Source: Flavobacterium branchiophilum NBRC 15030 = ATCC 35035
Lineage (GTDB): Bacteria; Bacteroidota; Bacteroidia; Flavobacteriales; Flavobacteriaceae
Assembly: GCF_002217205.1 (NCBI RefSeq)
Contig: NZ_MUGT01000007.1
Coordinates: 1-64,000, forward strand
Direction: 5' to 3'
Length of the DNA stretch: 64,000 nt
Shown here: piece after piece, positions 1 to 64,000 of the stretch
How the letters are laid out: every line of letters begins with the position of its first letter
How positions within the stretch are numbered: the first letter of the stretch is position 1
The notes under the pieces: model-generated
Database searches by the model: none
What the model was told of the DNA's origin: nothing
What the model saw: the letters and a program-made list of their open reading frames with translations, nothing else
Translations under genes and position numbers: made by a program

Positions 1-235
1 AAATATATTTGGTATAACCTTTGGCTTGAACCAAAGATATTGTATAATCATTCCAAAAGGCTTTAGCCCAAAAAAGAGCTGCTATTTATTTCGACTAAAG
101 CCTCTAGGTAACTCAAGACATTCAAGTATCGATTGTAAGAATGATTTTTAAATTATTATTCATTCGTTTTTAGCGGATTCCAATCAAAGGATTAAATGAG
201 GATCCTTTGATTCTACAATAATATATAAACACAAT
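1..235. repeat. Palindrome-rich intergenic DNA
   Basis: No gene is visible. There are two inverted repeats: CTTTGG (19-24) with CCAAAG (31-36), and GGCTTTAG (59-66) with CTAAAGCC (95-102). The second resembles palindromes scattered between genes in flavobacterial genomes (recalled, not searched). The rest is AT-rich and shows nothing else I can name. Confidence 0.5.
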
Positions 236-245
236 TTACAATCGA

Positions 246-453
246 CCTACTAAAAAGGTAGGCTGACCTACGATAAGGGTAGGCTGACCTACTAAAAAGG
301 TAGGCGAGCCTACGAAAAGGGTAGGCGGGCCTACGAAAAGGGTAGGCGGGCCTACTAAAAAGGTAGGCGGGCCTACTAAAAAGGTAGGCAGACCTACGAA
401 AAGGGTAGGCGGGCCTACGAAAAAGGTAGGCGGAGCTACGAAAAGGGTAGGCA
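246..453. repeat. Ten tandem 21-bp palindromic repeats
   Basis: Ten consecutive units of exactly 21 bp start at 246, 267, 288, 309, 330, 351, 372, 393, 414 and 435. Each carries CCTAC, an A-rich spacer (taaaaag or gaaaagg type) and GTAGGC. The junction between units therefore reads as the near-perfect palindrome GTAGGCNNGCCTAC. Units differ at only a few positions, and the last two begin to degenerate. Because 21 is a multiple of three, the array stays open in one minus-strand frame and gives a spurious heptapeptide-repeat reading frame. It lies just beyond the terminator of the TonB-dependent receptor gene. Confidence 0.9.
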
Positions 454-512
454 CTCCGAGCGTAGAAAGAATGACTGTTTTATGTTTAAAAAAATAATCT
501 TAATACATCCTC

Positions 513-550
513 AAAAAAAAAGAGCCGCTATATTAGCGACTCTTTTTATT
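513..550 (-). terminator. Rho-independent terminator of the TonB receptor gene
   Basis: Inverted repeat agagccgcta (521-530) / tagcgactct (534-543), with one G-T type mismatch. It has A-runs on the left and T-runs on the right. On the minus strand it forms a GC-rich hairpin followed by a U-tract, 17 bases past the receptor stop codon. It could also act on the plus strand. Confidence 0.8.
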
Positions 551-566
551 TTAAAAAATAATATAA

Positions 567-3215
567 TTAGAACTTATAGTTTAATGATAAATTAAACATA
601 GTTCCTAATTGACTAAAGTGGTATCCATCATAAGTCATTTGAGAGTAACGACCGTTGAATGTGATAAGGTTATATTGGTTTCTTATTTGAGCTGGATTAT
701 TCATAATTGCTTGACCAGCAGCATTTTCTGCTTTAAATTCCCATTTTGGCAATACATTGAAAATATTGTTAACATTTAATGCTATAGTAATACTTTTTGA
801 AGCATTATAATTGATTCCTAAATCTGTAACCGTTTTTGGAATAAACTCAGTTCTCAAATCGCTACTCATACCATCTTGTTTAAAAGTAGCTTTACCAAAA
901 TAAGTGTTATTTAATGAAAAATCAAATTTTCCAATTTTATAATTTGCACCTAAAATATATTTAGATTCAGGTCTTGAAGTAAATGTTAAAGCATTTAATG
1001 TAGCTCCAAATGAATTATTTATTACAGGAGAAATTCTTTTGTTTTCGAAAGTTTTATTTCCAGATAAAGTGAAAGATAATTTACCTTCTCCAATCATAAT
1101 ATTACTATAATTAAACACTAAATCTAGGCCAGAAGTTCTAGAGTCAAACGAGTTTGAGAACCAAGCAACACTTCCAAATTGAGTATCAACTTTATCCCCA
1201 AGAACAATTCTGTCTTTTACGACAATATTATAATAATCTAATGTAAAATTAAAGTTTTTAGTAGGTTTTGCACCCACTCCAAAAGTAATATTTGTTGATT
1301 TTTCAGCATCTAATTGTGGAATCCCTAATTGACGGGCTTGTGGTGATACATTATTAATAATTCCACTAACTTGAATACCTTGTCCTGCTACAAATGAATA
1401 TTGAGCTTTTTGAGTATAAATTTGATGTAAAGTTGGTGCTCTAAATCCAGTAGAAATAGATCCTCTGAAAGTCAATTTGTCATCCATCAATTTGTATCTT
1501 GAACTCAATTTCCAAACGGCATTAGTTCCAAAATCACTATAATTTTCAAAACGTAAAGTACCATTAATTAAGAAATCTTTATTAACATCATAAGCAACAT
1601 CAAAGTATGCACCTAAATTATAACGATTCCATTTTCCAGAATTTTCTGGTCTATTTCCAGCAAAAGAATCCGCTCCAAGACCTTCGTAAGATGCTTTATC
1701 TCCTACTAATACTTCAAAATTTTCAGATCTAAATTCAGATCCAAAACCGATACTAACTTTATCAGATAAGACTTTTGAAACATCAATATTTCCTACGATA
1801 TGGTTAAAACTAGTTCCTCCCGGTTTAAATGTAATAGGAGAATTTTCTCTGTATATATTTTGACCATTTGCATCTAAAATAGTTGAACGGTTTTGTGAAT
1901 TGGATACAGTATAAATTTGTTGATTTCCACCAATAGTAACACTTGCATCAGTATTCCAACCATTCATGGTAGATTTGTAACCTAATGTAGCATTGTAGTC
2001 GTTCAAATCTCCTTCAAAAGTTGGAACATATCCTTTGTATGAAGCAGCAGATCCACCTGCAAACAAATTAGCTAAATAAGGCATAGAAGCTAAATCTCTC
2101 CAATAAGGTGTTCTGTAATTAGCAAAAGAGTTTACTTTTTTGTAAACATAAGCAGCATTGTAATATATTTTTGAATGATCAGTTAAATCACTTCCTCCGT
2201 TCATTTCAAATTTGGCCGCTGCAGTTTCTGGTGATCCATTGATATTTCCAGCGTCTGGATATTTAGCCAAAAAGGCATTCACTTCTGAAGGCGATGCACC
2301 AAAATCAGCAATTTCACCATCTGCATTTACAGTACCGGGTCTGTTTGCTAAAGTTACTTTTGAGAAATCGATGGTGTAGTTGATAAACCCTTTTTCGCCA
2401 ACAGTTGTTCCGTTGTTGATACTAAAACCTAACATTTTACCATCTCCTTTTCCAGTAATACCAGAACGAAAAGTGGTAGATCCACCTGTGGTACTTTTTT
2501 TCAAGATGATGTTCATTACACCAGCAATAGCATCAGAACCGTATTGTGCAGATGCCCCATCTCTTAAAATTTCAACTCTCTCGATAGCGTCTGTTGGAAT
2601 AGCCGAAATATCAGCTCCTGTTTCACCACGTCCTGGAGACGTTTGAACATATACCAATGAGCTCATGTTTTTACGTTTACCATTTATCAAAACCAAGGTT
2701 CTACTAGGTCCCATGTTACGAATTTCATAAGGATCCAATAATGATGTTGCATCATTTACTGGAGTTTGAACCGTGTTGAACGATGGAATTTTGTATTGCA
2801 ACGCTTTATCAAAAGTGGCCTGACCGGTAGAGTTCAAGTCTTTTGCAGACAATACATCTACTGGCAAAGCCGATGTAGTGTTGCTTCGTGGTGCCGTTCT
2901 TGTACCTACTACTACAATTTCGTCCAATGATTGTCCGCCTTCTTCTGAAAGGGTTACATTGATAACTCCGTTTGTTGATTTTCTTTCAACTTTTGCATAG
3001 CCTACATAGCTAAATACTAGTGTAGCACCATCTTTTACCTTAATTTTGTAGTTCCCATCCAAGTCGGTAGAAACGCCATTTGTTGCTCCTTTTTCGGTAA
3101 CATTTACCCCTGGAAGTGCGGCTCCAGATTTGTCAGTAACCTTACCACTTACTTCTTTTTGTGCTATAGCAAAAGAGAAATTCAGTAGTAATAAAAATAA
3201 AATAATTTTTTTCAT
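567..3215 (-). CDS. TonB-dependent outer-membrane receptor
   Basis: An 882-residue outer-membrane active transporter. It starts with a signal peptide (MKKIILFLLLLNFSFAIAQ). A CarboxypepD_reg-like beta-sandwich follows at about residues 20-95 (VSGKVTDKSGAALPGVNV), the Bacteroidota-type N-terminal extension. The plug domain is at about 110-240 and includes DAIERVEILRDGASAQYGSDA, followed by a long beta-barrel. The protein ends in aromatic phenylalanine (LSLNYKF), as expected for an outer-membrane barrel. The single-protein layout without a SusD partner resembles 'iron complex' type receptors more than polysaccharide SusC proteins. The substrate cannot be told from sequence. It is transcribed alone and ends at the hairpin at 513-550. 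Family assignment is firm; ligand unknown. Confidence 0.93.
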   Translation of the reverse strand: MKKIILFLLLLNFSFAIAQKEVSGKVTDKSGAALPGVNVTEKGATNGVSTDLDGNYKIKVKDGATLVFSYVGYAKVERKSTNGVINVTLSEEGGQSLDEIVVVGTRTAPRSNTTSALPVDVLSAKDLNSTGQATFDKALQYKIPSFNTVQTPVNDATSLLDPYEIRNMGPSRTLVLINGKRKNMSSLVYVQTSPGRGETGADISAIPTDAIERVEILRDGASAQYGSDAIAGVMNIILKKSTTGGSTTFRSGITGKGDGKMLGFSINNGTTVGEKGFINYTIDFSKVTLANRPGTVNADGEIADFGASPSEVNAFLAKYPDAGNINGSPETAAAKFEMNGGSDLTDHSKIYYNAAYVYKKVNSFANYRTPYWRDLASMPYLANLFAGGSAASYKGYVPTFEGDLNDYNATLGYKSTMNGWNTDASVTIGGNQQIYTVSNSQNRSTILDANGQNIYRENSPITFKPGGTSFNHIVGNIDVSKVLSDKVSIGFGSEFRSENFEVLVGDKASYEGLGADSFAGNRPENSGKWNRYNLGAYFDVAYDVNKDFLINGTLRFENYSDFGTNAVWKLSSRYKLMDDKLTFRGSISTGFRAPTLHQIYTQKAQYSFVAGQGIQVSGIINNVSPQARQLGIPQLDAEKSTNITFGVGAKPTKNFNFTLDYYNIVVKDRIVLGDKVDTQFGSVAWFSNSFDSRTSGLDLVFNYSNIMIGEGKLSFTLSGNKTFENKRISPVINNSFGATLNALTFTSRPESKYILGANYKIGKFDFSLNNTYFGKATFKQDGMSSDLRTEFIPKTVTDLGINYNASKSITIALNVNNIFNVLPKWEFKAENAAGQAIMNNPAQIRNQYNLITFNGRYSQMTYDGYHFSQLGTMFNLSLNYKF

Positions 3216-3445
3216 AAAAAAATGTATTAATTAATTAATCGATTTAATTCGGATGCAATATTAATTATTTTTTTAACAATAACTTAACTTTTATTTAAAA
3301 ATTTGTAAATTTGTTCGACAAAATGATTATTAAACCAATTTTTATACATTTTGTGAATTAAAATTGAAACGTATAATAGTTTAATTAAGAATTTTTCAAA
3401 AAATGCTAAAATAAAACGATGTTTTAAAATCCAAATTTATTAGTA

Positions 3446-3453
3446 TATATTTG
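3446..3453 (+). promoter_or_regulatory. Putative -7 element for ychF
   Basis: TATATTTG matches the Bacteroidota -7 consensus TAnnTTTG and is followed by GCAC. It lies 56 bases before the ychF start. No clear TTG -33 element is seen at the usual spacing. Confidence 0.5.
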
Positions 3454-3509
3454 CACAATAAAATTATAAATCACTAACAACTATTTTTTTAAATAGAAAA
3501 ATTGAAAAA

Positions 3510-4604
3510 ATGAAAGCAGGAATTGTAGGATTACCAAATGTAGGGAAATCAACCTTATTTAATTGTTTGTCAAACGCAAAGGCACAAAGTGCCAATTTTC
3601 CATTTTGTACGATAGAACCCAACATTGGAGTAGTAAATGTGCCAGACCCCCGAATAGAAAAATTGGAAGCTCTTGTAAAACCAGAGCGTGTTCAAATGGC
3701 CACCGTGGATATTGTAGATATTGCAGGATTGGTAAAAGGAGCTAGCAAAGGCGAAGGCTTAGGCAATCAATTTTTAGGTAATATTAGAGAATGTAATGCT
3801 ATTATTCATGTTTTGCGTTGTTTTGATAATGACAATATTGTTCACGTGGATGGCAACGTGAATCCTATTAGAGACAAAGAAACTATTGATATAGAATTGC
3901 AATTGAAGGATTTGGAAACCATCGAAAAACGATTGGAGAAAGTAAAACGTGCTGCTAAAACAGGTAATAAAGAGGCCCAAGCCGAAGAGGCATTGCTTAA
4001 TAGAATAAGAGAAGCCCTTTTGCAAGCCAAATCGGCAAGAACCGTAGTGCCTCAAAATGCCGATGAAGAAGTTTTGATGGAAGGATTTCAATTAATTACC
4101 AATAAACCAGTGCTGTATGTTTGTAATGTTGATGAAAATTCGGCTGTTTCGGGCAATCGATATGTAGATGAAGTAAAAGAGCTAGTAAAAGATGAAGATG
4201 CCGAGGTTATTATCCTATCGGTTGGGGCAGAAGCCGATATTACAGAACTTGAAAGTTATGAAGAGCGACAAGTTTTTTTGGAAGACATGGGACTTTCAGA
4301 ACCAGGATCATCAGTTTTGATAAGAGCAGCATATAAATTACTCAAACAACAAACTTATTTTACAGCAGGTGTGAAAGAAGTTCGGGCCTGGACCATTAAT
4401 ATTGGTGCCACAGCCCCACAAGCTGCAGGTGTTATCCATTCGGATTTTGAAAAAGGATTTATTCGTGCCGAAGTGATTTCGTACGAAGATTTTGTTCATT
4501 ATGGTTCTGAGGCCAAATGTAAAGAAGCTGGAAAATTTAAAGTTGAAGGCAAAGAATATATTGTAAAAGATGGAGATGTAATGCACTTCCGTTTTAATGT
4601 GTAG
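3510..4604 (+). CDS. ychF: Redox-responsive ribosome-associated ATPase YchF (OLA1 family)
   Basis: A 364-residue Obg-superfamily P-loop NTPase, the usual family length. The Walker A/G1 motif GLPNVGKSTLFN is at residues 7-18 and G3 is DIAGLVKGASKGEGLGN. The G4 position reads NVDE instead of NKxD, which is the hallmark that makes YchF prefer ATP over GTP. A helical insert at about 125-200 and the C-terminal TGS domain (TAGVKEVRAWTI onward, ending VMHFRFNV) are present. YchF binds ribosomes and influences translation and oxidative-stress tolerance in other bacteria (family knowledge). It is followed by a histidine kinase gene after a 54-base gap. Confidence 0.97.
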   Translation: MKAGIVGLPNVGKSTLFNCLSNAKAQSANFPFCTIEPNIGVVNVPDPRIEKLEALVKPERVQMATVDIVDIAGLVKGASKGEGLGNQFLGNIRECNAIIHVLRCFDNDNIVHVDGNVNPIRDKETIDIELQLKDLETIEKRLEKVKRAAKTGNKEAQAEEALLNRIREALLQAKSARTVVPQNADEEVLMEGFQLITNKPVLYVCNVDENSAVSGNRYVDEVKELVKDEDAEVIILSVGAEADITELESYEERQVFLEDMGLSEPGSSVLIRAAYKLLKQQTYFTAGVKEVRAWTINIGATAPQAAGVIHSDFEKGFIRAEVISYEDFVHYGSEAKCKEAGKFKVEGKEYIVKDGDVMHFRFNV

Positions 4605-4658
4605 GTACATTTTATTATTGATGGAAAATATGTTTTTAAAAATCTAAAATGATAAGAT

Positions 4659-6419
4659 ATGGTAAAAAAAATCAAAGAAATATTTTCTAATGTATTCAAA
4701 GAAAGTAATGTTTATTTTTACTATATTGATAAAAATGGAGATTTTACCAAAACTAATGTAAAAATTATATTGTTTTTTTATTTCTCCATTTCATGTTTTT
4801 ATTATTTATTAGATTTAAAAAATGCCTATATTGCCTTTTTTGTCAGTTTTTTATTGTTTTTTTTCTTAAATTTATTTAATAAAATCAGTTCACAACATAA
4901 ATTAATTTTTATAACGATTGTATCAAATACATTATATTGTTATGTTGATTTGTGTTATGGAAAAAAATTTGATTTTTTGGTATATTTTTTTATTACCAAT
5001 TCTTCAGCAATTATATTTTTGCGGTTTTTTAAATTAGCAGGAGCTTTAACCTTATTATTTTGTATTAATTATTTTTTAAAAGAAAAGTTTAATTATTATG
5101 GTTTTGATATTTCAGATACTGTAAATTATGAAAAAACATACTATATTTGGAAAAGTATGGTATATTTTATTGTAATGTTTTATTTGTTTACATTAGCCTT
5201 TATGGTTACAAATAGAATAGGACAGGTAATTAATGAGTTTGAACTGAATAACAAAGAACTTATCCTTTCAAGAAACAGACAAAAAGAGTTAGAACAGATT
5301 AAAGAATCGTTTTTTGCCACCATAAGTCATGAAATTAGAACTCCTTTAAATGCCATAAAAGGCATTTCAGATTTGCTAATTAAAGAAGAAAAAATTGCAA
5401 GAAGTGAATTAGACTTGTTTGAAATCATGAACAATTCAAGCAATCATTTGTTGTCGTTAGTAAATAATTTTTTAGATTTTTCAAAATTAAACGAAGGTAA
5501 ATTCACTTTAATATATTCTGATTTCGATTTTGAAGAGAATATTAATTTTATTTTTAATATGAATTCAAAGTTGGCATTTGAAAAAAATTTAGTTTATGAA
5601 ATCAAAAAAAATGGTATCGTACCCAAAAGATTTTATGCTGATAAAAACAGATTAAATCAAGTAATTTTGAACATTTTAAATAATGCCATCAAATACACAG
5701 ATAAAGGAAGTGTTTCATTACATTATGGAGGTACTTATTCTAAAGATTTTGCTGATATTTTTGATTTAGAAATAAAAATTATGGATACTGGCATTGGAAT
5801 ACATGATATGTATTTAGGTAGTATTTTTGAAACATTTACTAATGTAAACCGTACATCAGAGGATAGCGTTGGTTTAGGATTGTCAATCTCAAAAGGATTA
5901 ATAGAATTGATGAAAGGCAAAATAAAAGTAGAAAGTATGTTGTCTAATGGATCCACTTTTACTATAAAATTACCTTTAAAAATTTCTAATGAGCCTAAAT
6001 TAAATATTTCAAAAATTGATTTTTCTGATAAATTAATACATAAAAAATTAAAAATACTAATTGTAGATGACAATAAAATAAATGTTATGGTTATTACCAG
6101 ACAGTTAGAAAAAGCCATCAAAAAAGCAGAAGTTCATGTAGCAAATAATGGGGTAGAAGCAATAGATCAAGTTGAAAAAAATTATTATGATTTGATACTT
6201 ATGGATTTGATGATGCCCCTAATGGGCGGAATAGAAGCTACCAAAATCATTAGAAGACATACAGATAATTTCAAAAAACACACTCCTATAATAGCACTAA
6301 CGGCTAATGTTGAAGAAAAAGCTTTGGAAAAATGTTATCAAATTGGAATGAATGATTATATAACTAAACCATTTGATATTAATGATTTACTTCAAAAAAT
6401 ACATAATATTTTAGATTAA
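4659..6419 (+). CDS. Membrane hybrid sensor histidine kinase with receiver domain
   Basis: A 586-residue protein. Roughly residues 35-195 form about six hydrophobic segments with no large periplasmic domain, suggesting sensing in or at the membrane. The HisKA phosphoacceptor is His224 in ATISHEIRTPLNAI. The HATPase_c domain shows the N box (NQVILNILNNAIKYT, about 333-347), G1 DTGIGI and G2 GLGLSI. A C-terminal receiver domain spans about 465-586, with the acidic pocket at VDD (469-471), phospho-acceptor Asp516 in LILMDLMMP and the conserved Lys in ITKPFD. No output regulator gene is adjacent, so the partner and stimulus are unknown. Possible co-transcription with ychF is inferred only from spacing and strand. 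Confidence 0.93.
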   Translation: MVKKIKEIFSNVFKESNVYFYYIDKNGDFTKTNVKIILFFYFSISCFYYLLDLKNAYIAFFVSFLLFFFLNLFNKISSQHKLIFITIVSNTLYCYVDLCYGKKFDFLVYFFITNSSAIIFLRFFKLAGALTLLFCINYFLKEKFNYYGFDISDTVNYEKTYYIWKSMVYFIVMFYLFTLAFMVTNRIGQVINEFELNNKELILSRNRQKELEQIKESFFATISHEIRTPLNAIKGISDLLIKEEKIARSELDLFEIMNNSSNHLLSLVNNFLDFSKLNEGKFTLIYSDFDFEENINFIFNMNSKLAFEKNLVYEIKKNGIVPKRFYADKNRLNQVILNILNNAIKYTDKGSVSLHYGGTYSKDFADIFDLEIKIMDTGIGIHDMYLGSIFETFTNVNRTSEDSVGLGLSISKGLIELMKGKIKVESMLSNGSTFTIKLPLKISNEPKLNISKIDFSDKLIHKKLKILIVDDNKINVMVITRQLEKAIKKAEVHVANNGVEAIDQVEKNYYDLILMDLMMPLMGGIEATKIIRRHTDNFKKHTPIIALTANVEEKALEKCYQIGMNDYITKPFDINDLLQKIHNILD

Positions 6420-6858
6420 TGTAATTTAAAGGTTTGATATATAATTTGATTTTTTTATAAAGAAGAGTACCAATCGTACGCTAGAAATCTTATTGATTTT
6501 TTATTTATAAATATGTATTTATATAAAATAATTATAAGTAAGTCCTATTAGTATTTTATATTTATGAAATAAATAGAATATTATTTATAAAAATAAAATA
6601 TTTTTATTTAATCTGATTTTTTCATTTTTTTTTATATTTAAAAAACTAAAATAGCTAATGTATAGGAGTCATTTAAAAGGATTTATGCCAATTTAGTGAT
6701 TAATTATTAGAACGAAATGGGATTCCATTTAGCTAGTTTCAACTTGTATTGGAACAAAATTTTATGATCATTTACTATAAAAATTTCCATTTATAAAACA
6801 ATTATTCCTGTAAATTTCCATTTCCCATTTTCTTGATAACTTATTGCGATTTTATTTT
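6420..6858. other. AT-rich intergenic region
   Basis: The space between the histidine kinase and parE is very AT-rich. I find no convincing open reading frame, hairpin terminator or RNA gene apart from the parE promoter at its right edge. Confidence 0.5.
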
Positions 6859-6886
6859 TTGTTTTTTTCAAAATTGACTACTTTAG
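6859..6886 (+). promoter_or_regulatory. parE: Putative parE promoter
   Basis: TTG at 6859-6861 and TACTTTAG at 6879-6886 are separated by 17 bases. They match the Bacteroidota -33 (TTG) and -7 (TAnnTTTG, one mismatch) elements. The start codon follows 22 bases downstream. Confidence 0.55.
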
Positions 6887-6908
6887 CACAAATTCGGAAA
6901 TACAAAAA

Positions 6909-8762
6909 ATGGCACAAGAAACACAATACGACGAAGACAATATTCGCTCGCTCGACTGGAAAGAACACATCCGCATGCGTCCCGGAATGTACATTGGGAA
7001 ACTAGGTGACGGCTCATCGCCAGATGATGGTATCTATATATTACTCAAGGAAGTTCTCGACAACTGCATCGACGAATTTGTGATGGGTGCTGGCAAAACG
7101 ATTGAGGTAAACATCAAAGACAAACTGGTTTCGGTGCGCGATTATGGCCGAGGAATTCCGCTTGGAAAAGTTGTGGATGTGGTATCCAAAATGAATACAG
7201 GTGGGAAATATGACTCCAAAGCCTTCAAGAAATCGGTAGGTTTGAATGGTGTGGGTACCAAAGCGGTGAATGCCCTTTCGAATTATTTTCGAGTAGAATC
7301 GGTGCGGGATAACCAACAAAAAGCGGCTGAATTTTCGGCTGGAAATCTCACATTAGAAGAAGATTTACAAGAATCGACCAAGCGAAAAGGAACGAAAGTA
7401 TCCTTTATTGCTGATGAAACCATTTTCAAAAACTACAAATATCGAAATGAGTATATCATTAGAATGCTCAAGAATTATTGTTATTTGAACACGGGTTTGA
7501 CCATCTATTACAACGGTGAAAAATATTTTTCGGATAATGGATTGAAAGATTTATTGGAAGAAGCCATTCATGCAGATGACATGATTTATTCTACCATTCA
7601 TCTCAAAGGTGAAGACATAGAAGTGGCGTTAACCCACAGTAAAACGCAATATTCTGAAGAATACCATTCGTTTGTAAATGGACAAAATACGACACAAGGA
7701 GGTACCCATTTGGGTGCTTTTCGAGAGGCAATTGTAAAGACCATCAAGGAGTTTTATAACAAACCTTTTGAGGCTTCGGATATTAGAAAATCTATTGTTT
7801 CTGCGGTTTCCATCAAGGTAGAAGAGCCCGTTTTTGAGAGTCAGACCAAAACTAAATTGGGTTCTACAGAAATTGGTCCGAATGGGCCATCGGTACGTTC
7901 GTTTGTAAATGACTTTATCAAGAACAAGCTGGATAATTTTTTACATAAAAATCCAGAAGTAGCCGATGCATTATTGCGAAAAATATTGCAAGCAGAAAGA
8001 GAGCGAAAAGAACTATCAGGCATACGTAAATTGGCAAAAGACCGTGCTAAAAAAGCGAGTTTGCACAACAAAAAATTGCGTGATTGCAGAGTGCATTTGC
8101 CCGATATAAAAAACCCTCGATATTTGGAAAGTACTTTGTTTATCACCGAGGGAGATTCGGCTTCGGGTTCGATTACCAAGTCAAGAGATGTGAACACCCA
8201 AGCCGTTTTTAGTTTGCGTGGAAAGCCATTGAATTCGTATGGAATGACCAAGAAAATTGTGTATGAAAACGAAGAATTTAACTTGCTACAAGCTGCATTG
8301 AATATCGAAGAGTCGATGGAAGATTTGCGTTATAACAATATCGTGATTGCCACCGATGCCGATGTGGATGGAATGCACATTCGGTTGTTGTTGATTACGT
8401 TTTTTCTTCAATTTTTTCCTGAATTGATCAAAGATGGGCATTTGTATATATTGCAAACCCCACTTTTTCGGGTGCGAAACAAGAAAGAAACGATTTATTG
8501 TTACAGCGATGAAGAACGAGTAAATGCTATAGAGAAGCTAAAACCCAAACCCGAAATCACCCGATTCAAGGGATTAGGAGAGATTTCGCCTGACGAGTTC
8601 AAGCATTTTATTGGAGCCGATATTCGATTAGATCCTGTGATGTTAGACAAAGCCACTTCAATTGAAACCTTATTGGAATTTTATATGGGTAAAAACACAC
8701 CCGACCGCCAAATGTTCATCATCAATAATTTGAAGGTGGAATTGGATGTGGTGGAGAAGTAG
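6909..8762 (+). CDS. parE: DNA topoisomerase IV subunit B
   Basis: A 617-residue type IIA topoisomerase ATPase subunit, the compact length typical of Bacteroidota ParE. The GHKL ATPase motif [10 protein letters not shown] sits near residue 48 and GRGIP follows. The transducer segment includes [13 protein letters not shown]. The TOPRIM domain carries the catalytic Glu in TEGDSASGS (about 415) and the metal site DADVDG (about 481-486). It works with ParC to decatenate replicated chromosomes. The presumed partner gene starts about 7 kb downstream on the same strand, displaced by accessory genes. ParE rather than GyrB is chosen because its neighbour subunit lacks the GyrA box whereas the gyrA gene at 28-30.6 kb has one. 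Confidence 0.93.
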
Positions 8763-8770
8763 TTTTTTGG

Positions 8771-8885
8771 AGCACAAAGTTTCACAAAGATAAAAAAAAC
8801 TTAGTGAAACAAATAGCACAAAGTTTCACGACGATTAATAAAAATTGTGAAACTTAGTACATTACTTTGAGAAACTTGGTGAAAC
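8771..8885. repeat. GTTTCAC/GTGAAAC repeat cluster
   Basis: Five copies of the heptamer GTTTCAC or its complement GTGAAAC occur at 8779-8785, 8804-8810, 8823-8829, 8847-8853 and 8879-8885, in alternating orientation. The 15-mer agcacaaagtttcac is repeated exactly at 8771-8785 and 8815-8829. Similar 'cacaaagtttcac' elements recur in Bacteroidota intergenic DNA (recalled, not searched). They fill the gap between parE and the helicase gene. Confidence 0.75.
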
Positions 8886-8926
8886 ACCTAGAAAAAGGAT
8901 AAAAAAATAATAAAAAATAAAGAACC

Positions 8927-11071
8927 ATGCTTTTTGCAACATTAAATGATCAACAAATAGAAGCGGTCAAAGCAGAACAAAAACGCATTTTAGTTTTGGC
9001 GGGGGCAGGCTCGGGCAAAACCAAAACCTTGTTGCAAAAAATAAAATATTTGGTCGAAATAAAAAAAGTGCAGCCCTCTGAAATTTTGGCTATTACTTTT
9101 ACCAAAAATGCGGCCAATGAAATGATTGATCGTTTGATAATTGAATCGGATAAAACGGGTATTTATGAAAGCATTATTTTTGATAAAAGGATTTCTTTAG
9201 AGGAAAAAAACAAACAACGCTTTGTTTATATCAAAAAATTCAAATGGATTGAAAACCTGACCATCAGAACGTTTCATAGTTTGTGTTACAAAATCATGCA
9301 AAATTATGGCGTAAAAGAGTTTGACAATAAGTTCAAAATCATTTCTGAAGATAAAAAAACAGAAACCGACCCGATGTTTACTTTGGTTGCCAATGAAACC
9401 GTTTTTGAAGTTTTTCATAAAATTATCATTAGAAATTGCGAAAAAAACAACGATTATTTATTACAACTCAAAAAATACATCTTGGATTATATTGTCGATA
9501 AAATTCAAATCGACAAAAAACAAGTTTCCAATTTATACAACGAAGGTAAAATTTATTCCACGCTGAGAGGCGAAAAAGTACGTTCAAAATCAGAGCAATA
9601 CATTGCCGATTGGCTTTTTCGGCACAACATAGGTTATCAATATGAACCCAATATCAACATCAAAGATTTTGGTTTCAAACCCGATTTTTATATTGAAGAT
9701 GCTAATATTTATTTGGAACACATTAGCAATAAAAGCTATCCGTCGAAAAATAAAGCAGAACAATTTGAAAAAGGTAATATTTTATGCGTAAAAACGTATG
9801 AAAAAATGACTGAAGACACCGCCCTTTTCAATCATTCTTTAGACAAAATAATCAAAGGTAGGCTATCCGAAAATTATTCAAGCTCTCGAATTTTGTCCTA
9901 TCAAGAAGAATTTAGCCGTTATCAAGAAGAGGTAAAAGATTTTATTTTTCAAGCCATCCGAATTGGTGATATGCTGAAAGTGGAAGATGCCAATTGGGAC
10001 AAGATTTACGAAAAATCACAAAAAGACCAACACGAACGCATTCGGAATTTTTATCAATTAGTAATGCCGTTAGTAATTGATTATCAGCAATATTGTATTG
10101 ATAAATCGTATTTGGATTTCAATGATATGATTATCAGAACCGTATCTTTGTTTAAAAAGCATAAAGACATTTTGCAGAAATTTCAAAAGCAATACCAATA
10201 TGTTTTGGTGGATGAATTCCAAGATGTCAACAACCTGCAAGTAGCATTGATTCAACAATTGATTACTCCCGCTACCCAGCTTTTTTGTGTGGGCGATGAT
10301 TGGCAAAGCATTTATGGTTTCCGAGGGTCGAATGTCGATTGTATTTTGAATTTTGAAAAAACCTTCAAACGCAGTAAAATTATAAAACTTAACTTAAATT
10401 ACAGAAGTACACAAAGCATTGTAGGAGCTAGTAATGAGGTAATTAAGCACAATAAATTCAAAATAGAGAAAGAAATATTTGCCTCCAAAATGTCGGAATT
10501 TAAGATAGTTGAATTTGCCGGAAACAACAAAGAAGAGAATGTTGAATTTTGTGTAGAGAAAGTCAGAGAATTGCTTGAAAAAGGATACAAAAATGACGAT
10601 ATTTTATTCTTATATCGCCGAAGCAAGATGTACCAACCCTATTTTTTTGCGTTCAGAAATGAAAACATCAAAGTGCAGGGCAAAACCATTCATGCTTCAA
10701 AAGGACTGGAAGCGAAAGCGGTTTTTATCGTAGGACTGACCGATGGATATGGTGGTTTTCCGGATATTTGGCTCGAAGACCGAATATTTCAAGTCATCAA
10801 AACCGCCAATCATGACAGTTTGATGGAAGAAGAACGCCGTTTGTTTTATGTGGCAATAACCCGAGCCAAAGACCAATTGTATTTGATAACAGAAAAAGGA
10901 AATACTTCTCGATTTTTAAAAGAAATTCCAGACACATTTAAAGTTAATTATCAAGATATTGTGCCACAAATAGAGACGTTTCAATTGTGCAAAAAATGCA
11001 AAAAACAAGTAGAAAAACAATTTGAATTTTGTCCGTTTTGTGGGAAGAAAAAAGTAAATAAAGTGTTTTAA
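8927..11071 (+). CDS. UvrD/Rep-type helicase with inserted nuclease-like domain and zinc ribbon
   Basis: A 714-residue superfamily 1 DNA helicase. The motifs run in order: I AGAGSGKT (25-32), Ia AITFTKNAANEM, II VDEFQDV, III VGDDWQSIYGFRG, IV LNLNYRST, V IHASKGLEAKAVF, VI RRLFYVAITRAKD. Between Ia and II, at about residues 215-295, lies an extra module (KSEQYIADWLFRHNIGYQYE, then KPDFYIEDANIYLEH). It has the E...PD...E pattern of a PD-(D/E)XK endonuclease fold: E223, D253, E264. The lysine of the E-x-K motif is replaced, as in several 'iEhfG'-like relatives. The C-terminus has a C-x2-C...C-x2-C zinc ribbon (CKKCKK...CPFCGKKK). The next gene begins two bases after the stop. Likely in DNA repair or anti-phage defence; which is not decidable here. 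Confidence 0.88.
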   Translation: MLFATLNDQQIEAVKAEQKRILVLAGAGSGKTKTLLQKIKYLVEIKKVQPSEILAITFTKNAANEMIDRLIIESDKTGIYESIIFDKRISLEEKNKQRFVYIKKFKWIENLTIRTFHSLCYKIMQNYGVKEFDNKFKIISEDKKTETDPMFTLVANETVFEVFHKIIIRNCEKNNDYLLQLKKYILDYIVDKIQIDKKQVSNLYNEGKIYSTLRGEKVRSKSEQYIADWLFRHNIGYQYEPNINIKDFGFKPDFYIEDANIYLEHISNKSYPSKNKAEQFEKGNILCVKTYEKMTEDTALFNHSLDKIIKGRLSENYSSSRILSYQEEFSRYQEEVKDFIFQAIRIGDMLKVEDANWDKIYEKSQKDQHERIRNFYQLVMPLVIDYQQYCIDKSYLDFNDMIIRTVSLFKKHKDILQKFQKQYQYVLVDEFQDVNNLQVALIQQLITPATQLFCVGDDWQSIYGFRGSNVDCILNFEKTFKRSKIIKLNLNYRSTQSIVGASNEVIKHNKFKIEKEIFASKMSEFKIVEFAGNNKEENVEFCVEKVRELLEKGYKNDDILFLYRRSKMYQPYFFAFRNENIKVQGKTIHASKGLEAKAVFIVGLTDGYGGFPDIWLEDRIFQVIKTANHDSLMEEERRLFYVAITRAKDQLYLITEKGNTSRFLKEIPDTFKVNYQDIVPQIETFQLCKKCKKQVEKQFEFCPFCGKKKVNKVF

Positions 11072-11073
11072 AA

Positions 11074-11619
11074 ATGGCAGTAACAAAAGACGTAAAGGAG
11101 AAAATTGCCAGTTTGTCAAAAGATGAATTGGTAAAAATAGTTTTGAAAAGTATTTCAAAAGATAAACTGTTTTTGGATTATATTCAATTGAACTATTTTA
11201 AAAATGACCTCAATGAAAATGATATTTTTGAGGAATACAAGCAAAAAATAAACAAACTAATTTACAAGAGATACAAAGGATATGCAGATGAAGAGAAAGC
11301 GGCACATTTTATAACTGCCTGCAATAAAGAGTTAGCGAATTTTGAAAAATTAAGCAAAAATTATGAGTTGATAGTTGCGCTGATTTTATTGGTTTTAGAA
11401 AAAGCTTCATCAGATTTTGATGCAGGATTTGGCACTTGTTTTACTGCATTTGATTACAAGTTTACGTTGTTATTAAAAAAAGTGATTCGAATAATCAATA
11501 CCAAAATGCACGAAGACATGAAAATAGAATATAGCCAAGAAATTAATAATTATCTTAAAGCCATAAAGGAAAATTCAGCCTATTTGGATTATGTTTATGA
11601 ATTGCCAAAAGAAATTTAA
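11074..11619 (+). CDS. Small helical protein coupled to the helicase
   Basis: A 181-residue, lysine-rich and mostly helical soluble protein with no signal peptide, membrane segment or catalytic motif that I can name. The N-terminal pattern KEKIASLSKDELVKIVLKSI loosely recalls DUF6155-type proteins, but this is weak. It starts two bases after the helicase stop codon, so the two are almost certainly co-translated. That suggests a partner or regulator of the helicase. It could instead be an unrelated passenger. Function unknown. Confidence 0.75.
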   Translation: MAVTKDVKEKIASLSKDELVKIVLKSISKDKLFLDYIQLNYFKNDLNENDIFEEYKQKINKLIYKRYKGYADEEKAAHFITACNKELANFEKLSKNYELIVALILLVLEKASSDFDAGFGTCFTAFDYKFTLLLKKVIRIINTKMHEDMKIEYSQEINNYLKAIKENSAYLDYVYELPKEI

Positions 11620-11657
11620 AATTAAAATTTACAAACTAAATTAAGAAAAAAAATAAC

Positions 11658-11665
11658 TAAATTTG
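11658..11665 (+). promoter_or_regulatory. Putative -7 element for the AAA-TOPRIM-DUF262 operon
   Basis: TAAATTTG, an exact TAnnTTTG match, lies 20 bases before the ATPase start in the 66-base gap after the preceding gene. No TTG -33 box is evident, so independent transcription of the trio is possible but not shown. Confidence 0.4.
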
Positions 11666-11685
11666 TTCCATAAAACACGAAAGAA

Positions 11686-12807
11686 ATGGTATCCAAAATA
11701 AGATTTAAAAACTTCAAACTTTTCAAAAACTGGCAAACGCTAGAAATCAAACCAATTACTATTTTGATTGGGAAGAATAATAGTGGGAAAACAGCGGTTT
11801 TGAAGTTGCCTTTTATCATTAATTCTATTATTGAAAATAAAAAAGTAAATACAACAATTAAATTAAAAAAAAGTTTTCCAGATTTTATTGAATTAGGTAC
11901 AGACTTCATTGACTTAGTATATAACAGAAATAATATTGGTTTTTTGGAATTTGAGCTTGAAAAAGAAAGTTCTAAATTATATACTGCATTAGGTAAAGAG
12001 GGCATGTTGAATTTTAAATTCAATGAAGAAGAAATTATCTTAGAAAATGATCCTAATTTAAATAAATTGAAAGCTGTTTTAGCAACCTTTAAATATAGTA
12101 TTGATTACATTGGAGGAATTAGAATTGAGCCTCAATATAATTATAATTTTAAAGGAATTGAAAACGAAATAATCGGATTGAATGGAAACTATGCGTATGA
12201 TATTTTGATTAATGATTTAAAAAATAATGACAAAACATTAATTAGAAAAATTGACAAGTGGTATAACGAAAATTTTGAAGGCTGGAATTTTGATGTGATT
12301 GAAAATAAAGAATCAACCGAAGTAAATTATTCTATTGTTATTTCCAATAATAAAATAGATTATATAAACATTAAACAAACAGGACAAGGAATTCATCAGG
12401 TTTTACCTTTAATAACTAGAAGTTTCTTAACCGAAGGATTTCCAAATACAATTATTATAGAAGAACCTGAAACTCATCTTCATCCAGCAGCTCACGGTAA
12501 TTTAGCGGAACGCTTTGTAGATTCTTATTTAGAGGACAATAACAAACAATATTTAATAGAAACGCATTCTCAAAATTTTGTTTTAAGATTGAGACGATTG
12601 GTAGCAGAGGGAAAATTAAAACCAGAAGATTTAGCTATTTATTATGTAGATTTTAAAGAAGAGGAATATGTGAGTGTTTTAAAACCAATAAATGTAAGTT
12701 TAGATGGAAGTGTGGACTGGTGGCCTGATGGAGTTTTTGGAGAAACTATAATAGAAACAAGAGCCATTATGAGTGCAAATATAAATGATGTAAGAAATGT
12801 GGATTAA
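11686..12807 (+). CDS. AAA/ABC-type ATPase of the DUF3696 class
   Basis: A 373-residue ATPase of the SMC/RecF/OLD-like group. It opens IRFKNFKLFKNWQTLEIKPI and has Walker A IGKNNSGKTAVL (about 28-39). An ABC-signature-like segment TGQGIHQVLPLI precedes Walker B TIIIEEPETHLHP, and the switch histidine is in LIETHSQNFVLRLRRLV. The C-terminus has the DUF3696 mark WPDGVFGE. Unlike OLD-family proteins it has no fused TOPRIM domain; that activity appears to be in the next gene. The stop overlaps the next start by 11 bases, showing translational coupling. Relatives drive AriA/AriB-like and Gabija-like defence (family knowledge). A defence role here is inference. Confidence 0.88.
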   Translation: MVSKIRFKNFKLFKNWQTLEIKPITILIGKNNSGKTAVLKLPFIINSIIENKKVNTTIKLKKSFPDFIELGTDFIDLVYNRNNIGFLEFELEKESSKLYTALGKEGMLNFKFNEEEIILENDPNLNKLKAVLATFKYSIDYIGGIRIEPQYNYNFKGIENEIIGLNGNYAYDILINDLKNNDKTLIRKIDKWYNENFEGWNFDVIENKESTEVNYSIVISNNKIDYINIKQTGQGIHQVLPLITRSFLTEGFPNTIIIEEPETHLHPAAHGNLAERFVDSYLEDNNKQYLIETHSQNFVLRLRRLVAEGKLKPEDLAIYYVDFKEEEYVSVLKPINVSLDGSVDWWPDGVFGETIIETRAIMSANINDVRNVD

Positions 12808-13933
12808 TATTACAAAAAATACTTTTGAAAATTCAGATTTTAAAGGGTTAAATTTTTTATATCAAATTATTTCATACAAACCAACATCAAGTATTAAACC
12901 TCGATATAATATTATAATTGACATTGAGAAAGTAAAAAACACTTCTAATTTTCAATTATTAAAAACGATAGAGCCAAGCCTTGAGGAATTTTTAGAAGCA
13001 GAATATAATGTTTATGTAATAAATGGTGCCGATAGTCCTTTTAAGGTTACTTCACAAATTGGAAACCAAAATTATACCATTGAAGAAGCCATTGCTTTTT
13101 TCAATCAACCTGTTTCTATTGTTTTAGAAAATAACAAAAATGATGCTTCGTTCATTTTAGCTATAATTAAACATTTTGGGAAAGTTAACGGTTACAATAA
13201 AGCACAAGAGCATATAGATAATGGCTGGTTGGTGTTTGAAAACGCAGGCGGATGCACTAATATTCCTAATTTTATGGAAGGTTTTTTACATCGATTTAAA
13301 GAATTAGCAAAAACCAATAAACGTAGTGTTTCTCATTATTTTAGAGGAATTATTTTCATAGATAGTGATAAAGAATTTGAAAATCAGCCAATAAAAACTA
13401 CACATAAAAGTTTACTAAACAAACTCAATCAGTTGGAAATTGATTCATCGAATGTTTTAGATGCAAATGATAAGTTGAAAAACCAAAATGATAAAATACA
13501 TATCCTTGAAAAAAGAATGATAGAAAATTACCTTCCTAAAGTAGTTTTTCAAGAAATTGCAAGACAAAATAGTGTAAAAACCGATGTAGATTTAAATGAT
13601 TGGTTAGATGCCTATCTCAATCTAAACGAAAACAAAAAATTAGATTTTATTAACATTCCTGATGGAAAATTATTAGGAAATAATCATCCTATTCCAACAG
13701 AACTTAACAATTTATGGGCTAATCTTGGTGGAAACTTTCAAAAATTAGATAATGGTTTTAAATTCTATGGTTTTAAAGAAAATGGAAGTTTAAAATCACC
13801 AAAAGAAGGTAGTTTCAAAATTGAAATGCCAAAATGGTTTCAAAAAGAGCTTATAACAAAAGAAAACTTATCTTCAAGAGCAGGAAATGATGAATTAGAA
13901 AGAATTGTAAACAAAATAAATCAACTCTTATGA
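12797..13933 (+). CDS. TOPRIM/DUF4435-like protein, partner of the AAA ATPase
   Basis: A 378-residue protein with no obvious close family. Its spaced acidic motifs resemble the TOPRIM fold of DUF4435 and OLD proteins. They are E111 and D116 in SIVLENNKNDASFI (the VEGxxD position), D189 and D191 in FRGIIFIDSDKEF, and EKRMIENYLP at 238-247, a signature typical of DUF4435. The first 100 residues look like a separate N-terminal domain. It overlaps the ATPase gene by 11 bases and the DUF262 gene by 4 (ATGA). By analogy with AriB and OLD TOPRIM domains it would be the metal-dependent nuclease effector. This is inferred from motif spacing only. Confidence 0.7.
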   Translation: MWINITKNTFENSDFKGLNFLYQIISYKPTSSIKPRYNIIIDIEKVKNTSNFQLLKTIEPSLEEFLEAEYNVYVINGADSPFKVTSQIGNQNYTIEEAIAFFNQPVSIVLENNKNDASFILAIIKHFGKVNGYNKAQEHIDNGWLVFENAGGCTNIPNFMEGFLHRFKELAKTNKRSVSHYFRGIIFIDSDKEFENQPIKTTHKSLLNKLNQLEIDSSNVLDANDKLKNQNDKIHILEKRMIENYLPKVVFQEIARQNSVKTDVDLNDWLDAYLNLNENKKLDFINIPDGKLLGNNHPIPTELNNLWANLGGNFQKLDNGFKFYGFKENGSLKSPKEGSFKIEMPKWFQKELITKENLSSRAGNDELERIVNKINQLL

Positions 13934-15597
13934 TGGATTTAGAAGAAAAAATAAAAATAAAACCTGATGATGGATTTATTGCTGATTATATTTCTGATTT
14001 TTTGAATGGAAAATTACAAGTTCCTGTTTTTCAAAGAGATTTTGTTTGGAATACGGAACAAAAATTGGAGTTATTAAGAAGTATTGCTAAAGGTTATCCT
14101 ATTGGTTCTGTTCTAATTTGGAAACCTAATCAAGAAACAATAGATATTTTCCAAAATATAGATAAAGATTTGACACTTGGTGGCTATGAAGTTCCTCCAA
14201 AAAATTATGATTCTTTGTATATTTTAGATGGTTTTCAAAGGCTTTCTACCTTAATTGGTTGTTTATTAAATCCAAATTTTGCAGAACAAAAAGGTATTAA
14301 AAGAAACAATTCCATTTGGCACAAGGAGTTTAACTTCGTTTTCAATTTATTAGATAATGATTTTGAAGTTGTTAGAAGCAAAGATTTAAGTAAATTATCA
14401 ACTTATCAAATACCTGTTTATAAATTAGTAGATAGTAAAAATTTTTATGCTTTCCAAACAAGTCTTTTTAATAATGATATTTCAGACGATGTTGAAACTT
14501 TGTTACAAAGGTATCAAGAAATTGGAGATAGATTTTCAAAATACAAGATTCCCAATGTTAAATTATACGGTGGAACAATAGCAGAAGCAATAGAAGTCTT
14601 TCAAAAATTAAACTCGCAGGGTTCAGAAATAACTACAGATTGGCTGATTTCAGCAAGCTTAATAAAAAAAGACCCCAATTTTAGATTAGGTGATGAGATT
14701 ACGAATTTGTTAGAAAACAAACTAAAGCCTTTTAACTTTGATAAACTAAAAAGAGAAGTAGTCTTAAATTGTATCATCAATTCATTTGAAGATGTTTATT
14801 TTGATGTAATTTCAAAAAACAGTACCAAGAAAATTGAAAATTTGGTACAAAAAGAAGACTTTATTGAAGTAGCAAAATTTACATTTAAATCTATAATTAA
14901 AACCGTAGAGTTTTTGTTTAAAGAATTAATGGTTATAGATGTTAAATTATTGCCTTATAGCAACCAATTTATTTTTATAACTTACTTTTTTAATAAAACA
15001 GAAAATCCTACTACAGAACAATTGAAAGTTTTAAAAAATTGGTTTTGGGTAACAACCTATTCTAATTATTTCACTATTTATAATTTAAGTAAACAAAGAA
15101 CAGCATTCCAAACGTTTCAAAGATTTGTTTTTAGTAATGAAACTCCTATTTTTATTGATGAGAACAAAAAATTTGCAATTGAAAAATTCCCTAAAAAAAT
15201 CTCTATGGGAAGTGTAAGAGGAAAAGCATTAGCTTTATTTATGCTTAATTATTCTCGTGAATTCAAACCTTTAGAAAATGGAAATGAAACAGATTTTAGA
15301 ACTGCAAAAATTTTTGATGTTTATACTTTTAAAAACAAAGATGAAATTTTAGTGTTTGAAAACTCATCAGAAAATACAAATGTATTTTACGAAAAATTTG
15401 ATCCAAAAAATATTTCATTCCCCGATGAAAAATACTTTTTAGGAAACTTTAATGATAATCCAGATGAGTTTTTGAAAGAAAGAAAAGAAAAAATTATTGA
15501 AGAAGAAATGAAGTTTGTAAAGTTTTTAGGTGTAGATTATTTTAATGATGATATTATTTCTGATGAAGATACTAAAGAAGATTGGAATAATTATTAA
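13930..15597 (+). CDS. DUF262 (GmrSD/ParB-like) protein, third gene of the trio
   Basis: A 555-residue protein. The N-terminal DUF262 domain has VPVFQRDFVWNTEQKLELLRSI (about 31-52), YPIGSVLIW and the DGxQR-type motif ILDGFQRLSTLIG (D100-R104). In GmrS and BrxU this motif forms the NTPase/ParB-like site. The C-terminal half has no clear DUF1524 HNH motif, so it resembles the GmrS half rather than a complete GmrSD nuclease. The tail is acidic and helical (KERKEKIIEEEMKFVKFLG). Its start lies inside the stop of the previous gene (ATGA), with a second in-frame ATG right after. A nucleotide- or modification-sensing role is plausible but unproven. Confidence 0.85.
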   Translation: MMDLEEKIKIKPDDGFIADYISDFLNGKLQVPVFQRDFVWNTEQKLELLRSIAKGYPIGSVLIWKPNQETIDIFQNIDKDLTLGGYEVPPKNYDSLYILDGFQRLSTLIGCLLNPNFAEQKGIKRNNSIWHKEFNFVFNLLDNDFEVVRSKDLSKLSTYQIPVYKLVDSKNFYAFQTSLFNNDISDDVETLLQRYQEIGDRFSKYKIPNVKLYGGTIAEAIEVFQKLNSQGSEITTDWLISASLIKKDPNFRLGDEITNLLENKLKPFNFDKLKREVVLNCIINSFEDVYFDVISKNSTKKIENLVQKEDFIEVAKFTFKSIIKTVEFLFKELMVIDVKLLPYSNQFIFITYFFNKTENPTTEQLKVLKNWFWVTTYSNYFTIYNLSKQRTAFQTFQRFVFSNETPIFIDENKKFAIEKFPKKISMGSVRGKALALFMLNYSREFKPLENGNETDFRTAKIFDVYTFKNKDEILVFENSSENTNVFYEKFDPKNISFPDEKYFLGNFNDNPDEFLKERKEKIIEEEMKFVKFLGVDYFNDDIISDEDTKEDWNNY

Positions 15598-15614
15598 TAA
15601 AAAAAACACTAAAA

Positions 15615-15686
15615 TTAAGAGAAAAACTCATTGAAGAAAAAGAAAACCAATTTATTAAAAGTTTAGACTTAGAATTGGAAAATTAA
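15615..15686 (+). pseudogene. Possible relic of a DUF262-type C-terminus
   Basis: Between the DUF262 stop and parC, this stretch reads LREKLIEEKENQFIKSLDL followed by ELEN and a stop. The real DUF262 protein ends with KERKEKIIEEEMKFVKFLG. The two share R.EK.IEE....F.K.L in a different frame. I read it as the 3' end of an earlier or duplicated DUF262 gene with the rest lost. It has no start codon of its own. The match is short and of low complexity, so chance cannot be excluded. Confidence 0.4.
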
Positions 15687-15704
15687 TTTGGTTTAGAAAA
15701 ATAA

Positions 15705-18407
15705 ATGAAAGACGAACAAGACAACATCATTCCAAACGAAGACGAAAACAACGATTCTATGGAAGTAAATGACAACACTAACAAAGGCTTTGAGGACATA
15801 GTTTCCTCAGGTGGTCACCATTTTTACGACAATAACGAAAACCCCGAAGACACCATTACCAAAGTAACGGGAATGTACAAAGATTGGTTTTTGGACTATG
15901 CATCGTATGTGATTTTAGAACGGGCTGTTCCCGCAATTGAAGATGGTTTTAAACCTGTTCAAAGACGTATTATGCACTCAATGAAGGAGTTAGATGATGG
16001 GCGCTATAATAAAGTAGCAAACATCGTTGGGCACACCATGCAGTATCATCCTCACGGAGATGCGAGTATTGGTGATGCTATGGTGCAAATTGGACAAAAA
16101 GATTTGATCATCGATATGCAAGGAAACTGGGGAAATATTCTCACAGGGGATAGTGCCGCTGCTTCTCGATATATTGAAGCTCGGATTTCTAAATTTGGAC
16201 ACGATGTGCTTTATTCTCCAAAAATTACGGAATGGGGCGTGTCTTATGACGGTCGTCGTGCGGAGCCAATTAACTTGCCTGTGAAATTTCCACTTCTTTT
16301 GGCTCAAGGTGCAGAGGGAATTGCAGTTGGATTGTCCACCAAAATTTTACCCCACAATTTCAATGAATTGATTGATTGTTCTATCAAAGTGTTGAAAGGA
16401 AAACCGTTTACATTATATCCTGATTTTCCAACCGCTGGAATTGCCGATGTATCCAATTATAATGACGGTTTGCGTGGTGGAAGAGTTCGTGTACGGGCAA
16501 AAATTGGTCAATTGGATAAGCAAACGTTGGTCATTACACAAATTCCTTTTTCGACCAATACGGGAACTTTGATAGATAGCATCCTGAAAGCCAATGAAAA
16601 AGGCAAAATTAAAATCAAAAAAATTGAAGACAACACGGCTGCTGAGGTTGAAATATTAATTCACCTCCCACCTGGTGTTTCTCCTGATAAAACCATTGAT
16701 GCTTTGTATGCATTCACGGCTTGTGAAACCTCTGTGGCGCCTTTGGGTTGTGTCATTGAAAACCACAAACCATTGTTTATCGGTGTTACGGATATGTTGC
16801 GAATTTCGACAGACAGAACTGTTAATTTGTTGAAAAGAGAACTCGAAATTCAGCTAGATGAACTCGAAAACAAATGGCATTTTTCTACCCTAGAAAAGAT
16901 TTTCATCAGAGAAGAAATGTACATCGATTTTAAATTGTATTCTGATCGAGAATCATTATATAAATACATGTATGACCGTTTTGAACCTTTCAAAAAATCA
17001 TTTGTTCGGGAAATTAATGATGATGATTTGCAAAAATTAACCCAAATTCCAATGATTCGAATCACCCGTTTTGATTCGGATAAAGCGGATGAAGCCATTG
17101 CAAAATTGGAAGCCGATATGGAACAAGTGAAGCATCATTTGGATCATATTATTGATTATACCATCGATTTTTTCCAAAAATTAAAAGACAAATACGGAAA
17201 AGGCAGAGAACGTCAGACAGAATTGCGAAGTTTTGATACCATCGAAGCAACAAAAGTGGTGCTTAGGAATACCAAATTGTATGTCAATAAAGAGGAAGGT
17301 TTCTTTGGAACTGGACTGAAAAAAGACGAATATGTGGCTGATTGCTCGGATATAGATGATGTAATTGTCTTTTTGAGAGATGGAAAAATGATGATTTCTA
17401 AAGTAGATGAGAAAAAATTCGTAGGAAAAGACATTATACATATTGCAGTTTTTGATAAAAACGACAAGCGAACCATTTATAATATGATGTATCGCGATGG
17501 CAAAAACGGTTCCACATTCATCAAGCGATTTAATGTTTCTGGAATTACAAGAGATAAATTTTATGATTTAACTCAGGAAAAACCAGGTTCGATGGTTTCC
17601 TATTTTTCTGCAAATCCAAATGGGGAAGCTGAAGTAGTTACTATTCTTTTAAGGCAAGTGGGTAGTGTAAAAAAATTGAAATGGGATGTTGATTTCTCTG
17701 AAATTGCTATAAAAGGAAGGGCTTCTCGTGGAAATACCATTACCAAATATCCAATTAAAAAAATCGAGTTAAAAGAAAAAGGAATTTCTACTTTATTGCC
17801 AAGAAAAGTTTGGTTTGATGAAACGGTGCGTAGATTGAATACAGAAGCACGAGGAGAATTGTTGGGCGAATTTAAGCCCAATGACAAAATATTAATCATC
17901 AACCAGTCGGGAAAATTGAAAGTAATTACTCCAGAGTTGACCACTCATTTTGATGACGACATGATAGTTTTGGAAAAATGGCATCCGAAAAAACCCATTT
18001 CTGCCATTTATTTTGACGGAGAAAAGGAAAAATATTTTATTAAAAGATTTTTAGTTGATTTTGAAAATAAAGAAGAAACCTTTATTACGGAACACGAAAA
18101 ATCGAAATTGGAAGTTGTTGCTACAGCGTATAAACCCGTAGCTGAATTGGTTTTTGCCAAAGTAAAAGGCATTCAAAAAGAAAACCAAATCATTAATATG
18201 GAAGCATTTATTGCCATAAAAGGTTTTAAAGCTTTAGGAAATCAACTCACTGCAGATAAATTAAAACAAGTCAATTTATTGGACCCTTTGCCTTATGATG
18301 AACCAGAAGAAATTGTAATACCAGAAGGATTACCACTTTTTGAAGACGATTCAAAAACTGAATCAGACCTTGATGAAGACGGACAAACTATTTTAAGTTT
18401 AGATTAA
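15705..18407 (+). CDS. parC: DNA topoisomerase IV subunit A
   Basis: A 900-residue breakage-reunion subunit of topoisomerase IV. About 55 acidic, disordered N-terminal residues precede the core (DWFLDYASYVILERAVPAIEDGFKPVQRR). The winged-helix segment includes YHPHGDAS, and the catalytic tyrosine is Tyr156 in AAASRYIEAR. A coiled segment (about 430-490) and a beta-pinwheel C-terminus follow. The pinwheel lacks the GyrA box (Q/N-R-x-GGKG) that is present in the gyrase gene at 28.1-30.6 kb, which supports ParC. It forms the ParC2ParE2 decatenase with the parE product. A bidirectional hairpin terminator follows directly. Confidence 0.92.
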   Translation: MKDEQDNIIPNEDENNDSMEVNDNTNKGFEDIVSSGGHHFYDNNENPEDTITKVTGMYKDWFLDYASYVILERAVPAIEDGFKPVQRRIMHSMKELDDGRYNKVANIVGHTMQYHPHGDASIGDAMVQIGQKDLIIDMQGNWGNILTGDSAAASRYIEARISKFGHDVLYSPKITEWGVSYDGRRAEPINLPVKFPLLLAQGAEGIAVGLSTKILPHNFNELIDCSIKVLKGKPFTLYPDFPTAGIADVSNYNDGLRGGRVRVRAKIGQLDKQTLVITQIPFSTNTGTLIDSILKANEKGKIKIKKIEDNTAAEVEILIHLPPGVSPDKTIDALYAFTACETSVAPLGCVIENHKPLFIGVTDMLRISTDRTVNLLKRELEIQLDELENKWHFSTLEKIFIREEMYIDFKLYSDRESLYKYMYDRFEPFKKSFVREINDDDLQKLTQIPMIRITRFDSDKADEAIAKLEADMEQVKHHLDHIIDYTIDFFQKLKDKYGKGRERQTELRSFDTIEATKVVLRNTKLYVNKEEGFFGTGLKKDEYVADCSDIDDVIVFLRDGKMMISKVDEKKFVGKDIIHIAVFDKNDKRTIYNMMYRDGKNGSTFIKRFNVSGITRDKFYDLTQEKPGSMVSYFSANPNGEAEVVTILLRQVGSVKKLKWDVDFSEIAIKGRASRGNTITKYPIKKIELKEKGISTLLPRKVWFDETVRRLNTEARGELLGEFKPNDKILIINQSGKLKVITPELTTHFDDDMIVLEKWHPKKPISAIYFDGEKEKYFIKRFLVDFENKEETFITEHEKSKLEVVATAYKPVAELVFAKVKGIQKENQIINMEAFIAIKGFKALGNQLTADKLKQVNLLDPLPYDEPEEIVIPEGLPLFEDDSKTESDLDEDGQTILSLD

Positions 18408-18410
18408 ATA

Positions 18411-18439
18411 AAAAAGCCACTTTTAAAGTGGCTTTTTTA
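18411..18439. terminator. Bidirectional terminator between parC and pheT
   Basis: Hairpin AAAGCCACTTT / AAAGTGGCTTT with an A-run on the left and a T-run on the right. It sits in the short gap between the convergent parC and pheT genes and can end transcription from both sides. Confidence 0.85.
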
Positions 18440-18445
18440 ATAAAA

Positions 18446-20866
18446 TTATCTAAGTACTGCACCTAATTCATTAATTATATTAAATTGTATCTTGTCCATT
18501 ACTTTATCAATTTGTTGATCGGTAAGGGTTTTAGAATTATCTTGTAAAATAAAACTTACAGCATAAGATTTTTTTCCTTCTGGTAAATTCTTTCCTTGAT
18601 ATACATCAAATAAATCAATTTCTTTTAAAAGTATTTTCTCGGACAAACGGGCAATTTTATAAATATGTTCAAAAGCCACTTGCTCGTCTAAGAGTAAAGA
18701 TAAATCCCTTCTTACTTCTGGATATTTTGGAATTTCAATAAATTTAATTTTATTAGAAATCACTTTTAAAATAGCATTCCAATTAAAATCTGCAAACAAT
18801 ACTTCTTGTTTGATATCAAAATGTTTTACAATAGGTTTTTTTATTGTACCAAATTCCACCAAAACCTCATTTCCTAAAGTATAAGACATTCCTTCGCTAA
18901 AGACATCAGAAGTAAGTGTTTTGTTTTGTAATTTTTGAATACCTAATCGGCTAAAAATACTATTGATTATTGATTTGAACATAAAAAAATCTGATTTCAT
19001 AGATTGATTTGTCCAGTTTTGACTGTTTCTATTACCAGAAACAAACAAGGTCAAATGTTTGTTCTCTTGATAACCTTTTTCAAATTGATGATAACTTTTA
19101 CCAAATTCAAATAATTTTAAATCTGTATTTTTTCTGTTGATATTAAATGAAACGGCCTCCAAACCCGAAAAAAGTAAAGATTGTCTCATTGTGGCCAAAT
19201 CGTTACTTAATGGATTCAATATCGAAACATTATGTGCTTCATTTAAATTTTCTGAAAGTTGTATATAATTGGATGTTGTCAATGAATTGGCCATCATTTC
19301 ATGAAAACCATTGGCATTTAATTGACTTGCAATAATATTTTGAACTTTATAATCTTCTGTTCTTGCAGCATTAAATGTTGTTGCATGAAGTTTTTTCGAG
19401 AATTGAATATTGTTATATCCGTAAACTCTTAAAATTTCTTCAATAACATCAACTTCTCTTTGAACATCTACACGATAAGATGGAATAACAAGTCCAAGAC
19501 CAATTTCAGTTTCACTATTAATTTTTATATCCAGTGATGCTAATATTTTTTTGATATTTTCTTTTGGCAATGATTGACCTATTAATTTATTGGTTCTTTC
19601 AAAGTTTAAAAAAACAGTAAAATCTTCTATTTTTTTTGGATAATTATCAATAATATCAGAAGTTATTTCACCACCAGCAACTTCTTTTATTAATAATGCA
19701 GCTCTTTTTAAGGCATAAACAGTAATATTTGGATCTATACCTCTTTCAAATCTAAATGACGCATCGGTATTTAAGCCGTGTCTTTTAGCGGTTTTTCTGA
19801 TGCTAACAGGATTAAAATAAGCACTTTCTAAAAAAATGGAAGTGGTATTTTCTGTTACTCCTGATTTTATTCCTCCAAAAACACCCGCAATACACAAAGG
19901 CCCTTTTTCATCACAAATCATCAAATCTTCTTCATGTAACGTTCTTTCTACTTCGTCTAATGTTGTAAATTTTGAACCTGAATCAACCGTTTTTACCAAT
20001 ATTTTTCCAGAAATTTTATTGGCATCAAATGCGTGTAAGGGTTGCCCTAATTCATGTAAAACATAATTGGTAACATCCACAACATTATTTTTAGGGTTGA
20101 TTCCTATTGCTTTTAATCGATTTTGAAGCCATTCTGGCGATGGTTTGATGGTTAATCCAGAAAGTGTTACGCCACAATACCTAGGTGCTAACTTGGTGTT
20201 TAACACATCGGCATCTATTTTTAATATTTTTTTATCTACTCTAAAATTACTTATTGATGGTGTAATGAGTTCGACATGTACACCACTTTGAAGCATACCT
20301 GCCCTCAAATCACGTGCTGTTCCCAAATGGCTCATGGCATCGGCTCTATTGGGAGTAAGTCCAATTTCAAACACTTCGTCATTTTCTATCTGAAATACCT
20401 TGGCAGCAGGTGTCCCAACTGGCCATTTGTCTTCTAATATCATTATGCCGTCATGACTATCGCCAAGACCCAATTCGTCTTCGGCACAAATCATTCCATG
20501 ACTTTCCATATTGCGAATTTTACCTTTTTTTATAGTAAATTCCTTACCTTCTTTATCGTATAAAACAGTGCCAATAGTAGCTACCAAAACTTTTTGTCCA
20601 ACGGCCACATTTGAGGCACCACAAACAATTTGCAAAGAATTTTCGGCACCAATATCTACAATGGTAACTTTCAGTTTGTCGGCATTGGGGTGTTGTTCAA
20701 AAGTTAATATTTGTCCTACAACAACTCCCTCCAATCCGCCTTTTAGGGATTGAAATTTATCTACAGTTTCCACTTCCAATCCTAAATCTGTCAATAAGGC
20801 TGCTGTTTCTTCTGATTTCCAATCTATTTTTATAAATTGTTTTAACCAATTGTATGATATTTTCAT
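18446..20866 (-). CDS. pheT: Phenylalanine--tRNA ligase beta subunit
   Basis: An 806-residue beta subunit of the alpha2-beta2 class II synthetase that charges tRNA-Phe. The start is set at the ATG giving MKISYNWLKQFIKIDW, the conserved N-terminus. The frame is open further upstream from a TTG, but those 54 residues are lysine/isoleucine-rich and unlike PheT. The order is EMAP/tRNA-binding domain (about 40-150, VVGQILTFEQHPNADKLKV), B3/B4 editing domain, B5 domain and catalytic-like core (FRFERGIDP). A C-terminal FDX-ACB anticodon-binding domain begins at KYPEVRRDLSLL. The alpha subunit gene pheS is not in the window. Confidence 0.95.
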   Translation of the reverse strand: MKISYNWLKQFIKIDWKSEETAALLTDLGLEVETVDKFQSLKGGLEGVVVGQILTFEQHPNADKLKVTIVDIGAENSLQIVCGASNVAVGQKVLVATIGTVLYDKEGKEFTIKKGKIRNMESHGMICAEDELGLGDSHDGIMILEDKWPVGTPAAKVFQIENDEVFEIGLTPNRADAMSHLGTARDLRAGMLQSGVHVELITPSISNFRVDKKILKIDADVLNTKLAPRYCGVTLSGLTIKPSPEWLQNRLKAIGINPKNNVVDVTNYVLHELGQPLHAFDANKISGKILVKTVDSGSKFTTLDEVERTLHEEDLMICDEKGPLCIAGVFGGIKSGVTENTTSIFLESAYFNPVSIRKTAKRHGLNTDASFRFERGIDPNITVYALKRAALLIKEVAGGEITSDIIDNYPKKIEDFTVFLNFERTNKLIGQSLPKENIKKILASLDIKINSETEIGLGLVIPSYRVDVQREVDVIEEILRVYGYNNIQFSKKLHATTFNAARTEDYKVQNIIASQLNANGFHEMMANSLTTSNYIQLSENLNEAHNVSILNPLSNDLATMRQSLLFSGLEAVSFNINRKNTDLKLFEFGKSYHQFEKGYQENKHLTLFVSGNRNSQNWTNQSMKSDFFMFKSIINSIFSRLGIQKLQNKTLTSDVFSEGMSYTLGNEVLVEFGTIKKPIVKHFDIKQEVLFADFNWNAILKVISNKIKFIEIPKYPEVRRDLSLLLDEQVAFEHIYKIARLSEKILLKEIDLFDVYQGKNLPEGKKSYAVSFILQDNSKTLTDQQIDKVMDKIQFNIINELGAVLR

Positions 20867-21025
20867 TTTTTTGTTAATATAAATTATAGTTGTAGTTTTA
20901 TTTATTATTTTTAGGAATAAATCTCGTTTTTTTAGCCTATTATTAATATTATTTGACTTAATTTTAGCTGCTATTGTAGCATATAAAAACACAAAAAAAA
21001 AGATTATTCGTTGTTTTTTAGAATG

Positions 21026-21033
21026 CAAATATA
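21026..21033 (-). promoter_or_regulatory. pheT: Putative -7 element for pheT
   Basis: The minus strand reads TATATTTGC here, an exact TAnnTTTG motif, with a run of T before it. It would give a leader of about 150 bases. The rest of 20867-21166 is AT-rich and I see no riboswitch or leader hairpin in it. Confidence 0.4.
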
Positions 21034-21116
21034 AAAAAATACCATCAAAAGTAACATGCCAAACGCATACTTTTAAAATAAATTTACAAACAAAATATTT
21101 ACATGCTATATTTAAG

Positions 21117-21124
21117 TAAATTTG
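21117..21124 (+). promoter_or_regulatory. kdsB: Putative -7 element for kdsB
   Basis: TAAATTTG matches TAnnTTTG, is followed by CC, and lies 42 bases before the kdsB start codon. No obvious -33 TTG. Confidence 0.4.
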
Positions 21125-21166
21125 CCATAACTTAAAACGATTTCTTCACTATTATTATATATTACA

Positions 21167-21913
21167 ATGAAAATTATAGCTGTTATTCCTGCTCGATATG
21201 CTTCTACACGTTTTCCTGCAAAATTAATGCAGGATTTAGAAGGCAAAACCGTTATAGCCCGAACTTATCAAGCGGCTGTCGATACTCAATTATTTGATGC
21301 TGTATTTGTGGTAACGGATTCTGAATTAATTTTTCAAGAAATTGAAATGCAAGGTGGCAAAGCCATTATGAGTCATAAAACACATGAATCGGGTTCAGAC
21401 AGAATTGCTGAAGCCGTAGCCCATTTGGATGTGGATATTGTCTTAAATGTTCAGGGAGATGAACCTTTTATAAGCAAACAGCCACTTGTGGATTTGATTG
21501 AAGTTTTTAAAAATGATAAGAAAAACGAAATTGATTTGGCTTCTTTAATGAGAATTATCGATAACGAAGAGGAGATACAAAATCCTAATCATGTCAAAGT
21601 GGTAGTAGATCAAAACAATTTTGCATTGTATTTTTCTAGGTCGGTAATTCCTTATCCAAGAGAAAAAAATGTAGGTGTTACCTATTTTCAACACATTGGT
21701 ATTTATGCTTTTCGAAAACAAGCCTTGTTAGATTTTTATCAATTGCCTATGAAGTCATTAGAAGCTTCAGAAAAATTAGAGCAATTACGGTATCTTGAAT
21801 TTGGTAAAAAAATAAAAATGATTACTACAAATCAAGTTAGCATAGGTATTGATACCGAAGAAGATTTAGATAAAGCAAGAAAATATTTAAAAAAAAATAT
21901 AAATTTAATGTAA
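21167..21913 (+). CDS. kdsB: 3-deoxy-manno-octulosonate cytidylyltransferase
   Basis: A 248-residue enzyme that activates Kdo as CMP-Kdo for the lipopolysaccharide inner core. The N-terminal nucleotide-binding motif [15 protein letters not shown] (5-19) and [11 protein letters not shown] are family signatures. So is the C-terminal [14 protein letters not shown]. Length is normal. It sits alone between the divergent pheT and the phosphate transport pair. It implies a Kdo-containing LPS, as expected for a Gram-negative. Confidence 0.96.
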
Positions 21914-22001
21914 TATTACCAAAATGTTAAGTTTTGGTTAATAGAAATGCTAAATATTAATTTGTTAATACTCTGTTAATGTTTACTTAACATTAGTCCA
22001 A

Positions 22002-22009
22002 TACATTTG
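22002..22009 (+). promoter_or_regulatory. Putative -7 element for the DUF47-PiT operon
   Basis: TACATTTG matches TAnnTTTG exactly, is followed by C, and lies 29 bases before the DUF47 start. It is preceded by AT-rich sequence containing gttaatgtttacttaac, an imperfect inverted repeat. Confidence 0.4.
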
Positions 22010-22038
22010 CCTCAATAAATTAAAAAAAAATTAATATT

Positions 22039-22683
22039 ATGTCATTAAACAGTATTTTTCAGTTTTTAACTCCAAAAGACAAAATGTTCTTTCCTCTTTT
22101 TGAAAGTGCTAGTAATAATTTGATAGAATTGGCTACAATTTTACATGAAGCTGTAAATCTACCCGCTGCCGAAAGAGAAAGTTTGTTTAATAAAATTGAC
22201 GAATTGGAACAAAAAGGTGAAAATATTACACATCAAACAAATTTAGAATTAAGCCGAAATTTCATAACTCCTTTTGATAGAGAAGATATACATGCCTTAA
22301 TTACTGCAATAGATAATGTAGCAGATAATTTACATGGTGCATCAAGTCGTATGAAATTATATCATATTGATAAAATAACTAAGTCTATTCGTAAATTAAC
22401 TGAAATTAATTTAGAGGCATGTCAAAATATCAATACTGCAGTAAAAGAATTGAGAAATTTGAAAAATATTCAAAAAATAACCGATGCTTGCGCAAAAATT
22501 AACAAACTCGAAAACAAATCAGACAATGTATATGACAAAGCTGTTGCCGAATTGTTTATCAACGAAAATGATGCCAAAAATATTATAAAATATAAGGAAG
22601 TACTTTCTGTTTTAGAATCAGCTGCCGATAAATGTAAAGGAGTTGCAAGTGTTTTAGAGTCTATCGCTGTAAAACATTCTTAA
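22039..22683 (+). CDS. DUF47 (PhoU-like) phosphate transport regulator
   Basis: A 214-residue all-helical PhoU-like protein (DUF47, YkaA type). Typical segments are DELEQKGENITHQTN and FITPFDREDIHALITAIDNVADNLHG, plus a C-terminal metal-binding-type helical repeat. DUF47 proteins are nearly always encoded directly before a PiT transporter, and the PiT gene follows here after 29 bases. It probably modulates transporter activity at the cytoplasmic face. Confidence 0.93.
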   Translation: MSLNSIFQFLTPKDKMFFPLFESASNNLIELATILHEAVNLPAAERESLFNKIDELEQKGENITHQTNLELSRNFITPFDREDIHALITAIDNVADNLHGASSRMKLYHIDKITKSIRKLTEINLEACQNINTAVKELRNLKNIQKITDACAKINKLENKSDNVYDKAVAELFINENDAKNIIKYKEVLSVLESAADKCKGVASVLESIAVKHS

Positions 22684-22712
22684 TAAATAATTATTTTAAG
22701 AAAAATATTTTT

Positions 22713-24068
22713 ATGGATTTTACTTTACTTTTAATCATCATCGTACTTGCTTTAATATTTGACTACATCAATGGTTTTCATGATGCAGCTAATGCTATAG
22801 CAACCGTAGTGGCTACCAAAGTTTTAACGCCTTTTCAAGCGGTACTTTGGGCAGCTTTTTTTAATTTTTTAGCCTTTTGGGTATTTGGTTTTGGTGTTGC
22901 CGATACGGTTGCCAAAACGGCTCATACCATGGAAATCAATTTAATTGTAATTTTAGCGGGTGTAATAGCTGCAATTTGCTGGAATTTACTTACTTGGTGG
23001 TTGGGTATTCCTTCTAGTTCTTCTCATACTCTTATTGGCGGATTTGCTGGTGCCGCTTTGGCACATGCCATTGCTGTTCACGGATTTGATGCTTATACTG
23101 TTGTAGAAAAAGGTGAAACTTTGACCAAACATTGGTATGATATTGTAAGCTGGTACAAGCCTGGTAAAGATGGGGGCATGCCCTCTGGAGTAGCCATTAT
23201 TATTGCATTTATTGTATTAGCTCCTTTGGTGGGGGCTTTGGTTTCTTATTTTATTTCATTATGGTTGCTTTATGCTTCTAAAAAAACCATTATGCCAAAA
23301 GTTTTTACCGTTTTTTTAATGATTGCAACGGTATATTTTATCAACGGAAAATTACATACTTATGCTAAAATTTCAGAAAAGAGCCATCCTCGTTTTGAAT
23401 CACATTTTTGGAGTGTGGTTTTGGAACCTGAAAATATAAAATGGTTTCTAGTTGCATTTATTATTTTATCAATTAGTGCTTTTTGTCTGGTGTTTAGTAG
23501 TTTAAGTTACAGTAAATCAACTGCATATCTCAAAAAAATGCAATTGCTTTCTTCGGCTGCTTTTAGTTTAGGACATGGAGGAAACGATTCTCAAAAAGTA
23601 ATGGGAATTATAGCGGCAGCAGTGGCTGTATATATTCATACCACTGGATTAGCTCAAGATTCTTTGCCTGATTGGTTAGATGTAGTTTTGCCAAAAGACG
23701 ATATAAAAGGTAAAATGCCCGATTGGATTCCGCTTGCTTGTTATAGTGTTATTGCAGCTGGAACTTTAAGTGGAGGTTGGAAAATTGTGAAAACAATGGG
23801 GTCAAAAATTACAAAAGTATCTTCATTTGAAGGAGTTGCTGCTGAAACGGCGGGTGCTTTGACTTTATATTTTACCGAACATTTAAAAATACCAGTAAGT
23901 ACAACACATACCATTACAGGATCTATAATAGGAGTAGGGCTTACCAAAAGGGTATCGGCCGTTCGATGGGGGGTAACTGTAAGTTTATTATGGGCATGGG
24001 TACTCACAATTCCAATTTCTGCAATACTTGCAGCAATATTTTATTTTACATTAAATCTATTTTTATAA
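22713..24068 (+). CDS. PiT-family low-affinity inorganic phosphate transporter
   Basis: A 451-residue membrane protein with about 10-12 hydrophobic segments. It has the two inverted PiT signature repeats: FDYINGFHDAANAIATVVAT near the N-terminus and SLGHGGNDSQKVMGIIAAA in the second half. PiT carriers import neutral metal-phosphate with protons or sodium. It is the second gene of a two-gene operon with the DUF47 regulator and ends at a strong hairpin. Confidence 0.94.
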   Translation: MDFTLLLIIIVLALIFDYINGFHDAANAIATVVATKVLTPFQAVLWAAFFNFLAFWVFGFGVADTVAKTAHTMEINLIVILAGVIAAICWNLLTWWLGIPSSSSHTLIGGFAGAALAHAIAVHGFDAYTVVEKGETLTKHWYDIVSWYKPGKDGGMPSGVAIIIAFIVLAPLVGALVSYFISLWLLYASKKTIMPKVFTVFLMIATVYFINGKLHTYAKISEKSHPRFESHFWSVVLEPENIKWFLVAFIILSISAFCLVFSSLSYSKSTAYLKKMQLLSSAAFSLGHGGNDSQKVMGIIAAAVAVYIHTTGLAQDSLPDWLDVVLPKDDIKGKMPDWIPLACYSVIAAGTLSGGWKIVKTMGSKITKVSSFEGVAAETAGALTLYFTEHLKIPVSTTHTITGSIIGVGLTKRVSAVRWGVTVSLLWAWVLTIPISAILAAIFYFTLNLFL

Positions 24069-24086
24069 TATAAAATTTTTGTAAGA

Positions 24087-24130
24087 AATACCCAAAACGT
24101 GTTTTATTTATGAAGCACGTTTTGGGTATT
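24087..24130. terminator. Bidirectional terminator between PiT and TerB-like genes
   Basis: A perfect 15-bp stem aatacccaaaacgtg (24087-24101) / cacgttttgggtatt (24116-24130) with a 14-base loop and T-rich flank. It lies in the gap between convergent genes. Confidence 0.9.
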
Positions 24131-24131
24131 T

Positions 24132-24533
24132 TTAATTGTGTTGAATTTGAAAGGCACTAACTAATTCTTCTGCCTCAACAAGATGGTTTTCACTTGATTG
24201 CATGATTTTTAATATATAATCCATACTTTTTGGATTCAATCCCATTCGCAATCCTATGTCATGTATGGCTTGATTTTCCTTAAAATCTACTTTTCCATCA
24301 CAATGCATCAATAATGCCAATCTATAAAACTGAACTATGCGCTGAAATTCATCTTTTATCGGGATGATGTCATCTCTTTTTCTGAATAAATCTAAAAAAG
24401 CGTCTTTTTCAATGCCCAATTCTATCGAAACCATCAACAAAAAATCATATTCTTTGTCATGCAATTCTTCATCTACCAATGCAAAAGCGATTAATTCTGA
24501 AAGTAAACTAATTTTTTGTGCCCGTGTACTCAT
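24132..24533 (-). CDS. TerB-like (tellurite-resistance TerB fold) protein
   Basis: A 133-residue all-helical protein with the TerB/DjlA-N pattern. An N-terminal acidic helix (IAFALVDEELHDKEYDFLL) is followed by a duplicated helix pair (MHCDGKVDFKENQAIHDIG) with acidic metal-binding positions. TerB-like proteins bind divalent metal and appear in stress and membrane-associated complexes. No other ter genes are nearby, so tellurite resistance should not be assumed. It is divergent from the esterase gene. Confidence 0.85.
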   Translation of the reverse strand: MSTRAQKISLLSELIAFALVDEELHDKEYDFLLMVSIELGIEKDAFLDLFRKRDDIIPIKDEFQRIVQFYRLALLMHCDGKVDFKENQAIHDIGLRMGLNPKSMDYILKIMQSSENHLVEAEELVSAFQIQHN

Positions 24534-24582
24534 TTATTGTATATTTTTGGCTAAAATAATATTTTTAATTAAATTGTCAATA

Positions 24583-25383
24583 ATGAAACGTTTTTTTATT
24601 TGTTATCTATGGATATTTTTTTGGAGCTTTTCTTTTTTCGGACAAGTACAAAATGTTGATTCTAAGGTTTTTACGTTTGATGTACCTGCACCACAATTTC
24701 AAAAACCTCGAAAAATTTGGATTTATTTACCTCAAAATTATGAAGCTACATCTCAAAAATATCCTGTAATATACATGCTCGACGGCCAAAATTTGTTTGA
24801 CAACCAAACGGCTTTTGCTGGCGAGTGGCAAATAGATGAATCGCTGGACCAACTGAAAGCAAAGGTAATTATCGTTGGAATCGAACACGGAAATGATTTG
24901 AGATTATCTGAATTGACCCCATTTTCAAATGAAAAATATGGAGGAGGCTCTGCCGATTTGTTTTTAGATTTCATCATACAAAATCTTAAACCTCAAATAG
25001 ATAGCAAATTCAGAACCAAAACAAATTCTAAAAACACAGCCATTTTTGGAAGCTCATTGGGCGGATTATTTGCCTATTATGCAGTTGTAAAACACCCTGA
25101 AGTTTTTTCTAAAGCAGGCGTTTTTTCTCCTTCTTTTTGGTTTTCAAATCAAATTTATGAATTAACTGAGCATGCACCCAAAATTAAAGCCAAAATTTAT
25201 TTATTATGTGGCGATAATGAAAGCCCAGATATGGTTAACGAAGTCAATAAAATGAACTATTTATTGAATGTAAACCGTTGCAGTTGCCTGAAATTGACCA
25301 AAAAAGTTATTGTAAAAAACGGCCAACATAATGAAAAATTATGGCGAGAGCAATTTCAAAATGCTTACCTTTGGCTTTTTTAA
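24583..25383 (+). CDS. Exported alpha/beta-hydrolase (esterase D / IroE-like)
   Basis: A 266-residue protein. The ATG at 24583 is chosen because it begins a signal peptide (MKRFFICYLWIFFWSFSFFGQ); the open frame upstream overlaps the divergent TerB gene. It has the oxyanion segment YMLDGQNLFD, the nucleophile elbow GSSLGGLFAYY (Ser near residue 157), a possible acid in LLCGDNESPD and the catalytic His near the end (NGQHNEKLW). This matches the putative esterase family PF00756. Location is periplasmic or outer; the substrate is unknown. The DUF1456 gene follows after 18 bases. Confidence 0.9.
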   Translation: MKRFFICYLWIFFWSFSFFGQVQNVDSKVFTFDVPAPQFQKPRKIWIYLPQNYEATSQKYPVIYMLDGQNLFDNQTAFAGEWQIDESLDQLKAKVIIVGIEHGNDLRLSELTPFSNEKYGGGSADLFLDFIIQNLKPQIDSKFRTKTNSKNTAIFGSSLGGLFAYYAVVKHPEVFSKAGVFSPSFWFSNQIYELTEHAPKIKAKIYLLCGDNESPDMVNEVNKMNYLLNVNRCSCLKLTKKVIVKNGQHNEKLWREQFQNAYLWLF

Positions 25384-25401
25384 AAACGAAAACTTTTTCA
25401 A

Positions 25402-25809
25402 ATGACAAATAACGATATTTTCAAAAAATTAAGAGTAGCACTGATGTTACGTGACGATCAAATTGTTTCAATATTAGAGCTAGTAGATTTCCGAATAACA
25501 AAATCAGAACTAGGTGCTTTTTTTAGAGACGAAAAACATGAAAATTATATGGAATGTGGCGATCAAGTGTTAAGAAATTTCCTTAATGGATTGATTATTC
25601 ATTTGAGAGGAACAAAAGATAATCCTAAAAACCCAAATGAAGTCCTTCAAAATATCAAAAAAGAAGCCACTTTTAAACCAACAAAACCAATCATAAAAAA
25701 CACGCCAAAGTCCAATTTCAAGAAAAAAAATACTTCAAAAGCAGCACAACCTAAAGTTCAAGTGATTGAAAATGTAAAATTTAATAACGGTAAAAACAAA
25801 AAGAAATAA
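25402..25809 (+). CDS. DUF1456 family protein
   Basis: A 135-residue protein. Residues 1-70 carry a DUF1456 repeat (NDIFKKLRVALMLRDDQIVSILEL ... LRNFLNGLIIHLRG), the same unit found twice in E. coli YehS. The rest is a lysine/asparagine-rich basic tail, perhaps nucleic-acid binding. Function unknown in the family. It probably shares an operon with the esterase. Confidence 0.88.
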   Translation: MTNNDIFKKLRVALMLRDDQIVSILELVDFRITKSELGAFFRDEKHENYMECGDQVLRNFLNGLIIHLRGTKDNPKNPNEVLQNIKKEATFKPTKPIIKNTPKSNFKKKNTSKAAQPKVQVIENVKFNNGKNKKK

Positions 25810-25811
25810 TA

Positions 25812-26108
25812 TTATCTTAATATTACTTCTTGTACTACCTCTCTTCTCAAGGCTTCATTGAGAAGGGTAATTATTTTGTCTTTACCATAGCTCAATTCAG
25901 CTCTCAATGTTGAGGAACTCAATTTGACATACAATTTACCCGATTTTAAAATTACATCTTCTGTATAAGCATTAACTCCGTTTCCCATGATGTTTTTCCA
26001 TGCTTCTCTTACATTTACATCGTCTATGCCCGATTGAAGTTTGTTTTTTTTAATAATTTCTTTTATAACATCGGCCAAACACTCTTCGTTACTCGTTCTT
26101 TTATTCAT
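25812..26108 (-). CDS. DUF721 (DciA-like) protein
   Basis: A 98-residue DUF721 protein with the characteristic VREAWKNIMG near residue 45 and LYVKLSSSTLRAELSYGKDKIITLLNE in the second half. The KH-like fold is shared with DciA, which loads the replicative helicase in other bacteria; here that role is inference. Its start overlaps the stop of the upstream lipoprotein gene by one base, so the two are coupled. It is convergent with DUF1456, with a two-base gap. Confidence 0.9.
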   Translation of the reverse strand: MNKRTSNEECLADVIKEIIKKNKLQSGIDDVNVREAWKNIMGNGVNAYTEDVILKSGKLYVKLSSSTLRAELSYGKDKIITLLNEALRREVVQEVILR

Positions 26109-26527
26109 TATTTTTTGCTATATGGTTCTTGTCTATTGTATTGATATTCAAACCCTTTTGCATCTTTCAAAACCAAAAAATGTTCCGATGCTTGCAAAAT
26201 TTCTTCCTTAACTGTATCTTTTGTTTTGGGATATACCAAATAGCTTTTACCCGATTGTTGAATTACTTTTACATCTTCAAAATCATCACTCACTAAATAA
26301 GAACCATCCAGTTGTGGATGAACTTTCTTACGAAAACCCTTATGGTTTTTTATTTCAAAATAATCAATGGATTCGTTTACTTTGTAGCCTTTTTCGCTAC
26401 CATCTGGCAATACAACATTTTGTATTTCCCAATAACCATTAATTTTTGCCTCTTCTATAGGTTTTGATGGGGTACATGAAAAAAATAACATGCCCAAACC
26501 TATTAAAAATAAATTTTTAAATGTCAT
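26108..26527 (-). CDS. Lipocalin-like lipoprotein
   Basis: A 139-residue lipoprotein. The start is placed at the ATG giving MTFKNLFLIGLGMLFFSC, which has a lipobox with Cys18; the longer open frame runs into a repeat element. The mature part begins NGYWEIQNVVLPDG, a lipocalin-like opening strand common in flavobacterial envelope lipoproteins. It is encoded directly upstream of DUF721 with a one-base overlap. Ligand unknown. Confidence 0.8.
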   Translation of the reverse strand: MTFKNLFLIGLGMLFFSCTPSKPIEEAKINGYWEIQNVVLPDGSEKGYKVNESIDYFEIKNHKGFRKKVHPQLDGSYLVSDDFEDVKVIQQSGKSYLVYPKTKDTVKEEILQASEHFLVLKDAKGFEYQYNRQEPYSKK

Positions 26528-26541
26528 ACAAATATATTTTT

Positions 26542-26622
26542 GGAGCCATTCCAGCTGTTCGCTATATCTTTTGTTTTTTAAAGAAAAAAACAAAAGGATG
26601 TCGCTTCCATCTGGGCTAGGGC
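26542..26622. repeat. Flavobacterial palindromic intergenic element, copy 1
   Basis: Core hairpin ATCTTTTGTTTTTT / AAAAAAACAAAAGGAT (26566-26599), with GC-richer flanks (ggagccattccagctg and ctgggctagg). The reverse complement aligns closely with the element at 45848-45953 around ATCCTTTT..GTTTTTTTCTTTAAAA. No coding content; it sits just before the lipoprotein start. Confidence 0.6.
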
Positions 26623-26716
26623 ACCGTTTTTCAAAAGAAACAAATTTAGTATAAAAATGGGCTTTTTCAAAATTATAAAAGTTAAAATTCTATTTTAAAT
26701 TCCTATTTATTTGCAT

Positions 26717-26749
26717 AAAAAAACCTCTTGAAATGCAACAAGAGGTTTT
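26717..26749 (-). terminator. Terminator of the gyrA-TPR operon
   Basis: Stem AAACCTCTTG (26721-26730) / CAAGAGGTTT (26739-26748) with flanking A and T runs, 21 bases beyond the stop of the TPR gene. Works on the minus strand, and possibly on both. Confidence 0.85.
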
Positions 26750-26769
26750 AATATTAAAAAATAAAAATA

Positions 26770-28032
26770 TTACATTTTAGCTTTCAAAGCTTTAGCTTTA
26801 TCGCTCATTTCCAATGTTTTATAAACGCTTAATAAAGTTTTGGCAATATCTTCATTTTTTGGATTTAGCTCATAAGCTTTTTCCAAATAAGGTAAAGTGT
26901 CAGTAAACATTTTAGTACGATCCGTTTTCAATACGTTGTATCTTTTAGTATCTTTATCAGAGGTGCCAAGTTTGTTCATTTCTGTAACAATTTTTTCATC
27001 GGCACTTAATTTTAACTCTGCCATATTAGCATAAGCATTAACATAAGTAGGGTTGATTTCGATGGCTCTTTTGAAATATTTCTCTGCATCTACAAGTTGA
27101 TTCGCTTTACGACTAATTACACCTAAATTATAAACTAAATCAACGTCGTTTGGATTTTTTTCCAACGCTTCTGAAATAAGTTTTTTGTAAGTATCCATGT
27201 CGTTCAATTTCAAATACAAGTCTGCTTCCGTCAATAACAATGAGCTGTCCTCTGGATTGGCTACTCTAGCCTCACGAATTGCTGTTTTAGCTTCTGCATC
27301 TTTTCCATTTGTAACTAAAATTAATGCTATATTTTTCATGATTTCACCTCTTTTGGAAGGTATTTTTTCTTCTCTAGGTTTTTCATGTGTGCCACCTTTT
27401 ACAAACAAATCACGCTCTGCTTTTGTTGCAAACTGCTCTTCAGCTTTTGAGTCTTTATTTGTTGCATAATAAACGGTGCCTTCTCCAGAATAATTATTAT
27501 TTTTCAACTCTTGATAATATGTCAAAGCACTGTTATAATCTTTTCCATTAATGGCATAACCCGCTGCATAATACAGTTTTTCCATATCTTTGGTGTCCAA
27601 ATCATATGAAACTTTCAATAGTTTAGAACCTTCGGCATAATTGTCTTTATTACCCAATTCTACAGCTGCATTTACCAATTTGCCTTTCAAAATATTAATA
27701 TTTTTCAAGGCTTCTTCAGTAAATTTGGCTTTGCCACTAGCTTTTTCAATAGCTTGTAAACTGGTATAGGCTTTTGCGGCATCCATCAAGTTTTGAGAAA
27801 CTTCCATGTTTTTATTGGCCAATTCTAAAGCAATGTTTCCTTTTACAAACTGGTATTGGGCTTTGTCAGCATCTGTGGCCAATAGGGGTTCTGCTGCCAT
27901 TAACAAGGTTTTAGCTTCAGGAGCATTGCCATTTTTTAAGGCTTTTTCAGCCGCTTTCAATTCGTTTTTTTGTGCCATGGCACCTGTCGAAATCATGACT
28001 ATCGATGCTAGAATTAAATATCTTTTTTTCAT
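26770..28032 (-). CDS. Exported tetratricopeptide-repeat protein
   Basis: A 420-residue protein with signal peptide MKKRYLILASIVMISTGAMAQ and alanine/lysine-rich helical repeats. The clearest TPR units are near residues 270-330 (LVYNLGVISRKANQLVDAEKYFKRAIEINPTYVNAYANMAELKL) and close to the C-terminus (YLEKAYELNPKNEDIAKTLL). It likely acts as a periplasmic or outer-membrane scaffold. It lies 38 bases after gyrA on the same strand, with a terminator after it, so the two are probably one transcript. Confidence 0.88.
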   Translation of the reverse strand: MKKRYLILASIVMISTGAMAQKNELKAAEKALKNGNAPEAKTLLMAAEPLLATDADKAQYQFVKGNIALELANKNMEVSQNLMDAAKAYTSLQAIEKASGKAKFTEEALKNINILKGKLVNAAVELGNKDNYAEGSKLLKVSYDLDTKDMEKLYYAAGYAINGKDYNSALTYYQELKNNNYSGEGTVYYATNKDSKAEEQFATKAERDLFVKGGTHEKPREEKIPSKRGEIMKNIALILVTNGKDAEAKTAIREARVANPEDSSLLLTEADLYLKLNDMDTYKKLISEALEKNPNDVDLVYNLGVISRKANQLVDAEKYFKRAIEINPTYVNAYANMAELKLSADEKIVTEMNKLGTSDKDTKRYNVLKTDRTKMFTDTLPYLEKAYELNPKNEDIAKTLLSVYKTLEMSDKAKALKAKM

Positions 28033-28070
28033 AAAATATTTTTTTAGTTTTAGTTAATTATTTATTGCTG

Positions 28071-30605
28071 TTATTCTTCTGTTACGGGTTCATTATCAGT
28101 TGTTTGCTCTTCGGTTTCAGAGTCTTCATCTGGATTAGCCAATACGTCTTTTGATGTTTCTTCATCTTCATCTTTCATCACTTTTGTTACCGCAGCAATA
28201 GAATCTTTACCCTTCAAATTAATCAATTTTACACCCTGTGTTGCTCTGCCCATAACTCTTAAATCTTCTACGGCAAGCCTTATAGTAAGCCCAGATTTGT
28301 TAATAATCATCAAATCATCTGCATCAGTTACAGAGTTGATAGAAACAAGATTACCCGTTTTGTCTGTTATATTCAACGTTTTAACTCCTTTTCCACCTCT
28401 GTTTGTAATACGATAATCATCTAAGCTAGAGCGTTTTCCGTATCCATTTTCAGAAACAACTAGTATTTCGCTATTCATATCGTTTACAGCCACCATTCCA
28501 ATAACTTCATCTTGGTCGTCTTGTAGCGTAATTCCTCTAACTCCAGATGCGGTTCTACCCATCGGACGGGTTTTATTTTCTTCAAATCGAACTAATTTAC
28601 CAGATTTTACAGCTACTAATATTTGACTTTCTCCATTGGTTAATTCTGCTGCCAATAGTTCATCGTCTTCTCTAATTGTTATGGCAGCTACACCATTTAC
28701 CCTTGGTCGGGAATATTGTTCCAAAAGTGTCTTTTTCATGATTCCTTTTTTAGTAACCATAATCAAATAATTATTTTGAATATATTCCTGATTTTTAAGG
28801 TCTTGTGTGCATATATAGGCTTTTACCTTATCATCGCTTTCTATGTTAATTAAATTCTGAATAGCACGTCCTTTGGCTGTTTTGTTGCCTTCTGGAATTT
28901 CATATACCCGCATCCAAAAACATTTCCCTTTTTGTGTAAAAAACAACATATATTGATGGTTTGTAGCCACAAACATGTGTTCTAAGAAATCTTGGTCTCT
29001 AGTACCAGCACTTTTTTGGCCAACACCACCTCTGTTTTGGGTTTTATATTCAGATAAGTTGGTACGTTTTATGTATCCTGCATGAGAAATCGTAATAACT
29101 ACATTTTCGTCTGCAATCAAATCTTCTATACTCACATCGCCTCCAGAATATTCAATTACAGATCGACGGGCATCACCAAATTTATCTCTAATTTCAATCA
29201 ACTCATCTTTGATCAAGTTGGTTCTCAAATCTTTATCGGCAAGTAAGGCTTTCAAGTGAGCAATCAATTTCATGATTTCTTCGTATTCGCTTCTCAATTT
29301 GTCTTGCTCTAGTCCAGTCAATTGACGCAAACGCATTTCAACAATCGCTCTTGCTTGAATTTCAGATAATTGAAATCTTTCTATCAATCGATCTCTTGCT
29401 TCTTCTCCATTTTTAGAGGCTCTAATAATTTTGATTACCTCGTCTATATTGTCCGAAGCAATAATCAAACCTTCTAAAATGTGGGCTCTTTCCTCGGCTT
29501 TTTTCAACTCAAATTGAGTACGTCGAACTACTACATCGTGTCGGTGTTCTATAAAATAATGAATCATGTCCTTCAAATTCAACATTTGAGGACGACCACC
29601 AACTAACGCAATATTATTGACACTAAAAGATGATTGTAATTGTGTAAATTTATATAAAGTATTTAAAACCACATTTGGAGTGGCATCTCTTTTCAAAATA
29701 TATACAATTCGCATACCATTTCTATCCGATTCGTCTCGAATATTGGCAATGCCTTCAATTTTTTTGTCGTTTACCAAGTCTGCCGTTTTTTTAATCATGT
29801 CGGCTTTGTTTACTTGATATGGAATTTCTGTAACTATTATGGATTCTCGTCCATCCACTTCTTCAAAACTGACTTTTGCTCGCAAAACTATGCGTCCTCT
29901 TCCTGTTTTAAAAGCTTCTCTTACACCTTCATATCCATATATAGTACCCCCTGTTGGAAAATCAGGAGCTTTAATATGGTTCATCAATTCGTCAATTTCA
30001 ATTTCAGAATTGTCTAAATATGCTAACGTACCGTTGATAACTTCTGTTAAATTATGTGGCGGCATATTGGTAGCCATACCCACAGCTATTCCCGTAGCTC
30101 CATTTATTAATAAAGTAGGAACACGTGTTGGCATTACTTTTGGTTCATATAAAGTATCGTCAAAATTCAATTGAAAATCAACAGTTTCTTTTTCAATATC
30201 GGCCATAATTTCTTCCGAAATTTTTTGCATTCTTGCCTCGGTATAACGCATGGCTGCTGGACTATCCCCATCGACAGACCCAAAATTTCCTTGGCCGTCC
30301 ACTAGCAAATACCGCATACTCCATTCTTGTGCCATACGTACCATGGCATCATATACAGAGGTATCTCCGTGAGGATGGTATTTTCCCAATACTTCTCCAA
30401 CTATTCTTGCTGATTTTTTATGGGCTTTATTCGAAAAAACACCTAATTCATACATGCCATAAAGCACACGTCGATGTACGGGTTTTAAACCGTCTCTAAC
30501 ATCAGGAAGGGCTCTCGATACAATTACAGACATCGAATAATCGATGTAGGCAGATTTCATTTCATCTTCAATGTTAATAGGAATTAACTTATCTCCGTCT
30601 GACAT
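28071..30605 (-). CDS. gyrA: DNA gyrase subunit A
   Basis: An 844-residue breakage-reunion subunit. The quinolone-region motif [10 protein letters not shown] has Thr82 at the position of E. coli Ser83 and Asp86 at that of Asp87. The catalytic Tyr121 is in AAMRYTEAR. The C-terminal pinwheel contains the GyrA box NRGGKG, which wraps DNA for negative supercoiling and separates this protein from the ParC at 15.7-18.4 kb. The tail is acidic ([19 protein letters not shown]). gyrB is not in the window. Confidence 0.96.
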
Positions 30606-30740
30606 ATTTTATATAGTTTATTTTAAAATTATTATGTTATAAAAAATCTTGCTAATTTATAGTTTCTATTTGAACATAACAATTTTTTTTACCAAAAAAA
30701 TAATTAATTTATTAACAATAATATTATTGTAAGTAAAAAA

Positions 30741-31121
30741 TTAAAGTATTTTAGAAAAATCTGGTTTGAAATAATGGGGGCCTTTCATTACTTTTCCATC
30801 GTTTCTATATATAGGTTGTCCTTTGTCATCTAACTTGCTCATGTTGCTTTGATGTATTTCGTCAAATATTTGTTCCATTTGGTTTTGCAAACCGTGTTCG
30901 ATAATGGTGCCACATAATATATATAGCATATCGCCCAAAGCATCTGCAACATCGTGCAAATTGTTGTTGCTAACAGCCTCTAAATATTCTTCGTTTTCTT
31001 CTTTCATCAATTCAAATCGCAGTTTGTTTTTATCAAAACCTAAGCTTGCTTGTGGCCTTTTGGCATATCCTAATTGATAAATTTCATGAAATTTTTTCAC
31101 TGATTCTAATTGTTTTTTCAT
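30741..31121 (-). CDS. MazG-like nucleotide pyrophosphohydrolase
   Basis: A 126-residue all-alpha NTP pyrophosphohydrolase-like protein. Metal-binding motifs are ELMKEENEEYLEA (E-x2-E-x-x) and DALGDMLYILCG (about residues 63-74, the D-x3-D helix). It probably hydrolyses non-canonical or excess nucleotides to monophosphates. It is on the same strand as gyrA, 135 bases upstream of it. Confidence 0.88.
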   Translation of the reverse strand: MKKQLESVKKFHEIYQLGYAKRPQASLGFDKNKLRFELMKEENEEYLEAVSNNNLHDVADALGDMLYILCGTIIEHGLQNQMEQIFDEIHQSNMSKLDDKGQPIYRNDGKVMKGPHYFKPDFSKIL

Positions 31122-31236
31122 ACGTTTTATTTAATTTTTAATGAATATATAAGTCTATATTTTTTATTCAATATGGCTACAAAAAAATGATTATAAAGAA
31201 ACAAACAAAAATACATCATAAACTAATTAAAAAATG

Positions 31237-31244
31237 TAATTTTG
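31237..31244 (+). promoter_or_regulatory. Putative -7 element for the small membrane protein gene
   Basis: TAATTTTG matches TAnnTTTG and lies 21 bases before the ATG at 31266. The upstream in-frame TTG is part of this motif and so is unlikely to be a start. Confidence 0.4.
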
Positions 31245-31265
31245 TACTCAAATTTTAGTATCATT

Positions 31266-31454
31266 ATGTTTAGTACAGGGCAACTTATTTTTGCATCACT
31301 TTTTTTTGTATCGTTCGTTTTAATTACAATGTATTCTTATAAAAAGGATAAAAATCTTCATAACTTTTTTTATAAAGGTAATTATAAAGTACTATTGGCT
31401 TTTTTGATTTTTATTGGTTTATTATTTGTAATTAAATTTTATTTTAAACATTAA
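31266..31454 (+). CDS. Small two-helix membrane protein
   Basis: A 62-residue protein with two hydrophobic helices (LIFASLFFVSFVLITMY and VLLAFLIFIGLLFVIKF) separated by a basic hairpin (YKKDKNLHNFFYKGNYK). The ATG at 31266 is preferred over an upstream TTG that forms part of the putative -7 element. No family that I can name with certainty. It is followed after about 60 bases by the SRPBCC-GyrI gene, which has its own promoter motif. Confidence 0.7.
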   Translation: MFSTGQLIFASLFFVSFVLITMYSYKKDKNLHNFFYKGNYKVLLAFLIFIGLLFVIKFYFKH

Positions 31455-31487
31455 TACAAAAATATGTTAAAATTTAACAGACTTTAT

Positions 31488-31495
31488 TATATTTG
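31488..31495 (+). promoter_or_regulatory. Putative -7 element for the SRPBCC-GyrI gene
   Basis: TATATTTGCAC, an exact TAnnTTTG match, 20 bases before the start codon of the following gene. Confidence 0.5.
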
Positions 31496-31515
31496 CACAC
31501 TTAATCATATTTAAA

Positions 31516-32646
31516 ATGAAGATTTTAAAATATTTTTTCTTACTCATCATGCTACTTGTAACAGCAGCCTCTATTTTTGTGGCAACGTTAAATCCTAACT
31601 ATGTAGTTGTAAGAACAAAAATAATAAAAACCCCCCGTATTACTGCTTATCAATACATTAACGATTTAAGAAATTGGGAAGAATTTGGTTCTTGGAAAGA
31701 GGATAATCCCAACATGCAATTTGATTACTCTGTAAATACTTCTGGCAAAGGCAGTTATTATAATTGGAAAAACGGGAACGATTTTGGACGCATCGAAACA
31801 GTATCGAATAAAGAGGGAATGTTAATTGTTCAAAAAATGAATGATAATGGCGAAATATCTGATGTATTTTGGCAGTTTAAGGATACTTTAGGAAAAACAA
31901 AAATTACATTCAAAAACATTGGAAAGATGGGTTTTTCTAATAAAATTTTTACCGGAATACAAGGTGGAATTGATCATGTGGTGGGTACCATTTTTGAAAG
32001 AAGCCTTGAAAATGTTAATAGAATTTTAGATTTTGAAGTAAACACTTATAAAGTTAAAATAAACGGTTATATTCAAAAAGCTTTTTTTTATTATTTACAA
32101 AAAACAATAATCAGCAAAGATGTACATATTAAAAAGAATATTCCTATTTTGATTCACGATATTAATCAGTTTTCACAAAAAAATAATATTCATACGGTTG
32201 GAATTCCATTTATCAAATACAATAAAAAAGACCCTAATAGGCAAGTTACAAGTTATACCGTGGGTATTGAATTGAAAGAAATGATTTATACTAGTAAGGA
32301 AAGTGAATTTGTAGTAGATAGTTTGCCAGCCACTCATTATATCAAAACAACTTTAACGGGAGATTATTCGCATTTGTATCAAGCAAAAATGAAAACATTA
32401 AATTTTATTTATAAAAATAAATTAATGGAAGACTTTGAAAAATCTTATTTGGAGTATTATGTGAAAGACAAATCGATAAGTAACAATGCATCTACTTGGA
32501 TTACAGAGATTTATGTTCCAATAAAAACAAAATCCAAGCCTAAAAAATATTACAAACCGAAAGTAGAACAAACGACCGCCACACCAGCTCAAGCACCTGC
32601 TACTACTGAAACGGTAACTCCATCTAATACAAATTCAAATCTATAG
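31516..32646 (+). CDS. Membrane-anchored SRPBCC and GyrI-like effector-binding protein
   Basis: A 376-residue protein. An N-terminal hydrophobic anchor (KILKYFFLLIMLLVTAASIFVATL) precedes an SRPBCC-like domain at about residues 25-170, with the conserved opening RNWEEFGSWKEDNP. A GyrI-like effector-binding domain follows at about 200-345 (TSYTVGIELKEM; LPATHYIKTTLTGDYSHLYQA). The tail is low-complexity Thr/Ala/Pro. Both folds bind small hydrophobic or drug-like ligands. Such fusions are frequent in Bacteroidota, but their ligands are unknown. Confidence 0.85.
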   Translation: MKILKYFFLLIMLLVTAASIFVATLNPNYVVVRTKIIKTPRITAYQYINDLRNWEEFGSWKEDNPNMQFDYSVNTSGKGSYYNWKNGNDFGRIETVSNKEGMLIVQKMNDNGEISDVFWQFKDTLGKTKITFKNIGKMGFSNKIFTGIQGGIDHVVGTIFERSLENVNRILDFEVNTYKVKINGYIQKAFFYYLQKTIISKDVHIKKNIPILIHDINQFSQKNNIHTVGIPFIKYNKKDPNRQVTSYTVGIELKEMIYTSKESEFVVDSLPATHYIKTTLTGDYSHLYQAKMKTLNFIYKNKLMEDFEKSYLEYYVKDKSISNNASTWITEIYVPIKTKSKPKKYYKPKVEQTTATPAQAPATTETVTPSNTNSNL

Positions 32647-32719
32647 AAGTCTTTTTGTTGAAGCTTACATTAACTTTTTTTAATAATTAAATGTCTGTTT
32701 AAACCTTTTCTAATTTTGA

Positions 32720-33286
32720 ATGTCTAAAGTTGAAAACAATATTTTGGAAGAGGAGCAAGCATTTATATTGCAATTATTAAATCCAAAAACGCAAAATGTA
32801 GCGTTTCAAGAACTCTTACAAAAATACCAACGACCATTGTATAACCACATTCGTAACATTGTTTTAAATCATGATGATACCGATGATGTGTTGCAAAATA
32901 CATTTGTAAAAGTATATCAAAATTTGAATAAATTTAAAGGAGAAAGCAAACTTTTTTCGTGGATGTACCGCATTGCAACGAATGAAGCTTTGACTTTTTT
33001 AAAATCAAAATCCAAAACACAAGGCATTTCAACTGATGTATTGCAAAATAAATTAGTACATAATTTAGAAGCAGATGCTCACTTTGATGGAGATGCTATA
33101 CAATTAAAATTGCAAAAAGCCATAGCACAATTACCTGAAAAACAACAATTGGTATTCAAAATGAGGTATTTTGAATCTCTTAAATACGATGATATTTCGG
33201 ATATTTTAGGAACATCTGTTGGAGCTTTAAAAGCCTCTTATCATCATGCAGCCAAAAAAATTGAAGATTTTATGCTACACCATTAA
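32720..33286 (+). CDS. ECF-type RNA polymerase sigma factor
   Basis: A 188-residue sigma-70-like protein. Region 2 spans about residues 25-95 (YQRPLYNHIRNIVLNHDDTDDVLQNTF, LFSWMYRIATNEALTFLK). Region 4 spans about 130-185 (LPEKQQLVFKMRYFESLKYDDISDIL). The next two genes are a small membrane-spanning protein, probably its anti-sigma factor, and an exported Spy-like protein. The three run closely spaced on one strand. The signal is unknown. Confidence 0.92.
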   Translation: MSKVENNILEEEQAFILQLLNPKTQNVAFQELLQKYQRPLYNHIRNIVLNHDDTDDVLQNTFVKVYQNLNKFKGESKLFSWMYRIATNEALTFLKSKSKTQGISTDVLQNKLVHNLEADAHFDGDAIQLKLQKAIAQLPEKQQLVFKMRYFESLKYDDISDILGTSVGALKASYHHAAKKIEDFMLHH

Positions 33287-33316
33287 ACTTTATATCTAAA
33301 TCAAAGTCCTACTACC

Positions 33317-33730
33317 ATGGAAACATTTAATTTAAACAACCAACACACAAAATCTACTGGTTTTCAAATACCAGAAGGCTATTTTGAGCAATTTTCGGAT
33401 AAAATTCAAATGAGAATTGCCGCAGAAAAAAAGCCTAAAACTACCCTGTTCAAATTACAAAAAAATACAATTTTCAAAATAGCCGCAGTGTTTACTCTTG
33501 GTTTTGGAAGTATGTATTATTGGCAAACATCAAACCCATATTCAAATATCGACCCCATTGTTTTAGAAAATTACATTTCCGATTCAAAATCCATGACCGA
33601 TAATGATTTGGCAGAAATTTTGGATGATAATGAATTAGATAAATTACAAATTGATTTGAACATTACACATCAAGATATTGAGAAAGAGTTGATTGATAAT
33701 AATGATTTAGAAGAATATTTATTAAATTAA
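33317..33730 (+). CDS. Probable anti-sigma factor
   Basis: A 137-residue protein with one central membrane segment (TIFKIAAVFTLGFGSMYYW, about 50-70). Its cytoplasmic N-terminus has a short motif GFQIPEGYFEQFSDKIQMRI, and the C-terminal half is acidic and periplasmic. It has no ZAS zinc motif. Its place directly after an ECF sigma gene and this topology suggest anti-sigma function. That is inference; sequence alone would leave it hypothetical. Confidence 0.7.
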   Translation: METFNLNNQHTKSTGFQIPEGYFEQFSDKIQMRIAAEKKPKTTLFKLQKNTIFKIAAVFTLGFGSMYYWQTSNPYSNIDPIVLENYISDSKSMTDNDLAEILDDNELDKLQIDLNITHQDIEKELIDNNDLEEYLLN

Positions 33731-33737
33731 TATAAAA

Positions 33738-34190
33738 ATGAAAAATAATATTTTAACAATTTTATTGTTTTTACTTGCAACTACTTTTGGTTTTTCGCAA
33801 GGAAAATTTAAAGAAAAAAGAGAAAAAATAAAAGCCTTAAAAATTGCCTATATCACCAATGAATTAGCATTGACTACGGATGAAGCCACTAAATTTTGGC
33901 CTATTTTTAATGCGTTTGAAAAACGGGAAATGGAAATAAGAGGTGGTAAAAGACGAGATATAAAATTCAAACTAGACGATGTAGATTTGGATAAAATGAC
34001 GGACAAAGATGCTTTAAATTTAATAAACACTATGGAAAGTTCTGAAGAAGAGCTGTTTCAATTGCGAAAAAAATTCATTTTAAGTTTAAAAGGAGTTTTG
34101 CCTCCTGTAAAAATTTTGAAGTTGAAACGTGCAGAAGAGGCATTTCATAAAAAATTATTGAAACAATACAAAGAACAACACAAAGAATAA
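33738..34190 (+). CDS. Exported Spy/CpxP-like helical protein
   Basis: A 150-residue protein with signal peptide (MKNNILTILLFLLATTFGFSQ) and a charged helical body. It includes AYITNELALTTDEATKFWPIFN and SEEELFQLRKKFILSLKGVLPP, typical of the periplasmic sensor/chaperone-like proteins found beside ECF sigma factors in flavobacteria. It begins seven bases after the putative anti-sigma gene. It probably monitors or buffers envelope stress; not proven. A weak hairpin, aacaagt/acttgtt (34189-34206), follows. Confidence 0.72.
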   Translation: MKNNILTILLFLLATTFGFSQGKFKEKREKIKALKIAYITNELALTTDEATKFWPIFNAFEKREMEIRGGKRRDIKFKLDDVDLDKMTDKDALNLINTMESSEEELFQLRKKFILSLKGVLPPVKILKLKRAEEAFHKKLLKQYKEQHKE

Positions 34191-34284
34191 CAAGTAAAAA
34201 CTTGTTAAATTGTAAAAAATAATATTTATTAAAAATAAAGTAAAAAAAATGGTGTTTTACATATTATCTTTATATCTTAATAAC

Positions 34285-34292
34285 TAAATTTG
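34285..34292 (+). promoter_or_regulatory. kup: Putative -7 element for kup
   Basis: TAAATTTG followed by C, an exact TAnnTTTG match, 22 bases before the kup start codon. Confidence 0.45.
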
Positions 34293-34314
34293 CAAGTTCT
34301 TAAAAATATTTATA

Positions 34315-36291
34315 ATGAGTACAACACACAAAGACTTACATCATAAATGGACAATTGGAGGTTTATTAGTAAGTTTGGGAATTATTTATGGTGATATTGG
34401 AACTTCGCCATTATATGTAATGAAAGCCATTTTGGGGCTTGAATTTGCAATCAATAAAGATTTAGTATTAGGTGGCATTTCGTTGGTTTTTTGGACATTA
34501 ACGTTACAAACCACTCTAAAGTATGTGTTAATTACCTTAAGTGCAGACAACCATGGCGAAGGAGGTATTTTTGCCTTGTATGCATTAGTAAAAAAAAACA
34601 AAATCAAATGGTTAATTATTCCAGCCATTATTGGAGGAAGTGCCTTACTAGCAGATGGCATCATTACGCCTCCCATATCGGTGTCTTCGGCCGTTGAAGG
34701 GATTCGGTTGTTTTATCCAAAAATCAATACTATTCCAATTGTAATTGGTATTTTATTTATATTATTTACCATTCAACAATTTGGAACCAAATTAGTTGGT
34801 AATTTTTTCTCACCAATAATGTTGGTTTGGTTTTTGATGTTAGGTGTTTTAGGTGCCTATCAAATTGCCCTAAACCCTGAAGTTTTAAAAGCTTTAAATC
34901 CTTATTATGCTTATCATATTTTGGTAGCCGATAAAGGAATCAATCCAGAAGGTTTTTTTGTTCTAGGATTTGTTTTTTTATGTACTACGGGTGCCGAAGC
35001 TTTATATTCAGATATGGGACATTGTGGCAGAAAAAACATCAGAATTAGTTGGTTTTTTGTAAAGCTAACTTTAGTACTCAATTATTTTGGTCAAGCCGCT
35101 TATTTAATCCAACACGAAGGAATTACCTTAAAACAATTGAGTGCTTCAAACCCCAATCCATTTTATTTAATCATGCCCGAATGGTTTCAATTAGCAGGCG
35201 TTATTATTGCAACATTGGCTGCCGTTATTGCATCACAAGCTTTAATTAGTGGCTCATTTACCTTGATAAATGAAGCCATGCGTTTGAATTTTTGGCCTAA
35301 ATTACGCATTAAATATCCTACAGAAGTAAAAGGTCAAATGTATATTCCATCAATCAATTGGATGTTATTTTTAGGGTGCGTTGGTATTGTTTGGCATTTT
35401 GAAGAGTCAAGTAATATGGAACATGCTTATGGTTTGGCCATTATTTTATGTATGATCATGACCACAATTTTGCTCAATTTTTATTTGATTTTAAAGCGAG
35501 TTCAATGGTATATCATTACCCCTTTAATCGGAACGTATTTGTTGATTGAGTTTAGCTTTTTTGCAGCCAATATTACCAAATTTGCAGATGGCGGTTATGT
35601 TACTTTGATTATAGCTATAGTGTTGATTATGATTATGTCCACTTGGTATTTAGCAAAACAAATTAATAAAAATTATACTAAAATAGTAAAAATTGCCGAT
35701 TATAAAAAGGTTTTAGCTGAATTGAGCGTAGATTTGACCATACCAAAATATGCTACACACTTGGTATATATGACCAATGCCAATAGAATTGACGAAATTG
35801 AGGAAAAAGTGATGTATTCCATCTTACAAAAAAGACCCAAAAGAGCTGATGTATATTGGTTTGTTCATGTTAATATTTTAAATGAACCTTACAAAACAGA
35901 ATATAAAGTAACTGAAATTGTAAAAGATGATTTGTATAGAGTTGATTTTAATTTAGGTTTTAGAGAGCCAACCAAAATCAACTTGATGTTTAAAGAAGTT
36001 TTAAAGGATATGGTTAAAAAAGGAGAAGTAGATATTACAAGTAGATATGAATCCTTAAATAAAAACAATATACTTGGTGATTTTAAATTTGTATTGTCTG
36101 AAAAATTCCTTTCAAATGATAGTGATTTATTATGGCACGAAAAAGTCATTATGAATACTTATTTCTTAATAAAGAAATTGAGTATTACAGAAGAGGATTC
36201 CTTTGGATTGGATAGCAGCTCTGTAAAAATAGAAAAATTTCCAATGGTTATTCACCCTCCAGAAAAAATTTGTTTAACACGGATTAAATAA
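34315..36291 (+). CDS. kup: KUP/HAK/KT-family potassium uptake protein
   Basis: A 658-residue potassium-proton symporter. It has about 12 membrane segments in residues 15-440, starting with the family signature GIIYGDIGTSPLYV and with NHGEGGIFALYAL. A hydrophilic cytoplasmic C-terminal domain spans about 460-658. Length and motifs match bacterial Kup proteins. It is monocistronic, with a promoter motif before it and a hairpin terminator after it. Confidence 0.95.
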   Translation: MSTTHKDLHHKWTIGGLLVSLGIIYGDIGTSPLYVMKAILGLEFAINKDLVLGGISLVFWTLTLQTTLKYVLITLSADNHGEGGIFALYALVKKNKIKWLIIPAIIGGSALLADGIITPPISVSSAVEGIRLFYPKINTIPIVIGILFILFTIQQFGTKLVGNFFSPIMLVWFLMLGVLGAYQIALNPEVLKALNPYYAYHILVADKGINPEGFFVLGFVFLCTTGAEALYSDMGHCGRKNIRISWFFVKLTLVLNYFGQAAYLIQHEGITLKQLSASNPNPFYLIMPEWFQLAGVIIATLAAVIASQALISGSFTLINEAMRLNFWPKLRIKYPTEVKGQMYIPSINWMLFLGCVGIVWHFEESSNMEHAYGLAIILCMIMTTILLNFYLILKRVQWYIITPLIGTYLLIEFSFFAANITKFADGGYVTLIIAIVLIMIMSTWYLAKQINKNYTKIVKIADYKKVLAELSVDLTIPKYATHLVYMTNANRIDEIEEKVMYSILQKRPKRADVYWFVHVNILNEPYKTEYKVTEIVKDDLYRVDFNLGFREPTKINLMFKEVLKDMVKKGEVDITSRYESLNKNNILGDFKFVLSEKFLSNDSDLLWHEKVIMNTYFLIKKLSITEEDSFGLDSSSVKIEKFPMVIHPPEKICLTRIK

Positions 36292-36299
36292 AAGAAATG

Positions 36300-36326
36300 G
36301 CACTATTGTAAAATAGTGCTTTTTTA
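36300..36326 (+). terminator. Terminator after kup
   Basis: Stem gcactatt (36300-36307) / aatagtgc (36312-36319), a four-base loop and a following T7 tract, nine bases after the kup stop. Confidence 0.85.
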
Positions 36327-36388
36327 TCTACAGGAATATACCAATAAATAATAAAAAAGCAATATATTTGTTTTAGAAAAAAAATAAA

Positions 36389-37603
36389 ATGAGATTACAC
36401 CGAAATTTAGTTTATACCACCATTGATAGTTTGAATGCCATATTTAATGAAGGCGAATATGCCGACAAAGTAGTAGCAAGAGCATTAAAAAAAGACAAAC
36501 GTTGGGGGAGTCACGACCGTAAATTTGTTGCAGAAACTATTTATGAAATTGTTCGTTGGAAACGACTTTATTGTGAAATTGCTGAAGTAAAAGAACCATT
36601 TGATAGAGATAATTTATGGAGGATATTTGCGGTTTGGGCAGTATTAAGGGGGTATCCTATTCCAGATTGGCGACAATTAGAAGGTACACCAGAAAGAAAA
36701 ATTAAAGGACGTTTTGATGAATTGTCGAAAAAAAGGGTTTTTAAAGAGTCTATACCAGATTGGATGGACGATTTGGGTGTTAAAGAGTTAGGTGAAGCAG
36801 TTTGGACAAAAGAGATAGCAGCCCAAAATCAACCCGCAAAAGTAATTTTAAGGGTAAATACACTTAAAACAAGCAAAGAAAAATTGAGAGCCATTTTGAT
36901 GGATTTGAATATCGAAACTACTTTTTTAAACGACCAACCAGATGCTTTAGTACTCAAAGAACGTGCAAATGTATTTTTGACAGATGCTTTCAAAGAAGGA
37001 TTGTTTGAAGTTCAAGATGCCAATTCGCAGTTGGTTGCAGCGTTTTTGGATGTAAAACCAGGAATGAGAGTTGTAGATACTTGTGCGGGTGCTGGCGGCA
37101 AAACATTACATATTGCTTCGTTAATGCAAAACAAAGGGCAGCTTATTGCTATGGATTTGTATGAAAGCAAACTCAAACAACTCAAACTTAGAGCCAAAAG
37201 AAATGGTGCTTTTAATATTGAGTACCGCATCATTGATTCGACAAAAGTCATTAAAAAATTACAAGAAAAAGCAGATCGGGTTTTGATTGATGCACCATGT
37301 AGTGGATTGGGCGTTTTGAAAAGAAATCCAGATGCTAAATGGAAATTGCAACCAGAATTTATTGATAATATTAGAAAAGTACAAGCTGAAGTATTAGAGA
37401 GTTATTCAAGAATTGTAAAACCTGGCGGCAAAATGGTATATGCAACTTGCTCTGTTTTACCATCTGAAAATCAAGAACAAGTCAATAAATTTCTTCAAAC
37501 CGAAAATGGAAAACAGTTTAGTTTTATTAAAGATGCTAAAATTTTAGCTTCAGAATCGGGTTTTGATGGTTTTTATATGGCTCTTTTAGAACGAAAACTA
37601 TAA
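36389..37603 (+). CDS. RsmB/NOP2-family tRNA or rRNA (cytosine-5)-methyltransferase
   Basis: A 404-residue m5C methyltransferase of the NOL1/NOP2/Sun family. The N-terminal NusB-like region carries KRWGSHDRKFVAETIYEI. The SAM site is DTCAGAGGKTLHIA (about 231-244). Motif IV is APCSGLGVLKRNPD and motif VI is ATCSVLPSEN, together giving the two catalytic cysteines. The most likely target is 16S rRNA C967, but several paralogues share this layout, so no gene symbol is given. Confidence 0.9.
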   Translation: MRLHRNLVYTTIDSLNAIFNEGEYADKVVARALKKDKRWGSHDRKFVAETIYEIVRWKRLYCEIAEVKEPFDRDNLWRIFAVWAVLRGYPIPDWRQLEGTPERKIKGRFDELSKKRVFKESIPDWMDDLGVKELGEAVWTKEIAAQNQPAKVILRVNTLKTSKEKLRAILMDLNIETTFLNDQPDALVLKERANVFLTDAFKEGLFEVQDANSQLVAAFLDVKPGMRVVDTCAGAGGKTLHIASLMQNKGQLIAMDLYESKLKQLKLRAKRNGAFNIEYRIIDSTKVIKKLQEKADRVLIDAPCSGLGVLKRNPDAKWKLQPEFIDNIRKVQAEVLESYSRIVKPGGKMVYATCSVLPSENQEQVNKFLQTENGKQFSFIKDAKILASESGFDGFYMALLERKL

Positions 37604-37792
37604 TGATATTCATGTAAACAGTAATTTTATTGTTTTCAAAGATTACCACAAAATGTAATGGATTGTTCCCCAACATCAATAAATTTAAGTTATTGTTTTA
37701 TCTAGTCATTTATGATTTCGTATTGAAATAAAAAAAAAAAATGAGCTTAACAAATAAAACCAATAATAATTATTAACCAATAATTTACAAAT

Positions 37793-38914
37793 ATGAAAAA
37801 ACTATACATAAAGATTTTAATTTGTTTTACAAGTTTTGGAATGGCACAAATACCAGCAAATTATTATAATAACGCTACGGGAACAGGTTACACCTTGAAA
37901 ACACAGTTATTTAACACCATCAACAATAATACCAATTCGGCAAGCAGTAGTGCTAATTATGGTGGCTTGTGGACTTTATATACTGAAAATGCTTTTAGGG
38001 ATTTGTATTATGAAAACGACAATTCCTTGTTAGATGTTTATTCAGAAAAACCTACTGGCCCCGATAGTTATAGCTATACAGGAACAAGCCAACAATGTGG
38101 TAATTACAATTCTGAAGGCGATTGTTACAACAGAGAACATACTGTGCCTCAAAGTTATTTTGGGGGTAGTGGTTCTTATCCGATGTATTCAGATGCACAT
38201 TTTGTACTGCCCTCAGACGGTAAAGTGAATGCTCAACGCAATGATTTTCCGTACGGAAAGGTAAATGCAGCTACTTGGACATCTACTAATGGTTCCAAGT
38301 TGGGTTCCAACTTAAATAGTGGTTATTCTGCAGGTTATACCTCGACAGTATTTGAACCTATCGACGAATTTAAAGGGGATGTCGCCAGATGTTTGTTGTA
38401 TTTTGTAACCCGATACCAAGACCAATTGCCAAATTTTTATAGCAATTCGACTTCTACAGCAAAAGTAATGTTTGATGGCAGTAGCAATCATAGTTTTTCA
38501 AATACGTTCCTTAATATTTTACTTACATGGCATGCGTCAGACCCTGTAAGTAATTATGAAATAGCAAAAAATAATGCAGTTTATACTTTTCAAGGCAACA
38601 GAAATCCATTTATTGATCATCCAGAATGGGTACAAAGCATTTGGGGAAGCCCATTAAAAATATCGGATTTTGATTCATTAGATAATATAGTTGTCTATCC
38701 AAACCCTTCAAATAATAAAACAATTTATATTAATTCTGATATTAGTTTGGATGAAATTGAATTAATAAATCTAAATGGGCAATTGATTCAAGTCATTAAA
38801 AACCCTTTATTTATCAATAAATCATTTGATATTCAAAATTTAAACCAAGGATTTTATTTTTTAAAGTTGAAAGCTGAAAACCAAATGATCATAAAAAAAA
38901 TATTTGTAAACTAA
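37793..38914 (+). CDS. Secreted endonuclease I with T9SS C-terminal sorting domain
   Basis: A 373-residue protein. Its signal peptide (MKKLYIKILICFTSFGMAQ) is followed by an EndA/NucM-type endonuclease domain (about 20-290). The His-Me finger motif is NREHTVPQSYFGG, with DAHFVLPSDGKVNAQRNDFPYG behind it. The last 75 residues (VVYPNPSNNKTIYIN ... GFYFLKLKAENQMIIKKIFVN) form a type A T9SS sorting domain, so the enzyme should be released or surface-anchored by gliding/T9SS machinery. It probably degrades extracellular DNA for nutrients or biofilm turnover. Confidence 0.93.
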   Translation: MKKLYIKILICFTSFGMAQIPANYYNNATGTGYTLKTQLFNTINNNTNSASSSANYGGLWTLYTENAFRDLYYENDNSLLDVYSEKPTGPDSYSYTGTSQQCGNYNSEGDCYNREHTVPQSYFGGSGSYPMYSDAHFVLPSDGKVNAQRNDFPYGKVNAATWTSTNGSKLGSNLNSGYSAGYTSTVFEPIDEFKGDVARCLLYFVTRYQDQLPNFYSNSTSTAKVMFDGSSNHSFSNTFLNILLTWHASDPVSNYEIAKNNAVYTFQGNRNPFIDHPEWVQSIWGSPLKISDFDSLDNIVVYPNPSNNKTIYINSDISLDEIELINLNGQLIQVIKNPLFINKSFDIQNLNQGFYFLKLKAENQMIIKKIFVN

Positions 38915-38980
38915 TTGATTTTAATCAATCAATGTGGTAAGTATCGGGACTCTTTTATGCTTATCAAATGAATTTCTTTT

Positions 38981-39022
38981 AAAAATCATTGTCAAAGAAT
39001 CTATTTGACAATGATTTTTTTT
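38981..39022. terminator. Bidirectional terminator after endonuclease I
   Basis: A 16-bp stem AAAAATCATTGTCAAA / TTTGACAATGATTTTT with a seven-base loop and T-run. It lies between the convergent endonuclease I and DUF2807 genes. Confidence 0.88.
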
Positions 39023-39057
39023 AAAAATTTTCCAAGATAATTAAATTATTTTGTCAT

Positions 39058-39789
39058 TTATCTTTGCTTTATATTACCCGATCCACTAACTTTACTTTCT
39101 ATTTGTTTTGGGTTTCCTGAATAGGAAATATTTCCAGAACCCGAAATTTTGGCATCAAGAGCGTTGGTACAATTTACATTGATATTTCCAGAACCCGAAA
39201 TGGCTACAGTTGCATTTTGAGTTGAAAGTAAAGGTGTTTTAATATTACCCGAACCAGATATTTTGCCAATAAAATCTTGACAATTACCTTCTAATAATAT
39301 ATTTCCAGAACCCGAGAGTTGGACTTCTACTTGCTGACTATCAAGCTGTAAGCGAATATCGCCACTTCCTGAAAGGGCAAGTTTAAAATTATCGAGTTTT
39401 AAAATAGCTTTACTAAAAATGGTACCAGATCCACTAGAATGTAACGAGTTTATAGACTCGACAGGAATTAATATTTTAATTTTATTTTGGTATTTATAAG
39501 GGATATAAATGCCGTTTTCAAGACTAATGTGTAAGGTTTCATTTTTTACTTCAGTAATTATATAAGGCAAAATAGCTTCGTCGGCAGTAATGATAATTTG
39601 ACCTTCGGTGCCTTTTATAATTTCAGTTTCAAAAAAACTACTTATTTTTATGGCTTCATACTGGGGTGTTGTACGGGTTTCTGTTTTGATGATTTTTGTA
39701 AAATCAATTTTTTTAGTTCCCCAATTTTGACCAAATACATTTGTTAGTATGAACATACTTACGATTAAAAATTTTGTATTGACTTTCAT
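39058..39789 (-). CDS. DUF2807 (head GIN) exported beta-solenoid protein
   Basis: A 243-residue protein with signal peptide (MKVNTKFLIVSMFILTNVFG). The DUF2807 'head GIN' domain has about seven repeats of SGSGNI or close variants, predicting a right-handed beta-solenoid of stacked turns. It lies 11 bases after the preceding solenoid gene and is the last of four genes starting with an ECF sigma factor. Function in the family is unknown; an envelope surface role is inferred. Confidence 0.85.
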   Translation of the reverse strand: MKVNTKFLIVSMFILTNVFGQNWGTKKIDFTKIIKTETRTTPQYEAIKISSFFETEIIKGTEGQIIITADEAILPYIITEVKNETLHISLENGIYIPYKYQNKIKILIPVESINSLHSSGSGTIFSKAILKLDNFKLALSGSGDIRLQLDSQQVEVQLSGSGNILLEGNCQDFIGKISGSGNIKTPLLSTQNATVAISGSGNINVNCTNALDAKISGSGNISYSGNPKQIESKVSGSGNIKQR

Positions 39790-39800
39790 TTTATTTAATT

Positions 39801-40871
39801 TTAAAGTTTATTTTTTGTTAATTTGATATTTCCGTAATCGGATTGAAGGGTTATTTGATGCAATCCACGTGTTTTATAATATCCAAGATAGTTTGAATGT
39901 ACTGCAGATTCAGATTTTGTGTTGAAATATAAATCATTTGGAGCTTTTAAATCGGCATATTTTAAACTGATATTGAAATCAAAAGCATAACTTGGTTTGA
40001 ATCCTATTTCAATTTGAGTATAAGATCCGTTAATATTTATCAAATTATTAACCTCCATATTTTGTATCTTCACATGTCCATATTTTGTGTTTATGATTGC
40101 TTGCTCCACAATTTGTAAGATGTCGATGTCTGTATATGTACTCCGACTTACAAAATTTTTAATATTTTTTATCGATACATTACCATATTTGGTATGTAAT
40201 TGAAGCGTCCCAATTTGATCTATTTGCAATTGGGTATAATTGGAATCAACCGTTAAAGATAGAGCAGTATCAATATCTAATTCAGAGTATTTAGATGATA
40301 TATTTGCTTTTTTTATATAATTTATTTTAGAATTTTCACAATACTCTAAATAAATATTGTTTTTTTCATTGCTCAATCGGTCAATCAAAATTTTACCATA
40401 TTGACAACTAATATTAGTAAAACCATTGATTTCACCTAAATATATATTTCCATATTTATTTAAAATAGTCAAATTCCCATTTTTAGGAATTTTCAATTGA
40501 TAATGAATTTCAAATGAATTATTTTGATTTTTTGAACTATTAATGCTATTTCCAATAGAAGTAGTGGCCGTTATTTTGGCTTTTAAAGCCTCGATATTTA
40601 TTGTAATATCGTCTAATTTTTGATCAATCCACTTTTCGTTTTGTCCTAAAACTTTTATAAGGATGTCTAATTCAACTTTATCTTCATCCCATGTTGCCAC
40701 AGAAATGTTTCCGTAAGTATTGTTGATTACAACATCTACATTTGGATTTACAAAATATATTTTTTTGATACTTTTTTGCTTAACAATTGGGCCAATAACA
40801 TTTGAATATGCCAAATAGTATGTTGAAAAAAACAATAAAATAAATAAAAGTTTACAGTATTTTTTCATCAT
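39801..40871 (-). CDS. Exported DUF4097-like beta-solenoid protein
   Basis: About 356 residues. The ATG at 40871 (MMKKYCKLLFILLFFSTYY) is preferred because it begins a normal signal peptide and shortens overlap with the upstream gene to 20 bases; an ATG at 40895 is possible. The body has about 11 repeats of the form [KST]Y[GTS]-x-hydrophobic-x-I at roughly 20-30-residue spacing (NTYGNISV, NKYGNIYL, SNYTQLQI, TKYGNVSI, TKYGHVKI, GSYTQIEI), as in DUF4097 adhesin-like sheets. Coupled translation with the anti-sigma gene is likely. Function unknown. Confidence 0.75.
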   Translation of the reverse strand: MMKKYCKLLFILLFFSTYYLAYSNVIGPIVKQKSIKKIYFVNPNVDVVINNTYGNISVATWDEDKVELDILIKVLGQNEKWIDQKLDDITINIEALKAKITATTSIGNSINSSKNQNNSFEIHYQLKIPKNGNLTILNKYGNIYLGEINGFTNISCQYGKILIDRLSNEKNNIYLEYCENSKINYIKKANISSKYSELDIDTALSLTVDSNYTQLQIDQIGTLQLHTKYGNVSIKNIKNFVSRSTYTDIDILQIVEQAIINTKYGHVKIQNMEVNNLININGSYTQIEIGFKPSYAFDFNISLKYADLKAPNDLYFNTKSESAVHSNYLGYYKTRGLHQITLQSDYGNIKLTKNKL

Positions 40872-41382
40872 TCTCAATATTTTCATGTTCTTCAATTCTT
40901 TTTAATACTTCTTCCAAAAATGAAATTCTAGTTTGGAAATTACTAATTAAAGCTTTGATTAATATTTTATTTTCGCCATTTTTTTCTAATTCAAATAAAA
41001 TATTTTGATAATCTTTGTCAAATTCTTTCATTTGTTTCAAAGCATCTTCAACCATTTTTTGATTTGCATCTGATTTTTTATCTTGAATTTTATATAACTC
41101 TTTTGCAATAAGCACTGTAAATATCGAATCAGTTTGTTGGGTTTCCTTTGAAGCAAATTTCAAATTTTTTTGCGGATAGCTGTTCAATTGATTAATAAAA
41201 TACCCAAAACTGAGCAATATACATGCAGCAATGGTAGCATACCTCCAATAGTGTTTTTTTGCCTTTTTTGATGTTATTTTTTGCAAAAAAGCCAAACTAT
41301 GATGGGTGGGTAGTTCCTTAATATCCCAATTGTCATGATTATTTTGAAACATTACATCTAAATCATCTTTCATTGATTTCAT
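40852..41382 (-). CDS. Probable anti-sigma factor of the second ECF operon
   Basis: A 176-residue protein. Its N-terminal cytoplasmic part (to about 60) is followed by one membrane helix (YATIAACILLSFGYFINQL) and a charged helical periplasmic C-terminus. There is no recognised zinc motif. It overlaps the sigma gene by four bases (ATGA), the classical sigma/anti-sigma coupling. Function is inferred from topology and position. Confidence 0.72.
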   Translation of the reverse strand: MKSMKDDLDVMFQNNHDNWDIKELPTHHSLAFLQKITSKKAKKHYWRYATIAACILLSFGYFINQLNSYPQKNLKFASKETQQTDSIFTVLIAKELYKIQDKKSDANQKMVEDALKQMKEFDKDYQNILFELEKNGENKILIKALISNFQTRISFLEEVLKRIEEHENIENDEKIL

Positions 41383-41930
41383 TTTTTTTTAAATTTTATT
41401 CTTAAACTTTCTTTTGCTCTGCTTAAAGTGGTTCTAAAATTGGTATTTGAAATTTGTAAAATATCGCAAATTTCTTCCTGGTCATAACCTTCTATGTAAT
41501 ATAAGGAAAGTATGATATTGTAACTGTCTTTTAATGATTTCATAGCATTTAGAATTTGTTGTACTTGAAAGTTTTTAACGTCATTCAATATTATTTCTGT
41601 AGGTATTTCAATGTTTTCATGTAATGATTCCTGCCATTCATCTATTGAAATTCTTTTTTCTTTTTTACAAAAATCGATGCTGCAATTTACAATAATCCGT
41701 TTCAACCAGGATCCAAAAGCCACCTCGTTTTTAAATTTTTCTAGATTTGAAAATGCTTTTAAAAATCCTTCTTGCATGATGTCTTGTGCAAAATGTTCGT
41801 CTTTTATAATTCGAAAAGCCACATTATACATAGCCTTTGCATACAAATGATACAATTCGTGTTGGGCCTTTGTATTTTTATCGATACATAAAGCTATAAG
41901 TCGTGCAATATTTGGACTGTTATTTTTCAA
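41379..41930 (-). CDS. ECF sigma factor with TTG start
   Basis: A 183-residue sigma factor. Region 2 is HELYHLYAKAMYNVAFRIIKDEHFAQDIMQEGF through FGSWLKRIIVNCSID. Region 4 is SLKDSYNIILSLYYIEGYDQEEICDILQISNTNFRTTLSRAKESL. There is no ATG before region 2: a stop codon lies four codons upstream of the TTG at 41930. So TTG (or a neighbouring ATT/ATC) must be the start, giving a normal-length N-terminus. It heads a four-gene operon with the anti-sigma and two solenoid proteins. Confidence 0.87.
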   Translation of the reverse strand: MKNNSPNIARLIALCIDKNTKAQHELYHLYAKAMYNVAFRIIKDEHFAQDIMQEGFLKAFSNLEKFKNEVAFGSWLKRIIVNCSIDFCKKEKRISIDEWQESLHENIEIPTEIILNDVKNFQVQQILNAMKSLKDSYNIILSLYYIEGYDQEEICDILQISNTNFRTTLSRAKESLRIKFKKK

Positions 41931-42185
41931 ATATTTGATTTAGTTACGTAATTAAAGACCAAGTTTAATTTTATTTGTTACAGTATTAAGTTCAAAAATC
42001 AAATTTTTTTTTGAAAACAATGTGAAATTAAAAAAATATTGTTAATTTTGAAAAATATTTATGAGTTTATTATAAAACGGTCTTTTCAAAATGAAGATAC
42101 AAATATAATATTATTCTACTAATTTTATTTTAAAAACAATAAAATAAATTCAAAATAATATATTTAACAAAAAAATATTACGGAA

Positions 42186-43079
42186 ATGAAAAAAATAAAT
42201 TTTTTAATGCTATTTTTAGTATTTATAGGATTGATGACATCTTGCGAAGTTGAACCTATTGATAGTAATTTGAATCCACAATCATTTGACGACAATACAA
42301 ATAACAATTCAGGTGCTGCTTCATTTAAGGCTAACTTTAGCGGAGCAACTTTTACGGCAACAAGTACTTTAGCATATATATCTGGAGGATCAATTAGATT
42401 AGAAGCATTAAGAGGCACAAGTGGTGAAGGATTTGCCTTTTTTTTAGAAGGCACAACAGTTGGTACTTATGCTGCACCCGATAATTTATTAACTTATACA
42501 CCAGCAAATTCAACAGATAATTTTGGCTATTGGGCTCAAAACCCATTAAGTCCCAATCAAAGTGTTGGGTCTGTAACGGTAACAGCTATTGATTCTGTAA
42601 ACAAAACAATATCGGGAACATTCAATTTTACGGGATATTGGTCAGATTTTTCAGTAACAAATATAGCTCCAATAGTTTTTTCTGGAGGTGTATTTACTAA
42701 TATTCCTTATTCTACACAAAGCCCTACGGGTGATACCTTTTACACTAAAATAAATGGAACAGAATTTGTGGACAATGATATTGTAGTAGCAACAGTAAAT
42801 AATGTTATTGGAATAGCGGCCAAAAATGCGGCACAGGATGTTGTGAATTTAGGCATAAAAGAAACACTTACCGTTGGATCATACACCATAACGGGGGCTT
42901 CGACAGATCAAGTGCAAGCAAGTTATAAATTGGCGTCTAATATTTTACCAGTGTCTGCCACTGCGGGTACTATTACTATTACAAGCAAAACAACTGACAG
43001 AATTGTTGGTACATTTAGTTTTGCAACTGCCAATGGTACTTATCAGGCTACTAGTGGAACTTTTGATGTTGCTTACTAA
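42186..43079 (+). CDS. DUF6252-type lipoprotein with duplicated domain
   Basis: A 297-residue lipoprotein (lipobox GLMTSC, Cys20). The mature part contains two related beta-rich halves. The first (about 45-170) has FKANFSGATFTATSTLAYI and ISGTFNFTGY. The second (about 180-297) has FYTKINGTEFVDNDIVVATV and IVGTFSFATANG. Each ends with a similar 'h-x-GTFxF' strand. This is the DUF6252 pattern of flavobacterial surface lipoproteins. Function unknown. It stands alone, with a hairpin terminator after it. Confidence 0.8.
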   Translation: MKKINFLMLFLVFIGLMTSCEVEPIDSNLNPQSFDDNTNNNSGAASFKANFSGATFTATSTLAYISGGSIRLEALRGTSGEGFAFFLEGTTVGTYAAPDNLLTYTPANSTDNFGYWAQNPLSPNQSVGSVTVTAIDSVNKTISGTFNFTGYWSDFSVTNIAPIVFSGGVFTNIPYSTQSPTGDTFYTKINGTEFVDNDIVVATVNNVIGIAAKNAAQDVVNLGIKETLTVGSYTITGASTDQVQASYKLASNILPVSATAGTITITSKTTDRIVGTFSFATANGTYQATSGTFDVAY

Positions 43080-43102
43080 AATAATATGTTACAAAAATGA
43101 AC

Positions 43103-43124
43103 CCGCCTAATTGGCGGTTTTTTT
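43103..43124 (+). terminator. Terminator after the DUF6252 gene
   Basis: Stem CCGCC (43103-43107) / GGCGG (43113-43117), loop taatt, followed by T7. It lies 24 bases after the stop codon. Confidence 0.8.
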
Positions 43125-43268
43125 GTTTTTGGCACAATCATTGAATAATAACTGTTCTCATATTTATAATTGATATTTTACTATCATTTCAATTTTAATT
43201 GCTTATGAAGTACTTTTTTTTCAATTATACTTAATTTATTAATGCCAAAATGACTTTAAAACAACGAT

Positions 43269-45722
43269 ATGTCAGATAATAAAATATTTACAATTGACAA
43301 TATGTCATTAAACGAAATTGATTCAGATTCAGAATTGATTCCTCTACTATCAAAAGAAGACGAAGAAGAAATGAACAATGAAATTTTGCCAGAAACGCTA
43401 CCCATATTGCCTTTGAGAAACACCGTTTTGTTTCCAGGTGTTGTAATTCCAATTTCGGCGGGAAGAGATAAATCCATCAAATTATTGAATGATGCCAATG
43501 CTGCTGGAAAAATTATTGGAGTTGTAGCACAAAAAGACGAAGCAGAGGAAAACCCAACAGAAGATGGAGTACACAAAATGGGTACTGTTGCTCGAATATT
43601 AAGAGTTTTGAAAATGCCCGACGGCAATATCACAGTTATTTTGCAAGGAACTAAACGATTTAAAATTGTTGATTTTATACAAGAAGATCCTTATTTTGTA
43701 GCTAATATTCAATCGATTAATGAAAAAAGACCTGTAAAATCTGATTCAGAGTTTAATGCTATAATCGATTCAATAAAAGAATTGGCCATTCAAATAATAA
43801 ATGATAATCCCAATATTCCGTCTGAAGCCACTTTTGCAATAAAAAATATTGAAAGTAAGCCTTTTTTAATTAATTTCATATCTTCAAATATGAATTTGGA
43901 TGTTAAAGACAAACAAGTTCTTTTGAGTATTTTGAATTTAAAAGAAAGGGCATTAGAAACGTTGAAGTTTATGAATTTAGAATTGCAAAAATTGCAATTA
44001 AAAAACAATATTCAATCAAAAGTACGATTTGATTTAGACCAACAACAAAGAGAATATTTCTTACATCAACAAATGAAAACCATTCAGGAAGAATTGGGTG
44101 GGGTATCGCATGAAGACGAGATAGAAGAAATGAAAACCAAGGCTAAAGCCAAACAATGGGACGAGAAAACTCAAAAACACTTTGAAAAAGAACTTTCAAA
44201 AATGATTCGATCCAATCCACAATCGCCAGATTATGGAATTCAGCGAAATTATTTAGAATTGTTTTTGGATTTGCCATGGGGGCATTATTCAAAAGATAAT
44301 TTTGATCTTAAAAGAGCACAGAAAATCTTGGATAAAGATCATTTTGGATTAGACGAAGTTAAAAAACGGATGATAGAACATTTGGCAGTATTGAAACTTC
44401 GCAACGATATGAAATCGCCTATCTTGTGTTTAACAGGCCCTCCGGGAGTGGGAAAAACATCAATTGGACGTTCGGTTGCAGAAGCATTAGGTAGAGAATA
44501 TGTAAGAATATCATTAGGAGGTTTGAGAGACGAAGCGGAAATACGTGGTCATAGAAAAACGTATATTGGGGCTTTGCCGGGTAGAATTATCCAAAGTTTG
44601 AAAAAAGCGGGAACATCAAACCCAGTATTTGTTTTGGATGAAATAGATAAATTATCTAATAGCCATAACGGCGATCCGTCTTCGGCATTATTGGAAGTGC
44701 TTGATCCTGAGCAAAATAATTCTTTTTATGACAATTTTTTAGAATTAGGTTATGATTTATCAAAAATCATGTTTATTGCTACTTCAAACACAATGTCCAC
44801 CATTCAGCCTGCATTGGTCGATAGAATGGAAGTCATTAAAATGTCTGGATATACTATTGAAGAAAAAATTGAAATTGCCAAACAGCATTTGTTTCCAAAA
44901 CAATTGGAAGCACATGGGTTAAATGCTAAACACTTGAGTATTGGCAAAAAACAGTTTGAAAAAATAATTGAAGGATATACCAGAGAGTCTGGTGTAAGAG
45001 GCCTTGAAAATAAAATTGCACAAGTAGTTAGAAATGCTGCAAAATGTGTTGCCATGGAAGAGGAATATAATAAAAAGCTAACAGATGAAGATATTGTTAC
45101 TATATTAGGTGTTCCAAGATTAGAGCGAGACAAAGCAGAAAACAATGAGGTTGCGGGTGTAGTTACAGGCTTGGCTTGGACATCTGTTGGTGGTGATATA
45201 TTGTTTATAGAATCATTAATTTCTGCTGGAAAAGGCAGCTTATCTATAACCGGAAACCTTGGTAATGTCATGAAAGAATCAGCAACAATTGCCTTGGAAT
45301 ATATCAAATCTAATGCTGAAATACTTGGCATCAACCCTGATTTGCCATCGAAATATAATATTCATTTGCATGTTCCAGAAGGGGCAACTCCAAAAGATGG
45401 GCCAAGTGCAGGTATTGCCATGCTTACTTCGTTGGTGTCGTTGTTTACTCAAAAAAGAGTTAAAAAAAGCCTTGCTATGACGGGTGAAATTACACTTAGA
45501 GGCAAAGTATTGCCTGTTGGTGGTATTAAAGAAAAAATCTTGGCTGCAAAAAGAGCCAATATCAAAGAAATTATTTTATGTTATGAAAATAAATCAGATG
45601 TAGCTGAAATTAAACCTGAATATATTGATGGTTTAACGTTTCATTATGTAAAAGAAATGCACGAAGTAATTGCAATAGCAATTACCAATCAAAAAGTTAA
45701 AAATTTTAAGGAATTAATGTAG
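43269..45722 (+). CDS. lon: ATP-dependent protease Lon
   Basis: An 817-residue LonA-type protease. The N-terminal substrate-binding LON domain starts about residue 40 ([16 protein letters not shown]). The AAA+ domain has Walker [12 protein letters not shown] (about 393-403) and Walker [10 protein letters not shown]. The protease domain carries the catalytic Ser in DGPSAGIAM and Lys in [13 protein letters not shown]. It degrades misfolded and regulatory proteins. Monocistronic, with its own terminator. Confidence 0.97.
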
Positions 45723-45754
45723 TATTAATATTTTTTAAAAAATTTTATTTTATA

Positions 45755-45784
45755 AAAAAAAACTTCTTAATTGAGGTTTTTTTT
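45755..45784 (+). terminator. lon: Terminator after lon
   Basis: A-rich stem aaaaaacttc / gaggtttttt with a short ttaatt loop and a T8 tract, about 35 bases past the lon stop. The stem has one G-U pair. Confidence 0.65.
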
Positions 45785-45847
45785 GTTTTTATTTATATTG
45801 AAAATGGTACATTATTTTTTGTCAGAATAAAGTTGATTGCAGGTTTT

Positions 45848-45953
45848 GCGTGAGGGATTGCAGTGGAAATCCTTTTTTGTTTTTTCTTTAAAAACAAAAA
45901 AGATTGCAACGAAAAGCCCGACCCGTAGTTTTACGGAGGGACACGCCCACATC
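45848..45953. repeat. Flavobacterial palindromic intergenic element, copy 2
   Basis: Central hairpin ATCCTTTTTTGTTTTTTC / AAAACAAAAAAGAT (45869-45904). It is flanked by GC-richer sequence with a second small hairpin, CCGTAgttTTACGG (45923-45936). It aligns with the reverse complement of the element at 26542-26622. No gene is visible in the 515-base space between lon and gcvP other than this element and the two terminators. Confidence 0.65.
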
Positions 45954-46187
45954 ATTTATATTTTGAAAAATATTAAAATATGAAACCGATAAAAGAAGGG
46001 CCTTTTTGGTAATTTTATATTATAATATTTGAAATAAATATAGCAATATTATTTACATAACCTTAAAATAATAATAATTGCACTATATATTTGTCTAAAT
46101 TTTAAACTTTGATAAAGATGATTGATTTGAATAAATGCTTATCAAAACGACATTGATAAAAATATTATTAATTTGATTTCAATTTTA

Positions 46188-46228
46188 AAAAAAAACCTCG
46201 ATTAATTTTAATAAAATCGAGGTTTTTT
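46188..46228 (-). terminator. gcvP: Terminator of gcvP
   Basis: Long stem aaaaaacctcgatt / aatcgaggtttttt with a loop of about ten bases and flanking A and T runs, ten bases beyond the gcvP stop on the minus strand. Confidence 0.9.
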
Positions 46229-46237
46229 ATTTCAATA

Positions 46238-49081
46238 TTATTGGTATGCTTCGATAGGGACGCAGCTACAAACTAAATTTCTGTCGCCAAATGCATCGTC
46301 GGCTCTGCGAACAGTAGGCCAAAATTTGTTTTCCTTTAAATAGTCTAATGGAAAAGCGGCTTGGGTACGTGTATATGGAAAATTCCACTCGTCTGCTGTT
46401 AGCATGGCTTGTGTATGTGGTGCATTTTTCAAAACATTGTTTTTGTCTTCGATTGAAGCGTTTTCAATTTCTTGTCTGATGCTAATCATCGCTTCGCAAA
46501 AACGGTCTAGTTCGTCAAGGTTTTCGCTTTCTGTTGGTTCTATCATTAGTGTACCGGCAACAGGGAAAGAAACTGTTGGGGCATGGAAACCAAAGTCCAT
46601 CAAACGTTTGGCAATATCGGTTACTTCGATGCCTTTTTGTTTAAACGGGCGACATTCTAAAATCATTTCGTGTGCGGCCCTTCCTTGTTCACCAGAATAT
46701 AAAGTGTCGTAATGTCCGTTGAGTCTTTCTTTGATGTAATTGGCGTTTAAAATAGCCATTGTAGTTGCTTTTGAAAGCCCTTCTTCGCCAAGCATGCAAA
46801 TGTAGCCATAAGAAATCAAACACACTAAGGCAGACCCCCAAGGGGCAGCTGAAATGGCTGTAATGGCTTGAGAGCCACCTGTTTGGATAATAGGATTGCT
46901 TGGCAAAAATGGTACCAACTGTGGGGCAACACATATTGGCCCAACACCAGGTCCACCGCCACCGTGAGGGATTGCAAAGGTTTTGTGTAAATTCAAATGA
47001 CAAACATCGGCACCAATAGTAGCAGGATTGGTTAGGCCTACTTGTGCGTTCATATTGGCACCATCCATATATACTTGACCACCGTTTTCGTGTATAATTT
47101 GAGAAATTTCTTTAATTGTACTTTCAAAAACTCCGTGGGTAGAAGGATAAGTTACCATGAGGCATGATAAATTATCTTTATATAAAATGGCTTTTTCTCT
47201 TACATCTTCCACATCGATATTGCCATTTTCGAGTGTTTTGGTAACTATGATTTGCATGCCTGCCATGGCTGCCGAGGCCGGATTTGTACCGTGGGCAGAG
47301 GATGGAATTAAAGCAATATTTCGGTGGACATCGCCTCTGGCATGATGATAAGCTCTAATGACCATTAAACCTGCATATTCGCCTTGTGCACCAGAATTGG
47401 GTTGTAAGGTTGTTCCTGCAAATCCTGTAATAATGCTTAATTGTTGTTCTAATTTGCTTAACATTTCTTGGTATCCTAATGCTTGGTTTATTGGAGCAAA
47501 AGGGTGCATATTGTTCCATTGTGGGTTGCTTAATGGTAACATTTCGCTTGCGGCATTCAATTTCATTGTGCAGGATCCTAACGAAATCATAGAATGATTG
47601 AGCGATAAATCTTTTCGTTCGAGCATTTTGATATAACGCATCAATGCCGATTCTGAATGGTATTTATTGAAAACTTCGTGTTGTAAAAATGCGGATTTTC
47701 TGTTTAAATGTAATGGTATTGCTGAATTTTCATCTAAACTGTTAAGTTTTTCAACTGATTGACCTTTTGCAGATGCAAATATTTCAAGAATTTTGTTAAT
47801 GTCATTAATACTTGTAGTTTCATTAAGTGAAATAGCAATATTTTTTTCATCGATATAATAAAAATTATATGATTGTGCTTCTGTCAAAGGTTGTATGATT
47901 GATTGTTCAGCTTCTATGACAATTGTATCAAAATAAGAAGTATTTTTTTGAATATATCCCAAATTATGAAGCTCTTTAGCAAGATTATAAGCTAATGATT
48001 GAATGGTATTGGCAATATATTGCAAGCCTTTTGGCCCATGATACACAGCATACATCCCAGCCATTACAGAGAGTAAAACTTGTGCAGTACAAATATTTGA
48101 TGTAGCTTTATCTCGTTTGATGTGTTGTTCTCTGGTTTGCAGAGCCATTCTTAAGGCTCTGTTGCCATCAGCATCTATGGTGATGCCAATGATACGACCT
48201 GGCATACTGCGTTTGTATTCGTCTTTTGTTGCAAAATAGGCAGCATGAGGGCCGCCATAGCCTAATGGAATACCAAACCTTTGGGTTGTACCAACAACAA
48301 CATCGGCACCCATTTCGCCAGGAGGTGTAAGAATAGTAAGACTCAATATATCTGCTGCTACCGCCACTTTTATATCATTAGATTTGGCTTTAGATATAAA
48401 ATCGGTGTAATCATATATTTGTCCGAATTTAGCAGGGTATTGTAAAATTGCTCCAAAATAACCTGATGAAAAATCAAAATTTTCATGATTTCCAATTACA
48501 ATTTCTATACCAATAGGCGTTGCCCGTGTTTGTAAAACAGAAAGGGTTTGAGGAAAAATAGCTTCCGATACAAAAAATTTATTGACATTATTTTTTTTCT
48601 GATCTTTAGTTCTAACGTCAAACAAAAGTGCCATTGCTTCAGCAGCTGCCGTTCCTTCGTCTAACAATGAAGCATTTGCTATTTCCATTCCAGTAAGTTC
48701 TATAACCATGGTTTGAAAATTCAAAATAGCTTCCAATCTGCCTTGAGCAATTTCTGCTTGATAGGGGGTGTAAGCGGTGTACCAACCAGGGTTTTCGAAT
48801 ATGTTGCGTTGAATGACTGCTGGAACCACTGCCTGATTATAGCCTAGACCAATATATGATTTGAAAATTTTATTTTTGTTTCCCAATTCATGTATGTGGT
48901 TTGCAAATTCATATTCTGTCATGGCAGGAGCCAATTCTAGAGGTTTTTTTAAGCGAATATCGGCAGGTATAGTTTCAGAAATGAGTTGTTCTGAACTGGA
49001 AACACCAATAAATTGAAGCATTTTTTGAACATCATTTTCACTAGGGCCAATGTGTCTTAAAGCAAAAGCATCTGTTTTCAT
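46238..49081 (-). CDS. gcvP: Glycine dehydrogenase (decarboxylating), P-protein
   Basis: A 947-residue single-chain P-protein of the glycine cleavage system. It decarboxylates glycine with pyridoxal phosphate and passes the aminomethyl group to lipoyl-GcvH. The fused alpha and beta halves are both present. The PLP lysine lies in LNLHKTFAIPHGGGGPGVG in the second half, and the N-terminus FALRHIGPSENDVQKML is typical. The gcvT and gcvH genes are not adjacent. I see no glycine riboswitch in the 188 bases upstream. Confidence 0.97.
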   Translation of the reverse strand: MKTDAFALRHIGPSENDVQKMLQFIGVSSSEQLISETIPADIRLKKPLELAPAMTEYEFANHIHELGNKNKIFKSYIGLGYNQAVVPAVIQRNIFENPGWYTAYTPYQAEIAQGRLEAILNFQTMVIELTGMEIANASLLDEGTAAAEAMALLFDVRTKDQKKNNVNKFFVSEAIFPQTLSVLQTRATPIGIEIVIGNHENFDFSSGYFGAILQYPAKFGQIYDYTDFISKAKSNDIKVAVAADILSLTILTPPGEMGADVVVGTTQRFGIPLGYGGPHAAYFATKDEYKRSMPGRIIGITIDADGNRALRMALQTREQHIKRDKATSNICTAQVLLSVMAGMYAVYHGPKGLQYIANTIQSLAYNLAKELHNLGYIQKNTSYFDTIVIEAEQSIIQPLTEAQSYNFYYIDEKNIAISLNETTSINDINKILEIFASAKGQSVEKLNSLDENSAIPLHLNRKSAFLQHEVFNKYHSESALMRYIKMLERKDLSLNHSMISLGSCTMKLNAASEMLPLSNPQWNNMHPFAPINQALGYQEMLSKLEQQLSIITGFAGTTLQPNSGAQGEYAGLMVIRAYHHARGDVHRNIALIPSSAHGTNPASAAMAGMQIIVTKTLENGNIDVEDVREKAILYKDNLSCLMVTYPSTHGVFESTIKEISQIIHENGGQVYMDGANMNAQVGLTNPATIGADVCHLNLHKTFAIPHGGGGPGVGPICVAPQLVPFLPSNPIIQTGGSQAITAISAAPWGSALVCLISYGYICMLGEEGLSKATTMAILNANYIKERLNGHYDTLYSGEQGRAAHEMILECRPFKQKGIEVTDIAKRLMDFGFHAPTVSFPVAGTLMIEPTESENLDELDRFCEAMISIRQEIENASIEDKNNVLKNAPHTQAMLTADEWNFPYTRTQAAFPLDYLKENKFWPTVRRADDAFGDRNLVCSCVPIEAYQ

Positions 49082-49231
49082 GTGTAGTTATAGTTATGTT
49101 TTTTAAATCATGTTGCTAATATTCAACAGGTTTAAAAATTGATGGTATAATTTTGAAAAGGCAAAATTAAATATTAATTGGCTAATAATGATTGTTTTTT
49201 TAATGTATTTTTTAATAATTTATCAACTATT

Positions 49232-49265
49232 TTGAATAATTTAGGAAATCGTTTTGTTAATTTTG
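49232..49265 (+). promoter_or_regulatory. Putative promoter abutting the UbiA-like gene
   Basis: TTG at 49232-49234 and TAATTTTG at 49258-49265 with 23 bases between. The start codon is at 49270, only four bases after the -7 motif, so a transcript would be leaderless or nearly so. Confidence 0.4.
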
Positions 49266-49269
49266 CAAA

Positions 49270-50037
49270 ATGAAATTGCTACATAAATGCTTTGATTTAT
49301 ACCTTTCATACAGTTTGCACATCGGATTTGAGGTGTGGTGTATGGTACAAATAACGTATTATTATTTGCATTTAAAACCAGATCTTAACTTGGCCGCAGT
49401 TGTTTTTTTGGGTACTGTTTTTGGGTATAATTTTCTGAAATATGCTGATGGCTTTATTTCAAAAAGAATGCCATGGCACAAATTCAAATGGTTTTTTGTT
49501 TTGAACGCATTAATTTTTGTAATTTTTTGTTTTTTTTACAGTCAATTAATATTTTTATTGCAAATAATATTAATTATTTTGGTCACTATGATTTTTATTT
49601 ATCCAAAAATAAGAAAAATAACCAACTTAAAATTAATTTACGTAAGCTTTTGTTTGAGTTTAGTTACGGTTTTTTTACCTTTATTACAGCATACCCACCT
49701 TCAAAGTCAAGTCTTTCTTGTGTTTTTTGAACGTTTTGTATTGATCATAACATTATTGATTCCATTTGAAATTGCCGATCTAAAAAACGACATTGATATT
49801 GTAACCATACCTAAAATTATTGGAATTCATAAAACAAAATTATTAGGTTTTTTATTGTTAATAATTGTATTTTTTATTAATATTATGTCAAATGATATTG
49901 ATTTCATTAAATTTTTTATATATATTTTAATATTTTTAAGTATTTTATTTTCAAATACGATCAAATCAAAATATTTTACAAGGTTTTGGGTAGAAAGTAT
50001 TCCTATTATTTGGTACTTAATGCTTTATTTTTTGTAA
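49270..50037 (+). CDS. UbiA-like prenyltransferase-fold membrane protein
   Basis: A 255-residue protein with about seven to eight hydrophobic helices. It keeps faint UbiA features: FGYNFLKYADG where the first Asp-rich motif sits, and EIADLKNDIDIVTIPKIIG matching the second (D-x3-D-x6-T-P-x3-G). The first motif is degenerate, so prenyl transfer activity is uncertain. Flavobacterial genomes often carry this 'UbiA-like' family of unknown role. Convergent with the next gene, with a five-base gap. Confidence 0.75.
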   Translation: MKLLHKCFDLYLSYSLHIGFEVWCMVQITYYYLHLKPDLNLAAVVFLGTVFGYNFLKYADGFISKRMPWHKFKWFFVLNALIFVIFCFFYSQLIFLLQIILIILVTMIFIYPKIRKITNLKLIYVSFCLSLVTVFLPLLQHTHLQSQVFLVFFERFVLIITLLIPFEIADLKNDIDIVTIPKIIGIHKTKLLGFLLLIIVFFINIMSNDIDFIKFFIYILIFLSILFSNTIKSKYFTRFWVESIPIIWYLMLYFL

Positions 50038-50042
50038 AAAAA

Positions 50043-50609
50043 TCATTCAATACATTTCAAATAATTTATAAAATAAGATTCAGGTTCATAGTATATGCCA
50101 TCTAAATCAGAATGTAATGTTTTTTTAAACACGATATCTTCTGTTTCCGTGGTAAATTTGATCCTCATAAATGAAATAGGTGATTGTTTTAAATCTTCCA
50201 TTGTGCCTTGTATAAACATAAAATATCCTGTAAGAATTTTTGTTGTAGTATTGGTATGATCCATCAACGAAGTACCACAATCTTCTTTGTCCATAGCTAA
50301 AAGCGTAATAATTTTTCCATTTTGAAGTTGAAAATACAATTTGGAATTTTTATCTAAACATTTTGCCTTTGTAAAATTATTATTTTTTGTAATAAATTGA
50401 ATAGACAAACTTGGTAAACCATCAGAATTGATTAAAGAAAAATATATAAACCTAGAATTTCCAGCAAATATATGTTCGTGTATCAAATATTCTTTGGTAG
50501 CTTTATAAACACCTAAACTGTCTTTTACATTGGAACTGTATTCACATTCTTTTTGTGCCAAAAGCGAATGACTTATGAAATAGATCAATAAAAATAGGAA
50601 TTTTTTCAT
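50043..50609 (-). CDS. Exported hypothetical protein
   Basis: A 188-residue protein with signal peptide (MKKFLFLLIYFISHSLLAQ) and a predicted beta-rich body (FIYFSLINSDGLPSLSIQFITK; KLYFQLQNGKIITLLAMD). No family recognised. It lies 15 bases after the methyltransferase gene on the same strand and is likely the last gene of that run. Confidence 0.7.
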   Translation of the reverse strand: MKKFLFLLIYFISHSLLAQKECEYSSNVKDSLGVYKATKEYLIHEHIFAGNSRFIYFSLINSDGLPSLSIQFITKNNNFTKAKCLDKNSKLYFQLQNGKIITLLAMDKEDCGTSLMDHTNTTTKILTGYFMFIQGTMEDLKQSPISFMRIKFTTETEDIVFKKTLHSDLDGIYYEPESYFINYLKCIE

Positions 50610-50624
50610 TTTATGTTGTTTGTT

Positions 50625-51806
50625 TTAAATTTTGGTGCAAATTAAAACTATTTTTTGATTATTCAAATTAGTAGTAAAAAAACAATAGCTATTGCCTCCA
50701 TCTTTTATTTTCCATTTCTTTTTTATTACATCTACAGATTCAGGAAAATTCCTGCAACTAACATTCATTTTTTGATTTTCAATATACTTTTTCAGCTCAT
50801 TTTTTTGATATACAAACACATTTTCCACTATAAAAATACGTCCAGGAAAGGTAATTAACTCATTTGATGTGTACAAATGACTATTTTGATGTAATTTTGG
50901 TACCTGAAATGCAGTACAAATGGCTTGGAAACCACCAGATTTCATAATAGCGGCATTGGGTTCATATATATATTTTTGTGGTAAATTATATAATGCGAAG
51001 TCTTCATTTGAATCATTATCAAAATCAAATGTAATTTCTTCATTTTTGGTTATATTGATCGTTTTAATAGTAATATTACCTTTATAATTGTTTTGAATTT
51101 CCCATAATAATTCTTTTACTTCATTATCAAGAGCCACCACATGGATATTTTTGACAAAGTGAAGTTCCTTTAATCCTGCGGTAATATCTAATAAAGTTGC
51201 AGTTTTTATAAGTATATTATTGGAAAATTTAAAATAAAAATCTAAATTTTCAGCTACATTTGGGACACAATCTTTTAATAAGAAAACTTTTCCTTTAGAT
51301 TCATGTCGCCTAGACGGATCTATATAAATCCAATCAAATTGTTGGTTTAACTGTTCTAAAATGACAGCGCTATCGCCATTATAACCTATAATATTTGTCT
51401 GATTTAAAGCTTTAAAATTATTTTTTGCTATTAAAGATAAGCTTTCATTAATTTCGCAATGTATAATATGATTTACTTTTTTTGAAAAAAAATAAGTATC
51501 AACTCCAAAACCACCGCTTAAATCAATCATACTTTTTCCAGAAACTATCCTTGATTTGTATAAAGCTGTAATTTCAGAGGAAGTTTGTTCGACGGCTATC
51601 TTTGATGGAAAAATAATATTTTGGGCATTAAAAAAGGTGGGTAATTTATGTTTTGCTTTGGTTTTTGCCGCAATTTGATTTAATATTGAGGGCCAATCTA
51701 CTTCAGGAAATGGATTTTTTTGTAATGCCAATTGGCTAACCTCTTTTCCAATATTGTTAGTAATAAAATGTTGAATATCAGGTAATAAAATTGTAGAAAT
51801 GTCCAT
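50625..51806 (-). CDS. Class I SAM-dependent methyltransferase with THUMP-like domain
   Basis: A 393-residue protein. The SAM-binding motif DLSGGFGVDTYFFSKK is near residue 95 and the following DPSRRHESKGKVFLLKDCVPN holds the active-site-like D-P-S-R-R. The C-terminal 100 residues are a THUMP-like domain found in this flavobacterial family (RNA base methyltransferase-like). The substrate is unknown and RNA is the likely target. Its start overlaps the stop of the AI-2E gene by one base, so the two are coupled. Confidence 0.82.
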   Translation of the reverse strand: MDISTILLPDIQHFITNNIGKEVSQLALQKNPFPEVDWPSILNQIAAKTKAKHKLPTFFNAQNIIFPSKIAVEQTSSEITALYKSRIVSGKSMIDLSGGFGVDTYFFSKKVNHIIHCEINESLSLIAKNNFKALNQTNIIGYNGDSAVILEQLNQQFDWIYIDPSRRHESKGKVFLLKDCVPNVAENLDFYFKFSNNILIKTATLLDITAGLKELHFVKNIHVVALDNEVKELLWEIQNNYKGNITIKTINITKNEEITFDFDNDSNEDFALYNLPQKYIYEPNAAIMKSGGFQAICTAFQVPKLHQNSHLYTSNELITFPGRIFIVENVFVYQKNELKKYIENQKMNVSCRNFPESVDVIKKKWKIKDGGNSYCFFTTNLNNQKIVLICTKI

Positions 51807-52897
51807 TATACGTTTTTTGTAAATGCAATGACTAATTTATTATTTGGCATAAATTCTTTCAAAATAACTTTCATAATAGTATAAAGTGGAATGGCAATGA
51901 TCATTCCTGCAATACCAAAAAGGGTTCCAAAAATTAAAGTGATCAAAAATATTTCTAATGGATGTGAATTCAATTTTTTTGAAAAAATCATGGGTTGTGA
52001 AACGTTATTGTCTATCATTTGAACCAAAATAAAACCAAACATCACATACAAAGTTGTAGGTAATATTTGAGTTTGAAAATCGCCTCCAATACAATTCAAC
52101 ATCGTTAATAAAGCCGCAATAACAGAGCAAATCATTGGCCCAATATAAGGAATAATATTGAGTAAAGCACACAAAAAAGCAATGATAAAGGCGTTTTCGA
52201 TATCAAATATTAATAAAACAATCAGGTATAGAACAAAAACAATGGTCAGTTGAATAATCAAACCAATCAAGTAATTACTTAAAACTTCGTTTGTTTTGTG
52301 CAACGAATTTAGGATTTTTTCTTCATGCGAATCGGGTATCAACTTCTTGATTCCAATAATAAAAAGTACTTTGTCTTTTAAAATAAAAAAAGTTATGAAT
52401 AAAATTGAGGCAAACCCCATTCCAAAATTACCTAATAAAGACAAAGTAGAATTAAGAAAATTTGGAATAAAATCTAAATTGATTTTTGATGTAATGTCAT
52501 TTTTTTTAACTATTTTATTCAAATCTACATTGTGATTTAATAAATAAATTTTTATTTTTTCTATTAAATTGACAATATTGTGTTCAATTTGATTGATATT
52601 TAACAACGATAAATTTTTACTTTGTGTTGTTATTAATGGGATGAACATCATGATGAATCCAATAAAAATTAAAAATATTACAATAATTGATGTAATAACT
52701 GCCAAATTATTTGTAAAATTTAGTTTTTTTCTTAAAAATTCAATAAAAGGGTTGAGTATTAATGCCAATATAACAGATAAGATAATGTAAAGCAAAATGG
52801 TTTGTAATTCGTATAAAAAATACAAAAAAACAGTTATTAAAATTAAATAAAGGACTGATTTTAATATGCCTTGGGCAATTATTTTTGAAGTAATCAT
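51806..52897 (-). CDS. AI-2E family transporter (PerM-like)
   Basis: A 363-residue membrane protein with about eight hydrophobic segments. It has the AI-2E/PerM signature late in the chain (CALLNIIPYIGPMICSVIAALLTM; FVLVQMIDNNVSQPMIFSKKLNSHP; IFGTLFGIAGMIIAIPLYTIMK). The family includes autoinducer-2 exporters and Na+/H+ antiporters, so the substrate is not certain. Followed four bases upstream by the DUF4159 gene in the same direction. Confidence 0.9.
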   Translation of the reverse strand: MITSKIIAQGILKSVLYLILITVFLYFLYELQTILLYIILSVILALILNPFIEFLRKKLNFTNNLAVITSIIVIFLIFIGFIMMFIPLITTQSKNLSLLNINQIEHNIVNLIEKIKIYLLNHNVDLNKIVKKNDITSKINLDFIPNFLNSTLSLLGNFGMGFASILFITFFILKDKVLFIIGIKKLIPDSHEEKILNSLHKTNEVLSNYLIGLIIQLTIVFVLYLIVLLIFDIENAFIIAFLCALLNIIPYIGPMICSVIAALLTMLNCIGGDFQTQILPTTLYVMFGFILVQMIDNNVSQPMIFSKKLNSHPLEIFLITLIFGTLFGIAGMIIAIPLYTIMKVILKEFMPNNKLVIAFTKNV

Positions 52898-52901
52898 GGT
52901 G

Positions 52902-53540
52902 TTAATTATTAAAAACGTAATGAATAATATTGGCTCCCATTTTCAAAGCTTTTTCATGAACTTCTTTTGGGTCGTTGTGCACTTCTAAATCTTCCCATCC
53001 ATCGCCTAAATCGGTTTCAAATGTATATAATAAAACCAGTCTTTTTTCTAAAAAAATACCAAAAGCTTGTGGTTTTTTTGCATCATGTTCATGAATTTTA
53101 GGAATACCATCCGAAAAAACAAATGGTTTTTGAAAAATGATATGCTGCGAAGGTAGTTCAACTAATTCATTATTTGGAAATAATTTCTTAATTTCTTTTC
53201 TAATATATACATCCATTCCATAATTATCATCAATATGTAGAAACCCTCCTGATGTTAGGTAATTTCTTAAATTTTCTATATCTGCGGTACTAAAAACGAT
53301 ATTTCCATGCCCAGTGGCATGAATAAAGGGATAGTTCATCAAATCAGGACTGTTTGGCATAACCACTGCGGGTTTGGATTTGATTTTAGTGTTCAAATTT
53401 TGATTGCAAAATCGGATCAAATTGGGCAACGACGTAGGATTTGCATACCAATCACCACCACCATTGTATTTGAGTAATGCAATGTCTTGTGCCGAAATAC
53501 TACAACTTAAAAACAACATTAGGAGTGCTATTTTTTTCAT
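52902..53540 (-). CDS. Exported DUF4159 protein
   Basis: A 212-residue protein. The ATG at 53540 gives a signal peptide (MKKIALLMLFLSCSISAQ), so it is preferred over an ATG at 53567 that would overlap rsmE. The body is DUF4159 (YNGGGDWYANPTSLPNLIRF; HATGHGNIVFSTADIENLRNYL; GGFLHIDDNYGMD), a glutamine-amidotransferase-like flavodoxin fold of unknown function common in Bacteroidota envelopes. Confidence 0.9.
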   Translation of the reverse strand: MKKIALLMLFLSCSISAQDIALLKYNGGGDWYANPTSLPNLIRFCNQNLNTKIKSKPAVVMPNSPDLMNYPFIHATGHGNIVFSTADIENLRNYLTSGGFLHIDDNYGMDVYIRKEIKKLFPNNELVELPSQHIIFQKPFVFSDGIPKIHEHDAKKPQAFGIFLEKRLVLLYTFETDLGDGWEDLEVHNDPKEVHEKALKMGANIIHYVFNN

Positions 53541-53559
53541 TATTAGATTATTATACATA

Positions 53560-54264
53560 TTATTCATTATGATATACTATACTATGACAAGCAACAATTG
53601 CGGCTGTTTCTGTTCGCAATCGGGTATTACCCAAACTTACGGGTACAAAATTTTCTGCCAGTGCTGCTTGGATTTCTGAGGTTGAAAAATCGCCTTCAGG
53701 ACCAATTAACATTAAAATATTATGATTACTTTTCATCACACTTTTTAAAGTGTTCTTTTGATCATTTTCACAATGTGCAATATATTTTTGACCTTCAAAA
53801 GTTTGTTTCAAAAAAGTTTTAAGAGGTATTGCTGCATTCAATTTGGGTAAATAATATTGATTGGATTGTTTCATGGCTGCTAAAATTATTTTCTCAAAAC
53901 GATCATTTTTAATAATTTTTCTTTCAGAATGATCACATATTATAGGTGTTATTTCATCAATACCAATTTCAGTTGCTTTTTCTAAAAACCATTCAAATCT
54001 TTCATTCATTTTTGTAGGGGCAACGGCTAAATGAATTTTATATTTTTTTGGACTAATTTCTTTACAATCGTTGATATTTACAGTACATTTTGATTCAGAT
54101 TCTAATATGATTTCACATTCAAATAAAAAGCCTTTGCCATTTGTTACATATAAAATATCGTTTAGTTTTTTTCTTAACACTTTGATAATGTGTTTGCTTT
54201 CTTCTTTATCAAAACAAAATGTGATTGTTTCTTGATCTATATCTGGATTATAAAATAATTGCAT
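53560..54264 (-). CDS. rsmE: 16S rRNA (uracil-1498-N3)-methyltransferase
   Basis: A 234-residue SPOUT methyltransferase. The ATG at 54264 gives MQLFYNPDI, the expected N-terminus; an upstream TTG would overlap tsaD. It has an N-terminal PUA-like domain (ESKHIIKVLRKKLND) and the C-terminal trefoil knot (LMLIGPEGDFSTSEIQAA; SLGNTRLRTETAAI). It methylates U1498 in the decoding region. Adjacent to tsaD with a one-base gap, forming a translation-related pair. Confidence 0.94.
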   Translation of the reverse strand: MQLFYNPDIDQETITFCFDKEESKHIIKVLRKKLNDILYVTNGKGFLFECEIILESESKCTVNINDCKEISPKKYKIHLAVAPTKMNERFEWFLEKATEIGIDEITPIICDHSERKIIKNDRFEKIILAAMKQSNQYYLPKLNAAIPLKTFLKQTFEGQKYIAHCENDQKNTLKSVMKSNHNILMLIGPEGDFSTSEIQAALAENFVPVSLGNTRLRTETAAIVACHSIVYHNE

Positions 54265-54265
54265 A

Positions 54266-55288
54266 TTAAAATTCAATTCTTGCTTTTGAAACTACAGATG
54301 TGTTTTCAAAATTTTGGGTTAAATATTTTTGATACCCCACAATACCTATCATTGCGGCATTATCTGTGGTATATTCAAATTTTGGAATATAGGTTTTCCA
54401 GCCATATTTTTTTTCAGCATTTTTTAGAGTTTGTCTAATGCCAGAATTGGCCGATACTCCTCCGCCAATGGCAATTTGTTTGATGCCAGTTGCTTTGACT
54501 GCTAATTTTAATTTGTCCATCAAAATTTCGACTATGGTGTGTTGAATGGAAGCACAAATGTCGTTTAAATGGTCATTGATAAAATTGGGATTAATGGCTT
54601 GTTGTTTTTGGATAAAATATAAAATAGCCGTTTTCAAACCTGAAAAACTAAAGTCTAAATGTGGCACTTTTGGTTTTGTAAATACAAATGCTTTTGGATT
54701 GCCTTTTTGAGCATATTGGTCTATCAATGGGCCTCCAGGATAGGGCAGGCCTAGTATTTTGGCACTTTTGTCAAAGGCTTCGCCAACGGCATCATCTGTT
54801 GTTTGACCGATAATTTCCATGTCAAAGAAATCTTTTACACAAACAATTTGAGTATGTCCACCTGAAATTGTTAAGGCCAAAAATGGAAAAGTTGGTTTGT
54901 CAAATTCTGGTTCATCTATGAAATGTGCTACAATATGGGCGTGCATGTGATTGACTGCTATTAGCGGAATTTGAAGTGCCAAAGCCATTGATTTGGCAAA
55001 CGACCCACCAACAAGCAACGACCCCATGAGTCCTGGCCCTTGTGTAAAAGCAATTGCATGGAGTTGCGATGGGCTAATTTGGGCTTTTTTTAGTGCTGTG
55101 TCAATAACTGGAACAATGTTTTGTTGATGGGCTCTCGAGGCAAGTTCTGGCACTACGCCACCATATTGTTTATGAATCAATTGGTTAGCTACAACGTTTG
55201 ACAAAACTTTGTCGTTTTGCAAAACGGCTGCAGCGGTATCATCGCAGGAACTTTCGATGGCAAGAATATAGACGTTTTTATTTTGCAT
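54266..55288 (-). CDS. tsaD: tRNA N6-threonylcarbamoyladenosine transferase TsaD
   Basis: A 340-residue ASKHA-fold protein that places threonylcarbamoyl on A37 of ANN-decoding tRNAs with TsaB and TsaE. The family motifs are AIESSCDDTAAAV at the N-terminus, NHMHAHIVAH with the metal histidines, SGGHTQIV, and TDNAAMIGIVGY at the end. Normal length. It is divergent from the TamB-like gene. Confidence 0.97.
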   Translation of the reverse strand: MQNKNVYILAIESSCDDTAAAVLQNDKVLSNVVANQLIHKQYGGVVPELASRAHQQNIVPVIDTALKKAQISPSQLHAIAFTQGPGLMGSLLVGGSFAKSMALALQIPLIAVNHMHAHIVAHFIDEPEFDKPTFPFLALTISGGHTQIVCVKDFFDMEIIGQTTDDAVGEAFDKSAKILGLPYPGGPLIDQYAQKGNPKAFVFTKPKVPHLDFSFSGLKTAILYFIQKQQAINPNFINDHLNDICASIQHTIVEILMDKLKLAVKATGIKQIAIGGGVSANSGIRQTLKNAEKKYGWKTYIPKFEYTTDNAAMIGIVGYQKYLTQNFENTSVVSKARIEF

Positions 55289-55417
55289 ATAAAAGGCACG
55301 ATTTTTGTGTATTATTGCTATTATATATGTAAAAATTTTTAATTTTACAGCGGTTTACAAAATTATAGTTTTATTTCTATTTTTAAACTAATAATATTTA
55401 ATTTCTCAAAAAAAAAA

Positions 55418-58400
55418 TTGATCAAAAAAATTCAAAAAATAACAGCCCGTTTATTATTAGGCATTCTTTTACTTATATTAGTATCAGGAATACTGCTTTG
55501 TTTACCTTTTGTTCAAACTGCTTTAGGGCATTATTTTACAAATAAAATCAACCAAAAATATAAAACAAACATCAATATAGAGCAACTTACTTTTACAGCA
55601 TTTGGAGGGGTAAAAATGCAGCATGTATTGATTAAAGATTATAAAAACGACACCTTAATATATTCTAAACATCTGAATACTAATATATTAGATGGGCGTA
55701 GATTGCTTGATGGCGACTTGCTTTTTGGATCCATTTATTTAGATGGTTTTTATTTGAATTTAAAAACCTATAAAGGACAAAACGATAGTAATTTGGATCG
55801 ATTTATAGATGCTTTTGACGATGGAACCAAATCTACAAGTCCTTTTTTGATGCAAGCCAAAGCCGTTTCTATTGCAAATGCAAGGTTTTTGCTTACAGAT
55901 GAAAACAGGAAAAACCCTAAAGATTTAGATTTAAAAAAATTAAATACCCAATTTAAAAATTTTCAAATTTTAGGGCCCAATGTAACTATGGATATTCCTA
56001 AAATGTCTTTTTTGGACCATCGTGGTTTGTTTGTAACAAATATGTCCACCTTATTTTCTTATACAAAAAAACAAATCAAACTTTTAAATTTAGATGTAAC
56101 TACCACAGAATCAGCACTAAAAGGACAAGTTATTTTGAATTATGAACGAAAAGACTTTGCCGATTTTAATAATAAGGTGCTGTTTGATGTCATGATCAAC
56201 GATGCCAATTTGGCTACTAACGACATTAGATTTTTTTATGATGAAATTGGAAAAAATCAAAAGTTTAATTTAAAAGCAACACTTCGTGGGACTCTTAATA
56301 ATTTGTATGCCTCACAATTGAAATTGATAGACGATAAAAACACTCAAATTATTGGAAATGTTCAATTTAAAAATTTATTTGGCAAAGAATATCAAAAGTT
56401 TTATATGAAAGGTACTTTTGATAAAGTAGCATCAAATTATTCAAATCTGATTCAGTTATTACCCAATGTTTTAGGCAAAAATTTACCCTCGAATATTGCA
56501 AAATTAGGTCAGTTTTCATTAAAAGGCGATGCAGAAATTACCGTTAGTACCATAAAAACAAAATTCAATTTGTTGTCTGATTTAGGAGGAATAAGTTCTG
56601 ATTTGGCAATGACCAATATCAATCACATAGACAATGCCAGTTATCAAGGAAATATCATGTTGGATGCCTTTGATTTGGGTACATTTGTAAACGAACCCAA
56701 TTTAGGCAAAGTAAGCCTTGATTTGGATGTAAATGGTAATGGTTTTGTTCAAAAGTATTTGAATACTAAGTTTTTAGGAAATGTTACTGCCATACAATAT
56801 CATGGCTACAATTATACAAATGTGGTAGTAAACGGACAATATGAAAAATCATTGTTTCAAGGTCAATTGAGTGTAAACGACCCTAATTTGTTATTGGATT
56901 TTGATGGCATAGTCGATTTGGGTTCTCAAAACAAGCATTATGATTTTAATGCCAAAATAGGTTTTGCCAATCTTAAAAAATTGAATTTTATTTCAGATCC
57001 CATTTCAAACCTAAAAGGAAATATTACCATTGATGTTGCTGGAAATTCTATTGATAATTTAATAGGACACGTCAATTTTAATCAATTAGAATATCAAAAT
57101 CCAAAAAATGTATATTATTTTGAAGATTTTGAATTTGAATCAAGTTTCGACGATCAGAAAGTAAGAACAATTTCGGTTAATTCGCCAGATATTATTGAAG
57201 GAAAAGTGGTTGGAAAATTTCAATTTAGCATGTTGCAAAAAATGCTTGAAAATGCTTTGGGTAGTTTATACACTAATTATAAACCAAACATCATTCCAAA
57301 AGGGCAATATTTGAAGTTTGATTTTAATATTTACAATAAAATAATAGAAATTTTTTATCCTGAAATTCAAATTGGAAACCAAACCGTGATGAATGGCAGT
57401 ATGAATTCAGACAATAATGGATTTAAGATGAATTTTAAATCGCCCGAAATAAAAGCATATCAAAATGTTTTTGATAAAATAGACATCCAAATAGACAATA
57501 AAAATCCGTTGTATAATGCTTATATTCAAATGGATAGCATTAAAACAGATGGTTATAAAATGAGCGATTTTAGTTTGATTAACATTACCAAAAAAGACTC
57601 CTTATTGTTAAGAACCGAATTTAAAGGAGGAAAAAAAGGCCGTGATTTTTTTAAACTGAATTTGTACCATACTTTAAATAAAGACCGAAAAAACGTAGTT
57701 GGAATATTGAAATCGGAGGTTAAATTTAAGGAAAGTTTGTGGTTTTTGAACGAAAAAGAAACAGCCGACAATAATGTAGTGTTTGATAAAGGATTTCATA
57801 ATTTCGATTTTAATAACTTAGTCCTTTCGCACGATGACGAAAAAATTTCATTGAATGGAAATTTACAAAGCAAAACCCAAAAAGATTTACAATTGCGGTT
57901 TGAACACGTAAAGTTAAATGAAATTACACCAGAGTTAGAGGCTTTTAAATTTGATGGTGTTTTAGATGGCGAAGTCAATTTGAAGCAAATAAACAGTATT
58001 TATCAGCCAAAATCCGATGTAACCATTACAAATTTAAAGGTTAATGCAATTGATTTAGGCAATTTGAATTTAGCCATTGCTGGCGATGATGCTTTCCAAA
58101 AATTCAATATTTTGTCGAGTATCGAAAATAAAAATGTAGCCTCTTTTGTAGCCAAAGGCGATTTATCTGTTATAGATAACAAAACACAAATCAATTTAGA
58201 TTTGAATTTTGACCAATTCAATTTAGGAATTCTAGGTGGTATAGGAGGCACAACAATTTCTGATATTAAAGGATTTGCAACAGGACAGGCAAAACTAAGG
58301 GGCAACGTTACAGACATGGACATAGATGGAAAATTGTATGTAAAAAATGCTGGACTCAAAATACCTTATTTGAATACCGCTTTTGGATTTGATGACAACA

Positions 58401-59929
58401 GTATAGTTACCATTACAAAAGACCAATTTATTTTTGACCATCTCAATTTGCAAGATGTTGTTTACAAAACCCGTGGACAATTGAATGGCTACATCCAGCA
58501 CAAAAAATTTGACAATTGGCAATTGAATTTAGAAGTTGCCTCCAAAAATATAATAGCCATAGACACACAAGACCACGACGATGCAGCCTATTATGGAAAA
58601 GCATTTATCGATGGAAAAGCACAAATCAAAGGTCCGGTAGCTTCGTTAGTGATTAACGTTAATGCCAAATCCAACAAAGGAACTCAAATTAAAATCCCTA
58701 TTAGCGATGCTGCTGCGGTAGGTGATAATGATTATATCCATTTTACAACACCAAAAGAAAAAGAAAACATCAAAAAAGGCATTGTTGCCACTCGAAATTA
58801 TGATGGATTAGAAATGAATTTTGATTTAGACATCAATCAAAATGCCGAAATAGAAGTAATTTTAGACAAAAACACAGGACACAGAATGTCTGGAAAAGGG
58901 CTTGGTTCATTAAATTTGGCCATCAATACATTAGGCAAATTCAATATGACAGGTGACTTTATTATATTTGAAGGAAAATATTTTTTCAAATACTATGGAT
59001 TAATCGATAAAACATTTGATGTAAAAAAAGGAGGGACTATTGCTTGGCAAGGCGACCCATTAAAAGCAGAACTCAATTTAGAAGCAGTTTACAACAATAT
59101 TTGGGCAAATCCAGCGGCATTATTGGACAATAATTTGAGTACTGTAAATAAAAAAGTACCTGTTTCGGTAACCATTGGGATAACGGGCAATATGAGCCAT
59201 CCTGAATCAGATTTTGCAATTGATTTTCCTACAGTAAGCCCAATATTAAAATCAGAGCTTCAAACCAAACTTGATGACAAAGACATTAGACAAAAACAAG
59301 CCCTGATATTGCTTGGTACAGGAAGTTTTTTAAGCCAAGACGGAATCAATCAATCGTCGATGGTTACTAGCAATTTGTTTGAAAAAGTAAGTAGTTTATT
59401 CGACGATTTGTTTACAGATGCAAATAGTAAAATCAAAGTCAATTTAATTTATAACCAAGCCGATAAAACACCAGGACTAGAAAATACAAGTAGGGTAGGA
59501 GTGTCGGGCGTTTATCAATTTAACGATAGAATTACCATCAACGGACAATTTGGAGTGCCTGTTGGAGGAGTAAGCCAAACAGCTGTAGTAGGAAATATCG
59601 AAATCAGATACAGAGTAAATGATGATGGTTCTTTTAATTTTACCATGTTTAATAAAGAAAACGAAGTTACCTACATTGGCGAAGGAATAGGATACACTCA
59701 AGGCCTAGGAATTAGCTATGAAGTAGATTTTAATAAATTCCAAGAATTGATCAACAAAATTTTTAAAGGAGCCAAAAAAATCAATAACAACCTCAATACC
59801 AAAGAGTTGCCAAAAAGTAAAAAATTAGAAAAAAACAATTCAAATCAGAAAAAAGAACAAGAAACACCACCCATAAATAAAGAAGCTGTTTTGAATAAAG
59901 AAGCCGTTTTGAATAAAGAAGGTATGTAG
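55418..59929 (+). CDS. TamB-like (DUF490) translocation/lipid-transport protein, TTG start
   Basis: A 1503-residue AsmA-like bridge protein. The TTG at 55418 is taken as start because only it includes the inner-membrane anchor (RLLLGILLLILVSGILLCLPF); no ATG precedes that segment in frame. The long middle is repeating beta-strand sequence, as in a TamB groove. The C-terminal DUF490/TamB domain covers about residues 1130-1450 (DFIIFEGKYFFKYYGLIDKTFDVKKGGT; VPVSVTIGITGNMSHPESDFAIDFP). The tail is Lys/Asn-rich with a duplicated six-residue unit NKEAVL. Such proteins carry phospholipid or support outer-membrane assembly. Confidence 0.92.
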   Translation: MIKKIQKITARLLLGILLLILVSGILLCLPFVQTALGHYFTNKINQKYKTNINIEQLTFTAFGGVKMQHVLIKDYKNDTLIYSKHLNTNILDGRRLLDGDLLFGSIYLDGFYLNLKTYKGQNDSNLDRFIDAFDDGTKSTSPFLMQAKAVSIANARFLLTDENRKNPKDLDLKKLNTQFKNFQILGPNVTMDIPKMSFLDHRGLFVTNMSTLFSYTKKQIKLLNLDVTTTESALKGQVILNYERKDFADFNNKVLFDVMINDANLATNDIRFFYDEIGKNQKFNLKATLRGTLNNLYASQLKLIDDKNTQIIGNVQFKNLFGKEYQKFYMKGTFDKVASNYSNLIQLLPNVLGKNLPSNIAKLGQFSLKGDAEITVSTIKTKFNLLSDLGGISSDLAMTNINHIDNASYQGNIMLDAFDLGTFVNEPNLGKVSLDLDVNGNGFVQKYLNTKFLGNVTAIQYHGYNYTNVVVNGQYEKSLFQGQLSVNDPNLLLDFDGIVDLGSQNKHYDFNAKIGFANLKKLNFISDPISNLKGNITIDVAGNSIDNLIGHVNFNQLEYQNPKNVYYFEDFEFESSFDDQKVRTISVNSPDIIEGKVVGKFQFSMLQKMLENALGSLYTNYKPNIIPKGQYLKFDFNIYNKIIEIFYPEIQIGNQTVMNGSMNSDNNGFKMNFKSPEIKAYQNVFDKIDIQIDNKNPLYNAYIQMDSIKTDGYKMSDFSLINITKKDSLLLRTEFKGGKKGRDFFKLNLYHTLNKDRKNVVGILKSEVKFKESLWFLNEKETADNNVVFDKGFHNFDFNNLVLSHDDEKISLNGNLQSKTQKDLQLRFEHVKLNEITPELEAFKFDGVLDGEVNLKQINSIYQPKSDVTITNLKVNAIDLGNLNLAIAGDDAFQKFNILSSIENKNVASFVAKGDLSVIDNKTQINLDLNFDQFNLGILGGIGGTTISDIKGFATGQAKLRGNVTDMDIDGKLYVKNAGLKIPYLNTAFGFDDNSIVTITKDQFIFDHLNLQDVVYKTRGQLNGYIQHKKFDNWQLNLEVASKNIIAIDTQDHDDAAYYGKAFIDGKAQIKGPVASLVINVNAKSNKGTQIKIPISDAAAVGDNDYIHFTTPKEKENIKKGIVATRNYDGLEMNFDLDINQNAEIEVILDKNTGHRMSGKGLGSLNLAINTLGKFNMTGDFIIFEGKYFFKYYGLIDKTFDVKKGGTIAWQGDPLKAELNLEAVYNNIWANPAALLDNNLSTVNKKVPVSVTIGITGNMSHPESDFAIDFPTVSPILKSELQTKLDDKDIRQKQALILLGTGSFLSQDGINQSSMVTSNLFEKVSSLFDDLFTDANSKIKVNLIYNQADKTPGLENTSRVGVSGVYQFNDRITINGQFGVPVGGVSQTAVVGNIEIRYRVNDDGSFNFTMFNKENEVTYIGEGIGYTQGLGISYEVDFNKFQELINKIFKGAKKINNNLNTKELPKSKKLEKNNSNQKKEQETPPINKEAVLNKEAVLNKEGM

Positions 59930-60183
59930 CCTCAATAAATTGAAATGTACTGATACCATCTTGTGTATAGCAATTTTAAAACCTTTTTCAAAATAAGATT
60001 ATTATTACATATATATATAAATATTAATTATATCTAAACAAATTTTATTTACTTTTTTTATATAGTTCAAATTATTTGTTTCTACGGAACCTATACCTAC
60101 AAATTCGATACAGCAAAAAACCAAACAATAGATTAAATCAACAAAATCCAATACAGCAACCAACACCAAAACCATTAGGGCAT

Positions 60184-60248
60184 GCCGGCAAAAAAAAGAA
60201 AGCCCCCACGCCCCAAACCCTTCAGGCGGGGCTTCCTTTTTTTGCCGT
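60184..60248. repeat. GC-rich hairpin in the right intergenic region
   Basis: Long inverted repeat with arms GGCAAAAAAAAGAAAGCCCC (about 60187-60206) and GGGGCTTCCTTTTTTTGCCG (about 60228-60247), one mismatch, and a loop of about 21 bases. It is far richer in GC than its surroundings, as is the following stretch to about 60330 (catggtgccttgctctatccctcatgcgggc), which recalls flavobacterial repeat DNA. The frame on the minus strand across it is not a credible gene. Confidence 0.6.
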
Positions 60249-60249
60249 C

Positions 60250-60850
60250 GGGCTATCACGAGCACATGGTGCCTTGCTCTATCCCTCATGCGGGCAACCC
60301 CCAACAGGCAGTCTCCACACACGAAAGTTTTTTTAAAACTTCTTTTTTTTCGTTCTCCCACTTTTAATTTCTTGTTTCTAACTTCAAACCTCGTACCTCT
60401 AACTTCCTACTTGGTATTGGAATAAAAAAAATGTAAAAATAGTTTTCAGAAATAAAAAAAATGTTTTATGTTTGCAATGGATATACGAGTTGATAAAAAC
60501 AAAAGTAAATTTTACATTTAAAATAAATTAAAGTTAGCAAACCATTTTTAACAAACCCTATTCAAGCAGCTTTTTTTTCAAAAACAAGATGACCTACAAA
60601 AAATGTAGCGACCTTTCATCCATAGCCCAAGGGCGACTTTCAGTTAGACTCCCACAAGAGTAACCCTGAACATACAGCAACAAACTGCTGGCACAATTTT
60701 GAAAAAAATAAGTTGTAATGATACGTTTGTTTTACGATAATATTTATTCATGTGGCTTTTTTATAAAAAAGTTGCATAGTATTTTTTTTGTTTGTACATT
60801 TGTGAAGTGGATATAGAATGTTAAAAACGCAATAACTTTCGTATATCTAC
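60250..60850. other. Gene-free region with repeat-like blocks
   Basis: No credible gene. Besides the GC-rich block to about 60330, a second compositionally distinct stretch at about 60590-60700 (atgtagcgacctttcatcc through cagcaacaaactgctgg) holds small hairpins such as CTACAAAAAATGTAG and cagcaacaaactgctg. I cannot identify it; it may be a remnant of a mobile or repeat element. Confidence 0.35.
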
Positions 60851-60852
60851 TA

Positions 60853-60870
60853 GTTAGGTGCTAGTATAAC
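60853..60870 (+). repeat. Cassette-boundary-like motif (left end)
   Basis: GTTAGGTGCTAG matches the integron core-site consensus GTTRRRY at its start. It is the near-exact reverse complement of the boundary CAGCACCTAAC at 62201-62211, at the other end of the following gene. AGTATAAC follows directly, the complement of the GTTATAC found at 62330-62336. Confidence 0.45.
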
Positions 60871-60887
60871 AGAAAAAAACGTATAAA

Positions 60888-62210
60888 ATGAACAGTCATT
60901 TAAACATATTTAAAACATATACAAATTCTTTTAGAACATATCAATTAGAAAATGATTTAACAAGAGCCTTTGCAATAACACTTCAAGAAGATTCAATGTT
61001 TTTCAATGAGGTTTTAAAAGAAATTTTTAAAAATTCAAAGTTTTACAGTCAGTTATTTGAGTCATTAGAGAGTGAGACTTCAATCTCTATAGACATACAA
61101 AAAGCAGCTAGTAAAATAAATGACTTTGAACATATTTTTGCTATAACATTAAGTGAAAGTTTTATTGGAAATTTTTGGGATAAAAATCATAATAGAAAAT
61201 ACGACCCAATATGTGATTTAGTTATTGAAATTAATGGGGTGTACTTAATTATAGAAGCAAAAAGAGATAGTGTTGATTGTACAGCACAACTTTACAACCA
61301 GATATTGAATGTTGTAAGTACAAATGAAAATAACATATTTTCGCTAAACGAAGCTGAACACGGAAAATTGATTACACCATATGACTTAAACTGGTCAAAA
61401 TTAATGTCAATAGCAGTTAAAGTTTTGAGTTTTCAGAAATCATTTGGCAACACAAATAGGTTTCTTAATGATTTCGTTGCATTAGTTAAAAGTCATAATT
61501 TTAGATGGTTACCTGAATCACCAATTAACGCATTAAATTCATCCAATAGAAATTCAATATTAAGGAGAATAGATTCTGCTATCATTGAGGTGGCAAAAAA
61601 CAATAACGAAATTGAAAAACTTCATTATAATGATAGACTGGGTATTGTTTTTACAAAAAATTGGGCACAAGAAATTTTATTTAATATTAATCAAGATGGA
61701 GACTTAACCGTTGCTATCTATCCAGGTAACACAAAATCTCAAGGACATTCATTGTTTTCTAAAAATCCAAACTTTAACAAACAAGTTGTAATATTTAATG
61801 AAGCATATGAAGTGTCAAAGACCTATCATATAAAGTTTACAAGTTTTCAAAAATATTTTACTGGATTATGGTTTGGAGAAAATTCAATGAAAGAGAACCT
61901 TTACACAAGAGATTATTTTTACAAATATACTGGACGTAAGAAAAGAGGTGATGATTGGGCAGAACTTGGAAATTTATTTGACAACTGTTTAGATTATAAC
62001 TGGAGAGAACAATGTAACTGGCAAAATAAAATAGAAAAATCGGGTAAAAATCAATTTGATATTTCCTTTGGCTATGAAGTAGTAATAAAAATTCCTTTTA
62101 CTAAACTTAAAGAATTAGATACTGAACAATCAAACTTGACAAACTTAACGAATTTAATAACGGAAATTAATTCAGTTTTCAAGAATAATTTACTAAATAC
62201 CAGCACCTAA
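60888..62210 (+). CDS. PD-(D/E)XK nuclease-superfamily protein in a cassette-like unit
   Basis: A 440-residue soluble protein. An N-terminal E-N-x-L-T motif (LENDLTRAFA, Glu21) precedes a canonical PD-(D/E)XK core: Asp110 in DPICDLVIE, then LIIEAKRD with Glu123 and Lys125, and a following helix DCTAQLYNQI. The C-terminal 250 residues are unassigned and could bind DNA or a partner (ends TKLKELDTEQSNLTNL). No methyltransferase gene is adjacent. Its stop codon TAA lies inside the boundary CAGCACCTAAC, and a long palindrome follows immediately. Probably a restriction-like or defence nuclease acquired horizontally; target unknown. Confidence 0.8.
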   Translation: MNSHLNIFKTYTNSFRTYQLENDLTRAFAITLQEDSMFFNEVLKEIFKNSKFYSQLFESLESETSISIDIQKAASKINDFEHIFAITLSESFIGNFWDKNHNRKYDPICDLVIEINGVYLIIEAKRDSVDCTAQLYNQILNVVSTNENNIFSLNEAEHGKLITPYDLNWSKLMSIAVKVLSFQKSFGNTNRFLNDFVALVKSHNFRWLPESPINALNSSNRNSILRRIDSAIIEVAKNNNEIEKLHYNDRLGIVFTKNWAQEILFNINQDGDLTVAIYPGNTKSQGHSLFSKNPNFNKQVVIFNEAYEVSKTYHIKFTSFQKYFTGLWFGENSMKENLYTRDYFYKYTGRKKRGDDWAELGNLFDNCLDYNWREQCNWQNKIEKSGKNQFDISFGYEVVIKIPFTKLKELDTEQSNLTNLTNLITEINSVFKNNLLNTST

Positions 62211-62330
62211 CCGCATATTTATGAAATGGCGGGTTCAGTGCTAAAAGTAAGCTTTCTGCATCAAAGAAAGTTAAGTGCTAAAATGAAAAATCCGTTTTCA
62301 AAAGCCGCCACTTCATAAATATGCAAAACG
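62201..62330 (+). repeat. attC-like palindrome 1
   Basis: CAGCACCTAAC (62201-62211, containing an RYYYAAC-type box) is followed by a 21-base arm (62213-62233, starting GCATATTTATGAA). Its inverted copy is at 62304-62324 (19 of 21 match), then AAAACG and TTATAC. Total size, imperfect stem and box placement resemble an integron attC recombination site. No integrase gene is in the window. Confidence 0.5.
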
Positions 62331-62335
62331 TTATA

Positions 62336-62436
62336 CTGTGAAAAAACTCAAAATGAGTCTTTGAGAATTGGCTGTATGGAATTTTTCTCCGACAGGTATC
62401 CGAATTCTTTCTCTTTTTGAGTTGGTTTTTTCACAG
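62336..62436. repeat. Palindrome 2 of the cassette-like region
   Basis: CTGTGAAAAAACTCAAAA (62336-62353) pairs with TTTTTGAG..TTTTTTCACAG (62414-62436), leaving a three-base bulge. It is followed by ACTGACGTTGTGCGC. The inner sequence has further partial pairings and no reading frame. Confidence 0.6.
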
Positions 62437-62452
62437 ACTGACGTTGTGCGCC

Positions 62453-62511
62453 ATTTCCCCTAGACTCACGCTCTGACCCCGTAAGCTAACGGTACGAAAG
62501 GGGAAAAATTA
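62453..62511. repeat. Palindrome 3 of the cassette-like region
   Basis: ATTTCCCC near 62453 pairs with GGGGAAAAAT near 62500, with a GC-richer loop (ctctgaccccgtaagctaacggtacg). It is the third consecutive hairpin between the nuclease gene and the SRPBCC gene, in a stretch of 480 bases that holds no gene. Confidence 0.5.
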
Positions 62512-62626
62512 AGAATAAAAAAATAATTATTGTAAATAATTGATCTACAAAACATTAATAAAACGTTAGTTAGAATTTTACAGAAACACCCAAAATTGGC
62601 AAAATGACTGAAAATTAAAAATAAAT

Positions 62627-62657
62627 TTGCTTATTATAAGTGCACGTATTATATTTG
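62627..62657 (+). promoter_or_regulatory. Putative promoter of the SRPBCC-MarR pair
   Basis: TTG at 62627-62629 and TATATTTG at 62650-62657 with 20 bases between, a good match to the Bacteroidota -33/-7 pattern. The SRPBCC start codon lies 33 bases downstream. Confidence 0.6.
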
Positions 62658-62690
62658 CACTTGCAATTATGTCAAGCAAAATATTTTAAT

Positions 62691-63107
62691 ATGTGGACAA
62701 CAGAAGTAAGTCGAAAAACGACAGCGTCAAAAGAACAAATTTGGAAATTGTGGACAGACGTTTCTAATTGGAATGTTTGGGACTCAGAAGTTGAAATTTC
62801 TGAACTATTTGGACAATTCCAAACAGGAACAAAAGGGATTTTAAAACCAGCAGGTGGGCCAAAAACAAAATTTGAAATGATTGAATGCACCAACTTCAAA
62901 TCATTTACCGACAGAAGTTTTTTACCACTTTGCAAAATGGACTTTATCCATACTATGACAGAAACCAAAGACGGGATTGAAATTACACATAAAGTTGTAA
63001 TGACAGGTTTTATGACTTTTTTGTTTTCAAAAGTAATTGGTAGCAAAATCAAAGTTGGACTACCTTTCGCAGTTGAGAAACTAATTAAGCTTGCAGAAAA
63101 AAACTAA
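62691..63107 (+). CDS. SRPBCC-family small-molecule-binding protein
   Basis: A 138-residue START/SRPBCC-like protein. The ATG at 62691 is chosen because it begins the typical strand MWTTEVSRKTTASKEQIWKLWTDVSNWNVWD and lies just after the promoter motif; the longer frame would start upstream of the -7 element. The deep hydrophobic pocket of this fold binds lipid-like or aromatic ligands. The MarR-type regulator gene follows after seven bases, so the two are likely co-expressed. Ligand unknown. Confidence 0.85.
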   Translation: MWTTEVSRKTTASKEQIWKLWTDVSNWNVWDSEVEISELFGQFQTGTKGILKPAGGPKTKFEMIECTNFKSFTDRSFLPLCKMDFIHTMTETKDGIEITHKVVMTGFMTFLFSKVIGSKIKVGLPFAVEKLIKLAEKN

Positions 63108-63114
63108 AACTATT

Positions 63115-63573
63115 ATGCCAAAGACAGATTTTAGTTTTGAAAAGACCGAAGAAAGTACAGGTTTTTTATTGTGGCAAGTAACAAACTTGTGGCAACGAGA
63201 AATCAAAAAAGCGTTAGAAAAATACGATTTGACTCATTCGCAATTTGTATTACTTGCAAGTATTCATTGGCTAACTTTGGACAAACAAAATGTAACACAA
63301 ATTTTGTTATCCAACCATACTAAAATAGACCCAATGACGACTTCAACAGTTTTGAGAACCTTGCAAACAAAAGGACTTATCAAACGACAAGAACACGAAA
63401 CAGACACAAGAGCCAAAACAGTTGGACTTACTGAAATTGGACTAAAAAATATTAAACAAGCAATCAAGACGGTTGAACAATTTGACAGACAATTTTTCGG
63501 CTCACTTGTCAATGGAACAAAGGATTTTAATAACAAATTGACGATACTACTTGAAAATAAAAACAGCACATAA
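63115..63573 (+). CDS. MarR-family transcriptional regulator
   Basis: A 152-residue winged-helix protein. Recognition-helix region DPMTTSTVLRTLQTKGLIKRQEHETDTRAKTV is followed by the wing and a C-terminal dimerisation helix. The ATG at 63115 follows the SRPBCC stop by seven bases. It may regulate its own operon in response to the SRPBCC ligand (inference). It ends Ser-Thr-stop within CAGCACATAAC, almost the same boundary sequence that ends the nuclease gene at 62210. Confidence 0.87.
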   Translation: MPKTDFSFEKTEESTGFLLWQVTNLWQREIKKALEKYDLTHSQFVLLASIHWLTLDKQNVTQILLSNHTKIDPMTTSTVLRTLQTKGLIKRQEHETDTRAKTVGLTEIGLKNIKQAIKTVEQFDRQFFGSLVNGTKDFNNKLTILLENKNST

Positions 63574-63625
63574 CAACTAGAGTTTCGTTGCGGCTGAAAG
63601 CCGAACAATGAAACTCCTGTTGAAC
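63566..63625 (+). repeat. attC-like hairpin 2
   Basis: Starting at the MarR stop codon (CACATAAC), an imperfect stem CAAC-TA-GAGTTTC-G-TTG-C-GGCT pairs through a GAA loop with AGCC-GAA-CAA-T-GAAACTC-CT-GTTG (63574-63622). GAAC follows, so GTTGAAC fits the GTTRRRY core. Unpaired bases spaced along one strand are a feature of folded attC sites. The rest of 63626-63877 shows no gene. Confidence 0.5.
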
Positions 63626-63780
63626 GGAACCGATTACATGCACACCCCTTATGGAGTTATCGAAAAGTTTTTGGTTAGCATTTCAAGATGATTTAGTTCC
63701 TCTTTTTTTATAAAAAATTGTAAATAAATGCTATTTTATTTCAATGTTTTTATTATTTTTGAAAAATATTTAACGGCAGA

Positions 63781-63798
63781 TTTTTCACAGATTGACGT
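63781..63798 (+). repeat. Repeated motif TTTTTCACAGAYTGACGT, copy 2
   Basis: TTTTTCACAGATTGACGT differs by one base from the sequence at 62427-62444 (TTTTTCACAGACTGACGT). Copy 1 forms the 3' arm of palindrome 2. Copy 2 stands next to the start of the last, truncated gene, separated by about 80 bases. Confidence 0.6.
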
Positions 63799-63877
63799 AA
63801 GCCGTCACTTTAGAACATGACAAGCAAAAGAAACAAACTATGGCAGTAATATTAAAAAAACTACAATTAAAATAAAT

Positions 63878-64000
63878 ATGAAGAAATTACTTTTTATCAC
63901 ATTTATACTTTTAAATCTAAATTGTTTTTCTCAAGACAACATTAAGATTGAAATGACAGAGAGTTATGAATTGTCTAACATTATATTAGCATTAACTCAA
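63878..64000 (+). CDS. Exported protein, truncated by window end
   Basis: The first 41 codons of a gene. The ATG at 63878 begins a signal peptide (MKKLLFITFILLNLNCFSQ), followed by DNIKIEMTESYELSNIILALTQ, and the frame runs off the window. The mature start 'YELSNIILALT' recalls DUF4932-type exported proteins, but too little is present to be sure. Confidence 0.6.
   Translation, partial: MKKLLFITFILLNLNCFSQDNIKIEMTESYELSNIILALTQ

Follow-up and report, generated by a model that had tools for sequence, protein, structure and literature searches.

The forward strand of the window (the whole 64,000-nt stretch of DNA analysed here) carries at 8927..11071 a gene for a 714-aa superfamily 1 (SF1) nuclease-helicase, UvrD/helicase IV-like by the ORF list, Pfam and an AlphaFold model, in which a predicted nuclease domain lies inside domain 1B of the motor. 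Our computations show the motor and its insert, the nuclease fold predicted for the latter, the conservation of its acids and its broad occurrence, as well as the accessory status of the gene; that unwinding is coupled to cutting in the one chain is what we infer. Our favoured reading, which we hold to be probable though well short of certain, is a single-chain predicted fork-cutting helicase-nuclease used against foreign or aberrant branched DNA, in defence or in plasmid/phage exclusion. Fusions of a helicase with a nuclease play a central part in double-strand-break repair and in phage defence; the best-known SF1 examples, RecB and AddA, carry the nuclease at the C-terminus. Placed inside 1B, it would sit at the fork, cutting in register with unwinding.

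Pfam recognised UvrD-helicase (E 9.1e-64) and UvrD_C (E 1.6e-25) in the protein, and the AlphaFold model of the whole helicase (pLDDT 83.8, pTM 0.80) found its best structural matches in UvrD, PcrA and Rep (Z 33-36). The SF1 motifs are all in place, in agreement with the UvrD-type core that a sequence-only reading had assigned to the product of 8927-11071: motif I (Walker A) GAGSGKT at residues 26-32 (9002..9022, on the forward strand like every feature given below), TFHSL at 115-119, motif II DEFQD at 429-433 (10211..10225), GDDWQSIY at 456-463 (10292..10315), NYRST at 491-495, HASKG at 589-593 and VAITRA at 642-647. E. coli DNA helicase IV (HelD, b0962; PF12462 + UvrD) has the GDDWQ and HASKG motifs in common with it. 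The protein scored below the cut-offs of the helicase IV family (NCBIfam PRK11054, 248.3 versus 543), of the PcrA equivalog (299 versus 911) and of the Gram-positive HelD involved in RNA polymerase recycling (NCBIfam HelD_BACSU, 65.5 versus 419). It has no PF12462 (Helicase_IV_N) match and starts just ahead of the helicase core; an insert-bearing relative (L011) shows a weak match to this domain (E 2e-4, 21.8 bits versus a cut-off of 24.5).

The nuclease domain occupies residues 206-312 (9542..9862), about 107 extra residues between TFH and motif II. An extra segment before motif II had indeed been proposed, but with a length of 80 residues and a location in "1B/2B"; only the 1B part of this location held. 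Aligned with PcrA (1pjr), the protein has 183 extra residues between TFH and residue 370, the nuclease domain making up about 107 of these, while the stretch that holds 2B in PcrA shrinks from 196 residues to 15. UvrD, PcrA and Rep share the SF1 motor but have 2B and no nuclease, and the protein is the reverse. E. coli HelD is also without the insert (TFH at 274, DEFQD at 437). The spacing from TFH to motif II is 314 residues in the protein, compared with 131 in E. coli UvrD, 163 in E. coli helicase IV and 138 in the PcrA-type protein of the same genome; the insert was sought in these three ordinary helicases and its profile gave nothing significant (best E 0.43, --max), while its active-site residues are conserved among the helicases that carry it. 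Among the 67 relatives that could be parsed by motif patterns, the TFH-to-DEFQD spacing was bimodal, the 55 with a match to the nuclease profile having 308-429 residues and the other 12 having 118-163. Mean identity to the window protein over the 17 other close orthologues was 64% for the insert, 65% for 1A and 47-54% for the flanking 1B stretches. A chance insert or a low-complexity spacer is ruled out by the bimodal spacing and the conservation.

Modelled alone, the insert gave a confident nuclease-like predicted fold (pLDDT 86.0, pTM 0.80), so the nuclease claim withstood the check on its fold. The core order in the insert models is helix, three strands, helix, strand, as in the PD-(D/E)XK core. 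Structural matches included the EDxHD homing endonuclease I-Bth0305I (Z 11.1; rmsd 2.4 over 90), NGO0050 (Z 10.6) and Vsr (Z 9.1; rmsd 2.7 over 97), with the proviso that VIA-align compares only chains ranked by Foldseek and families outside that ranking may also match. Vsr-like domains of FASTKD4 and of mitoribosomal proteins matched as well (Z 8.5-10.1); to our knowledge, these are not known as nucleases. Foldseek on the insert alone returned no match below E 0.001, a mitoribosomal protein ranking third, and Pfam found nothing in the window insert at E ≤ 1. Searches against nuclease families, which the sequence-only reading had named as a check, did yield relatives: T7 endonuclease I by profile against the PDB (E 4.1e-5) and the PHROG Holliday junction resolvase, to which 44 of 49 insert members had a match (E ≤ 0.1; 4.8e-5 for the window member). 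At the same threshold, two PDC-S68 models matched 49 and 48 of the 49 members (window member E 2e-14 and 1.2e-11), PDC-S69 matched 45 (6.8e-11) and HEAT_CxxC_PDDEXK 44 (9.7e-5). By these profile matches, the nuclease domain of the insert is related to domains of candidate defence proteins (PDC-S68, PDC-S69 and HEAT_CxxC_PDDEXK).

We then considered the putative active site, using 63 insert-bearing helicases. These were left from 72 de-duplicated insert matches once 9 without helicase motifs had been set aside (six long ORFs ending at a locus edge, two short ORFs and L077); they contain near-copies and were chosen by a 13-insert profile, which biases the conservation counts, and the spacing test answers this in part. 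E223 in helix 1 of the nuclease (helix 221-232; 9593..9595) is E in 62 of 63 rows with one gap; D253 of a PDF motif (9683..9685), just ahead of the second strand (254-256), is D in all 63; and E264 in the third strand is invariant (63/63), followed by H265 in 59 rows and Y in 4, with EH replacing ExK (9716..9721). These acids fall where the PD-(D/E)XK superfamily has them and exactly where they had been announced. The pattern as first described needs two qualifications: E240 of an invariant YE pair (9644..9646; E in 62 of 63, one gap) is a fourth conserved acid of the domain, and the canonical lysine, two residues past the third acid, is absent. Position 266 is F in 49 rows, Y in 8, V in 3, I in 2, including the window protein, and W in 1. 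All four acidic positions are acidic in every row with a letter and are conserved as strongly as the helicase motifs. The missing lysine excludes the canonical motif and not the superfamily, since Vsr/EDxHD enzymes also depart from it at this position; for the same reason the site looks, from its residues, Vsr/EDxHD-like rather than textbook PD-(D/E)XK. H265 may substitute for the lysine, or K276 in the second helix (274-282; 9752..9754; K in 62 of 63), and a histidine in place of lysine would fit the EDxHD name. The missing lysine could also mean that the PD-(D/E)XK fold of the insert is catalytically inactive and serves only as a DNA binder or wedge, comparable to some Vsr-like RNA-binding domains, and the FASTKD4 and mitoribosomal domains among the structural matches point the same way. 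We regard this as improbable, because the four acids are kept although the distant inserts are only 22-35% identical to the window insert, and E264-H265 is a plausible variant of the catalytic site.

The C-terminal zinc ribbon claimed earlier is also borne out at the level of its residues. Four cysteines, C688, C691, C702 and C705 (10988..11041), are present in 18 of 18 close orthologues. No Pfam zinc model scored above its cut-off in the protein (Zn_ribbon_15 reached 24.4 bits versus 28.9), and AlphaFold confidence is low at the ribbon (block means 45-53 over residues 681-710).

AddA, RecB and AdnAB combine an SF1 helicase and a PD-(D/E)XK nuclease in one chain, with the nuclease at the C-terminus, and work in complexes. 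The motors of AddA (Z 28) and RecB (Z 24) match the protein structurally, while the equivalog scores are far below the cut-offs (AddA 144.8 versus 707.65; RecB 141.1 versus 696.05). The contrast with RecB and AddA drawn in the first reading stands, as the nuclease of the window protein is inside 1B and its C-terminus holds the four-cysteine ribbon. The relatives of the insert, I-Bth0305I, Vsr and T7 endonuclease I, are free-standing or joined to DNA-binding modules, and none is inside a helicase. Helicases joined to Vsr-type nucleases are described in conflict systems: in the accessible portions of the two articles, an MTES_1575-type SF1 giant protein carries Vsr at 1810-1990, near C-terminal wHTH domains (PMC3710099), and the ARMADA YprA SF2 helicase carries it at the C-terminus (PMC12458937). 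Unlike that of the window protein, neither Vsr domain is described in those portions as a 1B insert. In the open-licence literature searched, the text available gave no description of a nuclease inserted in 1B of a UvrD/helicase IV-type protein.

The favoured reading can be put in terms of a mechanism. The motor, which is UvrD-type, lacks 2B and belongs to the branch that leads to helicase IV, would load on single-stranded or branched DNA and move 3' to 5', carrying in 1B, behind a flexible hinge, a predicted Vsr/T7-endonuclease-I-like PD-(D/E)XK domain, while the C-terminal zinc ribbon probably grips DNA. In UvrD and PcrA, 1B touches the duplex at the fork; the nuclease would therefore be kept at the junction and may nick the duplex or the displaced strand while unwinding proceeds. 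Its likeliest job would be to destroy foreign or aberrant branched DNA, either in defence or to exclude plasmids and phages.

The phylogeny brings E. coli helicase IV into the same group. In an 83-row tree, 65 rows (61 with the insert and 4 helicase IV-like) were split from the rest with an SH-aLRT of 98, and the same split of insert-bearing helicases plus helicase IV was recovered in two further trees (support 99/98 and 99), reduced to 59 of the 83 rows by removing long-branch and near-copy rows, one of them with two housekeeping helicases added. E. coli helicase IV, although without the insert, nests inside the insert-bearing branch; the choice of its exact sister has a support of only 16 in the tree with the two housekeeping helicases. 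A grouping of the insert-bearing helicases without helicase IV was rejected (log-likelihood lower by 105.45, p-AU 2e-92) in a topology test of 42 insert-bearing rows versus 19 others, based on a quick tree with a long-branch warning. The trees require two changes of the insert trait, which a pair of gains would explain as cheaply as one gain plus one loss; we prefer the latter because insertion site and nuclease type are the same. This nesting suggests that E. coli helicase IV, a poorly understood enzyme, probably lost the nuclease. Far from being a one-off, the 1B-insert architecture recurs widely in this branch of helicase IV relatives. The presence of this chromosomal enzyme within the branch, together with nuclease relatives that include Holliday junction resolvases and Vsr, also suits a repair or replication-fork enzyme resolving branched intermediates or R-loops of its own chromosome, in effect a helicase IV or UvrD equipped with a resolvase.

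We also looked at RNase HI, whose gene is immediately upstream of the helicase in 8 of 18 close-orthologue loci and rare otherwise, in a background of 150 genomes that may include helicase carriers. The window's helicase has no such gene beside it. In part of the clade, the helicase may work with a dedicated RNase HI that removes the RNA of RNA:DNA hybrids, and the pairing offers these hybrids as a concrete substrate hypothesis. It suggests R-loops, and in that sense it also speaks for the chromosomal repair enzyme. Extending the favoured reading, we tentatively propose, with clearly less confidence, that the helicase IV branch was ancestrally a fork-cutting helicase-nuclease, that in one clade of Flavobacteriaceae it forms with a dedicated RNase HI a two-gene module for dismantling R-loops of invading replicons, and that E. 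coli helicase IV is a motor-only relic; RNase HI would remove the RNA, stripping of the hybrid or fork would fall to the helicase, and cutting to the in-line nuclease.

The helicase gene is accessory in the genus. Of 398 genomes of the genus, 16 carry it, as do 3 of 149 from the family, both counts including the window's own genome, and the insert profile has matches in 23 of 395 genomes from the phylum; single stops in some genus orthologues (1 TAA, 1 TAG, 1 TGA) were not counted as frame breaks, as a match may extend past the natural stop. Insert-bearing helicases recur in Bacteroidota, on gammaproteobacterial plasmids, on a haloarchaeal plasmid and in viral contigs (the viral scan covered the best 80 of 231 relatives). 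Such scarcity in the genus, and the location of relatives on plasmids and viral contigs or next to defence systems, argue against a role in repair or replication of the own chromosome, which we consider a doubtful alternative, if one to be taken seriously.

The helicase gene of the window lies in an accessory interval bounded by genes for a parE-like (6909..8762) and a parC-like (15705..18407) DNA topoisomerase subunit, both named from their sequence and present in 39 and 40 of 41 genus genomes, respectively. In the window, 6945 nt separate parE from parC; in the 36 other genomes sampled from the genus that carry the two on one contig, the median gap is 170.5 nt and the largest 2033 nt. Past the helicase, on the same strand, a 181-aa ORF (11074..11619) with no Pfam match at E ≤ 0.01 starts 2 nt after its stop and is followed by an AAA ATPase matching candidate defence model PDC-M55A (11686..12807; E 4.2e-72, NsnB second at 1.1e-52), by PDC-M55B (12797..13933; E 1.4e-18) and by a GmrSD_N/DUF262 protein matching PDC-M55C (13930..15597; E 1.7e-74; PF03235 E 4.1e-23). 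This arrangement could mean that the helicase is indispensable to the PDC-M55 candidate system next to it, or to a Gabija- or Menshen-like one, as a subunit acting only with it. We find this very improbable, as the nearest relative, an 87%-identical orthologue (L009), also lies between parE and parC without PDC-M55, and, up to five ORFs away from the helicase, the other 17 close-orthologue loci contain neither the PDC-M55 genes nor a homologue of the 181-aa ORF; PDC-M55 was rejected as an obligate partner on these grounds. The best PADLOC match of the protein is the UvrD-like helicase GajB of Gabija (E 1.6e-60), with RTasHel next (2.1e-60), and none of the 25 PADLOC models listed has its best stretch starting before residue 309, so the insert does not account for these matches. 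Gabija membership was rejected, since no GajA is beside the gene and the nearest ATPase matches PDC-M55A best and its best GajA model only at E 4.7e-12.

Finally, we scanned the neighbours of insert-bearing helicases, leaving out G680 (7 stops) and G693. PADLOC matched 225 families around them (107 ORFs; 15 of 16 loci) and 66 in random control regions (103 ORFs; 13 of 14), DNA methyltransferases being among those matched in the control; these are counts of families and not of proteins, inflated by the many GajA/GajB models, and we use them as weak support. Of the 6 other loci scanned individually, 2 had recognisable defence neighbours, as did the window. Five of the 10 neighbours in the individually scanned loci had no PADLOC match, and a sixth, a GajB-like protein from L045, falls with PcrA in the tree. 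BrxL, PglZ and PglX surround the G345 homologue, and a separate GajA/GajB pair is found beside the insert helicase of G511.

The open reading frame (ORF) at 8927-11071 (+) encodes 714 residues with SF1 helicase motifs. Pfam recognized UvrD-helicase and UvrD_C in the protein, and the NCBIfam models of PcrA, UvrD, Rep, helicase IV, AddA and RecB matched it far under their cut-offs. Alignment with the PcrA structure 1pjr breaks twice: the stretch from the TFH motif to residue 370 is 183 residues longer than in PcrA, and the stretch holding subdomain 2B counts 196 residues in PcrA versus 15 here. As the sequence-only reading had claimed for a nuclease-like segment and a zinc ribbon, E223, D253 and E264 as well as two CxxC pairs are at their positions. 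An AlphaFold model of the full-length protein (32 rows) reached pLDDT 83.8 and pTM 0.80, residues 199-206, directly before the insert (206-312), being a weak stretch. Sequence and prediction together showed a motor without 2B that carries a putative nuclease in subdomain 1B and a cysteine ribbon. We also noticed that in the Chryseolinea orthologue (L010:6965-9208) the Walker A lysine is replaced by N (GAGSGNT), which may reflect a sequencing error or a naturally inactive motor.

We then considered conservation of the insert. Across the protein and the first 12 relatives collected, which are 25-87% identical to it, E223, Y239, E240, P252, D253, F254, E264 and K276 are invariant. Wider searches, whose viral part comprised the best 80 of 231 relatives, gathered 72 distinct insert-bearing ORFs, 63 of them with helicase motifs. 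Among these 63, D253 and E264 are present in all, E at 223 and E at 240 in 62 each (1 gap in each case), K276 in 62 and H265 in 59, the other 4 having Y. The motif-lysine position, 266, is Ile in our protein, and most relatives have Phe or Tyr there; we infer that H265 or K276 may substitute for this lysine.

A profile of 49 inserts matched four distinct endonuclease I sequences in the PDB, including T7 Endo I (2pfj), at E 4.1e-5 to 6.8e-4, the sole further match being at E 1. Taken singly (E <= 0.1), 44 of the 49 inserts matched PHROG Holliday junction resolvases (best 3e-9, window insert 4.8e-5), 49 and 48 matched two PDC-S68 candidate defence models, 45 matched PDC-S69 and 44 the HEAT_CxxC_PDDEXK model. 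At E <= 1, no Pfam model matched the window insert; Phage_endo_I matched 5 of 13 inserts (best E 0.00099), and no Pfam model was strong.

The structure prediction that the sequence-only reading had called for gave a nuclease-like PD-(D/E)XK layout, with I-Bth0305I as the top structural match. Modeled alone (38 rows; pLDDT 86.0, pTM 0.80), the insert is predicted to run helix, three strands, helix, strand, helices. Foldseek ranked I-Bth0305I first (E 0.015, TM 0.63/0.71), followed by Vsr (TM 0.35/0.26), a mitoribosomal protein and NGO0050, with T7 Endo I at rank 25 (E 0.26) and no match under E 0.001. VIA-align gave Z 11.1 for I-Bth0305I (2.4 A over 90), 10.6 for NGO0050, 9.1 for Vsr, 8.4 for Bax1, 7.7 for archaeal Hjc and 7.4 for TnsA. 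It also returned mitoribosomal proteins (Z 10.1 and 9.9) and FASTKD4 (8.5), none of which is known to us as a nuclease. In the models, E223 lies in helix 1, D253 just ahead of strand 2, E264 in strand 3 and K276 in helix 2, an arrangement that is the PD-(D/E)XK layout as modeled. I-Bth0305I belongs to the EDxHD group, whose active-site motif and mechanism are likened to those of PD-(D/E)xK enzymes in a review (PMC3943268). By sequence and model, the insert is a predicted nuclease domain.

The insert is absent from the three ordinary helicases tested, E. coli UvrD, E. coli helicase IV and the genome's own PcrA-type protein: the insert profile found no significant match, and their spacings between TFH and DEFQD (motif II) are short (131, 163 and 138, respectively). 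Among 67 parsed helicase ORFs, this spacing is 308-429 with the insert profile (n=55) versus 118-163 without it (n=12), and no long-spacing ORF lacks the profile. Trees were computed on the motor, with insert columns removed. One side of a branch held 61 insert-bearing rows and 4 helicase IV-like rows (SH-aLRT 98), and a careful 59-row tree nested E. coli helicase IV and two relatives within insert-bearing rows, with support of 95/94 (group of ten) and 100/100 (group of forty). In a tree that also included E. coli UvrD and the PcrA-type protein of this genome, a single group of the 42 insert-bearing rows was rejected (p-AU 2e-92). The simplest reading has the insert gained once, prior to the divergence of the window clade from the other insert-bearing rows, and lost once, in helicase IV; two independent gains would need equally many steps. 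An insert-bearing helicase on an Acinetobacter plasmid (L011) weakly matched the helicase IV N-terminal domain (E 2e-4, under cut-off). Moreover, 7 of the 8 insert-bearing relatives scanned end in topoisomerase-type zinc ribbons; therefore, a C-terminal ribbon is also common in the branch.

In the literature searched, we found neither a nuclease inside 1B described for the helicase IV branch nor helicase IV presented as a descendant without the nuclease. A 2021 HelD study compared the 1B position between helicase IV and Gram-positive HelD, and the word "nuclease" is absent from its main text, as far as available (PMC8655204). Helicases with a Vsr-type nuclease at or near the C-terminus are already known; the available parts of the sources place it there in MTES_1575-type SF1 giants (PMC3710099) and ARMADA YprA SF2 helicases (PMC12458937), whereas the predicted nuclease of our protein lies inside 1B.

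The helicase gene sits between parE-like and parC-like genes (6909-18407). The parE-parC distance is 6945 nt; where both genes share a contig in the other genus genomes sampled (n=36), it ranges from 23 to 2033 nt with a median of 170.5. Therefore, the helicase is added cargo, along with a 181-aa ORF and PDC-M55A/B/C, a three-gene candidate defence module (11686-15597; AAA/DUF3696, unknown and DUF262). PDC-M55A is also similar to NsnB of the Menshen system. The 181-aa ORF (11074-11619) starts 2 nt past the helicase stop and matches nothing in Pfam at E <= 0.01, and the other close-orthologue loci hold no homologue of it near the helicase. The nearest named relative is 87% identical and comes from a Flavobacterium MAG. 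There the helicase occupies the equivalent parE-parC site beside other small genes and without PDC-M55, so the helicase and PDC-M55 are separate cargo.

Within five ORFs on each side, the sole neighbour recurring in more than 2 of the 18 close-orthologue loci was a 210-226-aa protein, directly upstream of the helicase on the same strand in 8 of them (L056:7279-7908; L216, L217, L218, L219, L220, L224 and L225). The one copy scanned (L007) is an RNase HI with a hybrid-binding N-terminal domain (Cauli_VI E 3.6e-19, RNase_H E 7.3e-7). In 7 loci, 5-53 nt separate the RNase HI stop from the first start codon of the helicase ORF; in the remaining locus the two ORFs overlap. At E <= 1e-40, this otherwise infrequent RNase HI occurred in 2 of 150 sampled genus genomes, both helicase carriers with the adjacent pair; at E <= 1e-10, in 10 of 15 selected carrier genomes, adjoining the helicase in 8 (G134 having an additional copy away from it) and only elsewhere in 2. 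None of this type was found in the window's genome at E <= 1e-10, nor any of this family in the examined loci of more distant helicase relatives.

Strong whole-protein matches came from 3 of the 149 genomes searched in the family and 16 of the 398 in the genus, the window's own included in both. At E <= 1e-6, the insert profile hit 23 of 395 phylum genomes, partly in other long or short proteins, and distant relatives matching most of the length came from Acinetobacter and Vibrio plasmids, a Halorhabdus plasmid and phage or viral contigs. One homologue (genome G345) lies within a BREX locus (BrxL, PglZ, PglX) and another (G511) adjoins GajA/GajB; in four further branch loci whose neighbours were scanned singly, nothing counted as defence.

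In UvrD and PcrA, 1B touches the duplex ahead of the fork. A nuclease hinged at 1B would cut at or close to the junction while the motor pulls, and among the nuclease relatives of the insert are enzymes directed at branches or mismatches (Holliday junction resolvases, Vsr). The gene's accessory status, its occurrence in mobile and viral contexts and the defence genes next to some copies make us favour an action on foreign DNA; a function in R-loops or repair is also conceivable, given the resolvase-like domain and the pairing with RNase HI.

Helicase motif patterns matched nothing in two other kinds of ORF with the insert's nuclease domain, namely 270-311-aa open frames (L034, L035) and long ORFs of 1215-1306 aa seen in partial views (L036-L041). 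At L042:3098-17475, PglX and PglZ/BrxL of a BREX locus flank an insert-bearing helicase encoded on the strand opposite to theirs.
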